From a virus, in IMG/VR virus record IMGVR_UViG_3300021961_000053, positions 19,216-83,215 of that record: a DNA stretch of 64,000 bases, one strand, 5' to 3'. Shown in pieces: positions 1-64,000 of this stretch. Numbering within the stretch: the first letter of the stretch is position 1; every line of letters begins with the position of its first letter. Both the position numbers and the translations under genes were made by a program. Under the pieces are notes generated by a model. That model had not been told where the DNA came from. It was given only the letters and a program-made list of their open reading frames with translations, and did not search any database.

Positions 1-558
1 ACAGCTGGATATTGCTTGTGGCCTAGTACCACTGCTTGTCCTGGTTTGAATAATTCAAAAAACATGTGTATTGTTTTGGATGTTGATGATGATTGCAACA
101 CTCTCAAAAACAACATTTGTGAAGGGACAACATTTGGCAACATTACGTATGATCCAACATTTACACAATCTTGCGTTTGTACTCTTGAGATTCTTGGTGA
201 ATGTCCTGGTGCATTAAATGGTGGAGATCTAGCTCTCCCACAAAATACATCTCAGTTGGTTAACTATGATGATCCAAACATGCCAGTCAGTAGTTTAGAT
301 GAATCCTATTCTACTGGATATGCTGCTGTAAGTAATTACACAATGCTTACTGGATTCAAGGGGGATGATGCTATTCATAAACATACGTTGAATTTCAGTG
401 CAGACGAACCTCATACTTATGTTATGAAGACTAGAGCTGGCACCGCATCTGCTTCAGCTGGACTGGTTTCTAAGATAACAATACAAAAAAACAACGAACC
501 AAAGGCGGATAAATACATTCAACCATACATTGTCACCGAATATTTAATTAAGATATAA
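1..558 (+). CDS. Collar-type tail structural protein, 5' truncated
   Basis: The frame is open from base 1, so the start lies upstream and 185 codons remain. A His-rich segment (DDAIHKHTLNF, near visible residue 126) is typical of phage tail collar domains, where such histidines bind metal at the fibre tip. The first 65 residues hold seven cysteines. The C-terminus (YIVTEYLIKI) resembles that of the next protein (YHRSKYLIKAF), so the two are probably related virion fibre proteins. The stop codon directly abuts the ATG of the next gene. The role is inferred from the collar-like motif and the neighbours; the exact virion location is unknown. Confidence 0.6.
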   Translation, partial: TAGYCLWPSTTACPGLNNSKNMCIVLDVDDDCNTLKNNICEGTTFGNITYDPTFTQSCVCTLEILGECPGALNGGDLALPQNTSQLVNYDDPNMPVSSLDESYSTGYAAVSNYTMLTGFKGDDAIHKHTLNFSADEPHTYVMKTRAGTASASAGLVSKITIQKNNEPKADKYIQPYIVTEYLIKI

Positions 559-3500
559 ATGGCAAGTTATAGACCTACGTTTGAGAACTTTTATTCGGAT
601 AAAGGTGGTTTCTATTCAACAATAGGAGCTATTATGCCCGTATTGGTGAATAGTTATACTGACAGTGCTAATACTGACACTGGTGGCAATCCAGAGCATT
701 ATGCTCATAGGGGATTCTTATATTGTGATGGATCGGAATATTTTATTAGAGATTATCCTCTATTGTACAGAGTCGTTGGCAATAACTATGTTAAGTCAGC
801 AGACAAAGTAAATAATAATTCTCATTTTTTTCAAAGTGCTGGTGAAGATGGCACTATATACAGAACTTTTGTTGATAGTGGAAACTTGTATGCTGAGATA
901 TACAAGTATGATCATACATTTGATGACTCTACCGTTGTTAAATACAGATCAACTCCAAATGGCGCAACCTTAAGGTTTGTTGGCAGTTTGGGATCTTTTC
1001 CAGACGGTGGTATATTTTCAGCTGATGTTGATTATCTTCTAGAATACAGTGATACTTATCAAAACCTAGCACAAGACAGTAATACAACAGTTCATAGATT
1101 TATAGTAGATGGTGCTACTATATCTACACCTGTTGTCTGGTCAGTAAATATGCCAGACCTTGTTCTAAATTTTGAGGGAGATCTTGTTCTTCCTATTCAA
1201 CACTTTGGAACTGTTCCACCATTTGAACAAGATCCAGCAACTGGACAATATTCAACTTCTTCAACTGGATATGACAGTTATGTGTTGGATGGAGCATTAA
1301 ATACAAGCCCAGCAGTTTCTTGGGGATCTCCATCTGGACTTCCTGATGGAGTTGTTGTGGATGAATATGAAATTTACTTAGAGAACCTTTCTTTAGAAAA
1401 TTTTGTTTGTTGGCATCTTTCCAATATTCCAGCAACAACAACATTTTTGACTCCAAATGCCGAACCACCAAATGGTTCTACAGTTCAAACAAATAATGCC
1501 AATTCAGTCCTGCAGAATGCTGATGGCACAAAACCTTGGATAAGAAGTAATGGTTATTCTGGACCACAACCAGAAAAAGGTGATACAAACATTTATAAGA
1601 TGAATATAATTGCATATCTATCTAATGGACAGACGTTAGTTGTATCAAAAGAATTTATTGCTGGGAATGGACCTATTATTCCAGTCTATCCAGGTGGATC
1701 TGCATATACAGATAATCTTATTATTGGTGGATCTCAAAGTTCTATAAATGGTAGTGCTTTTAATATTTTATGGTCAACTCTTGCTACTCATCCGTCTGTA
1801 AGAATAAGGAAGGCATTCAGTTTAGCTGATTCTCCTTATCAATTAGGAAAATTTAGAGTTCCCGATTATCGTGATAGAAAATTAATCGGATATGGAGAAG
1901 GAGTTGATGGAACAGGAACTCCATTGGTTGAAGATAGAGTTAGTATTAAAGTTGGCGATATTGGTGGAAAGTGGTTTATTCCAACTAGTGCAATCAAAGA
2001 TCCACTTGAATTCTTTTCTATTAGTGATGTATCTACAACTGGTTATAAAGATGTCCAAACACAAATTCAAGCATATCTTACTGGATCAAAGAAATATGTG
2101 GTTGGACCAATTGATGATTATATTTTTTCAAAACCACCAAGTCATCAGCACCAACTTTTAACTTCAAGAGTAAATGAAAGTAATGAGGTTAGTCTTGCAG
2201 GTGTAGATACATTTGCTGTTCAATATCTAGAAAGTAAGGGAACCATATTGGATTTTACTCCTGGTGGAGAATTTACTGATGATTCGCCTTTCGGACATTC
2301 GCATGGATTGCTGGGAAGTAAGCCAATCAACAAAGTTATGGCTACCTATGGCAACATAGATGGTATTGGTGAAAAATACGACGAGGGTGGTGGATGTTTC
2401 AGTTATGGAGTTACAGAATCTCCACCACTATTAACTACTGGTGTTAGTAGCGATGGTACATATATTACAGTTGTTACTTCCAATTCGCATGGATTATCGG
2501 CAAATGATTGGGTTACTATCACTAATGCTGGCAGTTTAAATGGAAGTTATAAAATCATAGCAACTGGAATAACATCTACCAGTTTCAATCTTCAACCAAG
2601 TCCTGCACCAGCAGTAACAACCGAAAATTCTGCTGTTGTAAAGCAAGCTAGTGGAATTTTCGAAGAAGTGACAAGCACACCAGATCCAGATTGCTGGGTT
2701 GTCAATAACAACACTGTTATTGGTGGGAAAGAAACAATTGCAATTCCCGCAGGCAATTATAAACTTGCTTATGATAGCGCACTTACATCATCGGGCAGTC
2801 TTCTTAAGACTGCTGCTGATGGTGGAGCAAATGTATTGAGATATAGAATTGACATGTTCGCCCCTGGTGGCGGCGGTGGTGGAACATCTGGTAATGGCGG
2901 AAATGCTGGAACTGCGTCAGTAACTTTTACCGTCAGTGGAGTGCAATATACAGTTACTGCTAGTGGTGGAACTGGAGGAACAGCAGGGACATCTGGAGGA
3001 ACTGGTGGAAGTGGAGGTACTGTTACTATTCCAACAGCTTTAGTTAGCGAACCTAAAGTTGATATATCTTCTACTACTGAGAATGTAAATGGTACTACTG
3101 GAGGACAGGCAAATGGTGCTACTCCTAATGGTGGATTGCTAAATGGTGGTCCAGATGCAGTAGCTGGAAATGGTGGAAAGGGTGGATATACTACAACATT
3201 GATAACTGGTAGTTTCAGTCAAACTTTTACTGCAGCTGGAGATTATGATGCGACAACAGATTCTAATTTACCAACAATTAGCGGAACTACTGCAACTGTT
3301 GATAGCGTATCAATTGACATTTCTGGTGGAGCAGGTGGAAATGGAAATAGCGATGGACAGGCTGGATGTAGTACAACTGGTGGTAATGGATCTGCAGGAC
3401 GAAGAGTTACCGCAACTACGACTTCTATCAAGTCCTTTAGTTTCGAAATTGGTACAAAGGGTGGAGATGGATTTAACAATGTTGGCGGCAATAGTTACGA

Positions 3501-5076
3501 AGCAACCAACACTGCCGTAGGAACTGGTTCTGCAAATGGTGGAAATGGAGGACAAGGTGCATGGGCTAATGCTGGAACTGGTGGTGCTGGTGGCGGTGCC
3601 ACTGGTGTTTCTGGCAGTGTTGGATATATTCTCGGTGCTGGCGGCGGTGGCGGTGGCGGTGGATCTGGTGGTAATGCATCTCAGGGAGATGGGTGTTCTT
3701 ACGGAAACAATGGTAAAGGTCCAGAGGGTGGTATAGTAGGAACTACTTCTATTGGTCCTTACACTGGTGGTGCTGGTGGAACAACTGGATGCACAGGCGG
3801 CGGCGGAGGCGGCGGCGGTGGGGGATTCTACATCTCTGGTTCTGGCGGTGGTGCTGGTACTGCTGATGGCGGTGCTGCAGGTGTTGCTCACCCACAGTAT
3901 GGAACTACTGGTGGCGGCGGTGGTGGTTATGCTGGATATTCTGCATACAATTCAAATTATTTTTCTTCTGCCACTGAAAGTGATGGATCTACTGGTAATG
4001 GATATGCCAAATTTACAGTAAATTATTCTGGCACACAAACCAATCCATCTGGTGGAGGCGGTGGCGGTGGTGCCGCAGCAACTATTATTATTAGTGGAAC
4101 TCTTGATGATCTGGGTCAATTTGCAACAGCAATTAGCGCAACCTTGGGTGGTCCTGGTAGTGCTGGTTCTGGAAATGGACTTGGGGGAAGTAATGGATAC
4201 ATCAGAGTTAGAGCATTTTATATCGAACAGGGAGATGCTCAAGTAGTTGATATTTCAACTCCTGGTGGTAGAGTGTGGGAAACTGCTGGATTCCCAACTA
4301 ATAAACCATCTGGATCTGGAGCTGCTGTTGGCGGAGCCATATGGCATTCATCCAGTACAGGAGTAAATGTTAAGCAATCATCTACAGGAACATTTCCTGT
4401 TGCTACTACATTAACTGGTGGTGTTTCTGATAGATACATTGAATTTGCTGGTTCTGGTAGTCGTTTTCTCCAAATTGGACCATTGAATCTGAGTGCTGCA
4501 GAACAAATAGTTTTTACAGTGATTAAAGGAAATGGAAGCAACGGTGGCGATTCACCAGAAGAGCCATTGGATTTGTATTATAAAACTTCTGTAGATTCCC
4601 CAACAGAAACTCTATTACAGTCCATTGCAACTGCTACTGTAACTGCCAGTGGATATGCTGACTACACAATTGATGTTGATGATTCGTCTCCAATAAAATT
4701 TAATGGTGTATATCTAGTCATAAGACAAACTAGAGGATCAACTTCTGGTGATAATTCTGCTGTTAATGAATCGCAATTGGATAATTGGGGACTGGGTATG
4801 TTCTCTGTTATTTACGGGGAGGTTACACAAACCGTATTTACTCCATCACTAAACGCAACAATCCCTGGAAATGAAGGAACATGTGGTCCTGACAGCGGAA
4901 TTGATGTTATTCGTAGAACTGTTCCAGCAAATAAAACTAACATTACATTTACTGATGGAACTTTCCAGTTATCGACATCCACTCCAATTTCTATAACGTC
5001 ATCTGCATATGTTGTAGATACTATTCCACTGATCACCAAATATCATAGATCAAAATATTTGATTAAAGCATTCTAA
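559..5076 (+). CDS. Large tail fibre protein with collar domain and glycine-rich adhesin region (1505 aa)
   Basis: Residues about 23-72 (GAIMP to RGFLYCDGSEYFI) look like the start of a phage tail collar domain, and FRVPDYRDRKLIGYG (about 432-446) looks like its second half. HQHQ (about 530) and HSHG (about 580) are the usual His clusters. Residues about 630-700 form a small beta module containing HGLSANDWVTI. From about 776 to 1215 the chain is extremely rich in Gly runs with Ser, Thr and Asn, like the receptor-binding tips of T-even adhesins. The remaining part is beta-rich and ends YLIKAF. It probably acts in host recognition. Its start abuts the previous stop, so the two genes are co-transcribed. 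A late promoter box follows it. Confidence 0.75.
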   Translation: MASYRPTFENFYSDKGGFYSTIGAIMPVLVNSYTDSANTDTGGNPEHYAHRGFLYCDGSEYFIRDYPLLYRVVGNNYVKSADKVNNNSHFFQSAGEDGTIYRTFVDSGNLYAEIYKYDHTFDDSTVVKYRSTPNGATLRFVGSLGSFPDGGIFSADVDYLLEYSDTYQNLAQDSNTTVHRFIVDGATISTPVVWSVNMPDLVLNFEGDLVLPIQHFGTVPPFEQDPATGQYSTSSTGYDSYVLDGALNTSPAVSWGSPSGLPDGVVVDEYEIYLENLSLENFVCWHLSNIPATTTFLTPNAEPPNGSTVQTNNANSVLQNADGTKPWIRSNGYSGPQPEKGDTNIYKMNIIAYLSNGQTLVVSKEFIAGNGPIIPVYPGGSAYTDNLIIGGSQSSINGSAFNILWSTLATHPSVRIRKAFSLADSPYQLGKFRVPDYRDRKLIGYGEGVDGTGTPLVEDRVSIKVGDIGGKWFIPTSAIKDPLEFFSISDVSTTGYKDVQTQIQAYLTGSKKYVVGPIDDYIFSKPPSHQHQLLTSRVNESNEVSLAGVDTFAVQYLESKGTILDFTPGGEFTDDSPFGHSHGLLGSKPINKVMATYGNIDGIGEKYDEGGGCFSYGVTESPPLLTTGVSSDGTYITVVTSNSHGLSANDWVTITNAGSLNGSYKIIATGITSTSFNLQPSPAPAVTTENSAVVKQASGIFEEVTSTPDPDCWVVNNNTVIGGKETIAIPAGNYKLAYDSALTSSGSLLKTAADGGANVLRYRIDMFAPGGGGGGTSGNGGNAGTASVTFTVSGVQYTVTASGGTGGTAGTSGGTGGSGGTVTIPTALVSEPKVDISSTTENVNGTTGGQANGATPNGGLLNGGPDAVAGNGGKGGYTTTLITGSFSQTFTAAGDYDATTDSNLPTISGTTATVDSVSIDISGGAGGNGNSDGQAGCSTTGGNGSAGRRVTATTTSIKSFSFEIGTKGGDGFNNVGGNSYEATNTAVGTGSANGGNGGQGAWANAGTGGAGGGATGVSGSVGYILGAGGGGGGGGSGGNASQGDGCSYGNNGKGPEGGIVGTTSIGPYTGGAGGTTGCTGGGGGGGGGGFYISGSGGGAGTADGGAAGVAHPQYGTTGGGGGGYAGYSAYNSNYFSSATESDGSTGNGYAKFTVNYSGTQTNPSGGGGGGGAAATIIISGTLDDLGQFATAISATLGGPGSAGSGNGLGGSNGYIRVRAFYIEQGDAQVVDISTPGGRVWETAGFPTNKPSGSGAAVGGAIWHSSSTGVNVKQSSTGTFPVATTLTGGVSDRYIEFAGSGSRFLQIGPLNLSAAEQIVFTVIKGNGSNGGDSPEEPLDLYYKTSVDSPTETLLQSIATATVTASGYADYTIDVDDSSPIKFNGVYLVIRQTRGSTSGDNSAVNESQLDNWGLGMFSVIYGEVTQTVFTPSLNATIPGNEGTCGPDSGIDVIRRTVPANKTNITFTDGTFQLSTSTPISITSSAYVVDTIPLITKYHRSKYLIKAF

Positions 5077-5084
5077 AATAAATA
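5077..5084 (+). promoter_or_regulatory. Late promoter box (AATAAATA)
   Basis: AATAAATA lies 21 bases before the ATG at 5106, in the short gap between two virion genes. It fits the TATAAATA-like late box of T4-related phages, read by a gp55-type sigma factor with gp33 and the sliding clamp. It has no -35 element, as expected for this class. Confidence 0.5.
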
Positions 5085-5105
5085 AGTCATACCATAAAGA
5101 GCGTC

Positions 5106-6038
5106 ATGGCAACCAGAGTATCCAGTAACGTCGAATTTTATATGAACACCATTGAACGTGTCATGCAATATAAAGGCGTTCAAAAACAAATTAACGATGA
5201 TTATTGGGAGTCTTCTATTGCCCCACTTCTCTACCCATTTTGGGATAATCCCAAAGACAGACTAGAGTTGTTTGTATACAACAAAGATGATTCTTTCGTT
5301 GTCACCAGAAGTAAATACAAGAGAGATTGGAAAACAAATACTTCAACTTGGGTTTCTTATTCGTTTGACCCAACAGCAGCAGAACCATCCTCTGTTTCAA
5401 ATTTTAAGAATCAATTAGTTGAAAAATTTATTGAGTTTAAAGATCTTTCAGACAAGACATACGAAGACTTTATCACTCAAGAGTATTCCAGAACAAATAG
5501 TTTGACATGGAAGAAGATTCAGTTGGTCAGGAAGTTTCTACTCCAAGATTCTGATTTCATTTTCAATCAAGATTATGAAATCAGTGATGAGAAAAAAGCG
5601 TTGTGGAAACAATATAGAACTTATATTAGAGACATTCCAGAAATTCAAAAGGGAACAGAAACTCCATTTGACGTTGTGTTTCCTATCACTCCCGATGAAT
5701 ATTTGAAGAGAAAGGAATTGTATATCGAACCACTAGTTGCTGAGATGGTTGGAGATCAGGGAATCAATGATGATTATTTGACCAGTTCTTATCATTTCTG
5801 GAAACTGAGTGCCCCAAATCTTGCCATGTTTGCACAAAGGTTTAGTTTCTACATTGCTGCTAGGGCAATAACTTCTGATCTTGAACCAAACTATCGCATC
5901 ATGGTAAGTAATTTCATCACTAAATTTACTGCAAACCCAGAAGTTCAGGCTTCAAGAATTAATTCTGAAAATTCTGGTCTTGCAACTGATAGTTTTATTG
6001 ATGATCTGTTAAATAAAATTGAACTTGGAGAGTTGTAA
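5106..6038 (+). CDS. Probable tail assembly chaperone (Phage_TAC/APC-like), 310 aa
   Basis: Residues about 144-202 hold the pattern of the phage tail assembly chaperone family (p31/APC type): a leucine-rich VRKFLLQDSDF segment, LWKQYRTYIRDIP, and then FPITPDEY. These proteins usually assist folding or assembly of fibre or tail proteins encoded beside them, which fits the two fibre genes upstream. The first 140 residues have no motif I recognise, so the protein is longer than typical family members, which are mostly one small domain. A late box precedes it and its stop overlaps the next ATG by one base. Confidence 0.6.
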   Translation: MATRVSSNVEFYMNTIERVMQYKGVQKQINDDYWESSIAPLLYPFWDNPKDRLELFVYNKDDSFVVTRSKYKRDWKTNTSTWVSYSFDPTAAEPSSVSNFKNQLVEKFIEFKDLSDKTYEDFITQEYSRTNSLTWKKIQLVRKFLLQDSDFIFNQDYEISDEKKALWKQYRTYIRDIPEIQKGTETPFDVVFPITPDEYLKRKELYIEPLVAEMVGDQGINDDYLTSSYHFWKLSAPNLAMFAQRFSFYIAARAITSDLEPNYRIMVSNFITKFTANPEVQASRINSENSGLATDSFIDDLLNKIELGEL

Positions 6039-6412
6039 TGCTAATCTCAATGGAACCAAAGCGACTGTATGATATAGTTGCTTCACATGCAAAATCAACT
6101 GGTAAATATGTTCTAGTTGTTAATTATGAAAATATATTCTTTCATACTGAAGAACAGAAAGCATCCCTGAAGGAATTCTATTCGGATGCAATTCCTGAAG
6201 AAGAAATAGATGAGATTTTTGGATCTCAATATAATTTCTATGAGTTCAATGCACAATCATCTGCTGTTGAAACAGCTACGGATTGGTTTCCAAGAACCAT
6301 CGATCTGGATGACATGACATATTTTGTTGAGTGTTATGTCATAACCCCATCTGGTGGAATTCCTCACACAAATAAAGTAACAGCAAGACCATTGACAGAA
6401 TCGGAAGAGTGA
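6038..6412 (+). CDS. Hypothetical protein, 124 aa
   Basis: The start at 6038 overlaps the previous TAA by one base (TAATG), so translation is probably coupled; a second in-frame ATG lies four codons downstream. The protein is acidic and mixed alpha/beta, with a central FGSQYNFYEFNAQS stretch. I recognise no domain. Base composition matches the fibre genes on its left, not the GC-richer cluster on its right, so it belongs to the virion or tail transcription unit. Confidence 0.65.
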   Translation: MLISMEPKRLYDIVASHAKSTGKYVLVVNYENIFFHTEEQKASLKEFYSDAIPEEEIDEIFGSQYNFYEFNAQSSAVETATDWFPRTIDLDDMTYFVECYVITPSGGIPHTNKVTARPLTESEE

Positions 6413-6444
6413 TCTATACTTGATTCTCTGTTTCCAAATAGCGA

Positions 6445-6672
6445 ATGAAAGTTCCCACTCAACCTGAGTTGATTCATCTTCAGTTGCAGGCTATGCTGCG
6501 AGATCATAATATTCCAGAGACTGAAGTAAAGTATCTTGGTGATCGTGAATATACTATTGAGTATCAAGCACATCCAGAGTATCATGGTAAAATCATGCCG
6601 TGGTATTTGATTGCAAATGAACATGAAGTGCCCGTGTGCGACATCGCATCAATTGATGCAGTGGACAATTGA
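6445..6672 (+). CDS. Hypothetical protein, 75 aa
   Basis: This small acidic protein (MKVPTQPELIHLQLQAML to SIDAVDN) is not recognised. It follows the previous stop by 32 bases and is closed by a strong hairpin terminator 13 bases after its stop. It is therefore the last gene of the low-GC unit that starts upstream of the window. Confidence 0.55.
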   Translation: MKVPTQPELIHLQLQAMLRDHNIPETEVKYLGDREYTIEYQAHPEYHGKIMPWYLIANEHEVPVCDIASIDAVDN

Positions 6673-6684
6673 AGAACTGTCACA

Positions 6685-6704
6685 GGGGGTCTTCGACCCC
6701 CTTT
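6685..6704 (+). terminator. Rho-independent terminator, fused to downstream promoter
   Basis: Perfect stem GGGGGTC/GACCCCC with loop TTC, followed by TTTCT. Twelve bases separate the stem from the TATACT box of the helicase gene, so terminator and promoter form one compact cassette. The same geometry recurs at 12057. Confidence 0.8.
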
Positions 6705-6713
6705 CTCATGCCC

Positions 6714-6719
6714 TATACT
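6714..6719 (+). promoter_or_regulatory. TATACT -10 box before helicase gene
   Basis: TATACT in the context ATGCCCTATACTA, 22 bases before the ATG at 6742. No TTGACA-like -35 is visible; the terminator stem occupies that position. Nearly the same context recurs before at least six other genes in the window. Confidence 0.6.
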
Positions 6720-6741
6720 ATTCTCATCAACGACGCACCGC

Positions 6742-7992
6742 ATGACCCTGACTCTTCGCCCTCACCAGCAGCGTATGCTCGATGCTCTGCTGACTGCTGC
6801 TAAGGGTCGCCTGACCTGCCCTACAGGCGGCGGCAAGACCCTTGTGATGATCCTTGACACCCTGCGTCGCCTGCAGCAGGCAGACCGCCCCCAGACCATT
6901 GTAGTGGTCTCTCCTCGCATCCTGCTCTCTGTGCAACTCTTTGAAGAGTTCTTTGCTGAGCTGAATGGCAAGGTTGATGTTGCTACCCTCCACGTTCATA
7001 GTGGTGAGGTTGAAGGCAACAGCACCACCAAGATCGGTGAGATTGCTTGCCATGCTGCTGTGTGTAAGACTGCTGGCATTCACCAACTGATCTTCACCAC
7101 CTACAATTCTCTGCGTCGCATCAACGAGGCAGGTATTGATGTGGATACCATCTATTATGATGAAGCACACAACTCTGTCCGCCGTGACTTCTTCAAAGAA
7201 GTTGCTGCTGCTACTCTGACTGCTAAGCAAGCATACTATCTGACTGCCACTCCTAAGTATCGTGGTGGTGCTATCAGCATGAACAACACTGATGTGTATG
7301 GTTCTGAACTGATCAATGTCCCTGCTCCCGAGCTGATTGCTAACGGTAGCATCATTCCTCCCACCGTTCAACCTCACGTTGTTGATTTTGAGCGCAACAA
7401 GTCTCTGCTTGCTGCTGAGAACGACCGTGAAGTGCTGGTAGATATCATCAACAAACTTGATAATGATGCTGCCCAGAAAATCCTGGTTGCTGCTCCTAAC
7501 ACTCGTGTGCTGTGGGCATTGCTGTCTCAAACCAATGTGATGGCAGAGTTTGCTGCTAAAGGTTATGACGTGCTGCATATTACCAGCAAGTACGGTGCTT
7601 ATGTCAATAAGAAGAAAGTTGGTCGTCAAGAGTTCTTTGACACTCTTGATGCATGGGGTAAAGATCCTAGCCGCAAGTTCATCATGTTCCACTACAGCAT
7701 TCTGTCTGAAGGCATCAACGTGCCTGGTCTGACCCATACCATTCTCCTTCGCAATCTTCCTGTGATTGAGATGGCACAGACCATCGGACGTGTGATCCGT
7801 CTTGACCGCCAGGATGCTGCTGATATTGCCTCTGGCAAGATCCCTGCTGGCAAACTTGACTTCTACCGCAAGAAGACTGGTTTCGTGACTGTACCTGTCT
7901 TCACCAACTATGGCAAGCAGACTGAGAAGCGCCTGCAGCGCGTTGTGGATGCCATCTTTGTCAAAGGTGTTGCTGCCACTGAGTTTGCCTAA
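6742..7992 (+). CDS. SF2 DEAH-type helicase (ResIII/UvsW-like), 416 aa
   Basis: This is an ATP-dependent nucleic-acid helicase or translocase of superfamily 2. Visible motifs are RPHQQ (6-10), Walker A PTGGGKT (27-33), VVSPR (55-59), Walker B DEAH (140-143), TATP (168-171), SEGINVPG (322-329) and motif VI QTIGRVIR (346-353). Both RecA-like lobes are present and nothing extra is fused. T4-like phages carry UvsW of this superfamily for branched-DNA processing at recombination-dependent replication; this protein is shorter than T4 UvsW and could equally be a separate ResIII-type helicase. It forms its own transcription unit, with a terminator and promoter on the left and a hairpin on the right, and is clearly GC-richer than the tail genes before it. 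Confidence 0.85.
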   Translation: MTLTLRPHQQRMLDALLTAAKGRLTCPTGGGKTLVMILDTLRRLQQADRPQTIVVVSPRILLSVQLFEEFFAELNGKVDVATLHVHSGEVEGNSTTKIGEIACHAAVCKTAGIHQLIFTTYNSLRRINEAGIDVDTIYYDEAHNSVRRDFFKEVAAATLTAKQAYYLTATPKYRGGAISMNNTDVYGSELINVPAPELIANGSIIPPTVQPHVVDFERNKSLLAAENDREVLVDIINKLDNDAAQKILVAAPNTRVLWALLSQTNVMAEFAAKGYDVLHITSKYGAYVNKKKVGRQEFFDTLDAWGKDPSRKFIMFHYSILSEGINVPGLTHTILLRNLPVIEMAQTIGRVIRLDRQDAADIASGKIPAGKLDFYRKKTGFVTVPVFTNYGKQTEKRLQRVVDAIFVKGVAATEFA

Positions 7993-8006
7993 AGGTTAAG
8001 AATGTA

Positions 8007-8028
8007 TGAGGGAATGCGGATTCCCTCA
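8007..8028 (+). terminator. Hairpin after helicase gene
   Basis: Stem TGAGGGAAT/ATTCCCTCA (9 bp) with loop GCGG, 15 bases after the helicase stop. There is no clear T-run, so it may be a weak terminator or an RNA 3'-end stabiliser. Confidence 0.6.
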
Positions 8029-8052
8029 CATTTACATCTAAAATACTACTAC

Positions 8053-8058
8053 TATGCT
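8053..8058 (+). promoter_or_regulatory. Possible -10 box (TATGCT)
   Basis: TATGCT lies 8 bases before the ATG at 8067 and directly follows the helicase hairpin. If used, the mRNA leader would be nearly absent. An alternative box, TACACT, lies at 8058-8063. Weak evidence. Confidence 0.3.
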
Positions 8059-8066
8059 ACACTAAC

Positions 8067-8249
8067 ATGGATCAAGTAAAGCACGACAAACGCCGTGATG
8101 CTCTCGGTTTATTCTACGAGAGCGTTTTGAAACCAGATCCTGAGCTGCGCCAGTGCGCCCACAATCAAGAATGTTTCCATGAATTGATGGAGTGGCGCTC
8201 TGAAGTGCTAGAATATCTTGACAACCGCCGTAACGAGGAATTTCACTGA
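8067..8249 (+). CDS. Hypothetical protein, 60 aa
   Basis: Small charged helical protein (MDQVKHDKRRDALGLFY to NRRNEEFH) with two cysteines (CAHNQEC). It is the first of a run of overlapping small genes and its TGA overlaps the next ATG by one base. No domain recognised; early cyanophage-type accessory protein by context. Confidence 0.6.
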   Translation: MDQVKHDKRRDALGLFYESVLKPDPELRQCAHNQECFHELMEWRSEVLEYLDNRRNEEFH

Positions 8250-8539
8250 TGACTATTGAAGGACGCCCTGAATTGAACGTTGATTGGAAAGAACAGTATG
8301 CTAAGCAGCGTCGCAATCGCCTAGCAGACAGCATCAACGAGTATCTTGAGGATGATGAGGTGACTATTGATGAATTCTATAACGATCTGAAGGCAGAGAT
8401 TGAGGAGATTATCACTTATCATAAAAAGCGCAAGGAAAATGCCGAGGGTGCCCTCCAGTTGGTCCTCGGACATCGCAGCGTCACTTTTGACGAAGATCTA
8501 AGCCAGAAGTGGAAAATGGACATTCCTGGACGTTACTGA
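8249..8539 (+). CDS. Hypothetical protein, 96 aa
   Basis: The start overlaps the previous stop by one base (TGATG) and its stop overlaps the next ATG the same way, so three genes are translationally chained. The protein is highly charged and probably helical, with a central acidic segment (EYLEDDEVTIDEFYNDL) and a basic KKRK patch. Function unknown. Confidence 0.65.
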   Translation: MTIEGRPELNVDWKEQYAKQRRNRLADSINEYLEDDEVTIDEFYNDLKAEIEEIITYHKKRKENAEGALQLVLGHRSVTFDEDLSQKWKMDIPGRY

Positions 8540-8784
8540 TGAATGAGAAAGCACGTTTGCTGCTAGCACTGCAGCAAATAAATAACATCACCAAACTTAT
8601 CCAAGACAATCAGTACAAAGATTACATGTACCAGAATCTTGTGAAGGTTGAGGTAGAACTACAACGCCAACTCACAAACATTACTTATCATGAGCGAAGA
8701 AGATTTCAAGACAGCGGTGCAAAACATGCTGATGATGCAGAACAACAACGATCACAACTTCCAGATCTTACAGGCACAAATTGA
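8539..8784 (+). CDS. Hypothetical helical protein, 81 aa, overlapping the next gene
   Basis: The start at 8539 is chosen because it overlaps the previous stop (TGATG). Residues 1-50 (MNEKARLLLALQQINNITK onward) form a plausible leucine-rich helical protein. The last 31 residues are polar and lie out of frame over the next gene's start, which begins at 8690. The N-terminal half looks conserved in style; the tail looks like overprinted sequence. Confidence 0.6.
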   Translation: MNEKARLLLALQQINNITKLIQDNQYKDYMYQNLVKVEVELQRQLTNITYHERRRFQDSGAKHADDAEQQRSQLPDLTGTN

Positions 8785-8890
8785 CAATCTGCAAAAGCAA
8801 CTGACTGAACTGAATGATCTGAAAGAAATGTTCCGTCTCCCTAAACCAGAGAATCAAAACCGCGAAGCATTTACCCAGATTGACGAATGA
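8690..8890 (+). CDS. Hypothetical coiled-coil protein, 66 aa
   Basis: Residues about 25-48 (FQILQAQIDNLQKQLTELN) have heptad-like leucine spacing typical of a short coiled coil, so a small oligomer is likely. It overlaps the previous gene by 95 bases in another frame, an unusually long overlap, and its stop overlaps the next ATG by 4 bases. Function unknown. Confidence 0.65.
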   Translation: MSEEDFKTAVQNMLMMQNNNDHNFQILQAQIDNLQKQLTELNDLKEMFRLPKPENQNREAFTQIDE

Positions 8891-9156
8891 AATTCCAGTA
8901 TGGTATGATGGTTGAGTACCGCCACACTCGTGGTTGGGTCAATTTTATTGACGATCAGTACATTACCATCTGTTATGTCGATAGACCAGATCGATCTTCG
9001 CATACTGGTCGTTATCAAGCAAACCTTGTCGTTTTTCGTAATTATTGGCATGAAGTACGCAGTTGTGTGGATGAAACAAAAGAAGAACAAGCAGACGAAA
9101 CAACAAGCTATTTTCTACAATCTAGAGGATGCGATTATGTGGGAGCAGCACATTAA
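8887..9156 (+). CDS. Hypothetical protein, 89 aa, small beta-barrel-like
   Basis: ATGA overlap with the previous gene. The N-terminal 60 residues (KFQYGMMVEYRHTRGWVNF, then YITICYVDRP and VVFRNYWHEV) have the alternating pattern of a small SH3-like barrel. I know similar short proteins from T4-like cyanophages but not their function. The last 36 residues run out of frame over the next gene. Confidence 0.6.
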   Translation: MKFQYGMMVEYRHTRGWVNFIDDQYITICYVDRPDRSSHTGRYQANLVVFRNYWHEVRSCVDETKEEQADETTSYFLQSRGCDYVGAAH

Positions 9157-9208
9157 CATGACTGAACACGCAAAGACAGAGTTGCACCCAATCTGGGGTG
9201 ACAGTTGA
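9050..9208 (+). CDS. Hypothetical small basic protein, 52 aa
   Basis: The start at ATG 9050 (MKYAVVWMKQKKNKQTKQQ) is preferred over a longer frame because the upstream part of that frame is covered by the preceding gene. The basic, beta-alpha pattern with FYNLEDAIMWEQH resembles small conserved cyanophage proteins. It overlaps the preceding gene by 107 bases and ends 10 bases before a terminator hairpin. Confidence 0.55.
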   Translation: MKYAVVWMKQKKNKQTKQQAIFYNLEDAIMWEQHINMTEHAKTELHPIWGDS

Positions 9209-9218
9209 AGAACTGGTT

Positions 9219-9243
9219 GGGGCGCTTGACACCGCCCCTTTTT
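9219..9243 (+). terminator. Rho-independent terminator
   Basis: Stem GGGGCG/CGCCCC followed by TTTTT. It closes the small-gene run 8067-9208; a TAATAT box begins 12 bases after the stem, the same spacing as in the cassettes at 6685 and 12057. Confidence 0.75.
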
Positions 9244-9248
9244 CATGC

Positions 9249-9256
9249 CATAATAT
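9249..9256 (+). promoter_or_regulatory. -10-like box (CATAATAT) before nuclease-methyltransferase pair
   Basis: CATAATAT follows CATGC just as TATACT does in the other cassettes. It lies 20 bases before the ATG at 9277. No -35 is visible. Confidence 0.45.
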
Positions 9257-9276
9257 CAGTATCAAAACAACACATC

Positions 9277-10101
9277 ATGACACCGCTCCAGCGCCTTGAG
9301 TCCATTTTAACCGCAGTATATGACAATGCTAGACATTTAGAGACTGCTGCTGATCAAGTATACATGTCATGCTTCCGAACAGGAACTGATCTTGTTGCTC
9401 TCCTGGATAACATTCAGTCCGATAAGGTGTTTGATGTAAATACTTTTAGCGCAGCATCTGCTGGCAATATCTTTGATTACATACAAGAAGAGTTTCGTGA
9501 ATGTGTTTCACGTTTTGTTAATATTACTGCTGGTGGAAATGGCGGTATGGCGTCAATTGGGCGTGGAGAGTTCATGATTTCGTTCGCTAGTAATTTCCAA
9601 GCGAAGATTAGCAAGGCAGGCAAGGGAGATCTGGAATATGTTGTCAAACGCATCAATGAAGAAGTAAAGTGGAACGGTGGTAAGATCGAAGTATCTAAAA
9701 CTCAAGGTAAAGAAGTTTATAAGACCTTTATTTCTCTGCTGAAGCAGAACAATGATATTGATCTTATCATCAAAGACTTCCTCCCCTTCCGTAAAAAAGA
9801 TAAAAAAGTTTATGATGCTGACACCATTGCTGTCTTGAATTCTTATTTTTGGCAAGCTGTCTCTGGGCAAAAATGTGGTCCTCTCACAGACTCTGAGTTG
9901 AAAAAACTCTGTCTCCGTTGTGCCTTTGACCTCACCTTCACTAAATCTGATTCTATTTTAATTGTCAATGAAGATGGTAAGTTCGTTCGCTTTACAGATG
10001 CAGATACTGCTGTAGAATACTACCACAATAAAATTGATAAAGTTGATCTGGAAATTCGTGCCAAGCAAACCAATCCCATCGCCATTTACTTATTTGTATG
10101 A
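9277..10101 (+). CDS. Putative PD-(D/E)xK nuclease, candidate restriction endonuclease, 274 aa
   Basis: The start is set at ATG 9277, after the promoter box; an earlier in-frame ATG at 9205 lies inside the terminator region. Residues 93-136 read SIGRGEF (E98), then GKGDLE (D118), EEVK (E129, K131) and NGGKIE. This order, GxGE then KGD then ExK then GG(K/R), fits a family of phage PD-(D/E)xK nucleases as I recall it. The flanks are helical with no recognised recognition domain. The stop overlaps the methyltransferase start by 4 bases, so the two are translated together, as in many restriction-modification operons. It could instead be a repair or host-DNA-degrading nuclease. Confidence 0.5.
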   Translation: MTPLQRLESILTAVYDNARHLETAADQVYMSCFRTGTDLVALLDNIQSDKVFDVNTFSAASAGNIFDYIQEEFRECVSRFVNITAGGNGGMASIGRGEFMISFASNFQAKISKAGKGDLEYVVKRINEEVKWNGGKIEVSKTQGKEVYKTFISLLKQNNDIDLIIKDFLPFRKKDKKVYDADTIAVLNSYFWQAVSGQKCGPLTDSELKKLCLRCAFDLTFTKSDSILIVNEDGKFVRFTDADTAVEYYHNKIDKVDLEIRAKQTNPIAIYLFV

Positions 10102-10865
10102 CTTTTGATTTACAACTAGGTGACTGTCTGGACCTCATGCGTGAGATTCCAGATGAATCCATCGATTTTATTTGCTGTGACCCACCCTACGGCACCACCA
10201 CCATCAAGTGGGATGAGATTTTAGATTTTGATGCCATGTGGGAGCAATATGGTCGCATCATTAAACCCCAGGGCATGATGTGTCTGTTTGGATCACAACC
10301 ATTTTCTGCACAGTTGATATGCTCCAAGATCAACTGGTTCAAGTATGAATTGGTGTGGAACAAGAACAAGTGTGGTTCTCCTGGTCTTGCAAAGTATAGA
10401 CCCATGAAGACACATGAAAATATACTGCTGTTCTCTAAGAAACCAGGCGGAGTATATAATCCTCAGATGGAGGTTGGAGAACCATTTAAAAGAAAGAGTA
10501 AGAACCCAGAAGGATATGTGAGCAAAAGAAATCCTCATGGTTATGGACTGAAACCAGTGAAAGAGTTTGAGAACAATGGCACACGCTATCCTAAGTCTGT
10601 TCTGAATATCTCACGCGATTTTAGCGCACAACAGCAAGTACATCCCACACAAAAACCTGTGCCTTTGATGGAGTGGTTGATCAAGACATACTCTAATGAG
10701 GGTGATACTGTGCTCGATAATTGCATGGGATCTGGTTCTACTGGTGTTGCCGCAGTGAAACTTAATCGTAAGTTCATTGGCATGGAGTCAGACACAGAAT
10801 ACTATTCTATCGCTGAAAAGAGAATAAAAGAAGCGGATAGAGTTGACATCAATCATTTTTTGTGA
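10098..10865 (+). CDS. DNA adenine/cytosine-N4 methyltransferase (N6_N4_Mtase), 255 aa
   Basis: Transfers a methyl group from S-adenosylmethionine to an exocyclic amino group in DNA. Motif IV DPPYG (28-32) comes first, HPTQKP (182-187) and motif I NCMGSGSTG (208-216) follow, with a target-recognition stretch of about 100 residues between; this order is that of beta-class enzymes. The length is normal for the family and the motifs are intact, so it should be active. The target site cannot be read from sequence. It overlaps the putative nuclease gene by 4 bases. It may protect phage DNA from the partner nuclease or from host enzymes. Confidence 0.88.
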   Translation: MTFDLQLGDCLDLMREIPDESIDFICCDPPYGTTTIKWDEILDFDAMWEQYGRIIKPQGMMCLFGSQPFSAQLICSKINWFKYELVWNKNKCGSPGLAKYRPMKTHENILLFSKKPGGVYNPQMEVGEPFKRKSKNPEGYVSKRNPHGYGLKPVKEFENNGTRYPKSVLNISRDFSAQQQVHPTQKPVPLMEWLIKTYSNEGDTVLDNCMGSGSTGVAAVKLNRKFIGMESDTEYYSIAEKRIKEADRVDINHFL

Positions 10866-10883
10866 TAAAATAATTTAGTAACT

Positions 10884-10906
10884 AGAAACAGACAATTTCT
10901 GTTTCT
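10884..10906 (+). other. Intergenic stem-loop
   Basis: AGAAACAGA and TCTGTTTCT form a perfect 9-bp stem with loop CAATT, between the methyltransferase gene and the 363-residue gene. No T-run follows, so it may be an attenuator, a processing site or a weak terminator. Confidence 0.5.
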
Positions 10907-10931
10907 CTCTAAACATTTAAGGAGACCTATT

Positions 10932-12023
10932 ATGTCTTTTGCAACACCACCAATCATTGAACGAGTTATGTTCTATGACTGGTTAGATGAAAAAAAGTAC
11001 CTAGTCAATCCAATTGAGAGACCGTACAAGGAACGAGCAAAACGAGCTGATGTCATTGACCGATTTAATCCATGGCAGTCTATCCATTATCTTGGTCACG
11101 CTACGGAACTCCAAGTAGATGATGTTGATGAAGTCAGCGGTATAAAATATAAGAAAGGAACCATATTCAAGTTGGATATGCATACCAGACCCCAAGTAAT
11201 CATCAATGGGGATAGTGATGCAACTCCAGAGTTAATTGATAAAAACGGTGGATTTTTAATTTCCAAGGAGAAAGCTTTCAGCATTAAAGACGTAAAAGCA
11301 CAGTACAAGCGGCATGACAGTGCAGAGGCAGTAGAAAAAAGATCTGATGCAATGTATTCTGCTTTCTATTCTGCTTACTATGATACTCTGGTTCCACAAC
11401 CAGATAATCCTGCCTTCATGAAGGCTCAACCGCTTTCATATGCTGCATTCTACACATTTGGATGGGATGAAATAAAGAAAAAAGGATTCAAGTCTGACAG
11501 TGGGTTAGATCAAGAAACACTTTCTTATGCTGTGAAAGCATTTATGTCCTATTACGACAAACTTGATAACATCACTTTTAACACTAAAAAGATGTCATCA
11601 AAGAGTGATGCGGCACATGTGTATGCTTCTATCAGATGGGATAGTTGGTTGTATTTTGCTAGTCTGATGGTTGGTCATCATCATAACTGGTCGCCTGCTT
11701 GGTATCAGACAGTTCTGCAAATCAACAACTGTGATTTAACAGGTTTAGATCTCACTGGAAAAAAAGGATCAACAGCACTTGCTCTCCTTTGTCGTGAATG
11801 GGATCAAACTAATGGAGCACCAGCACACCCAGACAAACGTTTAAATAAAGGACAACTTGGTGGTTCGTTGATAGATCAATTGTTCTTTTTGTTTGATGCT
11901 GCTATCCAAGAACCTAATAAGAGATTCAAGAGTATTTTTACTGAAAGTAATGGATACTTTGATAATGTATACAAATTCAGATTAAATCAATCTAAGAAGA
12001 ATAGTATCTCTTACTTCTTTTAA
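10932..12023 (+). CDS. Hypothetical protein downstream of methyltransferase, 363 aa
   Basis: A strong ribosome site (AAGGAG) lies 7 bases before the ATG. The N-terminal part contains NPIERPYKERAKRADVIDRF and a beta-rich segment (YKKGTIFKLDMHTR). The rest is helical and aromatic-rich, with MVGHHHNWSPAW near residue 246. No catalytic motif is evident and I do not recognise a family. AT content is higher than in the small genes around it, which hints at separate acquisition together with the nuclease-methyltransferase pair. It could be a partner of that pair or an unrelated passenger. Confidence 0.7.
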   Translation: MSFATPPIIERVMFYDWLDEKKYLVNPIERPYKERAKRADVIDRFNPWQSIHYLGHATELQVDDVDEVSGIKYKKGTIFKLDMHTRPQVIINGDSDATPELIDKNGGFLISKEKAFSIKDVKAQYKRHDSAEAVEKRSDAMYSAFYSAYYDTLVPQPDNPAFMKAQPLSYAAFYTFGWDEIKKKGFKSDSGLDQETLSYAVKAFMSYYDKLDNITFNTKKMSSKSDAAHVYASIRWDSWLYFASLMVGHHHNWSPAWYQTVLQINNCDLTGLDLTGKKGSTALALLCREWDQTNGAPAHPDKRLNKGQLGGSLIDQLFFLFDAAIQEPNKRFKSIFTESNGYFDNVYKFRLNQSKKNSISYFF

Positions 12024-12056
12024 ATATTTCATGTGCCACTTTTCAAAGTGTCACAG

Positions 12057-12079
12057 GGGGTCCTCGTGACCCCTTTTTT
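12057..12079 (+). terminator. Rho-independent terminator, fused to promoter
   Basis: Stem GGGGTC/GACCCC, loop CTCGT, then six T residues. Twelve bases after the stem a TATACT box starts. The preceding AAAGTGTCACAG also occurs at about 19964, without a hairpin there. Confidence 0.8.
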
Positions 12080-12082
12080 ATG

Positions 12083-12111
12083 CCCTATACTACAAAGGTA
12101 GTCAAGGGAAC
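12083..12111 (+). repeat. 29-base promoter/leader repeat, copy 1
   Basis: The 29 bases beginning CCCTATACTACAAAGG and ending CAAGGGAAC are identical to 13073-13101. The unit holds a TATACT box (12086-12091) and a purine-rich stretch before the start codon. It acts as promoter and leader of the gene at 12117. Confidence 0.75.
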
Positions 12112-12116
12112 ACCCC

Positions 12117-12359
12117 ATGCAACTCCTGAACTCTGCCACTCAAGTCGATTTCTTTCCTGTCGCTGGTGGCAAGCGTTTCGTCAAGCGCGTGATCTGGCAT
12201 CCTGGTGCTGCTAGCGAGATGATCTCCTTCTCCACCGTTGTCAAGAGCGATGCTCTCTATTCTATCCGCAACCTGATCGCTAACGGTGCTGAGGTGACTG
12301 ACTTCAACACTGAAGCATACTCTGGTTCTGATTATAATCCTATGGCAGGTGCTTGCTGA
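12117..12359 (+). CDS. Hypothetical protein, 80 aa
   Basis: Begins 25 bases after a TATACT box and 6 bases after a GGGAAC stretch. Beta-rich small protein (QVDFFPVAGGKRFVKRVIW) with a C-terminal acidic part. No domain recognised. A very short hairpin with a T-run overlaps its stop codon. Confidence 0.65.
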   Translation: MQLLNSATQVDFFPVAGGKRFVKRVIWHPGAASEMISFSTVVKSDALYSIRNLIANGAEVTDFNTEAYSGSDYNPMAGAC

Positions 12360-12376
12360 TCTTCAAGATCTTTTTT
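12358..12376 (+). terminator. Short hairpin terminator overlapping a stop codon
   Basis: GATCT/AGATC with loop TCA, followed by six T residues; it starts within the TGA of the gene ending at 12359. The stem is short, so termination may be partial. Confidence 0.5.
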
Positions 12377-12393
12377 CCCCTGAAACTATCACC

Positions 12394-12573
12394 ATGTTTC
12401 CATTTCTCCTGGCTACAGTTACCGCATTTCAAGATCCTAATGTTGCGCCTGAGTATATACAGCGTCATTGTGCTGCTGTCATTGGCATCCCTTATGCTTC
12501 CGACAACTTCTCAGAAGAAGAATGGTGGCAATACGTGGGATGTGTCCGTGATCATCTAAGACATGATGTTTGA
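12394..12573 (+). CDS. Hypothetical protein, 59 aa
   Basis: The ATG at 12394 is preferred to an upstream GTG at 12349, because the latter would place the start inside the previous gene and the terminator inside the coding region. The sequence (FPFLLATVTAFQDPNV to DHLRHDV) is helical with a WW pair. Its TGA overlaps the next ATG. Function unknown. Confidence 0.55.
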   Translation: MFPFLLATVTAFQDPNVAPEYIQRHCAAVIGIPYASDNFSEEEWWQYVGCVRDHLRHDV

Positions 12574-12850
12574 ATTTCCGCATCAACCTCCGCGTGGTTA
12601 CACATATGAAATCATGCCTCATAAGCGTAATATTCTTTCTATTTGGATCTGTAACCACAGCAAGTTTAGTTATACTGACGATACTCCTGTTAAATCCATC
12701 TGGGGATTTTATAATACAAAGACACGCGAATACATTGCTCCAATCAATGCAGAAAAACCTGGAAAAGTGGTAGCATTTGATGATACCACGCCCTACAGCG
12801 CCATGCAGATCCTGAAACCGCTGCGCCCCAGTGTCCTATCGTTCTGCTAG
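12563..12850 (+). CDS. Conserved cyanophage-type hypothetical protein, 95 aa
   Basis: Overlaps the previous gene by 11 bases. The pattern PHQPPRGYTYE, LSIWICNH, SIWGFYNTKTREYIAPIN and TPYSAM is one I associate with a common small protein of T4-like cyanophages; its function is not known to me. It is beta-rich and full length by that comparison. A GC-rich hairpin follows the stop. Confidence 0.7.
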   Translation: MMFEFPHQPPRGYTYEIMPHKRNILSIWICNHSKFSYTDDTPVKSIWGFYNTKTREYIAPINAEKPGKVVAFDDTTPYSAMQILKPLRPSVLSFC

Positions 12851-12868
12851 AGGCGTCTAGAAGCGCCT
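12851..12868 (+). terminator. Weak GC hairpin
   Basis: AGGCG/CGCCT stem with an 8-base loop directly after the stop codon. No T-run; termination is uncertain. Confidence 0.35.
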
Positions 12869-12895
12869 GTAATGCCCCTCTGACCCCTGTGACCT

Positions 12896-13072
12896 ATGAA
12901 GACTGCTGAAGTCCCCCTGACCGCCTCTGAACTGAAGTTCCTGATCGATGTGCTGTGGGGTGCTCCCATCGCCACGGTCAAGGATGCAGCATTGCGCCAT
13001 GGTCTCTCTGATTCTGACGTGGAGGGACACTTGGTAAAGTGTCTAGGATACCTCGCCTGTGAGTCCGATTGA
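12896..13072 (+). CDS. Hypothetical helical protein, 58 aa
   Basis: ATG 12896 to TGA 13072. The sequence AEVPLTASELKFLIDVL and then ATVKDAALRHGLSDSDVEGH has helix-turn-helix-like spacing, but the call to a DNA-binding fold is only a guess. GC-rich codons. A TATACT promoter begins directly after its stop, so it ends a unit. Confidence 0.55.
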   Translation: MKTAEVPLTASELKFLIDVLWGAPIATVKDAALRHGLSDSDVEGHLVKCLGYLACESD

Positions 13073-13101
13073 CCCTATACTACAAAGGTAGTCAAGGGAA
13101 C
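13073..13101 (+). repeat. 29-base promoter/leader repeat, copy 2
   Basis: Identical over 29 bases to 12083-12111, with TATACT at 13076-13081. It drives the unit starting at 13107, which contains the RlpA-like gene. Confidence 0.75.
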
Positions 13102-13106
13102 GACCC

Positions 13107-13262
13107 ATGATCGGTGACACCACTGAAGACAAACAACTCCGCCGCATGATCCTCAATGCTATTGAGGGTTATGACATTGAGATGCTCAAGCGCATTGCTT
13201 ATGAAGTGCGTTGTGAAGAGATGGGCATCTATCCCGACCACACTTACACCAACCTGAAATGA
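13107..13262 (+). CDS. Hypothetical protein, 51 aa
   Basis: Small charged helical protein (MIGDTTEDKQLRRMILNAI to TYTNLK). First gene of a unit that starts with the 29-base promoter repeat. Its stop overlaps the next ATG by 4 bases (ATGA), so it is translationally linked to a membrane protein and the RlpA-like protein. Function unknown. Confidence 0.6.
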   Translation: MIGDTTEDKQLRRMILNAIEGYDIEMLKRIAYEVRCEEMGIYPDHTYTNLK

Positions 13263-13414
13263 AAACCTCTTACTGGTTCCTTGCTGTCATTGCCATTCTC
13301 ATGTATAATGGTTTCTTAGCACAGCGCGATGCCAAGATGTTTGAAGCATACGATCGCGCCTGTGCTGAATTGCCTACAGGGCACCCTGATTGTGTGTTTG
13401 CTAAGAAAAAATGA
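13259..13414 (+). CDS. Small one-span membrane protein before RlpA-like gene, 51 aa
   Basis: Residues 5-20 (YWFLAVIAILMYNGFL) form one hydrophobic segment after a short basic N-terminus, followed by a soluble 31-residue tail with two cysteines. It could be a signal-anchor or secreted peptide with the tail outside the cytoplasm. ATGA overlaps join it to the genes on both sides. Because an RlpA-like wall enzyme follows, a role in lysis (holin-like or enzyme export) is possible but only inferred. Confidence 0.6.
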   Translation: MKTSYWFLAVIAILMYNGFLAQRDAKMFEAYDRACAELPTGHPDCVFAKKK

Positions 13415-13713
13415 TTGCTGCTTTAATGTGTGGCGTTGCCACATTCTACGGCATGGGTGATGGTTTCCATGGTAACATTACTGCTTCTGGTGAGCGTTTC
13501 GATGCTTATCGATGGACTGCTGCTCACCCTTATCTCCCGATGGGTAGTAAAATCCGTGTCACGAACCAAGATAACGGCAAACAAGTAATTGTCCGTGTCA
13601 ATGATCGTGGTCCATTCTCTCATGCTGATCTAGACTTATCCTATGCTGCGTTCGCGCACATAGAATCTACCCGCAAGGGTAATGCTACTGTTTGTTATCG
13701 CGTTATTGGTTAA
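13411..13713 (+). CDS. RlpA-like double-psi beta-barrel protein, putative peptidoglycan lytic transglycosylase, 100 aa
   Basis: The whole chain matches the RlpA/DPBB domain: ATFYGMGDGFHG (10-21), TASGE (24-28), TAAHPYLPMGSKIRVTN (36-52), VRVNDRGPF (61-69) and DLDLS (73-77). RlpA proteins cleave peptidoglycan. E28, D31 and D65 have the same spacing as the acidic residues E120, D123 and D157 of Pseudomonas RlpA, as I remember them. The first nine residues are hydrophobic but short for a signal peptide. No SPOR domain is present. It may be a phage lysis enzyme. The alternative is a non-catalytic barrel. It overlaps the membrane-protein gene by 4 bases. Confidence 0.8.
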   Translation: MIAALMCGVATFYGMGDGFHGNITASGERFDAYRWTAAHPYLPMGSKIRVTNQDNGKQVIVRVNDRGPFSHADLDLSYAAFAHIESTRKGNATVCYRVIG

Positions 13714-13715
13714 TT

Positions 13716-13844
13716 ATGGAAGAAGTTTTGCTTGACCGTTACATCCTGAGCCAACTGGATGCTTATGATCTTGATCTCAGTGAAGATAACTGGGATGAGA
13801 TGCCTAAAGAACAACTATCTGATGAGGTTTTGGAATTGCTGTGA
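13716..13844 (+). CDS. Hypothetical acidic protein, 42 aa
   Basis: ATG 13716 lies 2 bases after the RlpA-like gene stop. Very acidic, helical (MEEVLLDRYILSQLDAYDL onward). Its TGA overlaps a GTG start of the next gene. No known domain. Confidence 0.5.
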   Translation: MEEVLLDRYILSQLDAYDLDLSEDNWDEMPKEQLSDEVLELL

Positions 13845-13957
13845 TTAAACTGCTCGTGGTTGTTGCTGCCATTTATATCCTATGGGAACCAGCACGACCG
13901 ATCCGCCATGTGACAGCTGACATACTGGCACATACTGCCGATCTTGTGCGCCGCTAG
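13841..13957 (+). CDS. Small membrane protein, 38 aa (GTG start)
   Basis: GTG start overlapping the previous stop by 4 bases (GTGA). Residues 3-15 (KLLVVVAAIYILW) are a membrane segment, followed by EPARPIRHVTADILAH. This pattern of a short hydrophobic segment and PxxPIRHxTAD is one I recall from T4-like cyanophages. It ends directly before a TATACT promoter. Membrane role unknown. Confidence 0.6.
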   Translation: MIKLLVVVAAIYILWEPARPIRHVTADILAHTADLVRR

Positions 13958-13961
13958 ACCC

Positions 13962-13967
13962 TATACT
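13962..13967 (+). promoter_or_regulatory. TATACT -10 box
   Basis: In the context GACCCTATACTGATTACATCAG, 27 bases before the ATG at 13995. It starts right after the previous TAG. The leader is purine-rich (GCGAAAGACACC). Confidence 0.55.
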
Positions 13968-13994
13968 GATTACATCAGCGAAAGACACCACCCC

Positions 13995-14348
13995 ATGACC
14001 GCCACCTTCGCCCAGTTCCAAGCAGAGCAAGACGCTCGCAACACCATCCAACTCAACATTGTCAAGTATGGTATGATGCTGTGTGATGCTCTCCAGCAGA
14101 CTGCTCCTGACGGTTACTTCTACTCTCTGGATTCTTCTGGTCGCAAGTATCACAAAGTCTTCATGCATATTGATGATCGCCGCGATAGCATCCACGCTTT
14201 CATCGACAAGAAGACTGGTGAAGTGTTCAAACCTGCTAGTCTGAAAGCGCCTGCCAAGGGTGCTCGCTACAACGTTCTCTCCATTCCTTCCCGCGAAGAG
14301 ATGTTTGAGCGTTGTGATTGGGCAGGTGGTTACCTCTACATGCGTTGA
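13995..14348 (+). CDS. Conserved cyanophage-type hypothetical protein, 117 aa
   Basis: The ATG at 13995 is chosen because it follows the TATACT box and leader; a longer in-frame start would cross the promoter. Characteristic strings are SGRKYHKVFMHI, SIHAFIDKKTGEVFKPAS, KAPAKGARYN and DWAGGYLYMR, which I recognise as a widely conserved T4-like cyanophage protein of unknown function. GC-rich codons. Monocistronic or first of a small unit. Confidence 0.75.
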   Translation: MTATFAQFQAEQDARNTIQLNIVKYGMMLCDALQQTAPDGYFYSLDSSGRKYHKVFMHIDDRRDSIHAFIDKKTGEVFKPASLKAPAKGARYNVLSIPSREEMFERCDWAGGYLYMR

Positions 14349-14400
14349 CATTCCGCGCCTTCTCTGCTAAATTACTCTAGAGTTCAATCGCTTTCCTCTC

Positions 14401-14634
14401 ATGACTGCCCCTCGTTTCTATTTGGTTGCTAACGAAGACGCTTTCATTCTTGATAATGATGGCGTGACTGTTTATGGTGCTCCTGTCAATTCTGATGGCA
14501 CTGTAGATTTTGAGTGTGCCTACGATTTTGATCCATGTGAGGATGAATTAGAGTATGTTGCTCACATGAGCAAATGTTTGATTGATTCTGCTAAACTGTA
14601 CCACGAACACAACGTTGAGGTCTTTATCAAATGA
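14401..14634 (+). CDS. Hypothetical acidic protein, 77 aa
   Basis: Acidic beta-rich protein (RFYLVANEDAFILDNDGVTVY) with four cysteines or more hydrophobic spots toward the end; no family recognised. Its stop overlaps the next ATG by 4 bases, starting a chain of overlapping genes that runs to 16245. The 52 bases before it show no strong promoter; TAAATTACT is the nearest AT-rich word. Confidence 0.65.
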   Translation: MTAPRFYLVANEDAFILDNDGVTVYGAPVNSDGTVDFECAYDFDPCEDELEYVAHMSKCLIDSAKLYHEHNVEVFIK

Positions 14635-14879
14635 ACATGCTTCAAGAGCACATCCGCGAGTACATCAATCCATTTCCCAATCGTTACACTCGTGGATCGT
14701 GGGAAATCCGTGTTCTTCCGCACGAAGATCTAGATTATGATGGTGTAGAGAAGTTCTGGCGTCTCTTCAAGAAGTTTCCTAACGATTTTGCTGCTGCTGC
14801 CGTCTCTCTGCTCCCTGATGATGTAGAATTCATTCAGTACGACCACCTCAACAACATTCTCTTCGCTAACAAACTATGA
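14631..14879 (+). CDS. Hypothetical protein, 82 aa
   Basis: ATGA overlaps at both ends. Contains YTRGSWEIRVLPHEDLDYD and a helical WRLFKKFPNDFAAAA stretch. No domain recognised. The chain of overlaps suggests coordinated translation with the two flanking acidic proteins. Confidence 0.65.
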   Translation: MNMLQEHIREYINPFPNRYTRGSWEIRVLPHEDLDYDGVEKFWRLFKKFPNDFAAAAVSLLPDDVEFIQYDHLNNILFANKL

Positions 14880-15088
14880 GTACCGACATCGAACGCCTTT
14901 CAGCACAACGCGACGACATCTACGATTACATGTGTGATCGTTTCAAGCAGATGATTGCTGAAGACCGTCATGATGATGCTATGGCAATTGCAGATGAGTT
15001 CTTTGAGTGGTTGGACCCTGAACAAATGGATCTCGAAGAAACATTCTACTATGACGAGCGCGAACTCATCAAACTCACCAATGAGTGA
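14876..15088 (+). CDS. Hypothetical acidic helical protein, 70 aa
   Basis: Starts within the previous stop (ATGA). Strongly acidic and helical (TDIERLSAQRDDIYDYM, then FFEWLDPEQMDLEETFYYDE). It overlaps the next gene by 8 bases. Function unknown. Confidence 0.65.
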   Translation: MSTDIERLSAQRDDIYDYMCDRFKQMIAEDRHDDAMAIADEFFEWLDPEQMDLEETFYYDERELIKLTNE

Positions 15089-15218
15089 GGAATTTCACAA
15101 ACTAATCATAGACTACATGACGGCATACAACAATGACGATTATGAGCTAGCAAATCTGTATCTCTCACAGATACAGGAGCATAACATGAAGGAGAAACTC
15201 AATGGAAGTGAAGATTGA
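15081..15218 (+). CDS. Hypothetical acidic helical protein, 45 aa
   Basis: ATG 15081 overlaps the previous gene by 8 bases. Sequence MSEEFHKLIIDYMTAYNND onward, helical with tetratricopeptide-like spacing of small and aromatic residues, but far too short to call. It overlaps the next gene by 17 bases. Confidence 0.5.
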   Translation: MSEEFHKLIIDYMTAYNNDDYELANLYLSQIQEHNMKEKLNGSED

Positions 15219-15372
15219 ACTGGGACCAGATCTTCAGTTAGAGTATCAATCATGGTTGGATGTGAAAGAGAGTCTTGGTATTGATCGTAGCATCAATAAC
15301 TTCCTCTACTATACATACAATTACGGAACATTTGCCAACCCCAAGAACCCTGACGACAATGACGATTCCTAA
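15202..15372 (+). CDS. Hypothetical protein, 56 aa
   Basis: ATG 15202 to TAA 15372, overlapping genes at both ends. Beta-alpha N-terminus (MEVKIELGPDLQLEYQSWL), aromatic NNFLYYTYNYGTF, and an acidic DDNDDS end. No family recognised. Confidence 0.5.
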   Translation: MEVKIELGPDLQLEYQSWLDVKESLGIDRSINNFLYYTYNYGTFANPKNPDDNDDS

Positions 15373-15745
15373 TTTCAAATCCCAAGAAGACTGGGAAGCA
15401 TTTACAGCAATGTTTGATGCTCGTTGGCATTGCAAGAAAGCATTGCTAGAGCGTGTCAAGGATGATCTCTATCCCAAATACAAGTGGGAAGAACTGACTG
15501 CAGGGGCAGTTGAAGTAATCAACGACATCGTTCAATCTCTGCTGTATGATGTAGAGTATGAGTTTGAACAAGTACATCCAGAGTATAAGCGTGATGATGA
15601 ATTGTTCATTCCACGCCGCTCATTCAAAGAAGATGTAGAGGAAGCACTGCTAGCTGCCAACCAGAAGTTCTGGAATAGTGCTAACGAGTGCGAACCATGT
15701 CCTCCCTGTGATGAACTGGCATGTACTGATCATCTAGGTGAGTGA
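15359..15745 (+). CDS. Hypothetical protein, 128 aa
   Basis: ATG 15359 is preferred over an upstream in-frame start because the upstream part is the coding end of the previous gene. Helical and acidic, beginning TIPNFKSQEDWEAFTAMF and ending with a Cys-rich segment (CEPCPPCDELAC, residues about 110-121) that could bind a metal. Function unknown. Confidence 0.65.
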   Translation: MTIPNFKSQEDWEAFTAMFDARWHCKKALLERVKDDLYPKYKWEELTAGAVEVINDIVQSLLYDVEYEFEQVHPEYKRDDELFIPRRSFKEDVEEALLAANQKFWNSANECEPCPPCDELACTDHLGE

Positions 15746-15828
15746 AAAAGTGTATCATACGATCGACCGCATCGGAATGGTTTGTGGTAGAATCATTCCT
15801 GGCACATCATTCACAAGTTTGGAGGAAA

Positions 15829-16245
15829 ATGATTGACGTTAAAGAAAACGAAGACGGTACGTTCACAATCAGCTGGGACGAAAACGACCCAGAAGAAAGC
15901 ATCTTCAACGACTGGACAGAAAAAGACTTCACAGACGCAATCACGAACTACATCAACACTCTCAAAGAATCTGGCGTCCTTGACGACGACGGAGAGCAAA
16001 AGCTCACAGAAAGCATCGAGCAAATCAGCGAGTTCTTCTTCGAAGACTACGAAGACGCCTACGAAAACTACATCCAAGCGTCCTACGAAGTCAGCCCCTA
16101 CTACATCGACCAAACAGCAGAAGAAGTCCAGCAAGACATCGACACTGCCCGTCAATACATCCAAAGCACGAACGAAGAAACCTACGGAGAGCAAGCAATC
16201 CGTAAAGACGAAGGTGACGACCGACGCCCTCGTTTATTCTTCTGA
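15829..16245 (+). CDS. Acidic cyanophage-type hypothetical protein, 138 aa, unusual codon use
   Basis: The ATG at 15829 follows a clear GGAGG (15821-15825), so an upstream in-frame GTG at 15742 is rejected. Very acidic; the N-terminus IDVKENEDGTFTISWDE resembles a common cyanophage protein. Asp, Asn and Ile are written almost only as GAC, AAC and ATC, unlike the GAT-rich neighbours, and the other frames stay open over most of the gene as a result. This suggests a different origin or special selection. Function unknown. Confidence 0.7.
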   Translation: MIDVKENEDGTFTISWDENDPEESIFNDWTEKDFTDAITNYINTLKESGVLDDDGEQKLTESIEQISEFFFEDYEDAYENYIQASYEVSPYYIDQTAEEVQQDIDTARQYIQSTNEETYGEQAIRKDEGDDRRPRLFF

Positions 16246-16393
16246 TCTCACTCTATTCCCCTTTGTAGATACATTCCCGTATCGTCTAGAGGATAAGAGC
16301 GAGAAGAAAACCTGTTATTTCCAATGTGAATCTCATGCCAGAAAATACATCGACAGATACAAACCAGAATACCAGTTATACTGTTACTCTTGA
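16214..16393 (+). CDS. Small hypothetical protein, 59 aa (GTG start), KTCYFQC motif
   Basis: The probable start is GTG 16214, inside the end of the previous gene (32-base overlap). The end portion SEKKTCYFQCESHARKYIDR is of a type I recall from small cyanophage proteins, with a CxxxC pair and a following helix that could coordinate zinc. The upstream part of the same frame is Ser/Thr/Lys-only shadow sequence. It overlaps the next gene by 59 bases. Start uncertain. Confidence 0.5.
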   Translation: MTTDALVYSSDLTLFPFVDTFPYRLEDKSEKKTCYFQCESHARKYIDRYKPEYQLYCYS

Positions 16394-16547
16394 GGAAGAT
16401 GGTGACGAGTGTATTCTACCTCTTCCTGATGAACTCATGGATCAATTAGGATGGTATGATGGGGATGAACTGGAATGGATCGTAAATGACGACAACACCA
16501 TCACGATCCGCAAGGTGCCAGTTGATGAAGTGGCACCCTGCCCCTGA
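16335..16547 (+). CDS. AbrB/MazE-like (SpoVT-AbrB) small protein, 70 aa
   Basis: Residues about 15-60 read YTVTLEEDGDECILPLPDE, LGWYDGDELEW and NTITIRKV, the swapped-hairpin AbrB/MazE pattern (beta strand, LPxPxExxxxLGW, G-D, then a closing strand). Such proteins bind DNA as dimers and act as regulators or antitoxins. No toxin gene lies directly beside it. The ATG at 16335 is chosen over GTG 16326. It is the last gene before a TATAAT promoter. Confidence 0.6.
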   Translation: MPENTSTDTNQNTSYTVTLEEDGDECILPLPDELMDQLGWYDGDELEWIVNDDNTITIRKVPVDEVAPCP

Positions 16548-16566
16548 CTCTGCCACCACTCTGCCC

Positions 16567-16572
16567 TATAAT
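16567..16572 (+). promoter_or_regulatory. TATAAT -10 box
   Basis: Context TGCCCTATAATTACAAGG, a variant of the 29-base repeat leader at 12083 and 13073. It lies 23 bases before the ATG at 16596. Confidence 0.6.
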
Positions 16573-16595
16573 TACAAGGTAATCGAGAGACACCC

Positions 16596-16973
16596 ATGGC
16601 AACCCGCTCCCGCATCGGTATCGAACTCAAGAACGGTTCTATTCTGTCTGCCTATCACCACTGGGATGGTTACCCCGAGTGGTTGGGTCGCATCCTGAAT
16701 ACTCATTACAATACTCGTGCTAAAGCTGCCGAACTGATTGATGGTGGTGACATGAGTGCTTGCTGGAATGATAACAAGCAAGCAGAATACTATGGCACGG
16801 ATTGCCCCCCGCGTCTTGATGCTGACCTTGCGGAATACCTGCTCCCCGAGAATAGCGAAGAGTTTGCATATGTCTTCCGTAATGATGAGTGGGTGTGCTA
16901 TAATATGCATGAGTTTGATGATAGCAAACTCCCTGAAGTTGTTGAGATCCCCTCTGGAGCATTGATGGCATGA
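16596..16973 (+). CDS. Conserved phage hypothetical protein with HWDGYPEWLG motif, 125 aa
   Basis: The N-terminus TRSRIGIELKNGSILSAYHH followed by WDGYPEWLG is a widely shared phage and bacterial protein type of unknown function; the match covers the whole chain. It is monomeric-looking alpha/beta with a long central helix region. First gene of a run of ATGA-overlapping genes to 18731. GC-rich at its start, less so later. Confidence 0.75.
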   Translation: MATRSRIGIELKNGSILSAYHHWDGYPEWLGRILNTHYNTRAKAAELIDGGDMSACWNDNKQAEYYGTDCPPRLDADLAEYLLPENSEEFAYVFRNDEWVCYNMHEFDDSKLPEVVEIPSGALMA

Positions 16974-17170
16974 AGCGTGTAACTGTTCGTCCTAAATCAT
17001 CCAAAGCAAAGAACCGTCTTGCTAATATGATGGATGGCAATGCTATTTGTATTGTAGAGCAAGACAAAGGTGATGGTATGCTGTTCCTTGCTAGTGAGAA
17101 TGGCAAATACTTCTTCTGGGTGAATACTAGCAACGATTGTCACTGGGAAACTGAATGGGAGGTACTATGA
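16970..17170 (+). CDS. Hypothetical protein, 66 aa
   Basis: ATGA overlap with the gene before and after. Basic N-terminus (KRVTVRPKSSKAKNRLANM), then beta-rich NAICIVEQDKGDGMLFLAS and YFFWVNTSNDCHWETEW. A small barrel is plausible. Function unknown. Confidence 0.65.
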   Translation: MKRVTVRPKSSKAKNRLANMMDGNAICIVEQDKGDGMLFLASENGKYFFWVNTSNDCHWETEWEVL

Positions 17171-17382
17171 GTCATTTTGTGAAGAACCCAGACGAGATTG
17201 TGCTGGAAGATGTGCGTATGATCCATTATGAAACAATGGAAGAAGGACGTGCTGTGTGGTTGGGCATCTACATGAATGATGGTAAGATGTATCATATGAA
17301 TATCGGTGGTGATAATCTGTATGTCAATTACTCTTACGAGGGTAATGATCCAAACATTACTGAATGGGCAAAACTCAAATGA
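17167..17382 (+). CDS. Hypothetical protein, 71 aa
   Basis: ATG 17167 gives a 4-base overlap with the previous stop and is preferred to an upstream in-frame start. Beta-rich (SHFVKNPDEIVLEDVRMIHY, WLGIYMNDGKMYHMNI). No family recognised. Confidence 0.6.
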   Translation: MSHFVKNPDEIVLEDVRMIHYETMEEGRAVWLGIYMNDGKMYHMNIGGDNLYVNYSYEGNDPNITEWAKLK

Positions 17383-17585
17383 AACCAGTTAGTGTAGATC
17401 AACTGATTGAAGCACTGTATAATGAATATGTCTATCTTTGTCACGATGATTTTGATCCCGATGAAGATCCAACTCCCGAAGAGTATCTTGAAATGATCAA
17501 AACTTTATCGTATGATGAATTGATTTCAGAAACTAGCACTGATGAAGAATATACTCTTCAAGAGTTTATGGAGACATGGGGATGA
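17379..17585 (+). CDS. Hypothetical acidic protein, 68 aa
   Basis: ATGA overlap at both ends; ATG 17379 chosen on that basis. Helical and acidic (KPVSVDQLIEALYNEYVYL, DDFDPDEDPTPEEYLEMI). No family recognised. Confidence 0.6.
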   Translation: MKPVSVDQLIEALYNEYVYLCHDDFDPDEDPTPEEYLEMIKTLSYDELISETSTDEEYTLQEFMETWG

Positions 17586-17734
17586 CTGACGAACAAATTG
17601 ATATGCTCCGTCATCTCATCAAACAAGAGATTGATGCTGCACAAATTGATGGTATGGAGCATGGACAATGGGGATGGGCAGATAAACAACTAGAGGAAGG
17701 ATGGAAGATGTTCAAGGAGAGTTTCAATGACTGA
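17582..17734 (+). CDS. Hypothetical protein, 50 aa
   Basis: ATGA overlap with the previous gene and 8-base overlap with the next. Helical with HGQWGWADKQLEEGW near its centre. Function unknown. Confidence 0.55.
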   Translation: MTDEQIDMLRHLIKQEIDAAQIDGMEHGQWGWADKQLEEGWKMFKESFND

Positions 17735-17906
17735 CTATAACATGCCCAATGGTGATTTCATCAAGACTTATCCTGATGTCACTCGTGTAGAGGTTATCAC
17801 CAACAATGGACGTGAGTTCGTTCAGTATGAATGTTCCAACGTTCAGGTGTCACTACAGGATGACGGACAAACAATTAAAGTATTTCTATTCTCCACCTAT
17901 GACTGA
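17727..17906 (+). CDS. Hypothetical protein, 59 aa
   Basis: ATG 17727 to TGA 17906. A compact beta protein (TRVEVITNNGREFVQYECSN, VSLQDDGQTIKVFLF) of a kind common in T4-like cyanophages. It overlaps the next gene by 8 bases. Function unknown. Confidence 0.6.
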   Translation: MTDYNMPNGDFIKTYPDVTRVEVITNNGREFVQYECSNVQVSLQDDGQTIKVFLFSTYD

Positions 17907-18126
17907 AGATGATAAACATGCATTGAAAGAGTTCATGAATGGTGTGGCATTTACCGTTGCTGTCGTAGGTATTGCTATCATAGGTATTGCCATCATGTCT
18001 GGTGGTAGTGTGCCAGAAGAACAACTGCCCACGAAGGTGGTTGGCACATACAAAGACTGTGATATAATTCAATGGCATTACGGCCCTCTCGCTGAATACA
18101 AGTATTTTCTCTATTGCCCCAAATGA
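17899..18126 (+). CDS. Small membrane protein, 75 aa
   Basis: ATG 17899. A soluble acidic N-terminus is followed by one membrane segment (residues about 16-34, VAFTVAVVGIAIIGIAIM) and a 40-residue soluble tail with two cysteines (YKDCD and YFLYC). ATGA overlap with the next gene. Role unknown. Confidence 0.65.
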   Translation: MTEDDKHALKEFMNGVAFTVAVVGIAIIGIAIMSGGSVPEEQLPTKVVGTYKDCDIIQWHYGPLAEYKYFLYCPK

Positions 18127-18731
18127 CTTACAACGCTGAACTGACATTCAAATTTGATGCTACCTACACTCATGAGTATAATCGTGGGTTTGGTTCTACT
18201 ATTGGTGATGATGACTTTGTTCCTGAAGAGCATTATATTATCACAGCACCAGCAGCAGACCTCAATGCCAAGCAGTATTTCAAGTTATTTGAGAAATTCA
18301 TGCTGTGTGTAGGCATGTGCCCGCAATCTATCCGCAGTGGTGCTATGTCTCTTGTCTTCAATGAATATGTGAGTGAGGCAGATCAGCGCAAGGTGTGTGA
18401 TGAGTATGAGCTGACGATGGATGAAGATCTGCGTAGCAAGTTTGAAGACTTCAAAGAGGTAGATGCTGCATGGGCAAAACTGAAGAAAGGTCCAATGGGC
18501 ACAGTTCTTGAAGATGACTGGAAAGATAAGTTTGATGCACTACATCGTCGCTTCAATCGCTTTGCTGCTCTCAGTGATGATCAACTAGAAGATCTTGCTA
18601 AGTATGCGGAGAAGACATACTATGTGGTGGATGATTGTGCTCTAGATGATAAGGAGAAGTGCAAGGAGTATAATATGCGTGAGCAAGAATACTACGACAA
18701 ACGCGCACAACTGGACCTGAAAACAAAATGA
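18123..18731 (+). CDS. Conserved cyanophage-type hypothetical protein, 202 aa
   Basis: ATG 18123 overlaps the previous stop by 4 bases and is preferred over ATG 18114. The first half is beta-rich (TYNAELTFKFDATYTHEY, HYIITAPAADLNAKQYFKLF); the second half is long charged helices (DKFDALHRRFNRFAAL, DDKEKCKEYNMREQEYYDKR). It is the largest protein in the small-gene cluster apart from the helicase and the 9.3-12 kb island. No domain recognised. Confidence 0.7.
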   Translation: MTYNAELTFKFDATYTHEYNRGFGSTIGDDDFVPEEHYIITAPAADLNAKQYFKLFEKFMLCVGMCPQSIRSGAMSLVFNEYVSEADQRKVCDEYELTMDEDLRSKFEDFKEVDAAWAKLKKGPMGTVLEDDWKDKFDALHRRFNRFAALSDDQLEDLAKYAEKTYYVVDDCALDDKEKCKEYNMREQEYYDKRAQLDLKTK

Positions 18732-18910
18732 TTGTTCCTATACTTGGTTGTATTCTCGCAGGTTGCCTGCAAGACGTGCCTATCATCGTTTCAGACCGTC
18801 CCATCCTCACTAGATTGGAACTTCTAACAAACAAACCCAAATCCATAGACAAATCACAATACTCATGCTATATTGAAGGAGAGTTTTACACATCATGTCC
18901 GACAAAATGA
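18728..18910 (+). CDS. Small lipoprotein, 60 aa
   Basis: Residues 1-13 (MIVPILGCILAGC) end in a good lipobox (LAGC), so the mature protein of about 48 residues should be lipid-anchored in the periplasm. Mature part: VPIIVSDRPILTRLELLT, then a Cys pair near the end (YSCYIEGEFYTSC). ATGA overlap with the previous gene and a 16-base overlap with the next, a membrane protein. An outer-membrane lysis role (spanin-like) is possible but the usual Pro-rich composition is missing. Confidence 0.65.
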   Translation: MIVPILGCILAGCLQDVPIIVSDRPILTRLELLTNKPKSIDKSQYSCYIEGEFYTSCPTK

Positions 18911-19173
18911 TCTACGAAAGCCCTGATAAAGGAAAGACTGTTACCCAGCGTCCATTCCATCAACCAATCAAACAAGTGAAATCTAATTGGTATTATGTGT
19001 TCTGGGGCATCATGGCAACTGCTGTTGTGGGAGGGCAAATCTATGTTGGACTAGGTTATCGTGAGATGGCAGAAGCAACCAAATCTACATCTATCAGTGT
19101 GATGTGTGAAACAATGTCACCATATCAGATTCCAGTCTCACCCTATCGTAATCGTACAGGACAATTTGAATGA
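18895..19173 (+). CDS. One-span membrane protein, 92 aa
   Basis: ATG 18895. Basic N-terminal 30 residues, one membrane segment at about 32-55 (WYYVFWGIMATAVVGGQIYV), then a polar tail of about 37 residues with one cysteine. It overlaps the lipoprotein gene by 16 bases and the next gene by 4. Such paired small membrane proteins are usual in T4-like cyanophages; function unknown. Confidence 0.65.
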   Translation: MSDKMIYESPDKGKTVTQRPFHQPIKQVKSNWYYVFWGIMATAVVGGQIYVGLGYREMAEATKSTSISVMCETMSPYQIPVSPYRNRTGQFE

Positions 19174-19433
19174 CACTCATCAAATTCATTCATCGTGAAG
19201 ACTTTGGACATGAATATATTGTTCAAATTATCAACACAGGCAAACATATGCCTAAACCATTCAAGAACTACTCATTGATTCAAGTATCATTGTCATGGAA
19301 TGATTTCCCTGGTTGGCCATACATTAAGATCAGTTCTGGTACTGGTAGTCTAATCAATGTTATGGCATGGGTGTATAAACTAGGATTTGATTTCTCTATC
19401 ATAGATCGTACATGGAATTGGCATGAGGAATAA
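19170..19433 (+). CDS. Conserved cyanophage-type hypothetical protein, 87 aa
   Basis: ATGA overlap with the previous gene. Pattern YSLIQVSLSWNDFPGWPYIK, then WVYKLGFDFSIIDRTWNW, which I recall as a recurrent cyanophage protein. Aromatic-rich alpha/beta; function unknown. Confidence 0.65.
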   Translation: MTLIKFIHREDFGHEYIVQIINTGKHMPKPFKNYSLIQVSLSWNDFPGWPYIKISSGTGSLINVMAWVYKLGFDFSIIDRTWNWHEE

Positions 19434-19583
19434 ATGACATACGAAGTACAAACATGGGATAGTGAAGAGTATTGTGTGAACTATCATACAGTCAGTGATG
19501 CAATTGATTATGAGGATGCACAACAAGTAATAGAACTACAATACCCAGATCAAAAAGTAATCTCAGTAATCAAACGACAATGA
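19434..19583 (+). CDS. Hypothetical protein, 49 aa
   Basis: ATG directly follows the previous TAA. Small alpha/beta protein (MTYEVQTWDSEEYCVNYHT to VISVIKRQ). ATGA overlap with the next gene. Function unknown. Confidence 0.55.
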   Translation: MTYEVQTWDSEEYCVNYHTVSDAIDYEDAQQVIELQYPDQKVISVIKRQ

Positions 19584-19708
19584 TTTACTTTCTCATCATA
19601 TCATCAGCAGTAGTATGGGCATTGTTCTCATTGTACTCACCTAGACTGTCTCATCTAGATAAAGAACATGAACAACAACGTATCAATGATAGACGAGAAC
19701 ACACCTGA
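19580..19708 (+). CDS. Small membrane protein, 42 aa
   Basis: Residues 1-19 (MIYFLIISSAVVWALFSLY) form one membrane segment; the rest is charged. It overlaps the next gene by 41 bases in another frame. Function unknown. Confidence 0.55.
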   Translation: MIYFLIISSAVVWALFSLYSPRLSHLDKEHEQQRINDRREHT

Positions 19709-19829
19709 TAAACTAAGAGAGATTATCAGAGATACATGGCCTAATCTCTATCATTTGAAGCAACGTGATAATGACGTTGATAATGATTCTGAACCAGATT
19801 GTCAAGGTGCTCCGCGTCAGTATCAGTAA
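19668..19829 (+). CDS. Hypothetical protein, 53 aa
   Basis: ATG 19668 to TAA 19829, starting inside the previous gene. Central helix DKLREIIRDTWPNLYHLKQR and an acidic DNDVDNDSEPD stretch. It is the last gene before the 361-base non-coding region. Confidence 0.45.
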   Translation: MNNNVSMIDENTPDKLREIIRDTWPNLYHLKQRDNDVDNDSEPDCQGAPRQYQ

Positions 19830-19999
19830 GGGTTCTTGATACTAATTCGTATTGTTATCAGAATGTTTTTAAATCATAATAAAAATAGGGTTAAGGTGCG
19901 GTAGAGATGTTGGCTTAGCACGCTACCTATCGAAAGTCAAGCAACACTGTGCCAGTCCTCAAAGTGTCACAGAAACCCTCAGAGACCCTCAGAATGCCC

Positions 20000-20005
20000 T
20001 ATAAT
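20000..20005 (+). promoter_or_regulatory. TATAAT box inside the non-coding region
   Basis: Context AGAATGCCCTATAATAGG matches the ATGCCC-TATAAT signature of other units. Just upstream ACCCTCAGA occurs twice in tandem, and AAAGTGTCACAG (about 19964) matches the text before the 12057 hairpin, but no hairpin forms here. Confidence 0.5.
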
Positions 20006-20042
20006 AGGTACATCAGAGGGGGAGAGATCCACGCCTTCTGAG

Positions 20043-20074
20043 GTTTTCCACAGGTTGTGGAATTTGTGGAAAAC
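20043..20074 (+). repeat. Inverted repeat of DnaA-box-like sequences
   Basis: GTTTTCCACA (20043-20052) and TGTGGAAAAC (20065-20074) are perfect reverse complements separated by 12 bases. TTTTCCACA equals the cyanobacterial DnaA box as I know it (E. coli consensus TTATCCACA). A third related word, TTGTGGAA (20055-20062), lies between them. An AT-rich tract follows at once. This could bind host DnaA, serve as a replication origin element, or form an RNA hairpin. Confidence 0.6.
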
Positions 20075-20190
20075 TCAAAAACTGAAAAAGACAAAAATCT
20101 CACTTTTTAAGTTTTTTCAAAAACTGAGAATTTAAGATTTTTGAGTTTTTTCAAAAATTAAACTTTAATCACCTGCATTTACTCACTAAA

Positions 20191-20439
20191 ATGACAAAAA
20201 CCTACGATAATCTTACTAGTAGTGCTATCAATAGTATTACAGTAGAAGATAATGTAGTAAAAGTAGTGTATAATAGTAATAAAGACAAAGAATATACATT
20301 CAACTGTCAAAACATGGATCAATTTGTAGAACAATTGAGTTCAGAATTGATCGATGTAGAGATCAACAATGGAAAAGGATCTGTTGGTCGTTTCTTACAC
20401 CAACAAATCAAGAATGGTGTTCTAATTGAATCTAAATAG
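20191..20439 (+). CDS. KTSC-like small protein, 82 aa
   Basis: SSAINSITVEDNVVKVVYNS followed by KEYTFNC matches the KTSC-type beta pattern (paired strands, then Y-x-F/Y); the end SVGRFLHQQIKNG forms a helix. The function of the family is unknown. The gene is AT-rich and follows the origin-like region. Confidence 0.55.
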   Translation: MTKTYDNLTSSAINSITVEDNVVKVVYNSNKDKEYTFNCQNMDQFVEQLSSELIDVEINNGKGSVGRFLHQQIKNGVLIESK

Positions 20440-20472
20440 TCACACAGTTTGAGTAACTAATCAATCAAAACA

Positions 20473-20634
20473 ATGAGCAACAAAAATCATCGCAATGACC
20501 GCTACGATAAGTATAGCGAATTCAATGACGATTTCGAAGACTTTGGTTATGACGTGAAGAACGTTCGCCGTCAAACTAAAAAGAAAGTTACCAAATTCAA
20601 GACCCGTGACGATGAATACTATGACACTTTCTAA
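20473..20634 (+). CDS. Hypothetical basic/acidic protein, 53 aa
   Basis: ATG 20473. An acidic middle (EFNDDFEDFGYD) is followed by a basic stretch (VRRQTKKKVTKFKTR). Probably disordered or nucleic-acid binding, but this is only a composition argument. Closed by a hairpin terminator. Confidence 0.6.
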   Translation: MSNKNHRNDRYDKYSEFNDDFEDFGYDVKNVRRQTKKKVTKFKTRDDEYYDTF

Positions 20635-20658
20635 ACTGGCACACTAACACCCCCATCG

Positions 20659-20699
20659 ATCCCATCATCGTGTATTGTATACAAGTTGATGGGATTTTT
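20659..20699 (+). terminator. Rho-independent terminator
   Basis: ATCCCATCA/TGATGGGAT (9 bp) with a 19-base loop, followed by TTTT. It closes the gene ending at 20634. Confidence 0.7.
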
Positions 20700-20707
20700 G
20701 ATTGACG

Positions 20708-20878
20708 ATGACACTAACTGAACGCAACCAAAAGTTATATGAACTGCGTGATCAGTTGTTGAAAGCACGAGCACAAGTTGCCTGGATTGAACAACAGATC
20801 TGGTTGACTCGTGATGCATACGATCAAGAACAATTTGCCATCCCTGGTAATAGTCTTTTTGATCAAATGTTCAACTAG
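20708..20878 (+). CDS. Hypothetical helical protein, 56 aa
   Basis: ATG 20708 directly after the terminator. The long N-terminal helix TERNQKLYELRDQLLKARA suggests a coiled coil; the end is polar. No promoter box is clear in the short gap, so read-through may supply it. Function unknown. Confidence 0.5.
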   Translation: MTLTERNQKLYELRDQLLKARAQVAWIEQQIWLTRDAYDQEQFAIPGNSLFDQMFN

Positions 20879-20907
20879 ATAATATAACCAACACCCAAGG
20901 AGTTCTC

Positions 20908-21042
20908 ATGACTGTGCAGGAAATGTATCAAGAGATGAAAGAACAAATGCTGGAGGATTCGCTCCTAGGGTATAGAGATCATCACCTCTACGATGATGCT
21001 GAGAGCTATATTGTAGAAATCGACTACACTACACAGAACTAG
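20908..21042 (+). CDS. Hypothetical acidic protein, 44 aa
   Basis: AAGGAG ribosome site 6 bases before ATG 20908. Helical acidic N-terminus (TVQEMYQEMKEQMLEDSL), then DDAESYIVEIDYT. Function unknown. Confidence 0.5.
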   Translation: MTVQEMYQEMKEQMLEDSLLGYRDHHLYDDAESYIVEIDYTTQN

Positions 21043-21096
21043 TGTGACAGTTGGCAAGGTGTCCCCAATTGACCCCAGATGCCCCGACCCTGTGCC

Positions 21097-21102
21097 TATA
21101 AT
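21097..21102 (+). promoter_or_regulatory. TATAAT -10 box six bases before ATG (leaderless geometry)
   Basis: TATAAT ends at 21102 and the ATG starts at 21109. Transcription usually starts 6-8 bases after the box, so the mRNA would begin at or within a base or two of the start codon. Confidence 0.5.
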
Positions 21103-21108
21103 GTCTGC

Positions 21109-21306
21109 ATGACAAACAACCTCACCGCTTCCATGGTCCATCAGTTCGATCTCGACATCGCTCCCGCCTTGCGTGAGTACATGGGTTCTAATCTCACTGA
21201 CCTCAGCGACTGCATCGATTGGGTGTGCGCTGTGTTCGATGTGCCCGCTAGCGAGTGGATCTGCGATCGTATCGCTGACGAGTTCGAAGAGTTCTTCGGG
21301 GTGTGA
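21109..21306 (+). CDS. Hypothetical protein, 65 aa, probably leaderless mRNA
   Basis: ATG 21109 is chosen over an in-frame ATG at 21079, which lies before the promoter box. Acidic helical protein with two cysteines (DCIDWVCAVFDVPASEWICD). GC-rich. Closed by a GC hairpin. Confidence 0.6.
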   Translation: MTNNLTASMVHQFDLDIAPALREYMGSNLTDLSDCIDWVCAVFDVPASEWICDRIADEFEEFFGV

Positions 21307-21312
21307 CAGTTG

Positions 21313-21335
21313 GGGGAGTGTCCATCATTCTCCCC
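21313..21335 (+). terminator. GC hairpin between units
   Basis: GGGGAG/CTCCCC stem with an 11-base loop; no T-run. A CATACT box follows at 21355. Confidence 0.5.
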
Positions 21336-21354
21336 ATTGCCCCCCATCTGCTGC

Positions 21355-21360
21355 CATACT
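21355..21360 (+). promoter_or_regulatory. CATACT -10-like box with CAGTTCAAAC leader
   Basis: CATACTAACCTCAGTTCAAA starts here, 35 bases before the ATG at 21390. The word CAGTTCAA recurs just after the boxes at 21943 and 23196. Confidence 0.45.
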
Positions 21361-21389
21361 AACCTCAGTTCAAACAACCAACGCCAAAC

Positions 21390-21749
21390 ATGCGTAAGAT
21401 CGAACGCCAAATGCTCAACGCCATTGCTGTTAACAGCAACTGGAAATGTGCTAACACTGAAGTGTGCTACGATCCCGAAACTAACGAGAGCACTGTGTAT
21501 CTGCACGGTAACAAGATTGCAGAGGTAGGTGATAACTACCTGCGCCTCTTTGATGGTGGTTGGCAATCTAACACCACCAAATCTCGCATCAATGCTATCA
21601 TGCAAGAATGCAGCATTGCAGGCGAAGGTGTATTCCAGAAGAACTATCAGTGGTTCATTCGCCTCTTCAATGGCACTGAATTCTTCGTCACTGAGTTTCG
21701 CTCTGGCATGAAACTTGGTGCTCTGCCTTACTCTCTGCTGCTCGCCTGA
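21390..21749 (+). CDS. Conserved cyanophage-type hypothetical protein, 119 aa
   Basis: Pattern NAIAVNSNWKCANTEVCY, TVYLHGNKIAE, GGWQSNTTKSRINAIMQEC and GVFQKNYQWFIR, which I recognise as a recurrent phage protein of unknown function. Alpha/beta, full length. Single-gene unit between a promoter and a strong hairpin terminator. Confidence 0.7.
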   Translation: MRKIERQMLNAIAVNSNWKCANTEVCYDPETNESTVYLHGNKIAEVGDNYLRLFDGGWQSNTTKSRINAIMQECSIAGEGVFQKNYQWFIRLFNGTEFFVTEFRSGMKLGALPYSLLLA

Positions 21750-21760
21750 GTTACAGAATA

Positions 21761-21780
21761 GGGGAGACAATCTCCCCTTC
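21761..21780 (+). terminator. Rho-independent terminator
   Basis: GGGGAGA/TCTCCCC with loop CAA, followed by TTCTC. A second hairpin (CTCAAT/ATTGAG) follows within 22 bases. Confidence 0.7.
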
Positions 21781-21832
21781 TCAATAGACTTTCTAATTGA
21801 GAATCGCGGCTGCCCCTAGTACAACTGAACTC

Positions 21833-21976
21833 ATGGCATCATCAGCATCCCCCATCCTAGGCGTCTGGTATGATCCGACCGCCAAGCGCAGTACAGTTGA
21901 GAATGTGGCACAGTGGGTTGCCGTTGCTGCTGCCCTGGGATCTATACTGATCTCAGTTCAAACGAAACGCAAGTGA
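21833..21976 (+). CDS. Possible small membrane protein, 47 aa
   Basis: ATG 21833 to TGA 21976. Residues 27-41 (QWVAVAAALGSILIS) could be a membrane segment. The promoter box of the next gene lies inside its 3' end, so the reading frame may be real or fortuitous. Confidence 0.4.
   Translation: MASSASPILGVWYDPTAKRSTVENVAQWVAVAAALGSILISVQTKRK
21943..21948 (+). promoter_or_regulatory. TATACT -10 box with CAGTTCAAAC leader
   Basis: TATACTGATCTCAGTTCAAA starts here, 24 bases before a GTG start at 21973. The downstream word matches the leaders at 21355 and 23196. Confidence 0.5.
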
Positions 21977-22188
21977 CCCACGCCATCGCAGTTCAACCGA
22001 CCGCCTGGACTTCCTTCGATCAGCATGGTTGCGAGTGGGCAACCGACATGCGCCATGCCTACCGCATCGCCCAACAATGGGGCGAGCCCTGCATGGTCTG
22101 GATGTGCCCCGTGCATGGTGCCCCGATGAAGTGGTGTCGTGCCACTGAGATCACAGACGCCATCGCTGACCTAGTGTTCGGTGCCTGA
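21973..22188 (+). CDS. Hypothetical protein, 71 aa (GTG start), Cys/His motif
   Basis: GTG 21973 is chosen because it follows the promoter leader; no ATG start is available that does so. Contains CMVWMCPVHGAPMKWC (residues about 40-55), a C-x4-C-x2-H-x6-C arrangement that could bind zinc. Very GC-rich. Closed by a GC hairpin. Confidence 0.55.
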   Translation: MTHAIAVQPTAWTSFDQHGCEWATDMRHAYRIAQQWGEPCMVWMCPVHGAPMKWCRATEITDAIADLVFGA

Positions 22189-22198
22189 AGTGGCACAA

Positions 22199-22215
22199 GG
22201 GGGACTGAGATCCCC
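22199..22215 (+). terminator. GC hairpin, fused to next promoter
   Basis: GGGGA/TCCCC stem, no T-run. A TATACT box starts 11 bases later. Confidence 0.5.
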
Positions 22216-22226
22216 TGCCCACCCTC

Positions 22227-22232
22227 TATACT
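22227..22232 (+). promoter_or_regulatory. TATACT box six bases before ATG (leaderless geometry)
   Basis: CTATACTAACAGCATG: the box ends at 22232 and the ATG begins at 22239. Same spacing as at 21097 and 22657. Confidence 0.55.
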
Positions 22233-22238
22233 AACAGC

Positions 22239-22448
22239 ATGAACAGCACCGAACTCAAGACCCTGAACTTCACCCTCTCCCTGCAGGATCGCTGCATCGC
22301 CATCGCTGAGGCGCTCGCCATGGAAATCAACGGTGACCTCTCCTACGTGCCAGAGGAGGATGCCGAGCGTATCATGGCACGTCTGACCCCAGACAACATA
22401 CAGGAGACGGCAGAGGAACTGGCACAACTTGCCTACTGGTTCAACTGA
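22239..22448 (+). CDS. Hypothetical helical protein, 69 aa, probably leaderless mRNA
   Basis: Helical acidic protein (TLSLQDRCIAIAEALAMEI, EEDAERIMARLTPDNIQET). The start sits where transcription should begin, so no ribosome site is expected and none is seen. Function unknown. Confidence 0.65.
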   Translation: MNSTELKTLNFTLSLQDRCIAIAEALAMEINGDLSYVPEEDAERIMARLTPDNIQETAEELAQLAYWFN

Positions 22449-22483
22449 TCACCCCTTAGACTGATTCCATCGAAACGAACCCC

Positions 22484-22651
22484 ATGATCTACGTTGTGAC
22501 CGCTGGCGACTTCTACGAATCCGATGATGTCTGCTGCCTGTTCGCCCATGAGGCAGACGCCCATGCCTATGCTGCCCAACTCGAAGGCGAATACGATTGG
22601 GCAGAGGTCACTCCCCAAACCGTCCACCAAGGTCCGCTGGTCGCCGCCTGA
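22484..22651 (+). CDS. Hypothetical protein, 55 aa
   Basis: ATG 22484 to TGA 22651. Alpha/beta (MIYVVTAGDFYESDDVCCLF, EADAHAYAAQLEGEYDWAEV). The spacing of strand, helix and Ala-rich helix is like that of small WGR- or DUF-type cyanophage proteins, but I cannot name one. A weak TAGACT box lies at 22457. Confidence 0.6.
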   Translation: MIYVVTAGDFYESDDVCCLFAHEADAHAYAAQLEGEYDWAEVTPQTVHQGPLVAA

Positions 22652-22656
22652 CCCCT

Positions 22657-22662
22657 TATACT
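22657..22662 (+). promoter_or_regulatory. TATACT box six bases before ATG (leaderless geometry)
   Basis: CCTTATACTAAGAGCATG: the box ends at 22662 and the ATG begins at 22669. It begins 5 bases after the previous stop codon. Confidence 0.55.
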
Positions 22663-22668
22663 AAGAGC

Positions 22669-22839
22669 ATGAACAAACAACCCGACCTCGCCGCCATCAT
22701 GGCATCCTACACTGCACAGTACAACCAGATGCAGGCACGATCCGCTGCCAACCGTCAGGCATTCGCTGAGGGTCGCCCCTTCCCCTTCCCTGCCCCTGAG
22801 TGCCAGTCGGGCAACTGGAACATCAGCGACCGCGACTGA
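22669..22839 (+). CDS. Hypothetical protein, 56 aa, probably leaderless mRNA
   Basis: ATG 22669 is chosen because the longer in-frame start would cross the promoter. Gln/Ala-rich helix (IMASYTAQYNQMQARSAAN) and a Pro-rich FPFPAPE part. Local GC is above 65%. Function unknown. Confidence 0.6.
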   Translation: MNKQPDLAAIMASYTAQYNQMQARSAANRQAFAEGRPFPFPAPECQSGNWNISDRD

Positions 22840-22852
22840 TCGCCTGACCCTC

Positions 22853-22858
22853 TAGAAT
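22853..22858 (+). promoter_or_regulatory. Possible -10 box (TAGAAT)
   Basis: Context GACCCTCTAGAATTCTC, 27 bases before ATG 22886. Resembles the CCCTATACT contexts but with a poorer hexamer. Confidence 0.35.
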
Positions 22859-22885
22859 TCTCTCATACCAAACAACCCAAACGAC

Positions 22886-23158
22886 ATGACCGCTTCCACC
22901 CTCCCCACGTACAACGGTTGGGCAACCTACGAGACCTGGAATGCTGCCCTCTGGATTGGCAACGATCAATTCCTCTACAACACCGCTAAGGCGTGTGTCG
23001 AGTTCTGCTCTGATGACGAGACCCCCTGGGATAAGTTCGTCCGCTGCATGACTGACGGGCAGATCGGTCGCCATCTTGTGCAGACCCGTGATGGGGTGCG
23101 CTGGGATAGCGTCGCCATCGATGCAGACGAGATGAACGCCATGATGGTCGATCTCTGA
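22886..23158 (+). CDS. Conserved phage protein with NGWATYETWNAALWI motif, 90 aa
   Basis: The string GWATYETWNAALWIGND is characteristic of a small protein family widespread in phages (WATYETWN-type), of unknown function. The remaining part is helical with two cysteines. Single-gene unit closed by a GC hairpin. Confidence 0.7.
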   Translation: MTASTLPTYNGWATYETWNAALWIGNDQFLYNTAKACVEFCSDDETPWDKFVRCMTDGQIGRHLVQTRDGVRWDSVAIDADEMNAMMVDL

Positions 23159-23170
23159 ACCGCACACTAC

Positions 23171-23190
23171 GGGGGTCTCTGCTGCCCCCC
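23171..23190 (+). terminator. GC hairpin, fused to next promoter
   Basis: GGGGG/CCCCC stem with a loop of about 9 bases and only TT after it; a TATAGACTAACC box follows at once. Confidence 0.5.
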
Positions 23191-23195
23191 TTGCC

Positions 23196-23203
23196 TATAG
23201 ACT
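23196..23203 (+). promoter_or_regulatory. -10-like box (TATAGACT) with CAGTTCAACC leader
   Basis: CCTATAGACTAACCACAGTT, then CAACCGACAG; the same leader word appears at 21355 and 21943. It lies about 30 bases before ATG 23232. Confidence 0.4.
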
Positions 23204-23231
23204 AACCACAGTTCAACCGACAGACAGACCG

Positions 23232-23417
23232 ATGATCATGAGCATGGCAACCGACCTCCAGACCCGCCGCATCGTGTGGGCAGGTCGCAAGACAGAGACC
23301 GCTCATCAGACCATGGGGCAAGATCTCCCCATCACCGTAGAGAGCGAGTGGATCGCGGGTGCCTACGCTGACCGCTGGCATGATGAGGCAATCGCCAAGA
23401 TCCCCACGTTCGGGTGA
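23232..23417 (+). CDS. Hypothetical protein, 61 aa
   Basis: Three in-frame ATGs (23232, 23238, 23244) make the exact start uncertain. Contains DLQTRRIVWAGRKTETAHQT and a Trp-rich AYADRWHDEAIAKI helix. GC-rich. No family recognised. Confidence 0.5.
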   Translation: MIMSMATDLQTRRIVWAGRKTETAHQTMGQDLPITVESEWIAGAYADRWHDEAIAKIPTFG

Positions 23418-23456
23418 GGGGTCGCCCCCCATCCTACCACACACCCATTCTCTACT

Positions 23457-23657
23457 ATGAACATCAGAAAGTATCAGCGATCAGTGGATGAAATCATGAA
23501 CCGCTACGGTTTCATCTTTGAGAGCAAGTCTAAGCACATGAAATACAAGCACACGAAACTAGGCATCATTCAGGTATGCTCTGCGACGCCATCTGATAAC
23601 TATGCTCTCTCGCAGATTGAGCGCCAATGTAGACGCTCACTCGCAGCAGCACAGTGA
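23457..23657 (+). CDS. HicA-like small protein, 66 aa
   Basis: The pattern VDEIMNRYGFIFESKSKHMK, YKHTKLGIIQVCSATPSD and a final helix matches the HicA/YcfA dsRNA-binding fold: helix, GF, S-K-H (H37 would be the catalytic His), YxH, then strand and helix. HicA toxins cleave mRNA. No HicB antitoxin gene is beside it, so it may be a phage effector or a relative with another role. Closed by a strong terminator. Confidence 0.55.
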   Translation: MNIRKYQRSVDEIMNRYGFIFESKSKHMKYKHTKLGIIQVCSATPSDNYALSQIERQCRRSLAAAQ

Positions 23658-23661
23658 TACT

Positions 23662-23690
23662 GGGGGGCAGTTAATTTGCCCCCCTTTGTT
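23662..23690 (+). terminator. Strong rho-independent terminator
   Basis: GGGGGGCA/TGCCCCCC (8 bp) with loop GTTAATT, then TTTGTT. It separates the small-gene cluster from the baseplate genes. A TATACT word (23690-23695) follows it directly. Confidence 0.8.
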
Positions 23691-23695
23691 ATACT
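23690..23695 (+). promoter_or_regulatory. TATACT box after the cluster terminator
   Basis: TTGTTATACTTAGG, five bases after the stem. No gene starts for 112 bases; a late box at 23755 is nearer the next gene. Confidence 0.35.
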
Positions 23696-23754
23696 TAGGG
23701 GCGCCAAGCGAAATGTTTGGGTCCCTCCTAACCTACAAAAGTATCCAGACGACC

Positions 23755-23762
23755 GATAAATA
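23755..23762 (+). promoter_or_regulatory. Late promoter box (GATAAATA)
   Basis: GATAAATA 45 bases before ATG 23808, first of the late boxes of the baseplate region. Confidence 0.5.
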
Positions 23763-23807
23763 TTTCTGAAAACCTTGAAAATAAAAAAATTTGCCCAGAA
23801 AAAAATT

Positions 23808-24059
23808 ATGGAAAAACCCGCGTTTGAAAACTTCACAGGTATTCTAGAGAACTTTGATGCATTCTGCGACGAGTTTGAATCACGCGCCGCAGAGGCATTC
23901 ATGAGAGGAGATCAAAATAATGGAAACATCGTCAGAGCAGCCACAGAAAAACTTGGAGGAGAAACTCCTACTGTTGTTACAGAGATTAGAGAGTCTGGAG
24001 CTGAGGGTGTCTCAGTTGGAGAGACCGACGATTGCGTACAGACGCCCACAGGGGAATAA
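23808..24059 (+). CDS. Hypothetical protein, 83 aa, overlapping the next gene
   Basis: ATG 23808 is preferred over an in-frame TTG at 23775. The first 38 residues (MEKPAFENFTGILENFDAF onward) look like real helical protein; the last 46 lie in another frame over the next gene. The overlap (140 bases) is the longest in the window. Late gene by its promoter. Confidence 0.5.
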   Translation: MEKPAFENFTGILENFDAFCDEFESRAAEAFMRGDQNNGNIVRAATEKLGGETPTVVTEIRESGAEGVSVGETDDCVQTPTGE

Positions 24060-24150
24060 TTACGAAACATTGTCAGACACTCTGGACTACCTTCACAATA
24101 ATGTAGAAGGTATTAAGAAAGATTTGCTAAAAGTCGCCCAAGCAGTATAA
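23920..24150 (+). CDS. Coiled-coil protein, 76 aa
   Basis: A GAGAGGAG ribosome site lies just before ATG 23920. NLEEKLLLLLQRLESLELRV is a clear leucine heptad, and a second helix follows (LDYLHNNVEGIKKDLLKVA). Small oligomeric structural or assembly protein by context, just upstream of the PAAR gene, whose ATG overlaps its stop by one base. Confidence 0.65.
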   Translation: METSSEQPQKNLEEKLLLLLQRLESLELRVSQLERPTIAYRRPQGNNYETLSDTLDYLHNNVEGIKKDLLKVAQAV

Positions 24151-24602
24151 TGCCAAACATCGTAGGACCAGATTGTGTAGATACTTTAAGTACAGATGCA
24201 CTATGTCTGTATCCCGCAAAGGCACTAGGAGGGGACCCTACAAAGAGTCCTAATGTAAAGATCAACGGCGAATCGGTAGAATACTATAAATCTACGAGTA
24301 TTCCAGACCCCACCGATCCAGAACCACTCCCATCAAATGTGATTCCCCTCCCATGCCAACCAGGAGATCGAAGGATTCAACCAACAATTAACACGACAGT
24401 GTATATCAATGGTAATCTTTTCGCAGTACAGGGAGATGAAGCACAGTTGGTGGTGGGAGGCACTCCAAGACCCCTCGTTGGTCCGTTCAAGTATCCCACA
24501 GTCAAAATACAGGAAGGAGGTGCTGGAGGGTCATCTGGAGGCAGCTCAGGGGGTGATGAAGCATTCCCACCAGATGATGGGGGTGAATTCATTCTTTACT
24601 GA
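24150..24602 (+). CDS. PAAR-like baseplate spike-tip protein, 150 aa
   Basis: PAAR proteins cap the central spike of contractile tails with a sharp metal-binding tip; T4 gp5.4 is one. Here the pattern of proline- and glycine-turn repeats (SPNVKINGESVEYYKS, TINTTVYINGNLFAVQGDE, GPFKYPTVKIQEGG) fits the family, and the location just before gp25 and gp6 supports it. The C-terminal 30 residues are Gly/Ser/Asp-rich and probably disordered. No metal-ligand set was verified. Confidence 0.65.
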   Translation: MPNIVGPDCVDTLSTDALCLYPAKALGGDPTKSPNVKINGESVEYYKSTSIPDPTDPEPLPSNVIPLPCQPGDRRIQPTINTTVYINGNLFAVQGDEAQLVVGGTPRPLVGPFKYPTVKIQEGGAGGSSGGSSGGDEAFPPDDGGEFILY

Positions 24603-24611
24603 GTTTTATGG

Positions 24612-24617
24612 TATAAT
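24612..24617 (+). promoter_or_regulatory. Extended TATAAT -10 box
   Basis: TATGGTATAATATACAAG has TG-like extension and TATAAT, 23 bases before ATG 24641. Unlike its late-type neighbours this is a host-sigma-type box. Confidence 0.5.
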
Positions 24618-24640
24618 ATACAAGTCAATCGAGTACATCT

Positions 24641-24787
24641 ATGGCAAAATCTAAAGTTGGTATCAGTGGTTTGAAGTTTGAGCCTGGTCCCCCTAAAAAG
24701 TCCCGTCAAGGTCGTTCAAAGAATACCAGTCTTAGTGCTACATCCCGCAATGGGCGTAAGAAGCGTTATCGTGGTCAGGGGAGTTAA
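24641..24787 (+). CDS. Very basic small protein, 48 aa
   Basis: ATG 24641 to TAA 24787. MAKSKVGISGLKFEPGPPKK, then many Arg and Lys (KSRQGRSKN, RNGRKKRYRGQ). Probably binds nucleic acid, disordered. I recall closely similar proteins in T4-like cyanophages. It has its own TATAAT box, so it may be expressed apart from the baseplate genes. Confidence 0.7.
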   Translation: MAKSKVGISGLKFEPGPPKKSRQGRSKNTSLSATSRNGRKKRYRGQGS

Positions 24788-24813
24788 TCTCCGAGAACGT
24801 AAGCGCCGAGCAA

Positions 24814-24821
24814 ACTAAATA
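24814..24821 (+). promoter_or_regulatory. Late promoter box (ACTAAATA)
   Basis: ACTAAATA upstream of the hairpin and ATG 24884. Same type as the boxes at 39755 and 54063. Confidence 0.45.
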
Positions 24822-24836
24822 TTTCTAAGAGATAGC

Positions 24837-24883
24837 AACCTCTCTAAAAGTTCTGGAAACAGACTCTTAGAGAGGTTATTTTT
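24837..24883 (+). promoter_or_regulatory. 11-bp hairpin covering the ribosome site of the next gene
   Basis: AACCTCTCTAA/TTAGAGAGGTT form a perfect 11-bp stem with a 19-base loop, followed by ATTTTT and the ATG at 24884. The only Shine-Dalgarno-like word (GAGAGG) is inside the 3' arm. It may be a terminator/attenuator, a translational switch or both. Confidence 0.65.
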
Positions 24884-25090
24884 ATGGGACTCTACCCAGT
24901 AGACAAAGGTAATGATTTTCTAAAGGAAGGCAAGACGCTAATCACCGAACATGACAGTGAGAGGTATCTAGAAGCGCACAGAAAGAGCAAGAAACGCGAC
25001 GAACTATACGACATACCAGAAGACAGAATGAGCCGCCCCTGTGGCGGTCCTGGGGGATTCGATGATTTTGTAGAGCGTTGGCATGAGTGA
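24884..25090 (+). CDS. Hypothetical protein, 68 aa
   Basis: ATG 24884 follows the hairpin by one T-run. Charged helical protein (GNDFLKEGKTLITEHDSERY) with CGGPGGFDDFVERW at the end. Not recognised. Next to gp25, so possibly a baseplate accessory. Confidence 0.55.
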   Translation: MGLYPVDKGNDFLKEGKTLITEHDSERYLEAHRKSKKRDELYDIPEDRMSRPCGGPGGFDDFVERWHE

Positions 25091-25097
25091 ATAAATA
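25090..25097 (+). promoter_or_regulatory. Late promoter box (AATAAATA) before gp25
   Basis: AATAAATA 24 bases before ATG 25122; it starts in the stop codon of the previous gene. It should drive the gp25-gp6-gp7 operon. Confidence 0.55.
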
Positions 25098-25121
25098 CAA
25101 ATAGCTTCGTATCTTCATGCA

Positions 25122-25514
25122 ATGCAGACCTTTAAGACGTTTAAGGATTTAAGCGTCACATTTAAAAAACATCCTATGACCAATGAGTTACTCACGGTCA
25201 AGGATCAGGCTGCAATTAAACAGTCGATCATGATTTTGCTTCTAACAGAAAAGAATGAGCGACTGTTTAAACCCAAATTCGGAAGTGCTATTTACTCAAT
25301 GTTATGGGAACCACTCGATTTTGCTAGTGCTGCGATCATTCGCAGTGAAATTGGTCAAGTATTAGCACAATATGAACCACGTATTAATGTAACTGAGATA
25401 ATATGCAATCCAGACTTTAACAACAATGGATTTGATGTAGAAGTTCATTATGAAATTATAGGAAGAGACGATACTCCACAAAACGTAGCTTTTACATTAG
25501 AGAGAACTCGATAA
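25122..25514 (+). CDS. gp25: Baseplate wedge protein gp25 (GPW/gp25 family), 130 aa
   Basis: gp25 is a small wedge component of contractile tail baseplates and helps start sheath assembly. The chain matches family length and pattern: KDQAAIKQSIMILLLTEKNE, RLFKPKFGSAIYSMLWEPLD, and a C-terminal beta part. ATG 25122 is chosen over an out-of-frame ATG at 25117. It abuts gp6, as in T4-like cyanophages. Confidence 0.88.
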   Translation: MQTFKTFKDLSVTFKKHPMTNELLTVKDQAAIKQSIMILLLTEKNERLFKPKFGSAIYSMLWEPLDFASAAIIRSEIGQVLAQYEPRINVTEIICNPDFNNNGFDVEVHYEIIGRDDTPQNVAFTLERTR

Positions 25515-27311
25515 ATGCCATACGCTCAGATTTCAAATCTTGACTTTAATGATATTAAAGTAGTTCTCAAAGAATACATGAGAACACAGTCAGATTTTAC
25601 TGACTATGATTTTGAGGGATCCGTTCTCAGCAATCTATTAGATGTTCTTGCCTATAACACTTATTATACGGCATTTAACACCAACATGGCAATCAATGAG
25701 TTATTCATTGATAGTGCCACAATCAGAGACAACGTTGTTGCTATTGCCAGACAACTTGGATATAGACCAAGATCTATTACCAGTTCAACAGCATATGTCA
25801 ATTTTACAGTTGAGTATGCAAATCCAACAACTGATGTAGAACTAATCCTCAGAAAAGGAACAGGATTTGTTGCATCATTCAATAATAAGGTTTATCAATA
25901 CGTAACACCTGTAGACGTAAAAACACAGGTGGTGAATGATGTCGCAACTTTCACTAACGTTTTAGTAAAAGAAGGCACCCAGATAGAGAATCAGTTTATT
26001 GTCAATACTTCCAATAAATCACAGAGATTTATTCTAGACAACAGAAATATAGATACTGATACGATTCAAGTAGAAGTCTTTGCAGATGGTTCTAGTTTTA
26101 GCGAACCATATCTTCTTGCTGACAACATCCTCGATGTAACTTCAACAACAAAAGCATTTTTCCTCAATGAAATCGAAGACCAACGATATGAGTTGATCTT
26201 TGGTGATGGTATCATTGGAAAGAAACTTGATGATCAATCTTTAGTTGTTGTTCGTTATGTTGTTACTAATGGTCCAGAAGCAAATGGAATCAGAACTTTT
26301 GTATTTTCTGGAATTTTAGAAAACGAGTTTGGCATTTCCCCACTATCATTCGATACAAGTATCAATTCCACAGTTGCAGCAACTGGTGGCGAAGCAATTG
26401 AAAGCATTCAATCGGTAAAATATAGTGCTCCAAAAACATTTGGCACACAGAATAGAGCAGTTACAGCATCTGACTATTCTGCACTAGTGAGAAATGCATA
26501 TCCATCGGTTGGAGACATTATTGTTTTTGGTGGTGAAGATCAAGACCCACCTCAATATGGAAAAGTTTTTATCTCTGTAAAACCCAGAGATTCTGCATAT
26601 CTAACTTCATTTAGTAAGCAAAAAATTCTTGATGAATTGAAAAAGTATTCGGTGGCATCTGTTCAAGCAGAAATAGTAGATCCATCAATACTCTACGTTG
26701 AATTAAACAGTAAGATATTCTTCAATAGTTCAACAACAGATCTAACAGCATCTCAGATAGCAGCACTTGTAACAAGAAATTTCCAATCTTATATTGAAAG
26801 ATCTGATACAGAAAAGTTCAACGGAAAGTTTAGATTTAGTAAAGCAGTTAGCGTTATTGATGATTCTGCTAAAGCAATCAATTCCAATTTAACTACTGTT
26901 AAAATGAGGAAGGATTTTTATCCACAGTTGAACTCTACAACATATTATGAAATATGTTTCCAAAATGCATTTGATAAAGATTGTGATGGTCCAACCCTTT
27001 CTACGACTGGGTTTAGAGTAACCGAGTATCCGAATTTTGATGTCTATTTAGAAGATAGGGATGGCAAAATTGTCCTATATAGACTAGATGCTATAACTGG
27101 TGAAAAAGTTGTTCTAGACAAGGAAGTTGGCGATATTAATTATGAAAAAGGTGAATTGATGATGTATGATCTAACAATAATTAAAGGATCATTCTTTGAT
27201 AATCGTATCTCAGTTAGAGTAAATCCACTATCTAATGATATCAAGGCAGCTCGTGAAGTTTATCTTGATGTTGATGTAGCAAATTCGACCTTCATTGCGT
27301 ACAAAGAGTAA
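25515..27311 (+). CDS. gp6: Baseplate wedge protein gp6 (baseplate J-like), 598 aa
   Basis: gp6 forms the inner ring that joins the wedges of the T4 baseplate. The beginning (PYAQISNLDFNDIKVVLKEY, then YNTYYTAFNTNMAINELFID) and the middle (FGTQNRAVTASDYSALVRNA, then YPSVGDIIVFGGED) fit the baseplate-J/gp6 family. The start abuts the gp25 stop. Length is close to that of T4 gp6 (about 660), so the core is not enlarged, unlike the proteins after it. Confidence 0.88.
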   Translation: MPYAQISNLDFNDIKVVLKEYMRTQSDFTDYDFEGSVLSNLLDVLAYNTYYTAFNTNMAINELFIDSATIRDNVVAIARQLGYRPRSITSSTAYVNFTVEYANPTTDVELILRKGTGFVASFNNKVYQYVTPVDVKTQVVNDVATFTNVLVKEGTQIENQFIVNTSNKSQRFILDNRNIDTDTIQVEVFADGSSFSEPYLLADNILDVTSTTKAFFLNEIEDQRYELIFGDGIIGKKLDDQSLVVVRYVVTNGPEANGIRTFVFSGILENEFGISPLSFDTSINSTVAATGGEAIESIQSVKYSAPKTFGTQNRAVTASDYSALVRNAYPSVGDIIVFGGEDQDPPQYGKVFISVKPRDSAYLTSFSKQKILDELKKYSVASVQAEIVDPSILYVELNSKIFFNSSTTDLTASQIAALVTRNFQSYIERSDTEKFNGKFRFSKAVSVIDDSAKAINSNLTTVKMRKDFYPQLNSTTYYEICFQNAFDKDCDGPTLSTTGFRVTEYPNFDVYLEDRDGKIVLYRLDAITGEKVVLDKEVGDINYEKGELMMYDLTIIKGSFFDNRISVRVNPLSNDIKAAREVYLDVDVANSTFIAYKE

Positions 27312-27315
27312 ATAA

Positions 27316-30300
27316 ATGGCAATTAAGACCAAAAAAATCTCTGCTCTTATTGAGTCTCAACTTCCTAATTTTATAGTTGATGAGTACCCATTGTTCTCCA
27401 AGTTTTTGGAGAAGTATTATGAGGCACAGGAAAATAGTGGGCAACCTCTAGATCTTGCTAATAATATCTTAGAGTACGCAGATATTAATTATTATGAGTC
27501 TAATTTGCTCAAGGAAAATACTCTATTGAGTAGCACTATCTCAGCATCAGATTCAACTATTGTGTTGGATGCTGGAGATTCATTCCCAGATAAAAATGGA
27601 TACGTCAGAATTAATGACGAGATTATTTTTTATGGCAGGAGAAATGGAAACATTCTCACAAACTGCTCCAGAGGCGTCAGTGGCAACACCACCCTAGGAG
27701 ATTTATACGAACAGTCTTCATTCGTTACTACAGAGGCAGCAGGACACGTCTCAGGGTCTGTTGTATATAACGTAAGTAATCTTTTCCTGTATGCTCTTAT
27801 CAAGAGCTTTGAATCTCAATACCTGGCATCATTTCCAGAGAAATATCTCAAGGGTGCGGTAGACAAAAGAACCCTTATCAAGAATATAAAGCAGTTTTAC
27901 AAAACAAAAGGAACCACTGCTTCTATTAGATTCATTTTCAACTCTATTGTCGCAAAAGACACTAGAGATGTCCCAGAAACATATAACCCAACAGATTACA
28001 CATACAAGGCATCTAATGCCGATTGGATTAATGTATTTGCTATAAAAGCAAAGGTTGTATCTGGAGATCCAAATGATCTAATTGGAAAGGTCATTGTTCA
28101 AGAAGAAACCGATGAATATGGATATGCATCAGCAACTGTTGATAATGTTTATCCAGATGGTACTTCCGATGGAGAACAAATTTGGAACATTGTTTTAGCA
28201 CCAGAAACAGTAAATGGAACTTTTGCAATTTCCACTAAGACTCGCTTAGAAAAAGAACTACAAACAACCGATGGTGTTGGAAAGAGAGTTAATGTTTTCT
28301 CTACAGTAGGATGGGGAAAGACTGGGGAAATTCTAATCGGTGATGAAATAATTAAATTTGAAGAAAAAAATGTAACTCAGTTTGTAATCAAGAAAAGAGG
28401 AAATATAACCTACACTCATAGTGTTGGTGCTTCTGTATATAAACCAGTTACTATTTCTGGATCCAATGTCACTATGCTGACATTTGGTGTTGTCTATAAT
28501 TTGAAGCCAAATAATTTACAACCATATTCCTTTACTGGAGATAAAGTTCAGATTTCAAATCCTGGATTTGAAACCTCAGATCCAAAGATTGTATTAAGTG
28601 GAACAAATCAAGTACGCTGGTTGTTAAATCGCAACCTTCCTGTAAGCATTACATCAATTCCATTATTACAAACTTCTCTTGATGATGTCTCTACTGATGT
28701 ATCTGCTATTTTTAGCGATGATCAATACTATTACATCACAACCTCTGGTTTTCCATCTTATAACATTCTCAATGGTTCTACAGTAACTCAGACTGTTCAA
28801 GATCAGAAGATCTTACGTATTATAAGAAAGCGAGCAACTAGAACTACAGAAAAATATAATACTCCAAAATCTGAAGTTGGAATTCTACTGAACGGAGCTA
28901 GAGTTTATTGTCATAAAGATTCTGAAAGCATTCGATATGGAAAACTAGAGAGTATTGCAGTTAATACTCAAGGAAGTGGTTATGCTAAACCACCTTTTGT
29001 ATTACTCGACGGTGTTCCAAATAAAGCAAGAGCAATTCTTTCTGGATCTGTTGTTGAAAGATATGTTGTTGATACAAAAGATACGTTTAGAAGAACACCA
29101 GTTGTAGAAGTAACATCTGGCAGAGGAGCAGTTGTTCGTGCAATTGTTACTGGAGATAAGATTACATCTTTGGTTATTGATAACCCTGGCGAATACTATT
29201 CGTCCCCACCACTTATTAGAATTACAGACAAGAATGGAAAGGGAAGATTCGCGGATTATACATCTGTTGTAAACACAGATGGAAAAATTACTGGGTTTAT
29301 CAAAAATGATGAAGGAACTTTCTACAATCAGAATACTGTAGTAGTTGATGTTATTCCTGTCGGTAAAGGTGCAACAGCAACTCCATTTTTGAAAGAATGG
29401 AATTTCAATAGATTTGAAAAGTTAAAAACCAATCTTGATTCCGAGTATGGATATGTTTTCAAGAATTATAATAACGTTTTAGAATATGGTTATGGACACG
29501 TAGCAAATCCAAAAGCACTCAGAGTTGCACTCAATGATAACTTGGGTCCTTCTGGGATCGAGCCATCCACAAAAGTGCATTCCCCAATTATCGGATTTGC
29601 TTATGATGGAAATCCAATTTATGGTCCTTTTGGTCATCAGAATCCTTTAGATCCACAGTCACCTATTGCTAGAATGACTTCTAGTTATTCTAGAAAAGGA
29701 ACTAGGGCAGATGGTCCTTCTATGACGACATATCCATTGGGATCATTCACAAATGATTATGTTTATACTCATAAATCTGGGTCTCTAGATGAAAATAATG
29801 GAAGATTCTGTATTACTCCAGATTATCCAGAAGGGGTTTATGCTTATTTTATTACAATCGATAGTAATCAAGTACCACAATATCCATATATTTTAGGGGA
29901 AAATTTCTATTCACTTCCAGTTGAAAGTAATTATGCTTCTGACATCAATCAAAACGATATTCCAAAAAATTCAAAAAGGTTATTCGTTCCTGGTATGCCA
30001 CAGAATGGAAGTGGTGTTGTTGCAGAAATTGCAGAAGTAAAATCTGGAACTGTCGATGCAATCAGTATTGATAGATCATCCGATAACTTTTCTGTTAATT
30101 CTAAACTGTATTTTGACAATAGAGGGACGGATGGATCTGATGCCGAAGCACTGGTAGAATCGGTAAAAGGAAAAGTAGTATCTTACCTCGATAGTTATGA
30201 AAACAAAGTAGTAAAACTAACTACGATTCAAAATGCATATCTCTTTACAGATGATACATTAAGACAACCATCGTCTGGAGCATCTGGAGTTATTGTTGGT

Positions 30301-33300
30301 GAAGTTAAAAACGACAATGTTGTTGTGTTAAAAAATGTTGTTGGCACTTTTGATAATACAGGAACATTTTCAGCAGACATCAAAACTTTCTTCATTCTTT
30401 TAGATCAAAAGAGTTCTTTTACAAAAGGTGCTACAATAAGCCTTACCGATGGTATAAATCCACCTATTGCCACTGCAGAAATCTTAAATGGAACTGCTGC
30501 TCAGAATGTAGTTGAAATTAAGGTTGAAACTGGAGATTGGTTACAATTTAACCAAGCGGATTACTTCTTACAATCAGATAATCTATTTGACACATCTGGA
30601 ACCAGACCAGTTATCCTCACTTCTTTAAGCGATAATTTGGAACCATTTGAAGTAAATCAAAGTGTTGCTCTTATTGAAACAGCATCAAATCATGGTCTTG
30701 GAGTTGGTGATAAAGTCAATGTTGATATCTTCCCAGATGATGCATCTAAAACCAAGACGTACTATTTGAGAAAAAGATTATACCAGGATGTTGTATTAAA
30801 AGCACCTCAATTTAAGACTTCTATAAATGACACTGGAGTTGGAAGATTTCAAATTTTAAATGGTGGAGCTGGTTATACTCCAGGAACATATACTAATGTA
30901 CCACTGACTGGTGGATCTGGAAGTGGTCTGACAGCTACTATTACAGTTTCCAATGCTGGTATTGTATCTTCAATACAACTTCAAAATGGTGGTAATGGAT
31001 ATAAAAAAGCAGATTACCTTGGAGTTGACGATGAATCTTTACAAAGATCTGTTAATTTTGGCAGCACTCAGAGGTTAGCATTATATGTTGATCATGTAGG
31101 ATTTGCTTCTGGATCTACAAATCTCACTCTTGATAGTGTAACTGGTATCTCTGAAAATGATTTGATTTTTATTGGAGAAGAAATTATTAAAGTTTCTTCA
31201 ATTGCAGGTAAAACTCTTACTGTTTTGAGAGCAAGAGAGAACACAATCGATGCAGATCACTATAATGGTCAAGAAGTATCTTTGTATAAACCAAGATACA
31301 ATTTTGATGCGAATTTCCAAGTAGGATCTGGAATTGGTAGTGGATACATTGCTTCTTATGATTTAGAAACTCAAAAAGCAACTATTGTTTATGACTATTC
31401 CACATTAAAGGAAACGGCAAAAAATGTAAAGATAAGTACCACTTTCTTTGATAATAGTGTTCCTTCTAGATTGGTTTCTATTAGAACTGTAGATCCAATA
31501 GAATATAAATTTGAATTTTCAGAAGATAACGTTAATTATATTCCAAACCCAACTATAGAGATACAGGAATATTACAAATACAAATTTGACACATCACATT
31601 CATCACTAACTGGAACATATTTTGATTTGAGTCCTAGTAAAAATTATAATGTAATTACAACCGAGAAATTAGCATCCAACATTCTTCCTGGAAACCCTGG
31701 AGCATTTACAGATGTTAAATTTGGATTTGGACCAAGAATTGCTGGAAATAATTATCAGACAAAAACAGGAACGGATTTTACGAATTTCTACTATTTTGAC
31801 AAAAAGGGAATCGTAGATTCGGATGGAAAATATCTAAAGATCATCACAGATCCACTTCAAGGTGAAAAGGTATTAAATTATGTTACTCCAAACAGATTTG
31901 TATATAATATTGTAGATCCGCCCCTTTGGGACGGATCTGGTTCAATCACATATACTACTACTGGACAATTTGCAGTTGGTGAATTAAATTCCATCAAGAT
32001 TACAAATCTTGGATTAAATTATAAAAAAGTTCCAGTTATTGCTGGCATTGATCCAAACCAAAACTTTAAAGCAAAAGCTACAGTTTTATTTGATGCTGCA
32101 ACTAGCACTATAACTGGAGTTTCATTGGATGATAAAGGATCAAACTACACAAATCCAAAAGCAGTTATTATAGATGGTGATGGAATTGATGCAACATTTA
32201 ATTTGGTTGTTAGAGATGGAAGTATTTTCTCAATTACTATAGGTAACCCAGGAAGAGGATATACATATGCTCCTACTATTGAAATTGTTGAGGGTGATGT
32301 AGAGGCATATGTTGATAGCTCAACTATAGGTATTCCACAAAGTATTAATATCATAAGAAATGGTGGGGCATTTCATTTAGATAAGACAATATCTTCCAAA
32401 TTTGAATCGAAATACACAGTTTCTCTCAAGAACTTTAGTGGAAATTTCCAAAGAGGGGAAACTGTTATCCAGAAAATTGGTCAAACAGAAATTTCTAGAT
32501 CAACAGTATCTGAATGGAGACTTGGATCTAATCTTCTCAAACTAGAGAATATTAGAGGTATCCTTAGAGAAGACATTGCAATTGAAGGATTGGTGTCTCG
32601 TGCAAATGGAAATGTGAAGGCAGTATATGCTACCACCTTTGCAGAGAGCATAACTGCTTTCTTTGACAATGTTGGATATTACAAATCTGATAAAGGAAAA
32701 CTTGGTGTATCAAATCAAAAAATTACCGATAGCTTTTTCTATCAGGACTATTCATATGTAATTAAGTCTAAGACTCCTATCGAACAATGGAGAGACTTAA
32801 TCAAGTCAACAACTCATCCAGCTGGATTTAGACTATTTGGGCAAGTTGATATTGAAGCTTCTGCACAAGTTGAAATGCCAGTAGAGATGCCAAAAGCATC
32901 GCACTATAGTGTAATTCAACTTTGGGATCCAAACAAAAATAAAATAACGGTAGAAAATACCAGAAGGACAATAACTCAAACTATCCAGAAGATAGAGAAC
33001 CAAAGAATCCGAAAAGGAGTTGGATCCGCTGCTACATCAGAGTTTAATTTCAATGAATCTCGTGCATTCACATTTACACTCAATGGATCTTTTGATGGAT
33101 ATTATGATTCAAATGGCAGATTGCAAGGAACAACGACTTTCCAGATACTAGACGATCAAGGATTCCCATTCTTCCCAGCAAGTTCTAAGAATTTGATTGT
33201 AACTCTGGATGGAATTCTTCAAGAACCAGAAGTAGCATACACTATTTCTGCAGATAATATCATTTTCTCCCAACCACCACTTGGACCATATCAGAAACTG

Positions 33301-36300
33301 ACTGGCAGTACATTAACAGCTCTTACTCCATATGCTGGCGTTACTTTCTACGGTAGATATTTTAGTTTCAAAGATAGTCAATATAATACAAGGTACTTTA
33401 AAAAGATTAGAAACATCTTCCAGAGAAATGGAAGATGGTTGGATGCTGCTAATCAAATTGAAAGAAACAGAAGTTTCATCGTAGAGGAATCTATTGGTTA
33501 TGGAAGATCAAAGTATCCATCACTAGATTGGAGCACCAAGCAAGATGATTATGAGAGAGATCTGGGATATATTCTTGATGCGTATCAACATGATATTAGA
33601 TTTGGTGGTAATGTAAAGACTGTTGATTATGTTTCTTTCTTTAATCAAGATACTGATTATGATTATATCACAGACAACAAAGTTCAATCACTGAGCATAT
33701 TTAAGTATGCCACCAACTTGGCAAAACTTTCCGTTAGAAATTGGGATGTTGTAGAAACTGGAGTATCTTATATTCAAGGATCTAAAGTAGTTATAGTACA
33801 AGATACTAATAATCTTGCTGTTGGTATGCATATTAGTTCTGGGAGATCATACGCTCCAGGAACAAAGATTGTTTCTATTGATAGTGCTACTCAAGTTACA
33901 TTGTCACATGCTGCTCTTGCTAACTCTGGTGGTGGTGGTGGAGCTCCTGATGGAACTACCACATATAGTGGAACAAGCGGTGGTAATGTTACTGCTCCTA
34001 CAAATACTGTTGCTATTGAGCCAGGTGATACTTTTGCGGTTGAACCAGGAGATACTTTTATAGCTCCAGTATCATTCTCTGGATCAGATACGGCAACATT
34101 CTTCTTCAGCGGAATCAACAGTGGAACGTTCTATGATGCTGCCAATTTAATCTCATACAATAAAGAGTATCTACAAGAAGAAATCAGTGGATATATCTAT
34201 GACAACTATACCCTATCCACAGATGTAAGCAAGTGCTATAGAGATCTTGGTTACCTAGTTGATGCTATCACATACCATTTAAAATTTGGTGGAAATGAGA
34301 AGGTTGTAGAGTTTGCAAGACTTTACTATACAAATGCTGGATATCCATATGGAGAGGAACTAACCTATATTAATAGAACTGCAGAAGAAACTGCTGCTGC
34401 TATTGATGCATGGGAAAAACTTGGAGAGAAGATGATTCTTGCCATGAGGAATTCTCTTGGCGCTGGAGCATATACAGCAATTCTTCCAGTTACAGATACT
34501 TCAATTGCTGTTGATCCAGTTTCACCATATTGTTCCGAAGTGGCATCTGCTATCAACTCTTATGTTGATATAGTCAAGGATATTCTTGCAAACGGAACTG
34601 GTGCTGTAGATTCAGTTGGAATCAACGCTACCAAACCTGGATATTGGACTGATACAAAACCATCTATTGATTATAATCTAATCCCAGATCCTTCAAAACC
34701 AGGAACAGGTGAGTGTGATGATGTTGTCTCTGCAATTGATTCTCTTTATGATAATGTTGATGATGTCCTTGCAGAACTATTGGTTGCAAAAAATCTCCCA
34801 GATTATGTCGACGGAGAAAATAAAGTATTTGAGTTGTATTGGGATGATGATACAGAGGTTTCTACAGAAGAAGATGAAGATCTATTCTTAATGATCAATG
34901 CTGTTCTTCAAAGACCTAAGTACAATGCAGAATACCCAGGTGGTGATGCATACTATATTGATAGAAACACGATTCCAAATAAACTAGTCTTTGATGTTGC
35001 TCCAATTTGGGACCAAGATTTTGGTGCTAAGAGCATTGGAGAACCAACTGCTGTGGAGAAAGTGGTCGGTATTGGTGTTGGTAACTATAAGAGACTAACA
35101 ATTGACTATAATCTTGTCAATGGAGTTAAGACTGGACCATTCCTAATCCTTGATGTTGAGGACAAAACAGTTCAGAGTGTTGAAGAGAAGGAATATCTGT
35201 ATGTCTTCTTAGATGGTGTTTTACAAAGAGAAGGATATAGCTACATTGTTTCTGGTCCAAATATCTATTTCAATGTTCCTATTAAGAAGGAAATGAAGAT
35301 TGATATGAGATATCTCTATGGTAGAGATGTCGGACAGATCCTAAACATTTATGATTTTGCTCCAGATACCTATTTTGCTACTGGTACTTTTATTATAGAG
35401 TCTAGTTCATCATTGATTAATGATTATTTGAGCTATAGATGGATGGGAAATCTTTCTGGATTTGGAGTTCATTGTTGGCAACAAAGACCAGATGGAACTT
35501 ACAACGTAATTGGAAAACTTACCAATCCATATAGAACTTCGTCTGAAATCAAGTTTGATGTTGTAAGATCTCAGAACGCAACTATTATTCCTGGATTAGA
35601 TATTGTATTTGCTGTTGAGGGCAGATATTCAAGAACATTCACTCTCCCAACATCAGAATTTACAAATGCAACTTTAACATTAGAAGTTGATGAATTTGGA
35701 AGAAAGATACTTTCAAGTGAAGATGCTTATTGGTATGGAACTTTCTTCAGAAGATTCCACAAAAATCCTTTCGTAAGCCTATCTAATGGCGACAAGATCC
35801 GCGTAGAAGGAGAAGATAAATTCAGAAGTATTAAAGTTCTCCCGCAAAAAACCACATCAAAAGATGGCAGAGATGGAGAGCAACTATCAGATGACATATA
35901 TGGATCTGTTGAGGTAGAGACTTATAATGGTATTACTCGCGGAGAAGGTCTCAGTGTTGTTGCAACTATTGAAAATGGAAGTGTTGTTTCTCTATCTTGG
36001 AACCAACGCAGCTGGGATCCACTGACTCAACCAACAGCATATCAGTATTTTACACCACCTGTTCTTGAATTTGTTCCAGAAAATGGAGATGGCGGCGGCG
36101 CAAGAGCCGAAGTAATAGTAAGCAAAGGTCAGGTTATCAGTGTTGATCTTCTTGATGGTGGTTCTGGATACACCAAGGCACCGAAGGTTGTTGTTGCCAG
36201 AAGATATGAAATTCTTAATGAGAGAGACATTGGTGTATCACTAATTCGCGTGGGAATCAATCCATACGTTGAACATGCTGGAATGATTGTTACATCAACT

Positions 36301-37833
36301 ATTGATACTCTTGGCAATCAAGTTTCTGGAATTAATACATTTACATCAATCGTCTTTAGTAGTCCAGTTGATGCATCAAGAAAAATTACTGCCCAAATTC
36401 AGTTAATTGAAGCCACAGGCAGCGAATTACAAAGAGCAGGGGCAGAATTTTTAGGAATTCGAGATGATGATGCAGATAACGTACAAGTAATTGATCTATT
36501 TACTGCGACCAATCAATATATCTCACAAATTTCTGGTCGTGTTGCGGATATTATTTCAAACTCTATTGTAACTGCTAGCAGACAAATCACCACCACTGTA
36601 GATGTGTTACTACAGAATGATGCCTTGTCAAATATCAATTACTATGAGGTTGGTGCATATCTTGATATTGATCTTGGTCTCACAGACACTATTGTTTATA
36701 TTCCAGATACAACCAAATTTAAATCAAATGGTTATCTATTGATTGGAAATGAAGTTGTTCGCTACATGCGTAAGCTGAATGATCGTTTCCTCAAGGTAGA
36801 AAGAGCACAAAATAACACAACAGCACAGTTCTGGGCTGCAGGAACATTTATCAGGCAGATTCCAAATCCAGTATCTGTTGCATTTGGAGGCGTTGCTGTT
36901 ATTCATTCCGATGCTTCTGTAAGCATGGTTGGTGCTTTTGCTGGGGTTGGAGCAGCAGGAGATGGACAAGATAGAGTTCGCTATCAACAAATAGAATCTC
37001 CAAGTGTGACTGTTGTATCAACTTCCAGAGTAATTACTGCAGAGATACAACCAGAAATTAATATTCAGTCTATAACAGAAACATATAGTTTTGTAAAATA
37101 TAGGTTAGAGACTTCCGTTGATAGTATTAAATCAATCATTGTTTCTCATGAAGCAACTGAGACAAGAGCAGAAATTCAGTCTGTTCAATCTCAGTTTGTA
37201 GTTCAAAGAGCAGCAACAGAATTGGTATTGACACCACCACCTTCTGGTATTATTGATAGATATGAAGAAAGTGTTTACATAGATGATCCAATCAAAACAA
37301 GATTGAATGGATTTGTAGATATTCTCAATGATTATGGTGTCGTTCAAAGAAGTTCAAATATAATTTATGTTTCCAACTCCATATTTGGAAGCGGTAGTGA
37401 ATATTTTGGAAACTACACTAATTCAAATGCTGGATATGTTATTAAACATTTTGATGGAATATTTGACGATGGATTTGCTAATGTATCTGGATTGTCAATT
37501 CAAGAGATTACTACGTACTTCTCCGCATTAACTCTTCGTGATTTTACGGAAAGAAAAAATTCTCAATATACTCTTTCTGGCGCTAAATTTAATTTATTGC
37601 CACCATCAATACAAAATCCAGTCAGTATTAGTTCTTCTTCTGGAACAATTGTTGGATCAATATCTGTGCAATCAACAACATATTTCCCCGAGGAAGGATA
37701 TCTATTCAGTTCTGGTGGAACAGTCATTCAATATACAGGTAAAACATCAACAACCTTTGACGGATGTACATTGCATAAAGGACCAGACTTGATCACTGCT
37801 GGTGATGAGTTGGTTCCATATTCAATTTCCTAA
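27316..37833 (+). CDS. gp7: Giant gp7-type baseplate wedge protein with YHYH and adhesin-like modules, 3505 aa
   Basis: Residues about 156-215 (SFESQYLASFPEKYLKG, NIKQFYKTKGTTASIRFIF) and about 1805-1848 (SYVIKSKTPIEQWRDLI, HPAGFRLFG) look like two parts of the T4 gp7 C-terminal region, which in T4 lie close together. Between them is a YHYH domain (755-867, HSPIIGFAYDGNPIYGP) and GxGY beta repeats (about 1181-1215). The C-terminal half carries two helical RDLGY...FGGN repeats (about 2031-2099 and 2268-2480) and more beta modules. T4 gp7 has about 1030 residues. It probably forms an enlarged wedge, with surface modules that may touch the host. The gp7 assignment is by position and remembered sequence similarity. 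Confidence 0.7.
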   Translation: MAIKTKKISALIESQLPNFIVDEYPLFSKFLEKYYEAQENSGQPLDLANNILEYADINYYESNLLKENTLLSSTISASDSTIVLDAGDSFPDKNGYVRINDEIIFYGRRNGNILTNCSRGVSGNTTLGDLYEQSSFVTTEAAGHVSGSVVYNVSNLFLYALIKSFESQYLASFPEKYLKGAVDKRTLIKNIKQFYKTKGTTASIRFIFNSIVAKDTRDVPETYNPTDYTYKASNADWINVFAIKAKVVSGDPNDLIGKVIVQEETDEYGYASATVDNVYPDGTSDGEQIWNIVLAPETVNGTFAISTKTRLEKELQTTDGVGKRVNVFSTVGWGKTGEILIGDEIIKFEEKNVTQFVIKKRGNITYTHSVGASVYKPVTISGSNVTMLTFGVVYNLKPNNLQPYSFTGDKVQISNPGFETSDPKIVLSGTNQVRWLLNRNLPVSITSIPLLQTSLDDVSTDVSAIFSDDQYYYITTSGFPSYNILNGSTVTQTVQDQKILRIIRKRATRTTEKYNTPKSEVGILLNGARVYCHKDSESIRYGKLESIAVNTQGSGYAKPPFVLLDGVPNKARAILSGSVVERYVVDTKDTFRRTPVVEVTSGRGAVVRAIVTGDKITSLVIDNPGEYYSSPPLIRITDKNGKGRFADYTSVVNTDGKITGFIKNDEGTFYNQNTVVVDVIPVGKGATATPFLKEWNFNRFEKLKTNLDSEYGYVFKNYNNVLEYGYGHVANPKALRVALNDNLGPSGIEPSTKVHSPIIGFAYDGNPIYGPFGHQNPLDPQSPIARMTSSYSRKGTRADGPSMTTYPLGSFTNDYVYTHKSGSLDENNGRFCITPDYPEGVYAYFITIDSNQVPQYPYILGENFYSLPVESNYASDINQNDIPKNSKRLFVPGMPQNGSGVVAEIAEVKSGTVDAISIDRSSDNFSVNSKLYFDNRGTDGSDAEALVESVKGKVVSYLDSYENKVVKLTTIQNAYLFTDDTLRQPSSGASGVIVGEVKNDNVVVLKNVVGTFDNTGTFSADIKTFFILLDQKSSFTKGATISLTDGINPPIATAEILNGTAAQNVVEIKVETGDWLQFNQADYFLQSDNLFDTSGTRPVILTSLSDNLEPFEVNQSVALIETASNHGLGVGDKVNVDIFPDDASKTKTYYLRKRLYQDVVLKAPQFKTSINDTGVGRFQILNGGAGYTPGTYTNVPLTGGSGSGLTATITVSNAGIVSSIQLQNGGNGYKKADYLGVDDESLQRSVNFGSTQRLALYVDHVGFASGSTNLTLDSVTGISENDLIFIGEEIIKVSSIAGKTLTVLRARENTIDADHYNGQEVSLYKPRYNFDANFQVGSGIGSGYIASYDLETQKATIVYDYSTLKETAKNVKISTTFFDNSVPSRLVSIRTVDPIEYKFEFSEDNVNYIPNPTIEIQEYYKYKFDTSHSSLTGTYFDLSPSKNYNVITTEKLASNILPGNPGAFTDVKFGFGPRIAGNNYQTKTGTDFTNFYYFDKKGIVDSDGKYLKIITDPLQGEKVLNYVTPNRFVYNIVDPPLWDGSGSITYTTTGQFAVGELNSIKITNLGLNYKKVPVIAGIDPNQNFKAKATVLFDAATSTITGVSLDDKGSNYTNPKAVIIDGDGIDATFNLVVRDGSIFSITIGNPGRGYTYAPTIEIVEGDVEAYVDSSTIGIPQSINIIRNGGAFHLDKTISSKFESKYTVSLKNFSGNFQRGETVIQKIGQTEISRSTVSEWRLGSNLLKLENIRGILREDIAIEGLVSRANGNVKAVYATTFAESITAFFDNVGYYKSDKGKLGVSNQKITDSFFYQDYSYVIKSKTPIEQWRDLIKSTTHPAGFRLFGQVDIEASAQVEMPVEMPKASHYSVIQLWDPNKNKITVENTRRTITQTIQKIENQRIRKGVGSAATSEFNFNESRAFTFTLNGSFDGYYDSNGRLQGTTTFQILDDQGFPFFPASSKNLIVTLDGILQEPEVAYTISADNIIFSQPPLGPYQKLTGSTLTALTPYAGVTFYGRYFSFKDSQYNTRYFKKIRNIFQRNGRWLDAANQIERNRSFIVEESIGYGRSKYPSLDWSTKQDDYERDLGYILDAYQHDIRFGGNVKTVDYVSFFNQDTDYDYITDNKVQSLSIFKYATNLAKLSVRNWDVVETGVSYIQGSKVVIVQDTNNLAVGMHISSGRSYAPGTKIVSIDSATQVTLSHAALANSGGGGGAPDGTTTYSGTSGGNVTAPTNTVAIEPGDTFAVEPGDTFIAPVSFSGSDTATFFFSGINSGTFYDAANLISYNKEYLQEEISGYIYDNYTLSTDVSKCYRDLGYLVDAITYHLKFGGNEKVVEFARLYYTNAGYPYGEELTYINRTAEETAAAIDAWEKLGEKMILAMRNSLGAGAYTAILPVTDTSIAVDPVSPYCSEVASAINSYVDIVKDILANGTGAVDSVGINATKPGYWTDTKPSIDYNLIPDPSKPGTGECDDVVSAIDSLYDNVDDVLAELLVAKNLPDYVDGENKVFELYWDDDTEVSTEEDEDLFLMINAVLQRPKYNAEYPGGDAYYIDRNTIPNKLVFDVAPIWDQDFGAKSIGEPTAVEKVVGIGVGNYKRLTIDYNLVNGVKTGPFLILDVEDKTVQSVEEKEYLYVFLDGVLQREGYSYIVSGPNIYFNVPIKKEMKIDMRYLYGRDVGQILNIYDFAPDTYFATGTFIIESSSSLINDYLSYRWMGNLSGFGVHCWQQRPDGTYNVIGKLTNPYRTSSEIKFDVVRSQNATIIPGLDIVFAVEGRYSRTFTLPTSEFTNATLTLEVDEFGRKILSSEDAYWYGTFFRRFHKNPFVSLSNGDKIRVEGEDKFRSIKVLPQKTTSKDGRDGEQLSDDIYGSVEVETYNGITRGEGLSVVATIENGSVVSLSWNQRSWDPLTQPTAYQYFTPPVLEFVPENGDGGGARAEVIVSKGQVISVDLLDGGSGYTKAPKVVVARRYEILNERDIGVSLIRVGINPYVEHAGMIVTSTIDTLGNQVSGINTFTSIVFSSPVDASRKITAQIQLIEATGSELQRAGAEFLGIRDDDADNVQVIDLFTATNQYISQISGRVADIISNSIVTASRQITTTVDVLLQNDALSNINYYEVGAYLDIDLGLTDTIVYIPDTTKFKSNGYLLIGNEVVRYMRKLNDRFLKVERAQNNTTAQFWAAGTFIRQIPNPVSVAFGGVAVIHSDASVSMVGAFAGVGAAGDGQDRVRYQQIESPSVTVVSTSRVITAEIQPEINIQSITETYSFVKYRLETSVDSIKSIIVSHEATETRAEIQSVQSQFVVQRAATELVLTPPPSGIIDRYEESVYIDDPIKTRLNGFVDILNDYGVVQRSSNIIYVSNSIFGSGSEYFGNYTNSNAGYVIKHFDGIFDDGFANVSGLSIQEITTYFSALTLRDFTERKNSQYTLSGAKFNLLPPSIQNPVSISSSSGTIVGSISVQSTTYFPEEGYLFSSGGTVIQYTGKTSTTFDGCTLHKGPDLITAGDELVPYSIS

Positions 37834-37840
37834 ATATTGC

Positions 37841-37854
37841 TATAAATATAAATA
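37841..37854 (+). promoter_or_regulatory. Two overlapping TATAAATA late boxes
   Basis: TATAAATATAAATA contains two perfect T4-type late boxes (37841-37848 and 37847-37854) 34 bases or more before the gp8 ATG. It is the best late promoter in the window. Confidence 0.75.
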
Positions 37855-37887
37855 ACTCAGGCACAAACACTACGTCGGAAAAAACCA

Positions 37888-39699
37888 ATGGCTGCTATTA
37901 TCTCTGATAAGTTTAGAATTTTTAATGCGAAACAATTTCTTGAATCGCTAACTGAGGGTGCTACGGATACTAGCGCCGAGCGTTCCAGAATGTATTTCTT
38001 TGTGGGTCGCCCACAACCCTGGAAAGCGTACTTAGAAGTTTATTCTAAGTCGGCAACCAACTTTACTGTTGGCAACGAAGTTTATGTCGGAACATATGGA
38101 TCAACAGCGTTCCGTGCCACAGTTTCTGCCGTTTATGATAGTGCCCTCCTCCTAACCGACATTTTTGGCAGCAACGGTGTTAATTCTGCTCCTTCTTTAG
38201 GCAGCACTCTAAAAGAGACAGCAGACGGTGGTGTTAGTGATACTGCAGCCACAGCAACCACTGGTGTCTATCGCTACGCTACTGAAGATGTGCCACCACT
38301 TCCTCTTGATAACCAAAGAGAGAAGATCGCTCTTTACGACGAAATTATTGCTGCTAAGCGCGTTACTGATGCATATGCAAGAACAGTTGTTCGTCGTTAT
38401 AATTGGGATCTAGTTGCAAATCCTAAGTTTGACATGTGGAAACCTGATTACTCTGCTACTCCTGGTGGTGGCGGTCAAATCGGTAAGCAAACCGCGACTG
38501 GTGCAGACAACATTTCAGATGCTAAGTTCTATGTAATGAACTCTTCATATGAAGTATTCAAGTGCCTCTATAATGGTGAGAATCCTTCAAACACAACTGG
38601 ACAGAATGCAACTGAAGAACCATTAACTACTGGTGCTAACTATGATGCTGGTACTGGTCTCTACACCGAGACAACAGGTGCTGGTTACATCTGGAAGCAC
38701 ATGTACACTATCCCAACTGACGATGTTCTGAAGTTCCTTTCTTCGGATTTCATGCCAATCGTTCTCCCATCACAACCTTCTAGAGTGGCAGTTGCTGGTC
38801 TTGCAGTTCCTGGTGCTGTTGATGTTGTTTTAATTGAAGATGCGGGCAATAATTTACCAGCATCTCAAACTCTTTACACAGGCATCAAGGGAGATGGAAC
38901 TGGTGGTGTAATTGAGTTTGTTACAGATGGTACTGGAAGCATTACTTCCGCATCTGTTGTTGCTCGTGGTTCTGGTTACACTTATGCCAATGTTCTCCTT
39001 GGAAACGGTAATTTATTCTCAAACCAAGCACTGTCATCCGCTGTTGCAACTCCAGGTGGAGCAACTGGAGCTCTAGAAGTTGTAATGCCTCCTCAAGGTG
39101 GTCATGGTTCAGATCACGAGATCGAACTAAATGGTAAGCGTGTTATGACGAATATTCGTCTAACTTATGCGGAAGGTTCTGGAGACTTCCCAGTTGATAA
39201 CGATTTCCGAAGAATCGGTATTATCAAGGATCCATACAACTATGGAACCACAACATATTCAACTTCAGATACTTTATCTGGTCTTCGTGCAATCAAGATT
39301 ACTGGAGCATCTGCAGACTTTATTCCTGATGAAACTATTTCACAAACAGTAAGTGGTGGAACCGCATATGGAACAGTTGTTTCTTGGACCCTAGATTCTG
39401 GTTCAACAACTGCTGGTGTTCTTAAGTATATCCAAACCAATGATGCACACACAGATCAAGGTGTAGTAAGAGCTTTTGCAAGCAACGGTGCTAATGCAAT
39501 CTCTGGCGGACTCTCTGCTGCTTCTGGTAATGTCGATACTGGATATGCAAATACACTTCTAGGAGCAACATTTGCTGCTGGTCTAGCAACTCCAGAAATT
39601 GAAAACAACTCTGGAGATGTAATTTACATTGAAAACCGTCGTCTAATCACCCGTGCTCCTGACCAGATTGAAGATATCAAACTGGTTATTGAGTTCTGA
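37888..39699 (+). CDS. gp8: Baseplate wedge protein gp8, 603 aa
   Basis: gp8 is a dimeric wedge protein at the outer side of the T4 baseplate. Signature segments are RSRMYFFVGRPQPWK near residue 33, KFYVMNSSYEVFKCLYN (about 212-228), and TGAGYIWKHMYTIPTDDVLK with FLSSDFMPI (about 264-292). T4 gp8 has about 334 residues; the extra 270 residues include a GxGY-type segment (SVVARGSGYTYANV near 360) and a beta-rich insertion. Preceded by tandem late boxes and followed by a strong terminator, so it is monocistronic. GC is a little higher than in the flanking giant genes, as expected for a highly expressed gene. Confidence 0.85.
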   Translation: MAAIISDKFRIFNAKQFLESLTEGATDTSAERSRMYFFVGRPQPWKAYLEVYSKSATNFTVGNEVYVGTYGSTAFRATVSAVYDSALLLTDIFGSNGVNSAPSLGSTLKETADGGVSDTAATATTGVYRYATEDVPPLPLDNQREKIALYDEIIAAKRVTDAYARTVVRRYNWDLVANPKFDMWKPDYSATPGGGGQIGKQTATGADNISDAKFYVMNSSYEVFKCLYNGENPSNTTGQNATEEPLTTGANYDAGTGLYTETTGAGYIWKHMYTIPTDDVLKFLSSDFMPIVLPSQPSRVAVAGLAVPGAVDVVLIEDAGNNLPASQTLYTGIKGDGTGGVIEFVTDGTGSITSASVVARGSGYTYANVLLGNGNLFSNQALSSAVATPGGATGALEVVMPPQGGHGSDHEIELNGKRVMTNIRLTYAEGSGDFPVDNDFRRIGIIKDPYNYGTTTYSTSDTLSGLRAIKITGASADFIPDETISQTVSGGTAYGTVVSWTLDSGSTTAGVLKYIQTNDAHTDQGVVRAFASNGANAISGGLSAASGNVDTGYANTLLGATFAAGLATPEIENNSGDVIYIENRRLITRAPDQIEDIKLVIEF

Positions 39700-39720
39700 T
39701 TCAAACAAAAGATTATTAAG

Positions 39721-39748
39721 TCCCCTGAGAAATCAGGGGATTTTTTTT
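39721..39748 (+). terminator. Rho-independent terminator after gp8
   Basis: TCCCCTGA/TCAGGGGA stem, loop GAAA, then eight T residues. A textbook terminator. Confidence 0.9.
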
Positions 39749-39754
39749 ATCTCT

Positions 39755-39762
39755 ACTAAATA
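39755..39762 (+). promoter_or_regulatory. Late promoter box (ACTAAATA)
   Basis: ACTAAATA 7 bases after the terminator T-run and 34 bases before ATG 39797. Confidence 0.55.
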
Positions 39763-39796
39763 CTAAAGACTGGATACTAGTATTTGGCGGAGTACG

Positions 39797-42700
39797 ATGC
39801 CTCAGAAGACTAACCTTAATGTAAATCCTTATTATGAGGACTTTGACGCGAATAAGAATTTTTATAAAATTCTATTCCGTCCAGGATACTCTATTCAAGG
39901 TAGAGAGTTAACACAACTACAATCAATCCTTCAAAATCAAGTAGAAAGTTTTGGAAGATTTGCATTTAAACAAGGTCAATTGGTTATTCCAGGTGAAGTT
40001 TCACTTAACACCAAACTTGACTATGTTAAACTGTCATCTGTAACTGAGGTAGCAGTAAATGATGGAAATGATATTGTTTATAAAAAATATGATATTACCC
40101 AGCTGATTGGGCAAACTCTGAGAGGTATAACCTCTGGGGTTAGAGCAACCGTACTGACAGCAAATTTAGCAACCGCAAATTCTGCTGATACGTTGTACGT
40201 AAACTACTTAAACAGCGGTAATTCAAATACAGAAGAAACTTTTAGACAGGGTGAAACTTTAGAAGTTATTAATGGTGTTAATACTCCTTTGATGGTTGTT
40301 GGAACAGATGGAAGTGTTCTCCCAACAAGTATCAGTGTAAAAGATCCAGAATCTGGATTGATTACATCATTAGAAAGTCCAGCAATGGGTTATGGATCTG
40401 CCGTAAAGGTAGAAGAAGGAATTTATTTTGTGAATGGTTACTTCGTTCGCAATGATGAACAACTTTTGGTAATTGATGAATACTACAACAAACCATCCGC
40501 CAAAGTCGGATTTACTATTGTTGAAGAGATTATAACTCCAGAGGAAGATTCAAGTCTATATGACAACGCTATTGGATCTTCAAATTATACAGCTCCTGGA
40601 GCACACAGATTAAAAATTAGTCTGGCGTTGAAAGAATTTTCATTAGATGCAATAACAGATAAAAATTTCATTCAGTTACTTACTGTATTAAAGGGCACTG
40701 TTCAGAGAAAAATTGCTGCAGCAGATTATACACTTTTAGAGCAAACTCTGGCACGTAGAACTTTTGATGAAAGTGGAGATTATGTAGTAGAAAATTTCTC
40801 TGTTGATATCAGAGAATATGCCCAACAGAACAGCAATATGGGCATATATTCTGTAGATGAATTTGGTTTATACAATGGATTAACTCAAGCAGAAGCATCC
40901 AAAAAAATGGTTGCTAGCATTGGTCCAGGTAAAGCATACATTAAAGGTTACGAAATTGTAAATAAAGAGACTAAGTATCTTGAGATCAATAAGGCAAGAG
41001 AGAGTCTAACAAGCGACAACGTAACAATAAAAACAAAAGGACTTCCAACCTACACTATTTCTAATGTTTATGGTAGTGTTCCACTAAACAAAGAAGGATC
41101 ACAATTAACAGCATATCCAACGGTATACCTATACAATCTTTTTAATGATGGGTATGTCGGTTTAAATGGAACTGAGTCCAATACAAATTATCGTCAAACA
41201 ATTCAAAGAAGAGGTTTATTCTTTGATTCAAATACAGCTATAAAAACAATAACGTTGAATATAGTTGATGTCAATATTCCTATTACATCTATCTCTCCAG
41301 ATGAGCTCGAAACTACGTTTGCAAAATTATGGTATGTAAAAACTAGAGCTGGTACTAATGTTGTTTCTAGTGTAGATGTTCTTTCATATACTAAAGTATT
41401 CAAACCACTAATAAATCCTGGCACCACAGAGGAATCAAAATTCCTTGAGGTAACTGTTGCTGGTTTAAAGTCGGATCTTGAAAATGTATTCAAGGACTAT
41501 GATGAGAGTTCCGATAACAAGAGGAGAAAATTATTCTTGACCCAGAATGATGCTCTTGGTGATGAAAAGGAAGGACTATCTTCAACAATATTTGCATACA
41601 TTGTTGATTATAGCGATAGCATTACTCCTGTAATTGGAACTGCAAAACCAAGTAATTTTTACTTGCAGCGTAGAGGGGATGGATTTAATCCAGATTCAGA
41701 TGTTGTAATTTCCAAAGGAATTCTTCCACAGGGAACAGAGGCATACAATGCTTCCTTCGGATTTTCATATTTTGATCCCCAATTCTTCACAAAATTAAAA
41801 TTAAATTCTACCCCACCACAAGGATCTTATGCTGTTGGTGTCTATGTGTATGGATTAACCAGTGGTGCTTACGGTGTTGTTGAAGGTGCTCCAGGTGGTG
41901 TATATTCAACTGGAAATCTTTTATTCGTCAAAACTCTTTCTGGAAAATTTGTTCCAGGTGAAACAATCAGAGACGAAAAAGGCAATCTAGTAAAAATTGC
42001 CCAGGAAAATACAATTTCGCATTTCATTGTTCAAAATAGAGGTCTAGGATATCCAACTACTACCAAGATCATTATTGATGGTGTAACTTATGATTCTTCT
42101 CAGTTCGAAGTAAATACTATTGCTACTGGCGTCTATAAAATTTCCATCAACGATACTTCTGCGCTTGTTCAATATTCAAAACCTCCAGTTGTTACTTTTG
42201 ATACTGGATCTGCAAATCCAACAGAAAGTGCTTCCGTTTTACCTATTCTCAATAAGAACTCAGTAACAACATATACACCACAAAATGTAAAATCATTTGG
42301 TGCATCATATGGATCTGGGAACGAGAATAAATTTACAGCAGATGTTATTGCTGATAGCAGAACATTTTCAGATATCACCCCCATCACAGATTTTACTTTC
42401 TTTGGTTTAAAAGGAACAAAGTTCTTAGAATCTACTAGTTTTAGTGCTGATGCAAGTCCTGTTGTTCAACAGGGAGATTTGGTTCAATTCTCTGATGCAT
42501 CGAATAATACAATTAGAGCAATTGTTCAATATGCAACCAGTCCTAGCGGATCATCAAAGACAAGAATTTATTTGGATGAAACCCTATATGACGATGTAAC
42601 TGGAACAACCGTCGTTCGTTTGCGTCCAAAAGTAGCAAATTCTAATGCTGGAACACTACTATTTCCAACTGGTAGTAAGCAGGTATCAAAAATTTCTGCT

Positions 42701-45700
42701 GGATCCGAAGATAGCAAGATCAAATATTATTTCCGCAGAGATTTTGTAACTAGTGGTTCAACTGATGGCGGTTTAATCACGTTTGCTGCTCAACTTCCAT
42801 TTGGAACACAAAGATTTGCAGCATTTAATGAAAACAACTATATTATTACTGTGCTTAATAAGAATAGTGCAGACTTGGTAGAAACTGGAGACATTATATA
42901 CATTGATCCAGATTTTGTTACTATTTCTTCATCCACTGATACAGCAAGTGGTCTAACAGCTGGAAGCATTGAATTCGAACTTCCAAAATCATACTTCACA
43001 GCAAATTACGAAGGAGTAGCAAATTATGTTGCTCCAGATCTTAAATTGACAGCAACTCTCGAAGTTACTAATGCAAAACCAAGATTAAAAACCGCAGTTA
43101 GAAATAGAAGAATTGTTGTCAGTTCTGCTGGCGATAGAGTCCTTCCGTTTAGAGGAACAAATTACGATAGTGATAGTGTAGAAATACTATCATACTCAGA
43201 TGCCTTTAAATTGAGATATGTTTATGAAGGCACAAGCACACAACCACCAGAGATCGATAGAGCTGGAAATTTAGTATCGGGAACCGATGTTACAAATAGA
43301 TATACATTTGATGATGGTCAGAGAGATACAATTTATGATGTTTCTAGAATCATAATTAAACCTGGATTTGAACCAGCAGTAGGTCAATTAGTGATTGCAT
43401 TTGATTATTTCGAACAGTCTCAGGGAGACTTCTGTACAATTGATAGCTATCTACACGAGTCTGGCGTAACTGAAGATGAAATTCCATCATTCAATTCTTC
43501 TGTACTAGGAAATGTTGATCTAAAAAATCTTATTGATTTTAGACCAAAAGTTAATAGTCAAACAATTATTGCTGGATTCCAGGATACATCTTCTCTTGAA
43601 GTTACAAGCAGCAATTTCTCTGGAGCTGGAGCGGTTGTTGCAAGTACGCCTGCCCCAGATATAAATCTGGAATATACATTCTCATTCAGTCAAGTTCAAT
43701 ACCTTGATAGAATTGATGGCATTTTCTTGAATAAGAATGGGGAGTTTGTTGTTAAGGAAGGCAATTCTTCTTTGAATCCATCCAAACCAGATCAAATTAA
43801 AGATGCTATTCCTTTGTTCTATGCATATATTCCAGCTTACACTAATACAAGCAGAGATGTAAGAATCACTCCAGTTGAACATAAGCGTTATACAATGCGC
43901 GATATTGGTAAATTGGAGAAGCGCATTGAGCGCCTGGAATATTACACAACTCTTAGCATCCTTGAGCAACAAGCTTTAAACATGCAAGTTAAGGATGATA
44001 TTGGATTGGATAGATTCAAGTGTGGATTCTTTGTAGATAACTTTGAAGCACATAAAGTTGGAAATCTTGTTTCTGCTGATTATAAGTGCTCTATTGATAG
44101 TAAGCAATCTGTTTTACGCCCACAATCAAAAGAAGACTCTTTAAAACTAAAAGAAGTTTATACCAGACAAGATCAGAGATCTGTAGCAGGATATCAAAAA
44201 TCAAAAGATATTGTTACTCTTCCATATTCTCCCGTGAGATTACTTGGAAATGACTTTGCTTCAAAAACAATCAACCCAAATCCATTTGTTGTATTCCAAT
44301 ATGTTGGAGATGGTAAGATTTCTCCAGAGATCGATCAATGGTATGATCAATCTATTGATCCCCTGGTTGTGGATACAAATACAAGCATCTTTAACATTTT
44401 CTTAGCCAAGGATGATTCCAAGGAAAGTTTTGCGAGCCTCCATAATTCATTTATCGTTAATTGGGTTGGAACTTCTCCTTCATTCACTTCTATTAATTCT
44501 CTAGGAGAATCAAATAGTGCAAATGCAAGATCAACGGTGAGTGCTGCTTCAGTTGGAAGTTCTTCTAACATTAGTCCACAAAATAACGAGATTGGTAAGG
44601 GAGTCCAGTCAAAGTCTGTTGGAGAAAATATTGTTTCTACCTCTCTGCAATTCTTTGCTAGAACTCAACCAATCAAATTCGTAATTGGAAGATTAAAACC
44701 AAACACCAAAGTTTCGGTTTTCCTAGAAGGAAGAAATATTAATCGTTGGGTAAATCCAGATCTTAGATTTACTGGAACTGCTGCAAATTCACTATCTGCT
44801 TTTAATGGCGATATTGTAACTGACGAAAGTGGAAATGCTAGTGGTCTAATTCTTTTACCTGCTGGATATCCACCAAAAGAAAATGCCACTTGGACTGGTG
44901 ATATTGGAACTGTAGATTATGACACATCGGCAGAGGAATTGAGATTTACTGTTGGTACTTTGACTTTTAGATTTACTTCAAGTTCCGTAGATGCATCTAA
45001 GGAGACCGTAGATACCTATGCGGAAATTAAATATTATGCTACTGGAATTCTTCCAGAAAATCCAGCAGGTATTGTTTCCACCAAACCTTCATATTTCAAA
45101 TCAAATGAAGGTGTCCAGTTTGTGGATAGCAACACTGATAATCCATTAAGACCAAACCCACTGGCACAAACATTTAGGGTTGAAAATTATGATGGTGGAT
45201 TATTTGTTACTGGAGCTGATCTGTATTTTAAAACTAAGAGTGCTGAAGTTCCTATCAAAGTATATCTGACAAATGTAGATTATGACAAACCTGGAAAAAA
45301 TATTATCCCTGGAACAGAAGCAACTCTTACTCCTTCAACATATCTAAAATGTTATGCAAATGGTAATGCTAATATTACCCTTGGAGAATATGTTATTGGA
45401 ACTAGTTCTGCTGCCTCTGGACCAATCTCTGCCGTTTATGACAAAAACGGTGTTGAATTAACTCCAACCTCCACTGGCATTTATTCTCTAACCAATGAGC
45501 AGGTTTATACTCTTGTTCTAAGTAACCATAATGGCAGATCTTTCTCACAAAATGAAGATTTGGAGATTCCTTCAGTAACACTGGCAAATGCTCTTAGTGG
45601 AACTAATATTAAAATAACAATTGCTAAGGATAGTGGAAAACTTTCTGATATTAGAATTACAAATCCTGGAGCAAATTATGATAGCGCAGTCTTAACAATT

Positions 45701-47932
45701 GAAAGTCCCCAACTTCCTGGTGGTTCTGTTGCTACTGCAAGAATTAATGTTTCTGGTGGCAAGATTTATAATGCCGAGGTTTCTATTCCTGGATATGGAT
45801 ACACCGAAGCACCAGCAGTAGTCATCAAAGGCGTCGGAAATGGCGCTGGAGGATGCACAATTGAAACCTTCATAGAGATTGATACCCCCGCAGTTAGAAT
45901 GGGCGTAGCGACTGATTTCGAGGGTCTCACGCAATCCACAACACCAACTCAATTTAAGTTTGATCACCCAGTATATCTACAAAATGATACAGATTATGCT
46001 CTAGTTGTTGAGACAGACTCGATTGATTATGAAATGTGGGCTTCTAGATTGGGAGAAACAGATCTCTCCACCAGCACTGTTATCACATCACAACCATCTC
46101 TTGGATCTGTTTATAAATCACAGAATACAGAGAATTGGACTGAGGATATTTTTGAAGACATTAAGTTCTCTCTATACAGAGCAGAGTTTAATATTACAAG
46201 ACCAGCAGAATTGCTGCTTAAAAATGAAAATCTTGGATATGAGAAATTAAATCCAAATGCATTTGAAACAAATGCATCCTCTGATTCGATTGCTACATCA
46301 AAATTATTCAAGAATAATAATAGTGTGGTAAAAGTAAGTCACAGAGACAATGGTTTCGAAGATGGTGGTAAATCTTATGTGTTCTTCAGAACAGTTTCTG
46401 ATGTGGGTGGAATTACCTCGGAAGTATTGAACACAAACTTGTTTGAAGTTACAAACAGTGGATTGGATTCTTACAATATTAGAACTATTACAAAAGCTTC
46501 CCAAAGCACATTTGGTGGTGGATCCAATGCCTATGCGACTTATAACAGAAAATTTGAAACTCTGTATCCACAAGTTCATTACTTAACTGTTACTGGAACA
46601 AAATTAGACACTGCAGTAAAGACTACTAATATTATCCCCGTCGATTCCTCTACCCAGAACTACAGTTCTTATTCACAAACTGAATACGAAAAAACATTCT
46701 TGAACGAACCACACTATTTTGACAATCAAAAAGTAATTGCATCTGAGATCAATGAGACACTCAATAATATCAATAGATCACTTACATACAAGATGACACT
46801 ATCATCTACTGTTTCATATTTGTCTCCAGTAGTTGATCTATCCAGTGCTTCCCTCAAGACTGTCACAAACAGAATTGAAAATGGCAACGGACAAGAAAAT
46901 AGATATGGTAGAAGAAATCAGATTCTTGAATTTTATCCAATATACACTTTCTCACTAGCTACATCAACTATTGGTGTAACTTATACAAATCTACAGAGTA
47001 TCAAGGGAAAAACATCACAAGCTACAGGTTCAATTGTTAAGGTGGATGGTAGCAACGTTTGGGTTAAACTTTCAACAAAGCAAGGTTTTGTAAATGGGGA
47101 AGAGGTAGAACTAACTCAGTCTATTGCAAATCCTGTCACAGTTGGTTCTATTCCAACTCCAATTACACCTACTATCAATAGTTCTACACAATCTCCTGCT
47201 GGTGAGTCAATTACTATCGTTGCTCGCAATCCAGTTGAATCCAAGATTCTGGAAACCTATGATAATAGAATCACTGGCAAATCTATCATTTGGAATAAGA
47301 CATCTAGAGAATTAACTCTACGAACAGATATTAATCCAATTAACGATAACTATACTGCCAGAATCATTGATAATAATTTATATGCCAGAGCAAACGAGGT
47401 CACAGATCAAATTGCTGATATTTTCCGTGTAGGTGATATCATTTCATATCCAAATCAACCAAATGACGAAGCATTCTTCATGGAGGTTTCCAAGGTTACA
47501 TATAGTAATGGTGTTGATTTTGTTGCAGAAGACACATCTAAAAATAGTTCTTCTGTTGCAAAATATGTTACCAAAGAGGTATACATTAATAATGCAGCAA
47601 CAGCGATTGATGTTCATCTTCTTGCCAACGTGAAAGACATCTCCAACATCCAAGTTCTCTACAAGTATAAGAGAGCATCAAGTCAGGAGAATTTTGAAGA
47701 TTCGGAATGGTTCTACTTTAATGATAACGGACAACCAGATTCATACGAGATTGCTACTGCTGAAAATACTATTTCTAGTATTGTTGAGAAGCAGTCTGCG
47801 TATCAGGATCTTAAGTACAGTGTTGCTGACCTTCCAGAATTCTCATCTTTTGCGATCAAGATTGTTATGAAGGGTGTTGATCCAGCATATGTTCCTAAGA
47901 TCCAAGATATCCGAGCTGTTGCAGCTTTCTAA
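39797..47932 (+). CDS. DUF4815-type virion structural protein, 2711 aa
   Basis: A GGCGGAG ribosome site precedes the ATG. Residues 8-64 (NVNPYYEDFDANKNFYKILF, YSIQGRELTQLQSIL, RFAFKQGQLVIPG) are the start of the DUF4815 family found in cyanophage tail proteins. A helical stretch near 1357-1400 (LEKRIERLEYYTTLSILEQ) is a probable coiled coil, and GxGY-type segments occur near 1960-2010. The rest is mostly beta-rich. It lies where T4 has gp9-gp12, so it is probably a baseplate or fibre-connection protein. The gene is read from its own late box. Confidence 0.75.
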   Translation: MPQKTNLNVNPYYEDFDANKNFYKILFRPGYSIQGRELTQLQSILQNQVESFGRFAFKQGQLVIPGEVSLNTKLDYVKLSSVTEVAVNDGNDIVYKKYDITQLIGQTLRGITSGVRATVLTANLATANSADTLYVNYLNSGNSNTEETFRQGETLEVINGVNTPLMVVGTDGSVLPTSISVKDPESGLITSLESPAMGYGSAVKVEEGIYFVNGYFVRNDEQLLVIDEYYNKPSAKVGFTIVEEIITPEEDSSLYDNAIGSSNYTAPGAHRLKISLALKEFSLDAITDKNFIQLLTVLKGTVQRKIAAADYTLLEQTLARRTFDESGDYVVENFSVDIREYAQQNSNMGIYSVDEFGLYNGLTQAEASKKMVASIGPGKAYIKGYEIVNKETKYLEINKARESLTSDNVTIKTKGLPTYTISNVYGSVPLNKEGSQLTAYPTVYLYNLFNDGYVGLNGTESNTNYRQTIQRRGLFFDSNTAIKTITLNIVDVNIPITSISPDELETTFAKLWYVKTRAGTNVVSSVDVLSYTKVFKPLINPGTTEESKFLEVTVAGLKSDLENVFKDYDESSDNKRRKLFLTQNDALGDEKEGLSSTIFAYIVDYSDSITPVIGTAKPSNFYLQRRGDGFNPDSDVVISKGILPQGTEAYNASFGFSYFDPQFFTKLKLNSTPPQGSYAVGVYVYGLTSGAYGVVEGAPGGVYSTGNLLFVKTLSGKFVPGETIRDEKGNLVKIAQENTISHFIVQNRGLGYPTTTKIIIDGVTYDSSQFEVNTIATGVYKISINDTSALVQYSKPPVVTFDTGSANPTESASVLPILNKNSVTTYTPQNVKSFGASYGSGNENKFTADVIADSRTFSDITPITDFTFFGLKGTKFLESTSFSADASPVVQQGDLVQFSDASNNTIRAIVQYATSPSGSSKTRIYLDETLYDDVTGTTVVRLRPKVANSNAGTLLFPTGSKQVSKISAGSEDSKIKYYFRRDFVTSGSTDGGLITFAAQLPFGTQRFAAFNENNYIITVLNKNSADLVETGDIIYIDPDFVTISSSTDTASGLTAGSIEFELPKSYFTANYEGVANYVAPDLKLTATLEVTNAKPRLKTAVRNRRIVVSSAGDRVLPFRGTNYDSDSVEILSYSDAFKLRYVYEGTSTQPPEIDRAGNLVSGTDVTNRYTFDDGQRDTIYDVSRIIIKPGFEPAVGQLVIAFDYFEQSQGDFCTIDSYLHESGVTEDEIPSFNSSVLGNVDLKNLIDFRPKVNSQTIIAGFQDTSSLEVTSSNFSGAGAVVASTPAPDINLEYTFSFSQVQYLDRIDGIFLNKNGEFVVKEGNSSLNPSKPDQIKDAIPLFYAYIPAYTNTSRDVRITPVEHKRYTMRDIGKLEKRIERLEYYTTLSILEQQALNMQVKDDIGLDRFKCGFFVDNFEAHKVGNLVSADYKCSIDSKQSVLRPQSKEDSLKLKEVYTRQDQRSVAGYQKSKDIVTLPYSPVRLLGNDFASKTINPNPFVVFQYVGDGKISPEIDQWYDQSIDPLVVDTNTSIFNIFLAKDDSKESFASLHNSFIVNWVGTSPSFTSINSLGESNSANARSTVSAASVGSSSNISPQNNEIGKGVQSKSVGENIVSTSLQFFARTQPIKFVIGRLKPNTKVSVFLEGRNINRWVNPDLRFTGTAANSLSAFNGDIVTDESGNASGLILLPAGYPPKENATWTGDIGTVDYDTSAEELRFTVGTLTFRFTSSSVDASKETVDTYAEIKYYATGILPENPAGIVSTKPSYFKSNEGVQFVDSNTDNPLRPNPLAQTFRVENYDGGLFVTGADLYFKTKSAEVPIKVYLTNVDYDKPGKNIIPGTEATLTPSTYLKCYANGNANITLGEYVIGTSSAASGPISAVYDKNGVELTPTSTGIYSLTNEQVYTLVLSNHNGRSFSQNEDLEIPSVTLANALSGTNIKITIAKDSGKLSDIRITNPGANYDSAVLTIESPQLPGGSVATARINVSGGKIYNAEVSIPGYGYTEAPAVVIKGVGNGAGGCTIETFIEIDTPAVRMGVATDFEGLTQSTTPTQFKFDHPVYLQNDTDYALVVETDSIDYEMWASRLGETDLSTSTVITSQPSLGSVYKSQNTENWTEDIFEDIKFSLYRAEFNITRPAELLLKNENLGYEKLNPNAFETNASSDSIATSKLFKNNNSVVKVSHRDNGFEDGGKSYVFFRTVSDVGGITSEVLNTNLFEVTNSGLDSYNIRTITKASQSTFGGGSNAYATYNRKFETLYPQVHYLTVTGTKLDTAVKTTNIIPVDSSTQNYSSYSQTEYEKTFLNEPHYFDNQKVIASEINETLNNINRSLTYKMTLSSTVSYLSPVVDLSSASLKTVTNRIENGNGQENRYGRRNQILEFYPIYTFSLATSTIGVTYTNLQSIKGKTSQATGSIVKVDGSNVWVKLSTKQGFVNGEEVELTQSIANPVTVGSIPTPITPTINSSTQSPAGESITIVARNPVESKILETYDNRITGKSIIWNKTSRELTLRTDINPINDNYTARIIDNNLYARANEVTDQIADIFRVGDIISYPNQPNDEAFFMEVSKVTYSNGVDFVAEDTSKNSSSVAKYVTKEVYINNAATAIDVHLLANVKDISNIQVLYKYKRASSQENFEDSEWFYFNDNGQPDSYEIATAENTISSIVEKQSAYQDLKYSVADLPEFSSFAIKIVMKGVDPAYVPKIQDIRAVAAF

Positions 47933-47941
47933 GTTCCGCGT

Positions 47942-48148
47942 ATGTCATACATCAAAGTTGAAGGGCATGATGGTCTCGTCAGAGATGAGACCACAGGTGC
48001 TATCTTGAATTACGACAGTTCTGCTATAGAAGCCAGGCGTAAATTGAAACACCTCAATTCCGCGCTTGAAGACATAAATATGTTGAAGAATGAAATCTCT
48101 GAAATCAAATCACTACTTAGAGAGCTAATCAAAAATGCCAGCAATTAA
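47942..48148 (+). CDS. Small coiled-coil structural protein, 68 aa
   Basis: MSYIKVEGHDGLVRDETTGA at the start and a long helix with leucine heptads at the end (SALEDINMLKNEISEIKSLL). Similar small proteins are usual between large tail genes in T4-like cyanophages. It overlaps the next gene by 14 bases. It could trimerise fibres. Confidence 0.75.
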   Translation: MSYIKVEGHDGLVRDETTGAILNYDSSAIEARRKLKHLNSALEDINMLKNEISEIKSLLRELIKNASN

Positions 48149-51100
48149 TGTCGCTAGAACTGATACCTTTGAACAGCAAAGGGTAAAGATCAATCAGATT
48201 GGAGACCAAATTTTTAATGTTACTGCTGGTGGAAGTGACCTATCTACTGGCAATCTAAAACTTGGTGATGGTACTATTCCACAACCAAGTTTAGCTTTCG
48301 TATCAGATGGATCATTAGGAATCTATAAAGCAGGTTCTGGCACTATTGGATTTGTTAGTTCTTCCAAAAAGTTATCAGATATTTCATCTGAATCTGTAAA
48401 ATATTACAGAGATTTTATATTAGAAAAAAATTCATTAGATACTCTTTTTACTTCTATTATAGACTCTGGAAGTAATTATGATGCTGGAGGTTATCAAGAT
48501 ATTCCAGCTATTGGTGGAACTGGTGATGGAGCAACATTATCTATTACAGTCGATGGATTTGTTGGTTCTATTACAAATAGCGGATCTGGTTATACTTCTG
48601 GTACATATCAAAACGTTTTGTTATCTGGTGGATCTGGCACTGGAGCTGAATTCAATTTCACAGTTTCTGACGTTTCTGGTATTATTACAAACGGCGGATC
48701 TGGATATCTTCCTGGAAATTATACTAGTGTAAATCTTACGGGTGGAACTGGAACTGGAATTCAAGCAAATATTACAGTATCAGATTATTCATTTGATGTG
48801 ACAGGAGGAAGCAACTATCCTTCTGGCACTTTCAAGAGCGTTTCGCTAACTGGAGGATCTGGAACAGGATTCAAAGCAAATTTACTTGTTTCTGGTGGAG
48901 CAGTACAAGGATTTGCTGGTGTTTTCAGTAGTGTTTTAGTAAGTGCTGGATCTGGATATCAGGTTGGAGATATCCTCACATACAACTTCCCAACTGGAAT
49001 TACACAAACTTTCACAGTTACAGCTGGCGGCGGAAAATATTATTTGGATGGTGTCATTGCAAATGATTTTGCAATGCTGCGTGGTAATACTTACATTTTT
49101 GATGCAAGTGATTCGTCTGCAGCAAATCACCCAATTTTCATTGGATCTGCTCTAAATGATAACAACAGTATTTTGGGATCAGCAGATGGAGTTACATATG
49201 AACTAGATGGTATAGTTGTAACACCACAAGACTACCTTGCAAATTATTCATCATCTACTACAAGAGTTGTTACATTTGTTGTACCAGCAAATCCAAACAA
49301 TAATCCAGTATATTTGAATTGCGCCCTCCATCCAGATATGGCTGGATCAATAGATTTAGTTACTGCTACAACAGGAAGTAATTTCTCACTTCAAATTACC
49401 CAATTAGGTGGAGTTATATCGGATGTAACTATCACAAATACAGGAAATGGTTATACATTTGGCGACGTTCTTGGAGTAAATCCCGCTGATATTGGTGGGT
49501 CTGGTTCTGGATTTGTTTTTAGTTTATCTGGTAGTTTTGGAACAATTGATGAGATTACGAATATTCCAGATTTTGGAACTGGTTATCAAATTGGAGATGT
49601 TCTAACTCTTCCCCCAGCTGTATCAAATGTATCTACTTATGCAAGAGGAACATTAGATTTTCTTGGCATCAACTTAGTATCAAATGCAGAAGTAACCTCT
49701 ATCACTTACTCTGGATCTGCTCAAGGTGGCGCCACAGTATATTCGAATATAACTCCAACAAGAATTAGTGGAAATGGTACTGGTCTTGTAGTTACCGTTA
49801 CTGTCACAACTCCTGCTGGAAACCCAACTTATGCCAGTGTAGATATTGTAAATCCTGGATCTGGATATAGACAAGGAGATCAACTCAAAATATTAGGTTC
49901 CTTACTGGGAGGAGCTGATAATGGAAATGATTTGAATATTTCTGTAGCATCTATTCAACCATGCAATCCACAAATCAATGTTGGTGATACTACTGGTATA
50001 TCTCCTGGAGATTCCGTAGATGTAATTCAAAATGTAAATAACCAAGGACAAGTTGCTGGTGGATCAACAGTATTGAGTGTTGATAGTGCTTCTCTAATTA
50101 CTTTAGATATAGCACCACCAACACCTGGAACTGTAGATATTAGAATTACAAATCAAAATCTCACCCATCTAACTGTACCAGATTCATCCCTAATTAAGGT
50201 TGGATTCTCTGTAGTAAAAGTAAGTGGATCTGGTGAAATTTTTGTTGGATCTTCTGTAACTTCTATTATTGATGCAACTACAGTTGCTATGGGTCTCCAA
50301 CCATCAACTCCTGGTCCAATTGTTGTCAATTTTGAACCAACATATGGAAACGGATCTGGTTTTTCCTATACAATCACTGATGTTGGTGTTGTTTCGGATG
50401 TAAGTATCACTGATGGTGGAAATGGATATTCACCTGGAGATATTCTGGAAGTTTCCAGTAACTTACTAACATCCCCAATAGAATATCTTGTAACTAACGA
50501 GAATACAACAAAAATATATCTATCGAGTAATTCTGTACCAGACACTGCAATTCAATCTGGCGATTTTGTCCAAGATCCTGGTGGAAATATTTTATCTTCC
50601 ACAGTAACATCATCAACATCTGGTCCAATAGATGCTGTTTATACTGGCGTAATACCAATATCAACATCTGGAAATGGTGTTGGTGCTAGATTTGATGTCT
50701 CTAGAGGAAATACTGGTGATGTTTTATCAGCTAATATTGCAATAGGATATGAAGGTAACTTCTATCAAACTGGAGATACTGTTACACTACCTGGAGCATC
50801 AGTTGGAGGATCAACTCCAGGAGATAATATAATTATCACAATTACAAACGTTGGTGCGGCGGGACAAGATCTTGAAGTATATAAAGCAAAATCTTCTGCA
50901 GGATTTTTAGAGTATATTGTAACAGATCCAGCATCTTTTTCTGCTGGAGATAAACTAGTAAATTCGGCAAGTCCAACCGTTGGATATGAAGTAGATTTTT
51001 CAGTTAATGAATTTAGATATTTTATAGATTTGCAGGATGGTAATGGACCACAATTTACTCCATCCTGGACGATGTATGTTGGCAACATATACAAGTTTGA

Positions 51101-53558
51101 TCTTTCCGATCAATCAAATGGATCTCATATTTTTGCACTAAGTCGTTTTAGAGACGGTCAGTGGTCCCCAAGTTTGTTTGAAAATATTCAAACTACTCTA
51201 AGCACAACATTAGCACAAATTGCTGTTGGAAGCACTGCTGGAATTCTTCCAGGAATGTCTGTTGAGAAAGTTTCTGGTGATGGAGTGCTACAAACAGATA
51301 CTAGAGTTCTTTCTGTAAATTCCGCTACATCACTTACATTAGATAAGACACCAACTGCTGCTGGATCCATAGTTATTACTATTGCTGGAACAGAGTATAC
51401 AGATGGCGTAACAAGAGATACAGACAGTTTAACAATTCGTGTAACGGAATCTACTCCAACTCTATATTATTTCTGTGATACAGATAACAACACCCATGTA
51501 AATGAGGGTGGTGATGATAATGAAGAAGCAGTTATCACAATAGATCAAAACAATCCAAAGCAATTTGGTAGCGGTTTCCAATTGTTAGTAACAGATGTAC
51601 TAAAAGAAACCACAATTTCTGGAACTATTGATGGTTTATTATCTGCTGTCGAAATTCAAACTTCCGATATTACATCAACCAGTGCAACAATTAATGATGT
51701 ATCATCAGATTCTATTACTACTGCTACTATAAGCACACCAATTATAACTTCTTCTACTGGACTCACTGCTACCGTCACTGGTGATGTAACATTTTCAACT
51801 AGTAATTTTAAAATAGGAACTAATCTTCTTATTAATGGATCTACTGGTGATGTCTCATCTTCTGGATATTTCAGTTCTGCAGAATACAGAGTAGGAAATA
51901 ATCTCAAGATTTTAGATAGTAATCCAGATGTAGCAACAATAAAGAGCTATAATGGTGCAGATTTAAGGATAGTTTCGGACCTAGGAAGAGTAGTTGATAT
52001 CGATACTACAACTGCTATAGCAATTCCAGTTGGTGATACAAATAGCAGACCAATTGCTGGTGTAGTTAGAGATGGATGCATCAGATTTAATACAGAAACA
52101 AATCAATATGAAGGTTATAGCTCATCCACCTCTTCCTGGTCCTCATTGGGTGGTGTTAGAGACCTAGATGGAAATACTTATATTACTGCAGAAGAAACAG
52201 TAGGATCAAATGACAATACATTATGGTTCTATAACGATAATATACTTACTGTAAAATTTACTCCAACAAGATTACAATTTATAAATCAGAAGACAATATC
52301 ATCTCCAAATGTAAATGCCCCAGCATTTACAATTTGGACTGCAAATACTCCTGTTTCTCTTGGTTCTTTCGTAAAATATAAAAATAATCTTTACGAGGTC
52401 ACTGTTGCTGGAACTACAGCAACTTCTGGAAATGAACCTATTCATACATCTGGAGCTTTGGCGAATGGATCAGCAGAACTTACTTGGTATTCTTTAGCAG
52501 TAGCTCCACTGACTTTTGATGATATTGAGGTTTTGAGAATTGGACCAACAGGATCACTTCCATTATCTATAAACAACGATCTAAGACTTGCTGATAATAC
52601 AATTTCAACAGATATAAATGACTTAGTTATTCGTCCAAATACTGGAAAGAAAGTAATCGTTGATGCCCCAACATCATTAGTTATTCCTTCTGGTGCAGAT
52701 GCTGATAGAGGAGTTCCAATTCAAGGATCAATTAGGTTCAGTCAAACTTCATTGCAATTTGAAGGTTACGACGGAATTAACTGGGGATCTTTGGGTGGAG
52801 TAAAAGATGTAGATCAGAATACTTATATTATTCCTGAATTATCACCAGGATCAAATGAGAATATTCTATATTTCTACAATGATAATAATAATACATTACA
52901 GTTATCTACAACATCATTAGATTTCTATTCAATTGATACGATTAGATCCGTGACTTCGGATGAATTGGAGATTACAGCTTCTCTACTCACATTTGATAAC
53001 GGCACTTCAACATTCGATAATACACAAACAGATAGAACATTTTTACACACAACGAAACAATACTTTGATCTTGGATTATCTGCTGGTTTGACAACAGACC
53101 CAGTATTGAGATTGGATGATCAGGGTGACGTATTCTTGAATGTTGGTTTTGGAACTGGCACCTTAGATATGGTCAAAGTATTTGATGGAGACCTAAAAGA
53201 ATTTGAACTTGCTGATGTTAAGATTTTGACAGAAAAAATAACTCTAGTCAAAGGAACTTCTGATAATGGTTCATCAGAACTCTATCCAGTAGCTACAAAT
53301 GCTGGTTGCAAAACCACTGTCATTGCTGTAAATCCAACTTCTGGTGATAAAGAGTTTATTGAGTTTGGTGTTCTTGATGACGGCACTGATGTGTTCCATA
53401 CAGAATATGGAAACATTAGAACTGGCACACAGTTGATAGTTCCAACTTTTGAAGTTACTGGATCAAACGTAGTAAGAATAAATATTGCATTGGGTGCTAA
53501 TGTAAATCCAACGGAATCTGTAAATATCACCTTCGTTTCAAACATTACTAAGAAATAA
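48135..53558 (+). CDS. Tail fibre protein with GxGY repeats and cupredoxin-like domains, 1807 aa
   Basis: The N-terminus (NVARTDTFEQQRVKINQIGD) is of the cyanophage fibre type. Residues about 112-260 hold tandem GSGY...GGSGTG beta repeats. Residues about 301-412 look like a cupredoxin: KYYLDGVIANDF, RGNTYIFDASD, NHPIF (H332) and NCALHPDM (C396, H399, M402), which fits a type-1 copper site. A second, degenerate copy begins near 961 (WTMYVGNIYKFDLSDQS) and keeps YYFC and a later His, split by a beta insertion. Two related modules near 1296-1380 and 1516-1600 share YEGY/FEGYD, SLGGV and YFYNDN strings. Probably a host-contacting fibre. Confidence 0.75.
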   Translation: MPAINVARTDTFEQQRVKINQIGDQIFNVTAGGSDLSTGNLKLGDGTIPQPSLAFVSDGSLGIYKAGSGTIGFVSSSKKLSDISSESVKYYRDFILEKNSLDTLFTSIIDSGSNYDAGGYQDIPAIGGTGDGATLSITVDGFVGSITNSGSGYTSGTYQNVLLSGGSGTGAEFNFTVSDVSGIITNGGSGYLPGNYTSVNLTGGTGTGIQANITVSDYSFDVTGGSNYPSGTFKSVSLTGGSGTGFKANLLVSGGAVQGFAGVFSSVLVSAGSGYQVGDILTYNFPTGITQTFTVTAGGGKYYLDGVIANDFAMLRGNTYIFDASDSSAANHPIFIGSALNDNNSILGSADGVTYELDGIVVTPQDYLANYSSSTTRVVTFVVPANPNNNPVYLNCALHPDMAGSIDLVTATTGSNFSLQITQLGGVISDVTITNTGNGYTFGDVLGVNPADIGGSGSGFVFSLSGSFGTIDEITNIPDFGTGYQIGDVLTLPPAVSNVSTYARGTLDFLGINLVSNAEVTSITYSGSAQGGATVYSNITPTRISGNGTGLVVTVTVTTPAGNPTYASVDIVNPGSGYRQGDQLKILGSLLGGADNGNDLNISVASIQPCNPQINVGDTTGISPGDSVDVIQNVNNQGQVAGGSTVLSVDSASLITLDIAPPTPGTVDIRITNQNLTHLTVPDSSLIKVGFSVVKVSGSGEIFVGSSVTSIIDATTVAMGLQPSTPGPIVVNFEPTYGNGSGFSYTITDVGVVSDVSITDGGNGYSPGDILEVSSNLLTSPIEYLVTNENTTKIYLSSNSVPDTAIQSGDFVQDPGGNILSSTVTSSTSGPIDAVYTGVIPISTSGNGVGARFDVSRGNTGDVLSANIAIGYEGNFYQTGDTVTLPGASVGGSTPGDNIIITITNVGAAGQDLEVYKAKSSAGFLEYIVTDPASFSAGDKLVNSASPTVGYEVDFSVNEFRYFIDLQDGNGPQFTPSWTMYVGNIYKFDLSDQSNGSHIFALSRFRDGQWSPSLFENIQTTLSTTLAQIAVGSTAGILPGMSVEKVSGDGVLQTDTRVLSVNSATSLTLDKTPTAAGSIVITIAGTEYTDGVTRDTDSLTIRVTESTPTLYYFCDTDNNTHVNEGGDDNEEAVITIDQNNPKQFGSGFQLLVTDVLKETTISGTIDGLLSAVEIQTSDITSTSATINDVSSDSITTATISTPIITSSTGLTATVTGDVTFSTSNFKIGTNLLINGSTGDVSSSGYFSSAEYRVGNNLKILDSNPDVATIKSYNGADLRIVSDLGRVVDIDTTTAIAIPVGDTNSRPIAGVVRDGCIRFNTETNQYEGYSSSTSSWSSLGGVRDLDGNTYITAEETVGSNDNTLWFYNDNILTVKFTPTRLQFINQKTISSPNVNAPAFTIWTANTPVSLGSFVKYKNNLYEVTVAGTTATSGNEPIHTSGALANGSAELTWYSLAVAPLTFDDIEVLRIGPTGSLPLSINNDLRLADNTISTDINDLVIRPNTGKKVIVDAPTSLVIPSGADADRGVPIQGSIRFSQTSLQFEGYDGINWGSLGGVKDVDQNTYIIPELSPGSNENILYFYNDNNNTLQLSTTSLDFYSIDTIRSVTSDELEITASLLTFDNGTSTFDNTQTDRTFLHTTKQYFDLGLSAGLTTDPVLRLDDQGDVFLNVGFGTGTLDMVKVFDGDLKEFELADVKILTEKITLVKGTSDNGSSELYPVATNAGCKTTVIAVNPTSGDKEFIEFGVLDDGTDVFHTEYGNIRTGTQLIVPTFEVTGSNVVRINIALGANVNPTESVNITFVSNITKK

Positions 53559-53560
53559 AA

Positions 53561-54061
53561 ATGGCAACTACAAAAGAAAAGTTTGATTCAACAGGTGGAT
53601 TTTCCATCGACAAAACTGTTATTGTTGATGAATTGAGAAATGCTAAAGATCTCAATACTCTTGAGATAAAAAATTCCGAATTTGTTGATAGTAAATCAAC
53701 AACGTATATTTTACGTGGTTTGAATACTTCTGTTTTAGAACTCGATAATGTTGGATCTCAAATTGTTATTGACAATAATACAATAAATTTTATCACTGGT
53801 CATATTATTGCTGTAAATCCACAAGGATATGTGTATTCTGCTAAAATAGAAAGTGCTCTTTTATGTGATTCTATTGGAGCAACTACAGTCTTATCTAGTA
53901 TGAGAACAGTAATCAAAGATGATGTTCCTTCTGGACAAACTTGGGATATTGAACCTTTAGGATCTTCAAATAGATTTAGTTACAGTACAACTAGAGCAGG
54001 AACAACAAACGACATAAAGTGGATTGCAACAACTCAAGTTATTAGTATCGCGTGGGCTTGA
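53561..54061 (+). CDS. Conserved cyanophage virion structural protein, 166 aa
   Basis: KEKFDSTGGFSIDKTVIVDE, SKSTTYILRGLNTSVLELD and FSYSTTRAGTTNDIKWIAT are strings I recognise from a frequent structural protein of T4-like cyanophages. Beta-rich, full length. It starts 2 bases after the previous stop, in the same operon as the 1807-residue fibre. Likely a small fibre or tail component. Confidence 0.75.
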   Translation: MATTKEKFDSTGGFSIDKTVIVDELRNAKDLNTLEIKNSEFVDSKSTTYILRGLNTSVLELDNVGSQIVIDNNTINFITGHIIAVNPQGYVYSAKIESALLCDSIGATTVLSSMRTVIKDDVPSGQTWDIEPLGSSNRFSYSTTRAGTTNDIKWIATTQVISIAWA

Positions 54062-54062
54062 T

Positions 54063-54070
54063 GCTAAATA
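54063..54070 (+). promoter_or_regulatory. Late promoter box (GCTAAATA)
   Basis: GCTAAATATA 38 bases before ATG 54108, with a GGCGGGAG ribosome site between (54089-54096), rather far from the ATG. Confidence 0.5.
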
Positions 54071-54107
54071 TAACTGAGGATAATAACGGCGGGAGCTAGC
54101 AAGCACC

Positions 54108-57100
54108 ATGAGTTTTAATATCAATTCCGACAAAGAGTTTATTAGAGGTTCGAACCCAAAACTCATCGGTGATAATGAACTTACGATTAGAGGTGGAACA
54201 GGATCTCTTGAAAGGGAGATTCTAAGGACACAATTAGATTCTGGTACGGGTCTCCCTCGTGTTGGTATCAATAGAACTGGTCAAAGAGTAAATAATGTAG
54301 TAATAACTAATGGTGGTAGTGGTTATACTTTACAACCAACTGTAACTATTGATCCACCAACAACTGCGGGTGGTGTTCAGGCATTAGCATCTGCCTTTAT
54401 TTTTAATGGGCAAGTCATAAATATTGCAGTCAATAATCCAGGAAGTGGATATACGACTACACCAAATGTAGTTATTTCTGGAGGAAATGGTGCAGGTGCT
54501 TCTGCAGATGCTTTTCTTGACACTGTTGATTATGAACTTGATATCAATGGTGCTATCAGAACTTCAACCTCTATCATTTCAGATACTGCAAGAATCCTAA
54601 ACCTTGACATTGATAACTTTGTTACTCCAGATCTAGTTCTAAGGGGACCAAACTTCAAGAATTATTTGAATAATACAGGGACTCCATGGGGAGCGAATGT
54701 AATTGTACAAGAAAATGCTTTTAGATATTTTGGTGGAAATGTTTATCAGGCTCTAAATGGTGGAGAAACTGGAGCTCTTGCCCCAGTACATACAGATGGT
54801 ATTGTACAAAACGGTGAAGTTAACTTTAAGCACATTGGTTTCCGTGTTGTAGATTCTAATGCATTTGGATTTGGAACAACTGGAGAAGCTGGTATCTACC
54901 CACGTTCTATTACTCCTCTTCTTGGTGATAGATCAGATAAGATTGCTACAACAGAATACGTCCTCAACCTAGCAACAAATGATGTTGGTGGTCGTATTTA
55001 CGTTTCAGAACAAATTGGTTCCGATCTAAATGATGGTCGCTCTGCAGTTGCTCCTGTAAGAACGATCAAAAAAGCAGCGCAATTAGCGTGGGAAACTCCT
55101 GGTGTCAAAGAAACTATTATTGTTTCTGGTGGAGACTACCTAGAAGATAACCCAATTTCCTTACCACCTGATGCTTCAATCGTTGGTGATAACTTGCGTC
55201 TGGTAATTGTCAGACCTAAGAATCCTGGCAAGCACATGATGAAGTTTGGTGATAAGAACTACATTATTGGTGTCACCTACAGAGATCAAATTGATTCGAA
55301 CGGAGATCCAGTTGCTACCTGGGACTACGCCATGGTCTTTGACGATAAGCAGCGTATTATCGTTGATTACGATGTAAATGGAGATTTTGGCACAGAGTTT
55401 CCAATCGGTCATCAGATATTTGGACCAGACCAGTTCCGTGTTGGATTCCAGCAGAACACAGGTCTAAGTGCTCTACAAAATGGCGTTGAAGTTATTGGTG
55501 TCAATACAGGTGCAAGGGCAAAAGTAATTGGAAATACTTTCACTACCACAACAGGTGCTAGTGCATATGTTAGTGGTACTGTAGATGTAAGACTGACTAG
55601 TGGTTCTTTCGTAGAAGGTGAGCAATTTAGATATATCACTTCAGCGGCAACTGGAAGTTCAATTGCTCTGACTATTACAGCAACATCTGGTCCTAATACA
55701 TTCAGAACAACAACAAGTCCCACTGGCATAATTGCTGGTGGTACTTACGTCTATCTGGATGATACCGACGACAGCAGTTTTACTGCTGGATACTATGAGG
55801 TTGCGGATCTAGCACCTAATGATGAGAACACACCAACATACTGGGATATTCAAGTTGTTCCTATTCTAAATTCACCAGAGTGGAACACGAATCAATCAGA
55901 AACTATACAGATTTTCAACGCATCGGTAACATCATTCACATTTGACTCAACTTCACTCAAGTCAATTAGAGCTGAAGGTGAGGTTGTTTATATAGATGAA
56001 GACATCACAAGAACCCTACCAATCCAAAGAATTGACTTCTCACAGCAAGGTGGATTTACGGATGGTTTCCAAAGTGATCAATTTGGCAACTCAGAAGATC
56101 TTGGCGGTATTGTATTCTACACCAATGAACTAGTTGGCAGATCAAATACTCACGATTTCAAAGAAGGACAAGAAATTCTAATTCAAGGTCTTCCAACTGG
56201 AACCCCAGACCTATCATTCCTGAATGGAAGACAGAGAATTTATAAAGTTCTGGAAGATGCTGACGGACGTGCAAGAAGATTCGTCATTCCAAAGAAAGCA
56301 CCAGGAATCAACGATGCTAACTTTGATCCAGGACAATTTGCTACAGTTGGTACTTATTCAAAGAGTATTACTCTTTCTCTACTCAACTCACCAAATACAT
56401 TCCCTCTAGCAACTCCTGTAGATAGAAGATATCAAGACGCAGGTATCTTCATCAGAAACAATAGAGATTTTATTGCTGACGAAGTAGTTAGACGCATCAA
56501 TGATGAATTCAAGAAAGAATACTTCTCCGTCTATGATATTTCTGGATTGGACTTCAAGATTTATCTTGGAACTTCCAGATTTGAGCACACATATATTAGT
56601 GGTGGTACAGTAACATTTGGTGGTAATACTTACAATATTACTGGTTTCACATATGACACTTCAGTAACTGGAACTGCGACAATTACTACTGATGTTTCTA
56701 TTCCATCACTAGCGGAAGATGATATAGTACAACTTGCCGATATATTAGTAGAATGTGATAACGGTCAAAAAGTATATCCAAGTTTCAACATTCCTGTAAG
56801 TGATACTCAGTGTAAGCAAGACATCGTACATTTCTTGAATGCCCTTGTAAGAGACCTTGAGTTTGGATCAAACCACAATATTATTGAAGCGGCGAAGAAG
56901 TATATTGTAGGCGCTAAGATCGACTACGTAGAGAATGAAATTGTACAAACTGTTCGTGCTATTGAATACGCTAGAGAGCTAGCAATCTATGCAATGTGCA
57001 ACTGGAGAACTGGAAATAGAACTGGAAGCGATCCAGTTTATACTCCACAGTATTCTTCACTAACAAGATACTTTGACGACAGTGTAATTACAGCAACTGC

Positions 57101-60100
57101 TGGTACTCCCGCATGTGATGACGTAAGATCTGCTATCGATACTCTCTCATATCTCTGGGTTGATGTTATTGGCAATAATGCATCTGGTAGATATCTAGAT
57201 GCTGCTTACCTAATTGCAAGAAACAGAGATCTGATTGCCGATGCAGCATATGAAGATACTTTAGTTTCATATCCATCTCTAGGTCTCAGCAATGTAAATG
57301 AAAGAAAGTGCCGTAGAGATATCAACTATGTTCTTTCTGGTCTAATCAGGGATCTTATCCTTGGTGGAAATAGTGGCACAGTAACTGCTGCTGAAGCATA
57401 CTTCAGCGGAACTTCTCTTGCTGGTATTCCAGCATCAGAACTTCCTGCAACTAGATTTGCTTTCCAGAGAGCAGCATACTATGCAACTGCTGCTATGCGT
57501 AACTGGACTGACGGTGCTGGCAGTGCTATTACATCAGCATCATCACCAATTCCACAATTTACAGATCCAAGCATCTTAGCGGATCCAGCATCACCAGATT
57601 GTGCTAACGTTGCAGCATCAATCGATACATTGATGACTCTTCTGGATAATATCTTGCTACATGGAGAAAATCCATCAGATCCTGCTGCAATTGAACCAGG
57701 AGCAACAACGATCAACACTGGAACTCTATATGATACATCACAGATCATCACATATCCAGACAGCTACATCTACGACAACAATAATGTCAGAATGGCAGTT
57801 CGTGGTGACTATGATGACTACCCAATCATTGAGGCATCACCATATACTCAGAACTCTTCTGTTATCTCCTTCCTAGGTGGTAGTGGTGCTCTGGTTGATG
57901 GTTCTAAGGTCAAGCAACCTAACTGTCCTTTCCCTGGTCTAGAACTGGATGGTACAGCAACATTCCCAAATCAGGGTAAGTCGATGGTTGCATCTGCATT
58001 CACCATCGTTTCCTTTGGTGGTACAGGATACAAGGTTATTGAAGATGGATATGTACAGTTAGTTTCTGTCTTCGTTATCTTCTGTGCTGATGGTGTATTG
58101 GCAGAGAGTGGCGGGTATTGCTCCATCACTAACTCAGCAACTAACTTCGGTATCTATGCTCTACGTGGTATTGGATACAGAAGAGAAGCATACGAGTTTG
58201 ACGTTGCAACTGTTGTCAATGTTTCTGCTACCCCAACTGGTAGAGCAATTATTACCGTTGATGGACTAGGTAGAGAACCACTAGAGCACTATGTTATCAA
58301 GGTTGATGGATTTGAAAACACAAATCCAGATATCGAATACTTTATTGATGCTGTTGGTGCGGTTGGTGCTGGTCCACCATTCCAAGCAGAACTAACAATT
58401 GATGACGGCACAGGTCAGCCTATGGACCTGACTGATAGTTCTACTGGTCTTCCAGTTTCTACTGGTAATATTATTGGAGCAACAATTAGACTACACAGAC
58501 CATCCATTGTCAATTCATCTTCACACACTTGGGAATTTGCTGGTTCTGGTACTAACTATCTTGCTCTTCCAGAAAATGGAGGAACAAAGACTGAAGCATA
58601 CGAACAAGTTTCCGAAGATTATGGACGTGTTTATGTTTCTGGTACTGACGAACTTGGAGACTTCAAGGTTGGTACATTCGCTAGAATTGAGAACAGAACT
58701 GGTAACATTACCTTCACAGGTACGGTTACGATCTCTGAGGTTGAGTTCCTCAAACTGAAGGGTGGAGATGTTGTTGTTACTGGATTCTCTGCTGATAACA
58801 CCCTTGGTGGTGCTGGAACAAGTAACTCTGTTCTACCTACTCAGAAGGCAGTTAGAGATTACATCACTAATAACCTTGGTCCATACATCAACAAACCATA
58901 CTCAACAAACGCTGTTCCTAGAGCACTTGTTGAACTAACAGATAGTGGTAAGATCTCGATTGATCAGATCCCAGCACTCAGACCATTCAGCGTCTATACT
59001 GTTGCCAATCAAACAGAAAGACTTGCCCTGGAGGGTGCGCTTGCTGGAGACATTGCGATTCAACAGGACACTACAACATCATATATTCTTAATAATGATC
59101 TCGATAGTTTGTTTGTTGCTTTCCAACCAGATCCAACACTGCAATTTACTATTGGCGATATCTTTACTGGTAGCATTACTGGTGGTCGTATTCAAGCAAC
59201 CGAGTACAGACAGGGTGTTGTATATCAACTCAATATCGTCGATGGTGGTTCTGGTTACACATCTCCTCCAGTTGTTACTATTTCTGGTACTCTACAGCAA
59301 GGTGGAGTTGAAGCAAAAGCAGTAACCACAATTGCTAATGGCGAAGTAGTTACTATTCAACTAGTGGTATTCAATGGATATCTTGGCGGTAAAGGATATA
59401 CCAGCGCACCAACAGTAACTATTGCTGCTCCACAAGGTTCTGGAACACAAGCAACCGCAACTTCTCTGATTGAATCCAGATTATACGGTGATGTTGTTAA
59501 TAGAATTCTAATTACAGATACAGATACAATTGAGAGTAGTGACATTCCTGCAGAGACTGTCAATATTACCAGAGTTCTAAACACCTCTGCATCTAATAAT
59601 AATAACTGGGTGTCTCTATCATCCAACCAGATTGCTGCATCTGATATTGTTTCTGGTGTTATTGAAACAGACCGTCTTGCTTCTGGTGGTGCTGCTAACT
59701 CCTTCACATTCCTAAGAGGAGATCAAAACTGGGCTCTTGCTGTTCAGTCAATCAAGGGTGCTGAGATTAGATACTTCGATAAACTATACAGCACAGCAAG
59801 TTCTGGATCAAGCCAACTTATCTTCCAGACAAATTCGGATGTTCTAATTGGACACGAAGTTGTCAATAGTGTTCTTGGTATCCAGGCAAACACTAATATT
59901 ACTGGTGTTATTACTGCTGCTGGTCTGACAACCATTTCACTGAATAATCCACTTACTCAGACAATCAACGCTGGAACTATTATTGAGTTTGAGCGTGGTG
60001 CTTCCCCAATGGTCTTTGAGTCATCATACACTCAAGGAAACTTTGTTGATAGTATCATTGTTGCTAACGGTGGTAGTGGATTTACAGATGGTCAATATTT

Positions 60101-62828
60101 TGACGTTGAACTAACAGGTGGAACTGGTACAGGTCTTCGCGTTAATATGATTGTTTCTGGCAACACCATTATCGATGTTGCCGTTACTAGTGGTGGATCT
60201 GGATACACAAGCGATTTCTCAATTACGGTTCCTCCAGGTGTAATTGGTTCGGGATCATCGATGGTTCTGCAAGCCAAGATTTCAACGGTAAATAGACAGT
60301 ATGCAAACGTCTCAGTTGATGTTCAAAGAGTTACCGACCTAACTATTTCATCCGACCTATATGGAACTATTGGTGTTGTAAGACTCAAGAAAGACCAGTT
60401 CAATATTGGAACATCAGGTAATGGTTCTGTTGAGATCAAAACTGGTCCTGGATCTGGTTTAGACGCTGACCTACTTGATACAAAGCAAGGTTCATTCTAT
60501 CTAAACTCAAGTAACCAAAACCAAGGAACTCTACCAACAGATAGACTTTCTGGTACTTATAATATCAGTGTTTCGGGATCTTCTGGTAATACGATTCGTC
60601 TTGCAACTGGTACTAACAACCCAACATCAAACCCAACTCCAAATAACTTTGTTGAAGGTCTTGTTGCTAATACAATTAACAACTCAGCAGACCAGCTCTT
60701 TGATGGTGGATCTCAGCACCTTGTTCTTACAATCAGAAACAAAGGTCAGGGTCTAACTGCTGAAGGTGGTGTTCGTCAGATGGCATTTACCGATAATGAT
60801 AACATCTGGTTACGTGGTTCTGGAACTGGTGTTACCGCATTTGGTACTTGGGCCAAGATGTGGACTTCTCTAAATGACGGTATTGGATCTGGTCTCGATG
60901 CCGATAGACTTGATGGAGCACAAGGAACTTGGTATCAAAACGCTCTAAACATCAACTACGGTACTCTATCTGATAATAGACTTCCTAGATTTATTAGTGC
61001 AACCAAGTTTAGAGATACCCTAACAGTTCAATCTTTCAATGGAGATCCAAAATATAGAATCTATCTATCTGGAAGAATTCTAAATGTATCTCCATTTACC
61101 CCAGGAAACCTCGTTAACTTATACAATGCAAACGCTCAGGCAACTGGACAGATTGCAATTGACAATCTTATCATCAATGACGTAGCAGATAGCACAGAAG
61201 ATTATACCATTATTGTTGGAAGACTGACAACTGGTAACTTTGTTGGGGCACTAACAATTGGTACTGCTGCTAACAGAGAGCCATTCCAAGACTTCACTAT
61301 TGATGATGACAACGTAGTTCAAGTAGCAAAACTTGAGAGTGATGGTGGAACTGCAAACCTCAGACTTGGAAGAAGAGATGGTCAGGCAACTTCTCCTGGT
61401 ATCTACTTCACAAGTTCTCAGTTAGTTCCTACTGCTTACAACGCTGCTATTGTTGCAACTGGTGGTAATGCTACCGATGGTTCTGGTACTCTAAACGTTC
61501 TTGTAGCAAATGCTAACGGACTGAATATCAACGGAAGCACAGTATGGAATGCTGGTAACGTTGCCTTCAATAGTGCAAACGTAGTTTCCACCGCAACTCT
61601 AAGATCAGCAGTTCAAAGAGATACAAACGGTGACTTTGCTGCCAGAATTATCACAGCATCTCTAACAGGTGCTGCTTCTCTGAACGTTCTGAAGGCAGGC
61701 GATACCATGACTGGTTCGCTGACTATCACTGGTGCTGGATCAAACTTCACCTTATCTGGAACTGCAAATCTCAACAGCTTTGTCAATATTGCCGATGATC
61801 TTGCAGTTGATACAGATACACTATTTGTCGATGTATCGGCAGATGAGGTTGGTATCAACGCAGGAACTGCTCCAAGAACAACTCTAGATGTTGTTGGTGA
61901 TCTCGGTATTTACATCAGAGCACTAACATCTGGTTCTGGTGCAAAACTAACGTTTAGTGATAATACTGGCAATGATTATGCACAGCAAGGTTCCATCAAG
62001 TATTATCATGCTGACGCACAAACTCCTGGTGCCGCATATGGAAATGCATTTATTGTAGAGGGAACTGAAACTACTTTAGCATTCAAAGTAACTGGTGATG
62101 TTATTGCTTCTAGAAGACTTGGTGTAAATGTCACCAACCCAGATAGAGCACTTGATGTTGGTGGTGCTGCAAGAATTACTGAAGCACTAACTATTCAGAA
62201 TACATCTAGTGGTCCAATCAATTTCTACAATAATACATCGACAAGATACTGGAGAATTGGTAGCAATACCCAATCAAACAACTTCTTCACATTTGAAGCA
62301 TCAGATGCTGTTGGTGGAACTACTTTCAGTGGTGCTCCAGCACTTGGAATTAGTGGAGTAAATAATGCTGTTACAATCAACACCACTGATACATCTGGAA
62401 TTGATCCAACAGATGGAACAACTTCAAGAAACTATAAGTTAAACGTTTCGGGTGATGTAAATATCAACGGTCAGTTGTTCCAAAACAACGCCGAGTTTGT
62501 AACTTCTAGATGGACTGAGGCGACTAATGGTGATGATATCTATAGGATATCAAGAGTTGGTATCAATAAAGTTGATCCAACTTATACATTACACATCGAT
62601 GGTTCTGTCAATATTGAGGGAAGTACCGATGCTGGAAATAGAGTCCTATATGCTAACGGCGAGAAGCAGTGGCTTGATAAGTGGGGTGTCTTCAAGGCGA
62701 ATAGAAATTTTGTTTCGGAAAACGTCACCATTCCAGCAAACGTCAATTGTGTAACCGCTGGACCAATCACTATAAATAATGGCGTAACTGTAACCATCAA
62801 TAGTGGTGGTAACTGGGCTATTGTATAA
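54108..62828 (+). CDS. Giant tail fibre with beta-helix and helical repeats, 2906 aa
   Basis: Residues about 68-145 hold GxGY repeats. About 294-378 (GGRIYVSEQIGSDLNDGRS, VAPVRTIKKAAQLA) is the DUF1565/pectin-lyase type start of a beta-helix. Two helical repeats follow near 773-935 and 1027-1180 (RNRDLIADAAYED; KCRRDINYVLSGLIRDL; GGNSGTV). About 1552-1660 has a knob-like joint (LPTQKAVRDYITNN; LVELTDSGKISIDQIPAL). About 2102-2300 repeats GSGLDADLLD / GSGLDADRLD with GTL and RL. GDTMTGSLTI (about 2531) and the end VTINSGGNWAIV are usual cyanophage fibre elements. Long tail fibre or adhesin by size and modules. Confidence 0.8.
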   Translation: MSFNINSDKEFIRGSNPKLIGDNELTIRGGTGSLEREILRTQLDSGTGLPRVGINRTGQRVNNVVITNGGSGYTLQPTVTIDPPTTAGGVQALASAFIFNGQVINIAVNNPGSGYTTTPNVVISGGNGAGASADAFLDTVDYELDINGAIRTSTSIISDTARILNLDIDNFVTPDLVLRGPNFKNYLNNTGTPWGANVIVQENAFRYFGGNVYQALNGGETGALAPVHTDGIVQNGEVNFKHIGFRVVDSNAFGFGTTGEAGIYPRSITPLLGDRSDKIATTEYVLNLATNDVGGRIYVSEQIGSDLNDGRSAVAPVRTIKKAAQLAWETPGVKETIIVSGGDYLEDNPISLPPDASIVGDNLRLVIVRPKNPGKHMMKFGDKNYIIGVTYRDQIDSNGDPVATWDYAMVFDDKQRIIVDYDVNGDFGTEFPIGHQIFGPDQFRVGFQQNTGLSALQNGVEVIGVNTGARAKVIGNTFTTTTGASAYVSGTVDVRLTSGSFVEGEQFRYITSAATGSSIALTITATSGPNTFRTTTSPTGIIAGGTYVYLDDTDDSSFTAGYYEVADLAPNDENTPTYWDIQVVPILNSPEWNTNQSETIQIFNASVTSFTFDSTSLKSIRAEGEVVYIDEDITRTLPIQRIDFSQQGGFTDGFQSDQFGNSEDLGGIVFYTNELVGRSNTHDFKEGQEILIQGLPTGTPDLSFLNGRQRIYKVLEDADGRARRFVIPKKAPGINDANFDPGQFATVGTYSKSITLSLLNSPNTFPLATPVDRRYQDAGIFIRNNRDFIADEVVRRINDEFKKEYFSVYDISGLDFKIYLGTSRFEHTYISGGTVTFGGNTYNITGFTYDTSVTGTATITTDVSIPSLAEDDIVQLADILVECDNGQKVYPSFNIPVSDTQCKQDIVHFLNALVRDLEFGSNHNIIEAAKKYIVGAKIDYVENEIVQTVRAIEYARELAIYAMCNWRTGNRTGSDPVYTPQYSSLTRYFDDSVITATAGTPACDDVRSAIDTLSYLWVDVIGNNASGRYLDAAYLIARNRDLIADAAYEDTLVSYPSLGLSNVNERKCRRDINYVLSGLIRDLILGGNSGTVTAAEAYFSGTSLAGIPASELPATRFAFQRAAYYATAAMRNWTDGAGSAITSASSPIPQFTDPSILADPASPDCANVAASIDTLMTLLDNILLHGENPSDPAAIEPGATTINTGTLYDTSQIITYPDSYIYDNNNVRMAVRGDYDDYPIIEASPYTQNSSVISFLGGSGALVDGSKVKQPNCPFPGLELDGTATFPNQGKSMVASAFTIVSFGGTGYKVIEDGYVQLVSVFVIFCADGVLAESGGYCSITNSATNFGIYALRGIGYRREAYEFDVATVVNVSATPTGRAIITVDGLGREPLEHYVIKVDGFENTNPDIEYFIDAVGAVGAGPPFQAELTIDDGTGQPMDLTDSSTGLPVSTGNIIGATIRLHRPSIVNSSSHTWEFAGSGTNYLALPENGGTKTEAYEQVSEDYGRVYVSGTDELGDFKVGTFARIENRTGNITFTGTVTISEVEFLKLKGGDVVVTGFSADNTLGGAGTSNSVLPTQKAVRDYITNNLGPYINKPYSTNAVPRALVELTDSGKISIDQIPALRPFSVYTVANQTERLALEGALAGDIAIQQDTTTSYILNNDLDSLFVAFQPDPTLQFTIGDIFTGSITGGRIQATEYRQGVVYQLNIVDGGSGYTSPPVVTISGTLQQGGVEAKAVTTIANGEVVTIQLVVFNGYLGGKGYTSAPTVTIAAPQGSGTQATATSLIESRLYGDVVNRILITDTDTIESSDIPAETVNITRVLNTSASNNNNWVSLSSNQIAASDIVSGVIETDRLASGGAANSFTFLRGDQNWALAVQSIKGAEIRYFDKLYSTASSGSSQLIFQTNSDVLIGHEVVNSVLGIQANTNITGVITAAGLTTISLNNPLTQTINAGTIIEFERGASPMVFESSYTQGNFVDSIIVANGGSGFTDGQYFDVELTGGTGTGLRVNMIVSGNTIIDVAVTSGGSGYTSDFSITVPPGVIGSGSSMVLQAKISTVNRQYANVSVDVQRVTDLTISSDLYGTIGVVRLKKDQFNIGTSGNGSVEIKTGPGSGLDADLLDTKQGSFYLNSSNQNQGTLPTDRLSGTYNISVSGSSGNTIRLATGTNNPTSNPTPNNFVEGLVANTINNSADQLFDGGSQHLVLTIRNKGQGLTAEGGVRQMAFTDNDNIWLRGSGTGVTAFGTWAKMWTSLNDGIGSGLDADRLDGAQGTWYQNALNINYGTLSDNRLPRFISATKFRDTLTVQSFNGDPKYRIYLSGRILNVSPFTPGNLVNLYNANAQATGQIAIDNLIINDVADSTEDYTIIVGRLTTGNFVGALTIGTAANREPFQDFTIDDDNVVQVAKLESDGGTANLRLGRRDGQATSPGIYFTSSQLVPTAYNAAIVATGGNATDGSGTLNVLVANANGLNINGSTVWNAGNVAFNSANVVSTATLRSAVQRDTNGDFAARIITASLTGAASLNVLKAGDTMTGSLTITGAGSNFTLSGTANLNSFVNIADDLAVDTDTLFVDVSADEVGINAGTAPRTTLDVVGDLGIYIRALTSGSGAKLTFSDNTGNDYAQQGSIKYYHADAQTPGAAYGNAFIVEGTETTLAFKVTGDVIASRRLGVNVTNPDRALDVGGAARITEALTIQNTSSGPINFYNNTSTRYWRIGSNTQSNNFFTFEASDAVGGTTFSGAPALGISGVNNAVTINTTDTSGIDPTDGTTSRNYKLNVSGDVNINGQLFQNNAEFVTSRWTEATNGDDIYRISRVGINKVDPTYTLHIDGSVNIEGSTDAGNRVLYANGEKQWLDKWGVFKANRNFVSENVTIPANVNCVTAGPITINNGVTVTINSGGNWAIV

Positions 62829-62837
62829 TAGAAGATT

Positions 62838-63593
62838 ATGGCTGGTATTCTAAAGGTAGATCAGATCCAGAACACCGCTGGTGTCAATATTATGGATCTG
62901 CAAAATGGTAACATGAGAATGTGGAACGGGAGTTCTTATGAAGAATTCAAAGTTCCTGGGGCATTGATTAGCATCAATGTATATACATCACAAGATGGTA
63001 ATTGGAATGGAAAATCGACATCTGGAGGATCTGGAACATGGACTAAACCGCCAGGATGTAGTCATGTTCTTGTTTATGTAACTGGTGGTGGTGGCGGTGC
63101 TCGCATCAACGACAACGCATATCGTGGAGCAGGTGGCGGTGGTGGAGCTACTGCCATCAAATATATTGATGTATCTGGTGTGTCTAGTGTTTCATACACA
63201 TATGGAGAAGGTGGGGGATATGCCAGAAATGGTGGAAGAGGTGCCACTGGAGGCACATCCACATTTGGTTCATATTGCTCTGCTTCTGGCGGTCAAGGCG
63301 GGCAAACCGATGTTCCACACCAAGGCGGTCCAGGTGGATCTGCATCTGGTGGAGACATAAACATTCCTGGTGGTGGTGGAGAAATGGCACACGGTGCAGA
63401 TAGAGAAGGCGGTGGCGGCATGAGTTTTTGGCACAAAGCAGGATCTTCTCACCATTACTACAACCAACAAGAGGAAGTTACTCACGGTCAGTGGGGATCT
63501 GGTGGTGGATATGGATATTATTCGCAAAACGATTTTGCGTATAATAACAGCAACGGCGGTGCAGGTTGCGTAATTGTTTGGAACTATACCTGA
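62838..63593 (+). CDS. Glycine-rich fibre tip protein, 251 aa
   Basis: MAGILKVDQIQNTAGVNIMD is a common beginning of cyanophage fibre proteins. From residue about 60 on, TWTKPPGCSHVLVYVTGGG introduces a domain of poly-Gly loops with aromatic and His residues (GSSHHYYNQQ). Such Gly-rich domains are used by T-even phages (gp38 type) to bind receptors. It starts 9 bases after the giant fibre stop, so it is probably its tip or adhesin. Confidence 0.75.
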   Translation: MAGILKVDQIQNTAGVNIMDLQNGNMRMWNGSSYEEFKVPGALISINVYTSQDGNWNGKSTSGGSGTWTKPPGCSHVLVYVTGGGGGARINDNAYRGAGGGGGATAIKYIDVSGVSSVSYTYGEGGGYARNGGRGATGGTSTFGSYCSASGGQGGQTDVPHQGGPGGSASGGDINIPGGGGEMAHGADREGGGGMSFWHKAGSSHHYYNQQEEVTHGQWGSGGGYGYYSQNDFAYNNSNGGAGCVIVWNYT

Positions 63594-63601
63594 GGAGAAT
63601 T

Positions 63602-63955
63602 ATGTATCAATCACTAGTAGATAAAAGAAGCGGAAGAGTTCTCCAATTTGTAAAGGGTGGGAACGATGTAAGATTTGAAGTTCATGAAAATTTCATGTGG
63701 ATAGATGGTCCATATCAAATTGAGAAAGGAAAAGATACCGCTGATTATTGGTATTATGAAAATGACAGGGAGGTAAGATTACTACCAATCAAACCACCAT
63801 CATATGACATCAGTAGAAGAGTTGCATATGAAGCAATTCAGAATCAACTCGATATGTTATATCATGACATGAAGAATGGACTAATTCCAGGTAAAGAAAC
63901 TTCTACTTGGTTTGCTCACATCGATTCTATCAAAGAACAGTATCCAAAACCATAA
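63602..63955 (+). CDS. Probable tail fibre assembly/chaperone-like protein, 117 aa
   Basis: ATG 63602 is chosen because GAGGAG lies 5 bases before it. The C-terminal part (AYEAIQNQLDMLYHDMKNG, then IKEQYPKP) resembles the short C-terminal helix-turn of XkdW-like and other small tail chaperones encoded after fibre genes. The N-terminal 80 residues are beta-rich. A chaperone role is inferred from this and from the location after the glycine-rich protein. Confidence 0.6.
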   Translation: MYQSLVDKRSGRVLQFVKGGNDVRFEVHENFMWIDGPYQIEKGKDTADYWYYENDREVRLLPIKPPSYDISRRVAYEAIQNQLDMLYHDMKNGLIPGKETSTWFAHIDSIKEQYPKP

Positions 63956-63958
63956 ATA
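63951..63958 (+). promoter_or_regulatory. Late promoter box (CATAAATA)
   Basis: CATAAATA overlaps the stop of the previous gene and lies 24 bases before ATG 63983. Confidence 0.5.
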
Positions 63959-63982
63959 GAAATATAGAAAAGTAGTGTAACC

Positions 63983-64000
63983 ATGTCTCAATTAACAGTT
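63983..64000 (+). CDS. Start of next gene, cut by window end
   Basis: ATG 63983 begins MSQLTV and runs off the window. It follows a late promoter box, so another virion gene is likely; nothing more can be said. Confidence 0.45.

Follow-up and report, generated by a model that had tools for sequence, protein, structure and literature searches.

What does a T4-like cyanophage do with paired copies of a word that cyanobacteria use as a binding box for the replication initiator DnaA? The question is raised by a 64,000-nucleotide stretch (hereafter, the window) of an 83-kb viral record that is related, at this locus, to the T4-like cyanophages (Kyanoviridae). A first-pass annotation had drawn attention to two inverted words in the longest clear gap between genes, and had suggested an origin that recruits the host initiator, a decoy for DnaA or a strong RNA element. 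When the sequence was re-read, the 10-mers GTTTTCCACA (20043-20052) and TGTGGAAAAC (20065-20074) were indeed exact reverse complements separated by 12 bases, with a third related word, the partial box TGTGGAA, between them on the minus strand (20056-20062). Each 10-mer contains the 9-nt word TTTTCCACA, at 20044-20052 on the plus strand and at 20065-20073 on the minus strand, and this word does match the published cyanobacterial DnaA box (PMC4674748; also PMC6323995 and PMC3480399). The window holds no further exact copy; a first-order Markov model predicts for it 1.2 single words and 0.0007 pairs at most 30 bp apart. Words with one mismatch are not enriched across the window (26 observed, 28 expected), and the signal is therefore the exact pair. 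At two other loci, L039 and L040, the pair lies at nearly the same position with both arms intact and the spacer altered; the central word is replaced by TGTGGAAAC in L039 and by TTTCCACA, in the opposite orientation, in L040.

The gap that holds the pair spans 349 bp (19830-20178) and is the longest in the window without an ORF of at least 50 aa, the threshold by which it was defined, in agreement with the earlier description. It aligns over several Kyanoviridae genera and is thus a conserved noncoding element, larger than the span first described: the conserved unit extends over ~19890-20190, and its most conserved sequence lies upstream of 20043. This is a 32-bp core, GTTGGCTTAGCACGCTACCTATCGAAAGTCAA (19909-19940, plus strand), near-invariant in 11 phages. 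Two pattern searches with the core only matched 68 and 105 IMG/VR stretches, and blastn placed the element, whole or in part, in many further phages (Syn9, Syn19, S-RIM8, S-SSM4, ACG-2014b and others). We collected 135 copies with full flanks, 73 of them non-redundant at 85% identity, each taken as 580 bp. Core, -10 box and AT-rich tract are its constant parts, often together with a dyad. The repeat CCCTCAGAR stands twice on the plus strand at a distance of 10 bp (19976-19984 and 19986-19994) and aligns in relatives; a weaker copy, CCTCAAAG, was read at 19957-19964 on the same strand. A small gene on the plus strand (20191-20439, 82 aa, phrog_4357, hypothetical) adjoins the element, as it does in relatives; where these are annotated it is T4-GC_805, and T4-GC_637 comes next. 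Some deposited calls that overlap the element look doubtful, namely the tRNA-Leu of S-PM2 (19252-19333; 2454-2535 in L080) and the tiny ORFs gp86/gp87 of Syn9 (1482-1802 in L081) and 58695-58829 of Syn1. Further along the window, GC content reaches ~0.54 between 21000 and 24000, compared with 0.35-0.41 in most of it, possibly marking foreign DNA.

The middle of the element has the layout of a promoter. A -10 box, TATAAT, lies at 20000-20005 on the plus strand, and a TATA[ACT]T hexamer is found ~91-93 bp from the start of the core in most of the 73 elements. Promoter scores of 11-12 (of 12) were reached by 26 of the 73 elements as opposed to 5 of 173 control windows. Some clades carry a full TTGACA-N17-TATAAT, whereas others, including the window, have instead the dyad TGTGNCA-N10-TGNCACA, whose end lies 28-30 bp ahead of the -10 box. 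In the window this operator-like dyad reads TGTGCCA-N10-TGTCACA (19948-19971, plus strand) and ends 28 bp before the -10 box. Altogether three dyads were found in the window (12032-12055, 13909-13932 and 19948-19971), where 0.09 were expected, and others lie in S-PM2 (20116, 20397 and 20654), Syn9 (48558 and 52996) and S-RIM12 (35040 and 43253). In the phages examined, the distance from the end of the dyad to a -10-like hexamer is mostly 26-30 bp. Hexamers with at least five matches to TATAAT occur at 21% of random placements, and we therefore put weight on the narrow spacing from the dyad and on the TATAAT and TATACT hexamers. Cyanophages may have a promoter class, marked by this dyad, in which an activator site replaces the -35 box.

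Directly downstream of the promoter lies an AT-rich tract (20075-20172, unstranded), a candidate DNA unwinding element in which, as the first-pass annotation had noticed, one word is repeated (GTTTTTTCAAAAA, at 20111-20123 and 20145-20157). We scored duplex weakness by nearest-neighbour energy in eight complete genomes and in the window. In five of the eight (Syn1, Sf-CH3, S-WAM2, ACG-2014e and S-CAM1) at most one duplex of the entire genome is weaker than the tract, and in the window it ranks second at 150 bp, with a single weaker 150-bp region, while in S-PM2 five or six regions are weaker. A downstream 120-bp stretch is among the top 1% in AT content of its own locus at 51 of 71 loci. The position of the unwinding element directly after the promoter is retained in relatives with the exception of Syn9 and S-RIM12, which have the boxes, the core and the promoter but, by duplex energy, no extreme AT tract. 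Bending of the DNA through phased A-tracts was considered and rejected, as the A/T runs are spaced ~8.5 bp apart and not 10.5 bp. The runs recur every 8-9 bp in the window tract and in relatives, with multiples at 17, 25-26, 34 and 42 bp.

Are the boxes a peculiarity of one phage? In the alignment of 11 phages the pair is confined to the window, but wider sampling finds boxes at the element in other phages, and pairs or triples of TTTTCCACA lie upstream of the core in S-PM2, Syn1, S-CAM1, Sf-CH3, S-RIM12 and Syn9. The conservation in close relatives by which the first-pass annotation proposed to judge the pair is thus found, in the form of boxes that recur at one conserved element across Kyanoviridae. 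The 73 elements (42 kb) hold 120 copies of TTTTCCACA, compared with 62 in 2.04 Mb of flanking sequence, a 93-fold enrichment; when only loci found through the core are counted, the numbers are 105 and 31, or 59-fold. No other 9-mer is as common in these elements. Chance was rejected as the source of the boxes, given an enrichment of 59-93-fold and the 0.0007 pairs expected in the window. Descent from one fixed site is likewise insufficient, because the word, found both before and after the core, is spread over 43 position/strand bins. At least one box is present in 46 of the 73 elements (~63%) and at least two in 41, with 2-5 boxes per phage genome. Pairs occur on either side of the core, either in tandem at 12 bp (25 cases) or inverted at 23, 21 or 13 bp. 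The remaining 27 elements, for example those of S-WAM2 and ACG-2014e, are boxless. Over their 15.7 kb, only two words differ from the box by one mismatch, 0.56 times the background. The boxes behave as an all-or-none module, present or absent, and not as a slowly decaying feature. TTTTCCACA is absent from the window outside the element and from all 186 kb of S-WAM2, a possible sign that stray boxes are avoided.

The arrangement of the pairs bears on the suggestion that the word is conserved for RNA folding, with the inverted pair forming the stem of a leader hairpin. The window alone could give this impression, since the fold of its leader (20007-20190) has an energy of -50 kcal/mol (z = -4.2), and the two boxes make up a 15-bp stem in it. 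Elsewhere, however, the same words form direct tandem repeats, in 25 cases at 12 bp, whose members are unable to pair with each other and thus to form a hairpin, and many box pairs lie upstream of the promoter. In addition, no consensus fold of the core was found in the 73 elements, A1 showed no covariation and the window had no match to an Rfam covariance model. ARAGORN detected no tRNA in the window and none at the S-PM2 locus, although the other tRNAs annotated at that locus also escaped it. We disfavour the strong RNA element, which we regard as very improbable.

Tandem boxes are also what cyanobacteria themselves carry. A close tandem pair of TTTTCCACA is present in 131 of 195 cyanobacterial genomes, and dnaN lies near many of the tandem-pair loci inspected, in a list that includes some loci of other bacteria. 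The host pairs are mostly spaced at 11 bp and the phage pairs at 12 bp. In Cyanothece, domain IV of DnaA binds two tandem boxes, although not clearly a single one (PMC4674748). The phage element resembles the cyanobacterial oriC beside dnaN, as in S. elongatus and Cyanothece (PMC3480399, PMC4674748), in having close pairs of exact TTTTCCACA near AT-rich DNA. It differs in residing in a phage genome with neither dnaN nor dnaA nearby, in having a promoter in its middle and in the number of its boxes, which is only 2-5, a third of lineages lacking them altogether. The host pattern does not hold in three small genomes (G030, G058 and G127) that, judged by size and gene content, are probably picocyanobacterial: their tandem pair is far from dnaN, where the boxes are mainly degenerate. 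The GC skew of G058, as sampled, changes direction close to dnaN, which has degenerate boxes only. Judged from these sequences, the host-type word appears to mark oriC in many cyanobacteria, these three excepted, in which the second site may be a DnaA target. The same arrangement, a tandem TTTTCCACA pair far from dnaN, recurs among small cyanobacterial genomes (L577 6226-6245, L578 6060-6078, L579 6245-6263 and L580 6165-6183); a third box lies 291-292 bp away in the opposite orientation in three of the four, while in L577 it keeps the orientation of the pair and lies at 399 bp. This shared pair is possibly a site of DnaA titration or reactivation.

Such a host site lends some interest to the idea that the phage boxes are a decoy, which would titrate host DnaA as phage copies rise and so halt initiation on the host chromosome. 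Paired boxes with free placement would suit a titration site, as would the parallel with the conserved tandem pair away from dnaN in small cyanobacterial genomes, itself a possible titration or reactivation site. A decoy would, however, work anywhere and would have no need to be tied to a promoter and an AT tract; yet in 18 complete genomes every direct box pair within 30 bp sits at the element and nowhere else. Moreover, with only 2-5 boxes per genome there is little to titrate with, and we consider a decoy improbable.

A somewhat less remote alternative, which we nonetheless think unlikely, is that host DnaA, or another reader of the word, acts here as a transcription factor for the small downstream genes, with the AT tract as an untranslated leader and no replication function. 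The promoter is a constant part of the element and boxes flank it on both sides, and similar dyad promoters stand at other, boxless places. This explanation leaves unaccounted for why the leader should rank as the weakest or second-weakest duplex in five genomes, and why most upstream box pairs lie at a large distance from the -10 box; the downstream gene, furthermore, encodes a small hypothetical protein.

Host DnaA boxes in or near an origin have precedents in phage lambda, phage P1 and the mini-F plasmid. These replicons encode an initiator protein of their own, and none is T4-like. Among T4-like phages, the closest match by anatomy is T4 itself, where oriF and oriG consist of a promoter with a sigma-70-like -10 box, an activator site in place of the -30 region and an A+T-rich unwinding element, and where replication is primed from an R-loop made by the transcript (PMC3016281). 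The cyanophage element likewise has a sigma-70-like -10 box, a putative activator site upstream and, directly downstream, a candidate unwinding element. The activator site of T4 is the MotA box, whereas the candidate site of the cyanophages is the unrelated-looking dyad TGTGNCA-N10-TGNCACA, and no DnaA boxes are mentioned for the T4 origins, nor DnaA at all, in the review of T4 initiation (PMC3016281). T4 oriE offers a second parallel, having short repeats by a promoter whose location is shared by related phages (PMC3016281). The oriE iterons, however, are evenly spaced 12-nt direct repeats, while the 9-nt words of the element, which match a host initiator box, have no constant number, spacing or orientation. 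For cyanophages, one review (PMC2984593) cites a prediction of a single theta origin in Syn9, where the element lies at ~52.6 kb; both concern an origin in a T4-like cyanophage, and the review does not bring in DnaA. In a literature search that covered subscription journals thinly, we found no report linking cyanophage DnaA boxes to an origin of replication, and no T4-like cyanophage whose origin had been mapped by experiment; the review cites only the Syn9 prediction.

Taken together, the comparative evidence for the element is strong, and our confidence in its function, drawn from sequence comparison, is moderate. The suggestion of an origin that recruits host DnaA gained strong comparative support, in that the boxes recur beside a promoter and an extreme AT tract and the arms are intact in L039 and L040. 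The GC-skew switch that had been anticipated at 20 kb is absent: cumulative skew is monotonic, and detrended skew has no consistent extremum. A strand switch does not define origins in T4-like phages, as T4 oriA and oriC also lack a switch in strand composition (PMC3016281). Apart from skew, what speaks against an origin is that 27 of the 73 elements are boxless, that Syn9 and S-RIM12 have no extreme tract and that the pair of three small cyanobacterial genomes is far from dnaN. Based on these comparisons, the noncoding element is probably a start site of DNA copying in T4-like cyanophages. We lean towards reading it as a replication origin built like T4 oriF, a promoter with an unwinding element, to which host DnaA boxes have been added in most lineages. 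The broader proposal is more tentative, with its chances close to evenly balanced: that this is the family-wide origin of lytic T4-superfamily cyanophages and recruits host DnaA, having fused a T4-type promoter and unwinding element with a box cluster of the cyanobacterial oriC type. The number and layout of boxes would then turn over, and their entire loss in some lineages would form a series from DnaA-assisted to DnaA-free initiation.

From the anatomy, conservation and enrichment observed here, we infer binding, opening and priming as follows. Host RNA polymerase would transcribe into the AT tract, helped by a dyad-binding regulator where the -35 box is missing. The tract would then open, with an R-loop or bubble forming as at T4 oriF and oriG, and host DnaA on the paired boxes could promote or time this opening, or help to load the helicase. 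Such a DnaA step would belong to the first phase of infection, ahead of the switch to recombination-dependent replication. In boxless lineages, the promoter and the AT tract alone would suffice.

The coordinates of the element in the cultured phages S-PM2 (~19.3 kb), Syn1 (~58.8 kb), Syn9 and S-CAM1 make the proposed origin testable, and box-bearing and boxless lineages provide a natural comparison. If DnaA is used, the DNA synthesis of these phages would be tied to the licensing of replication in their hosts.
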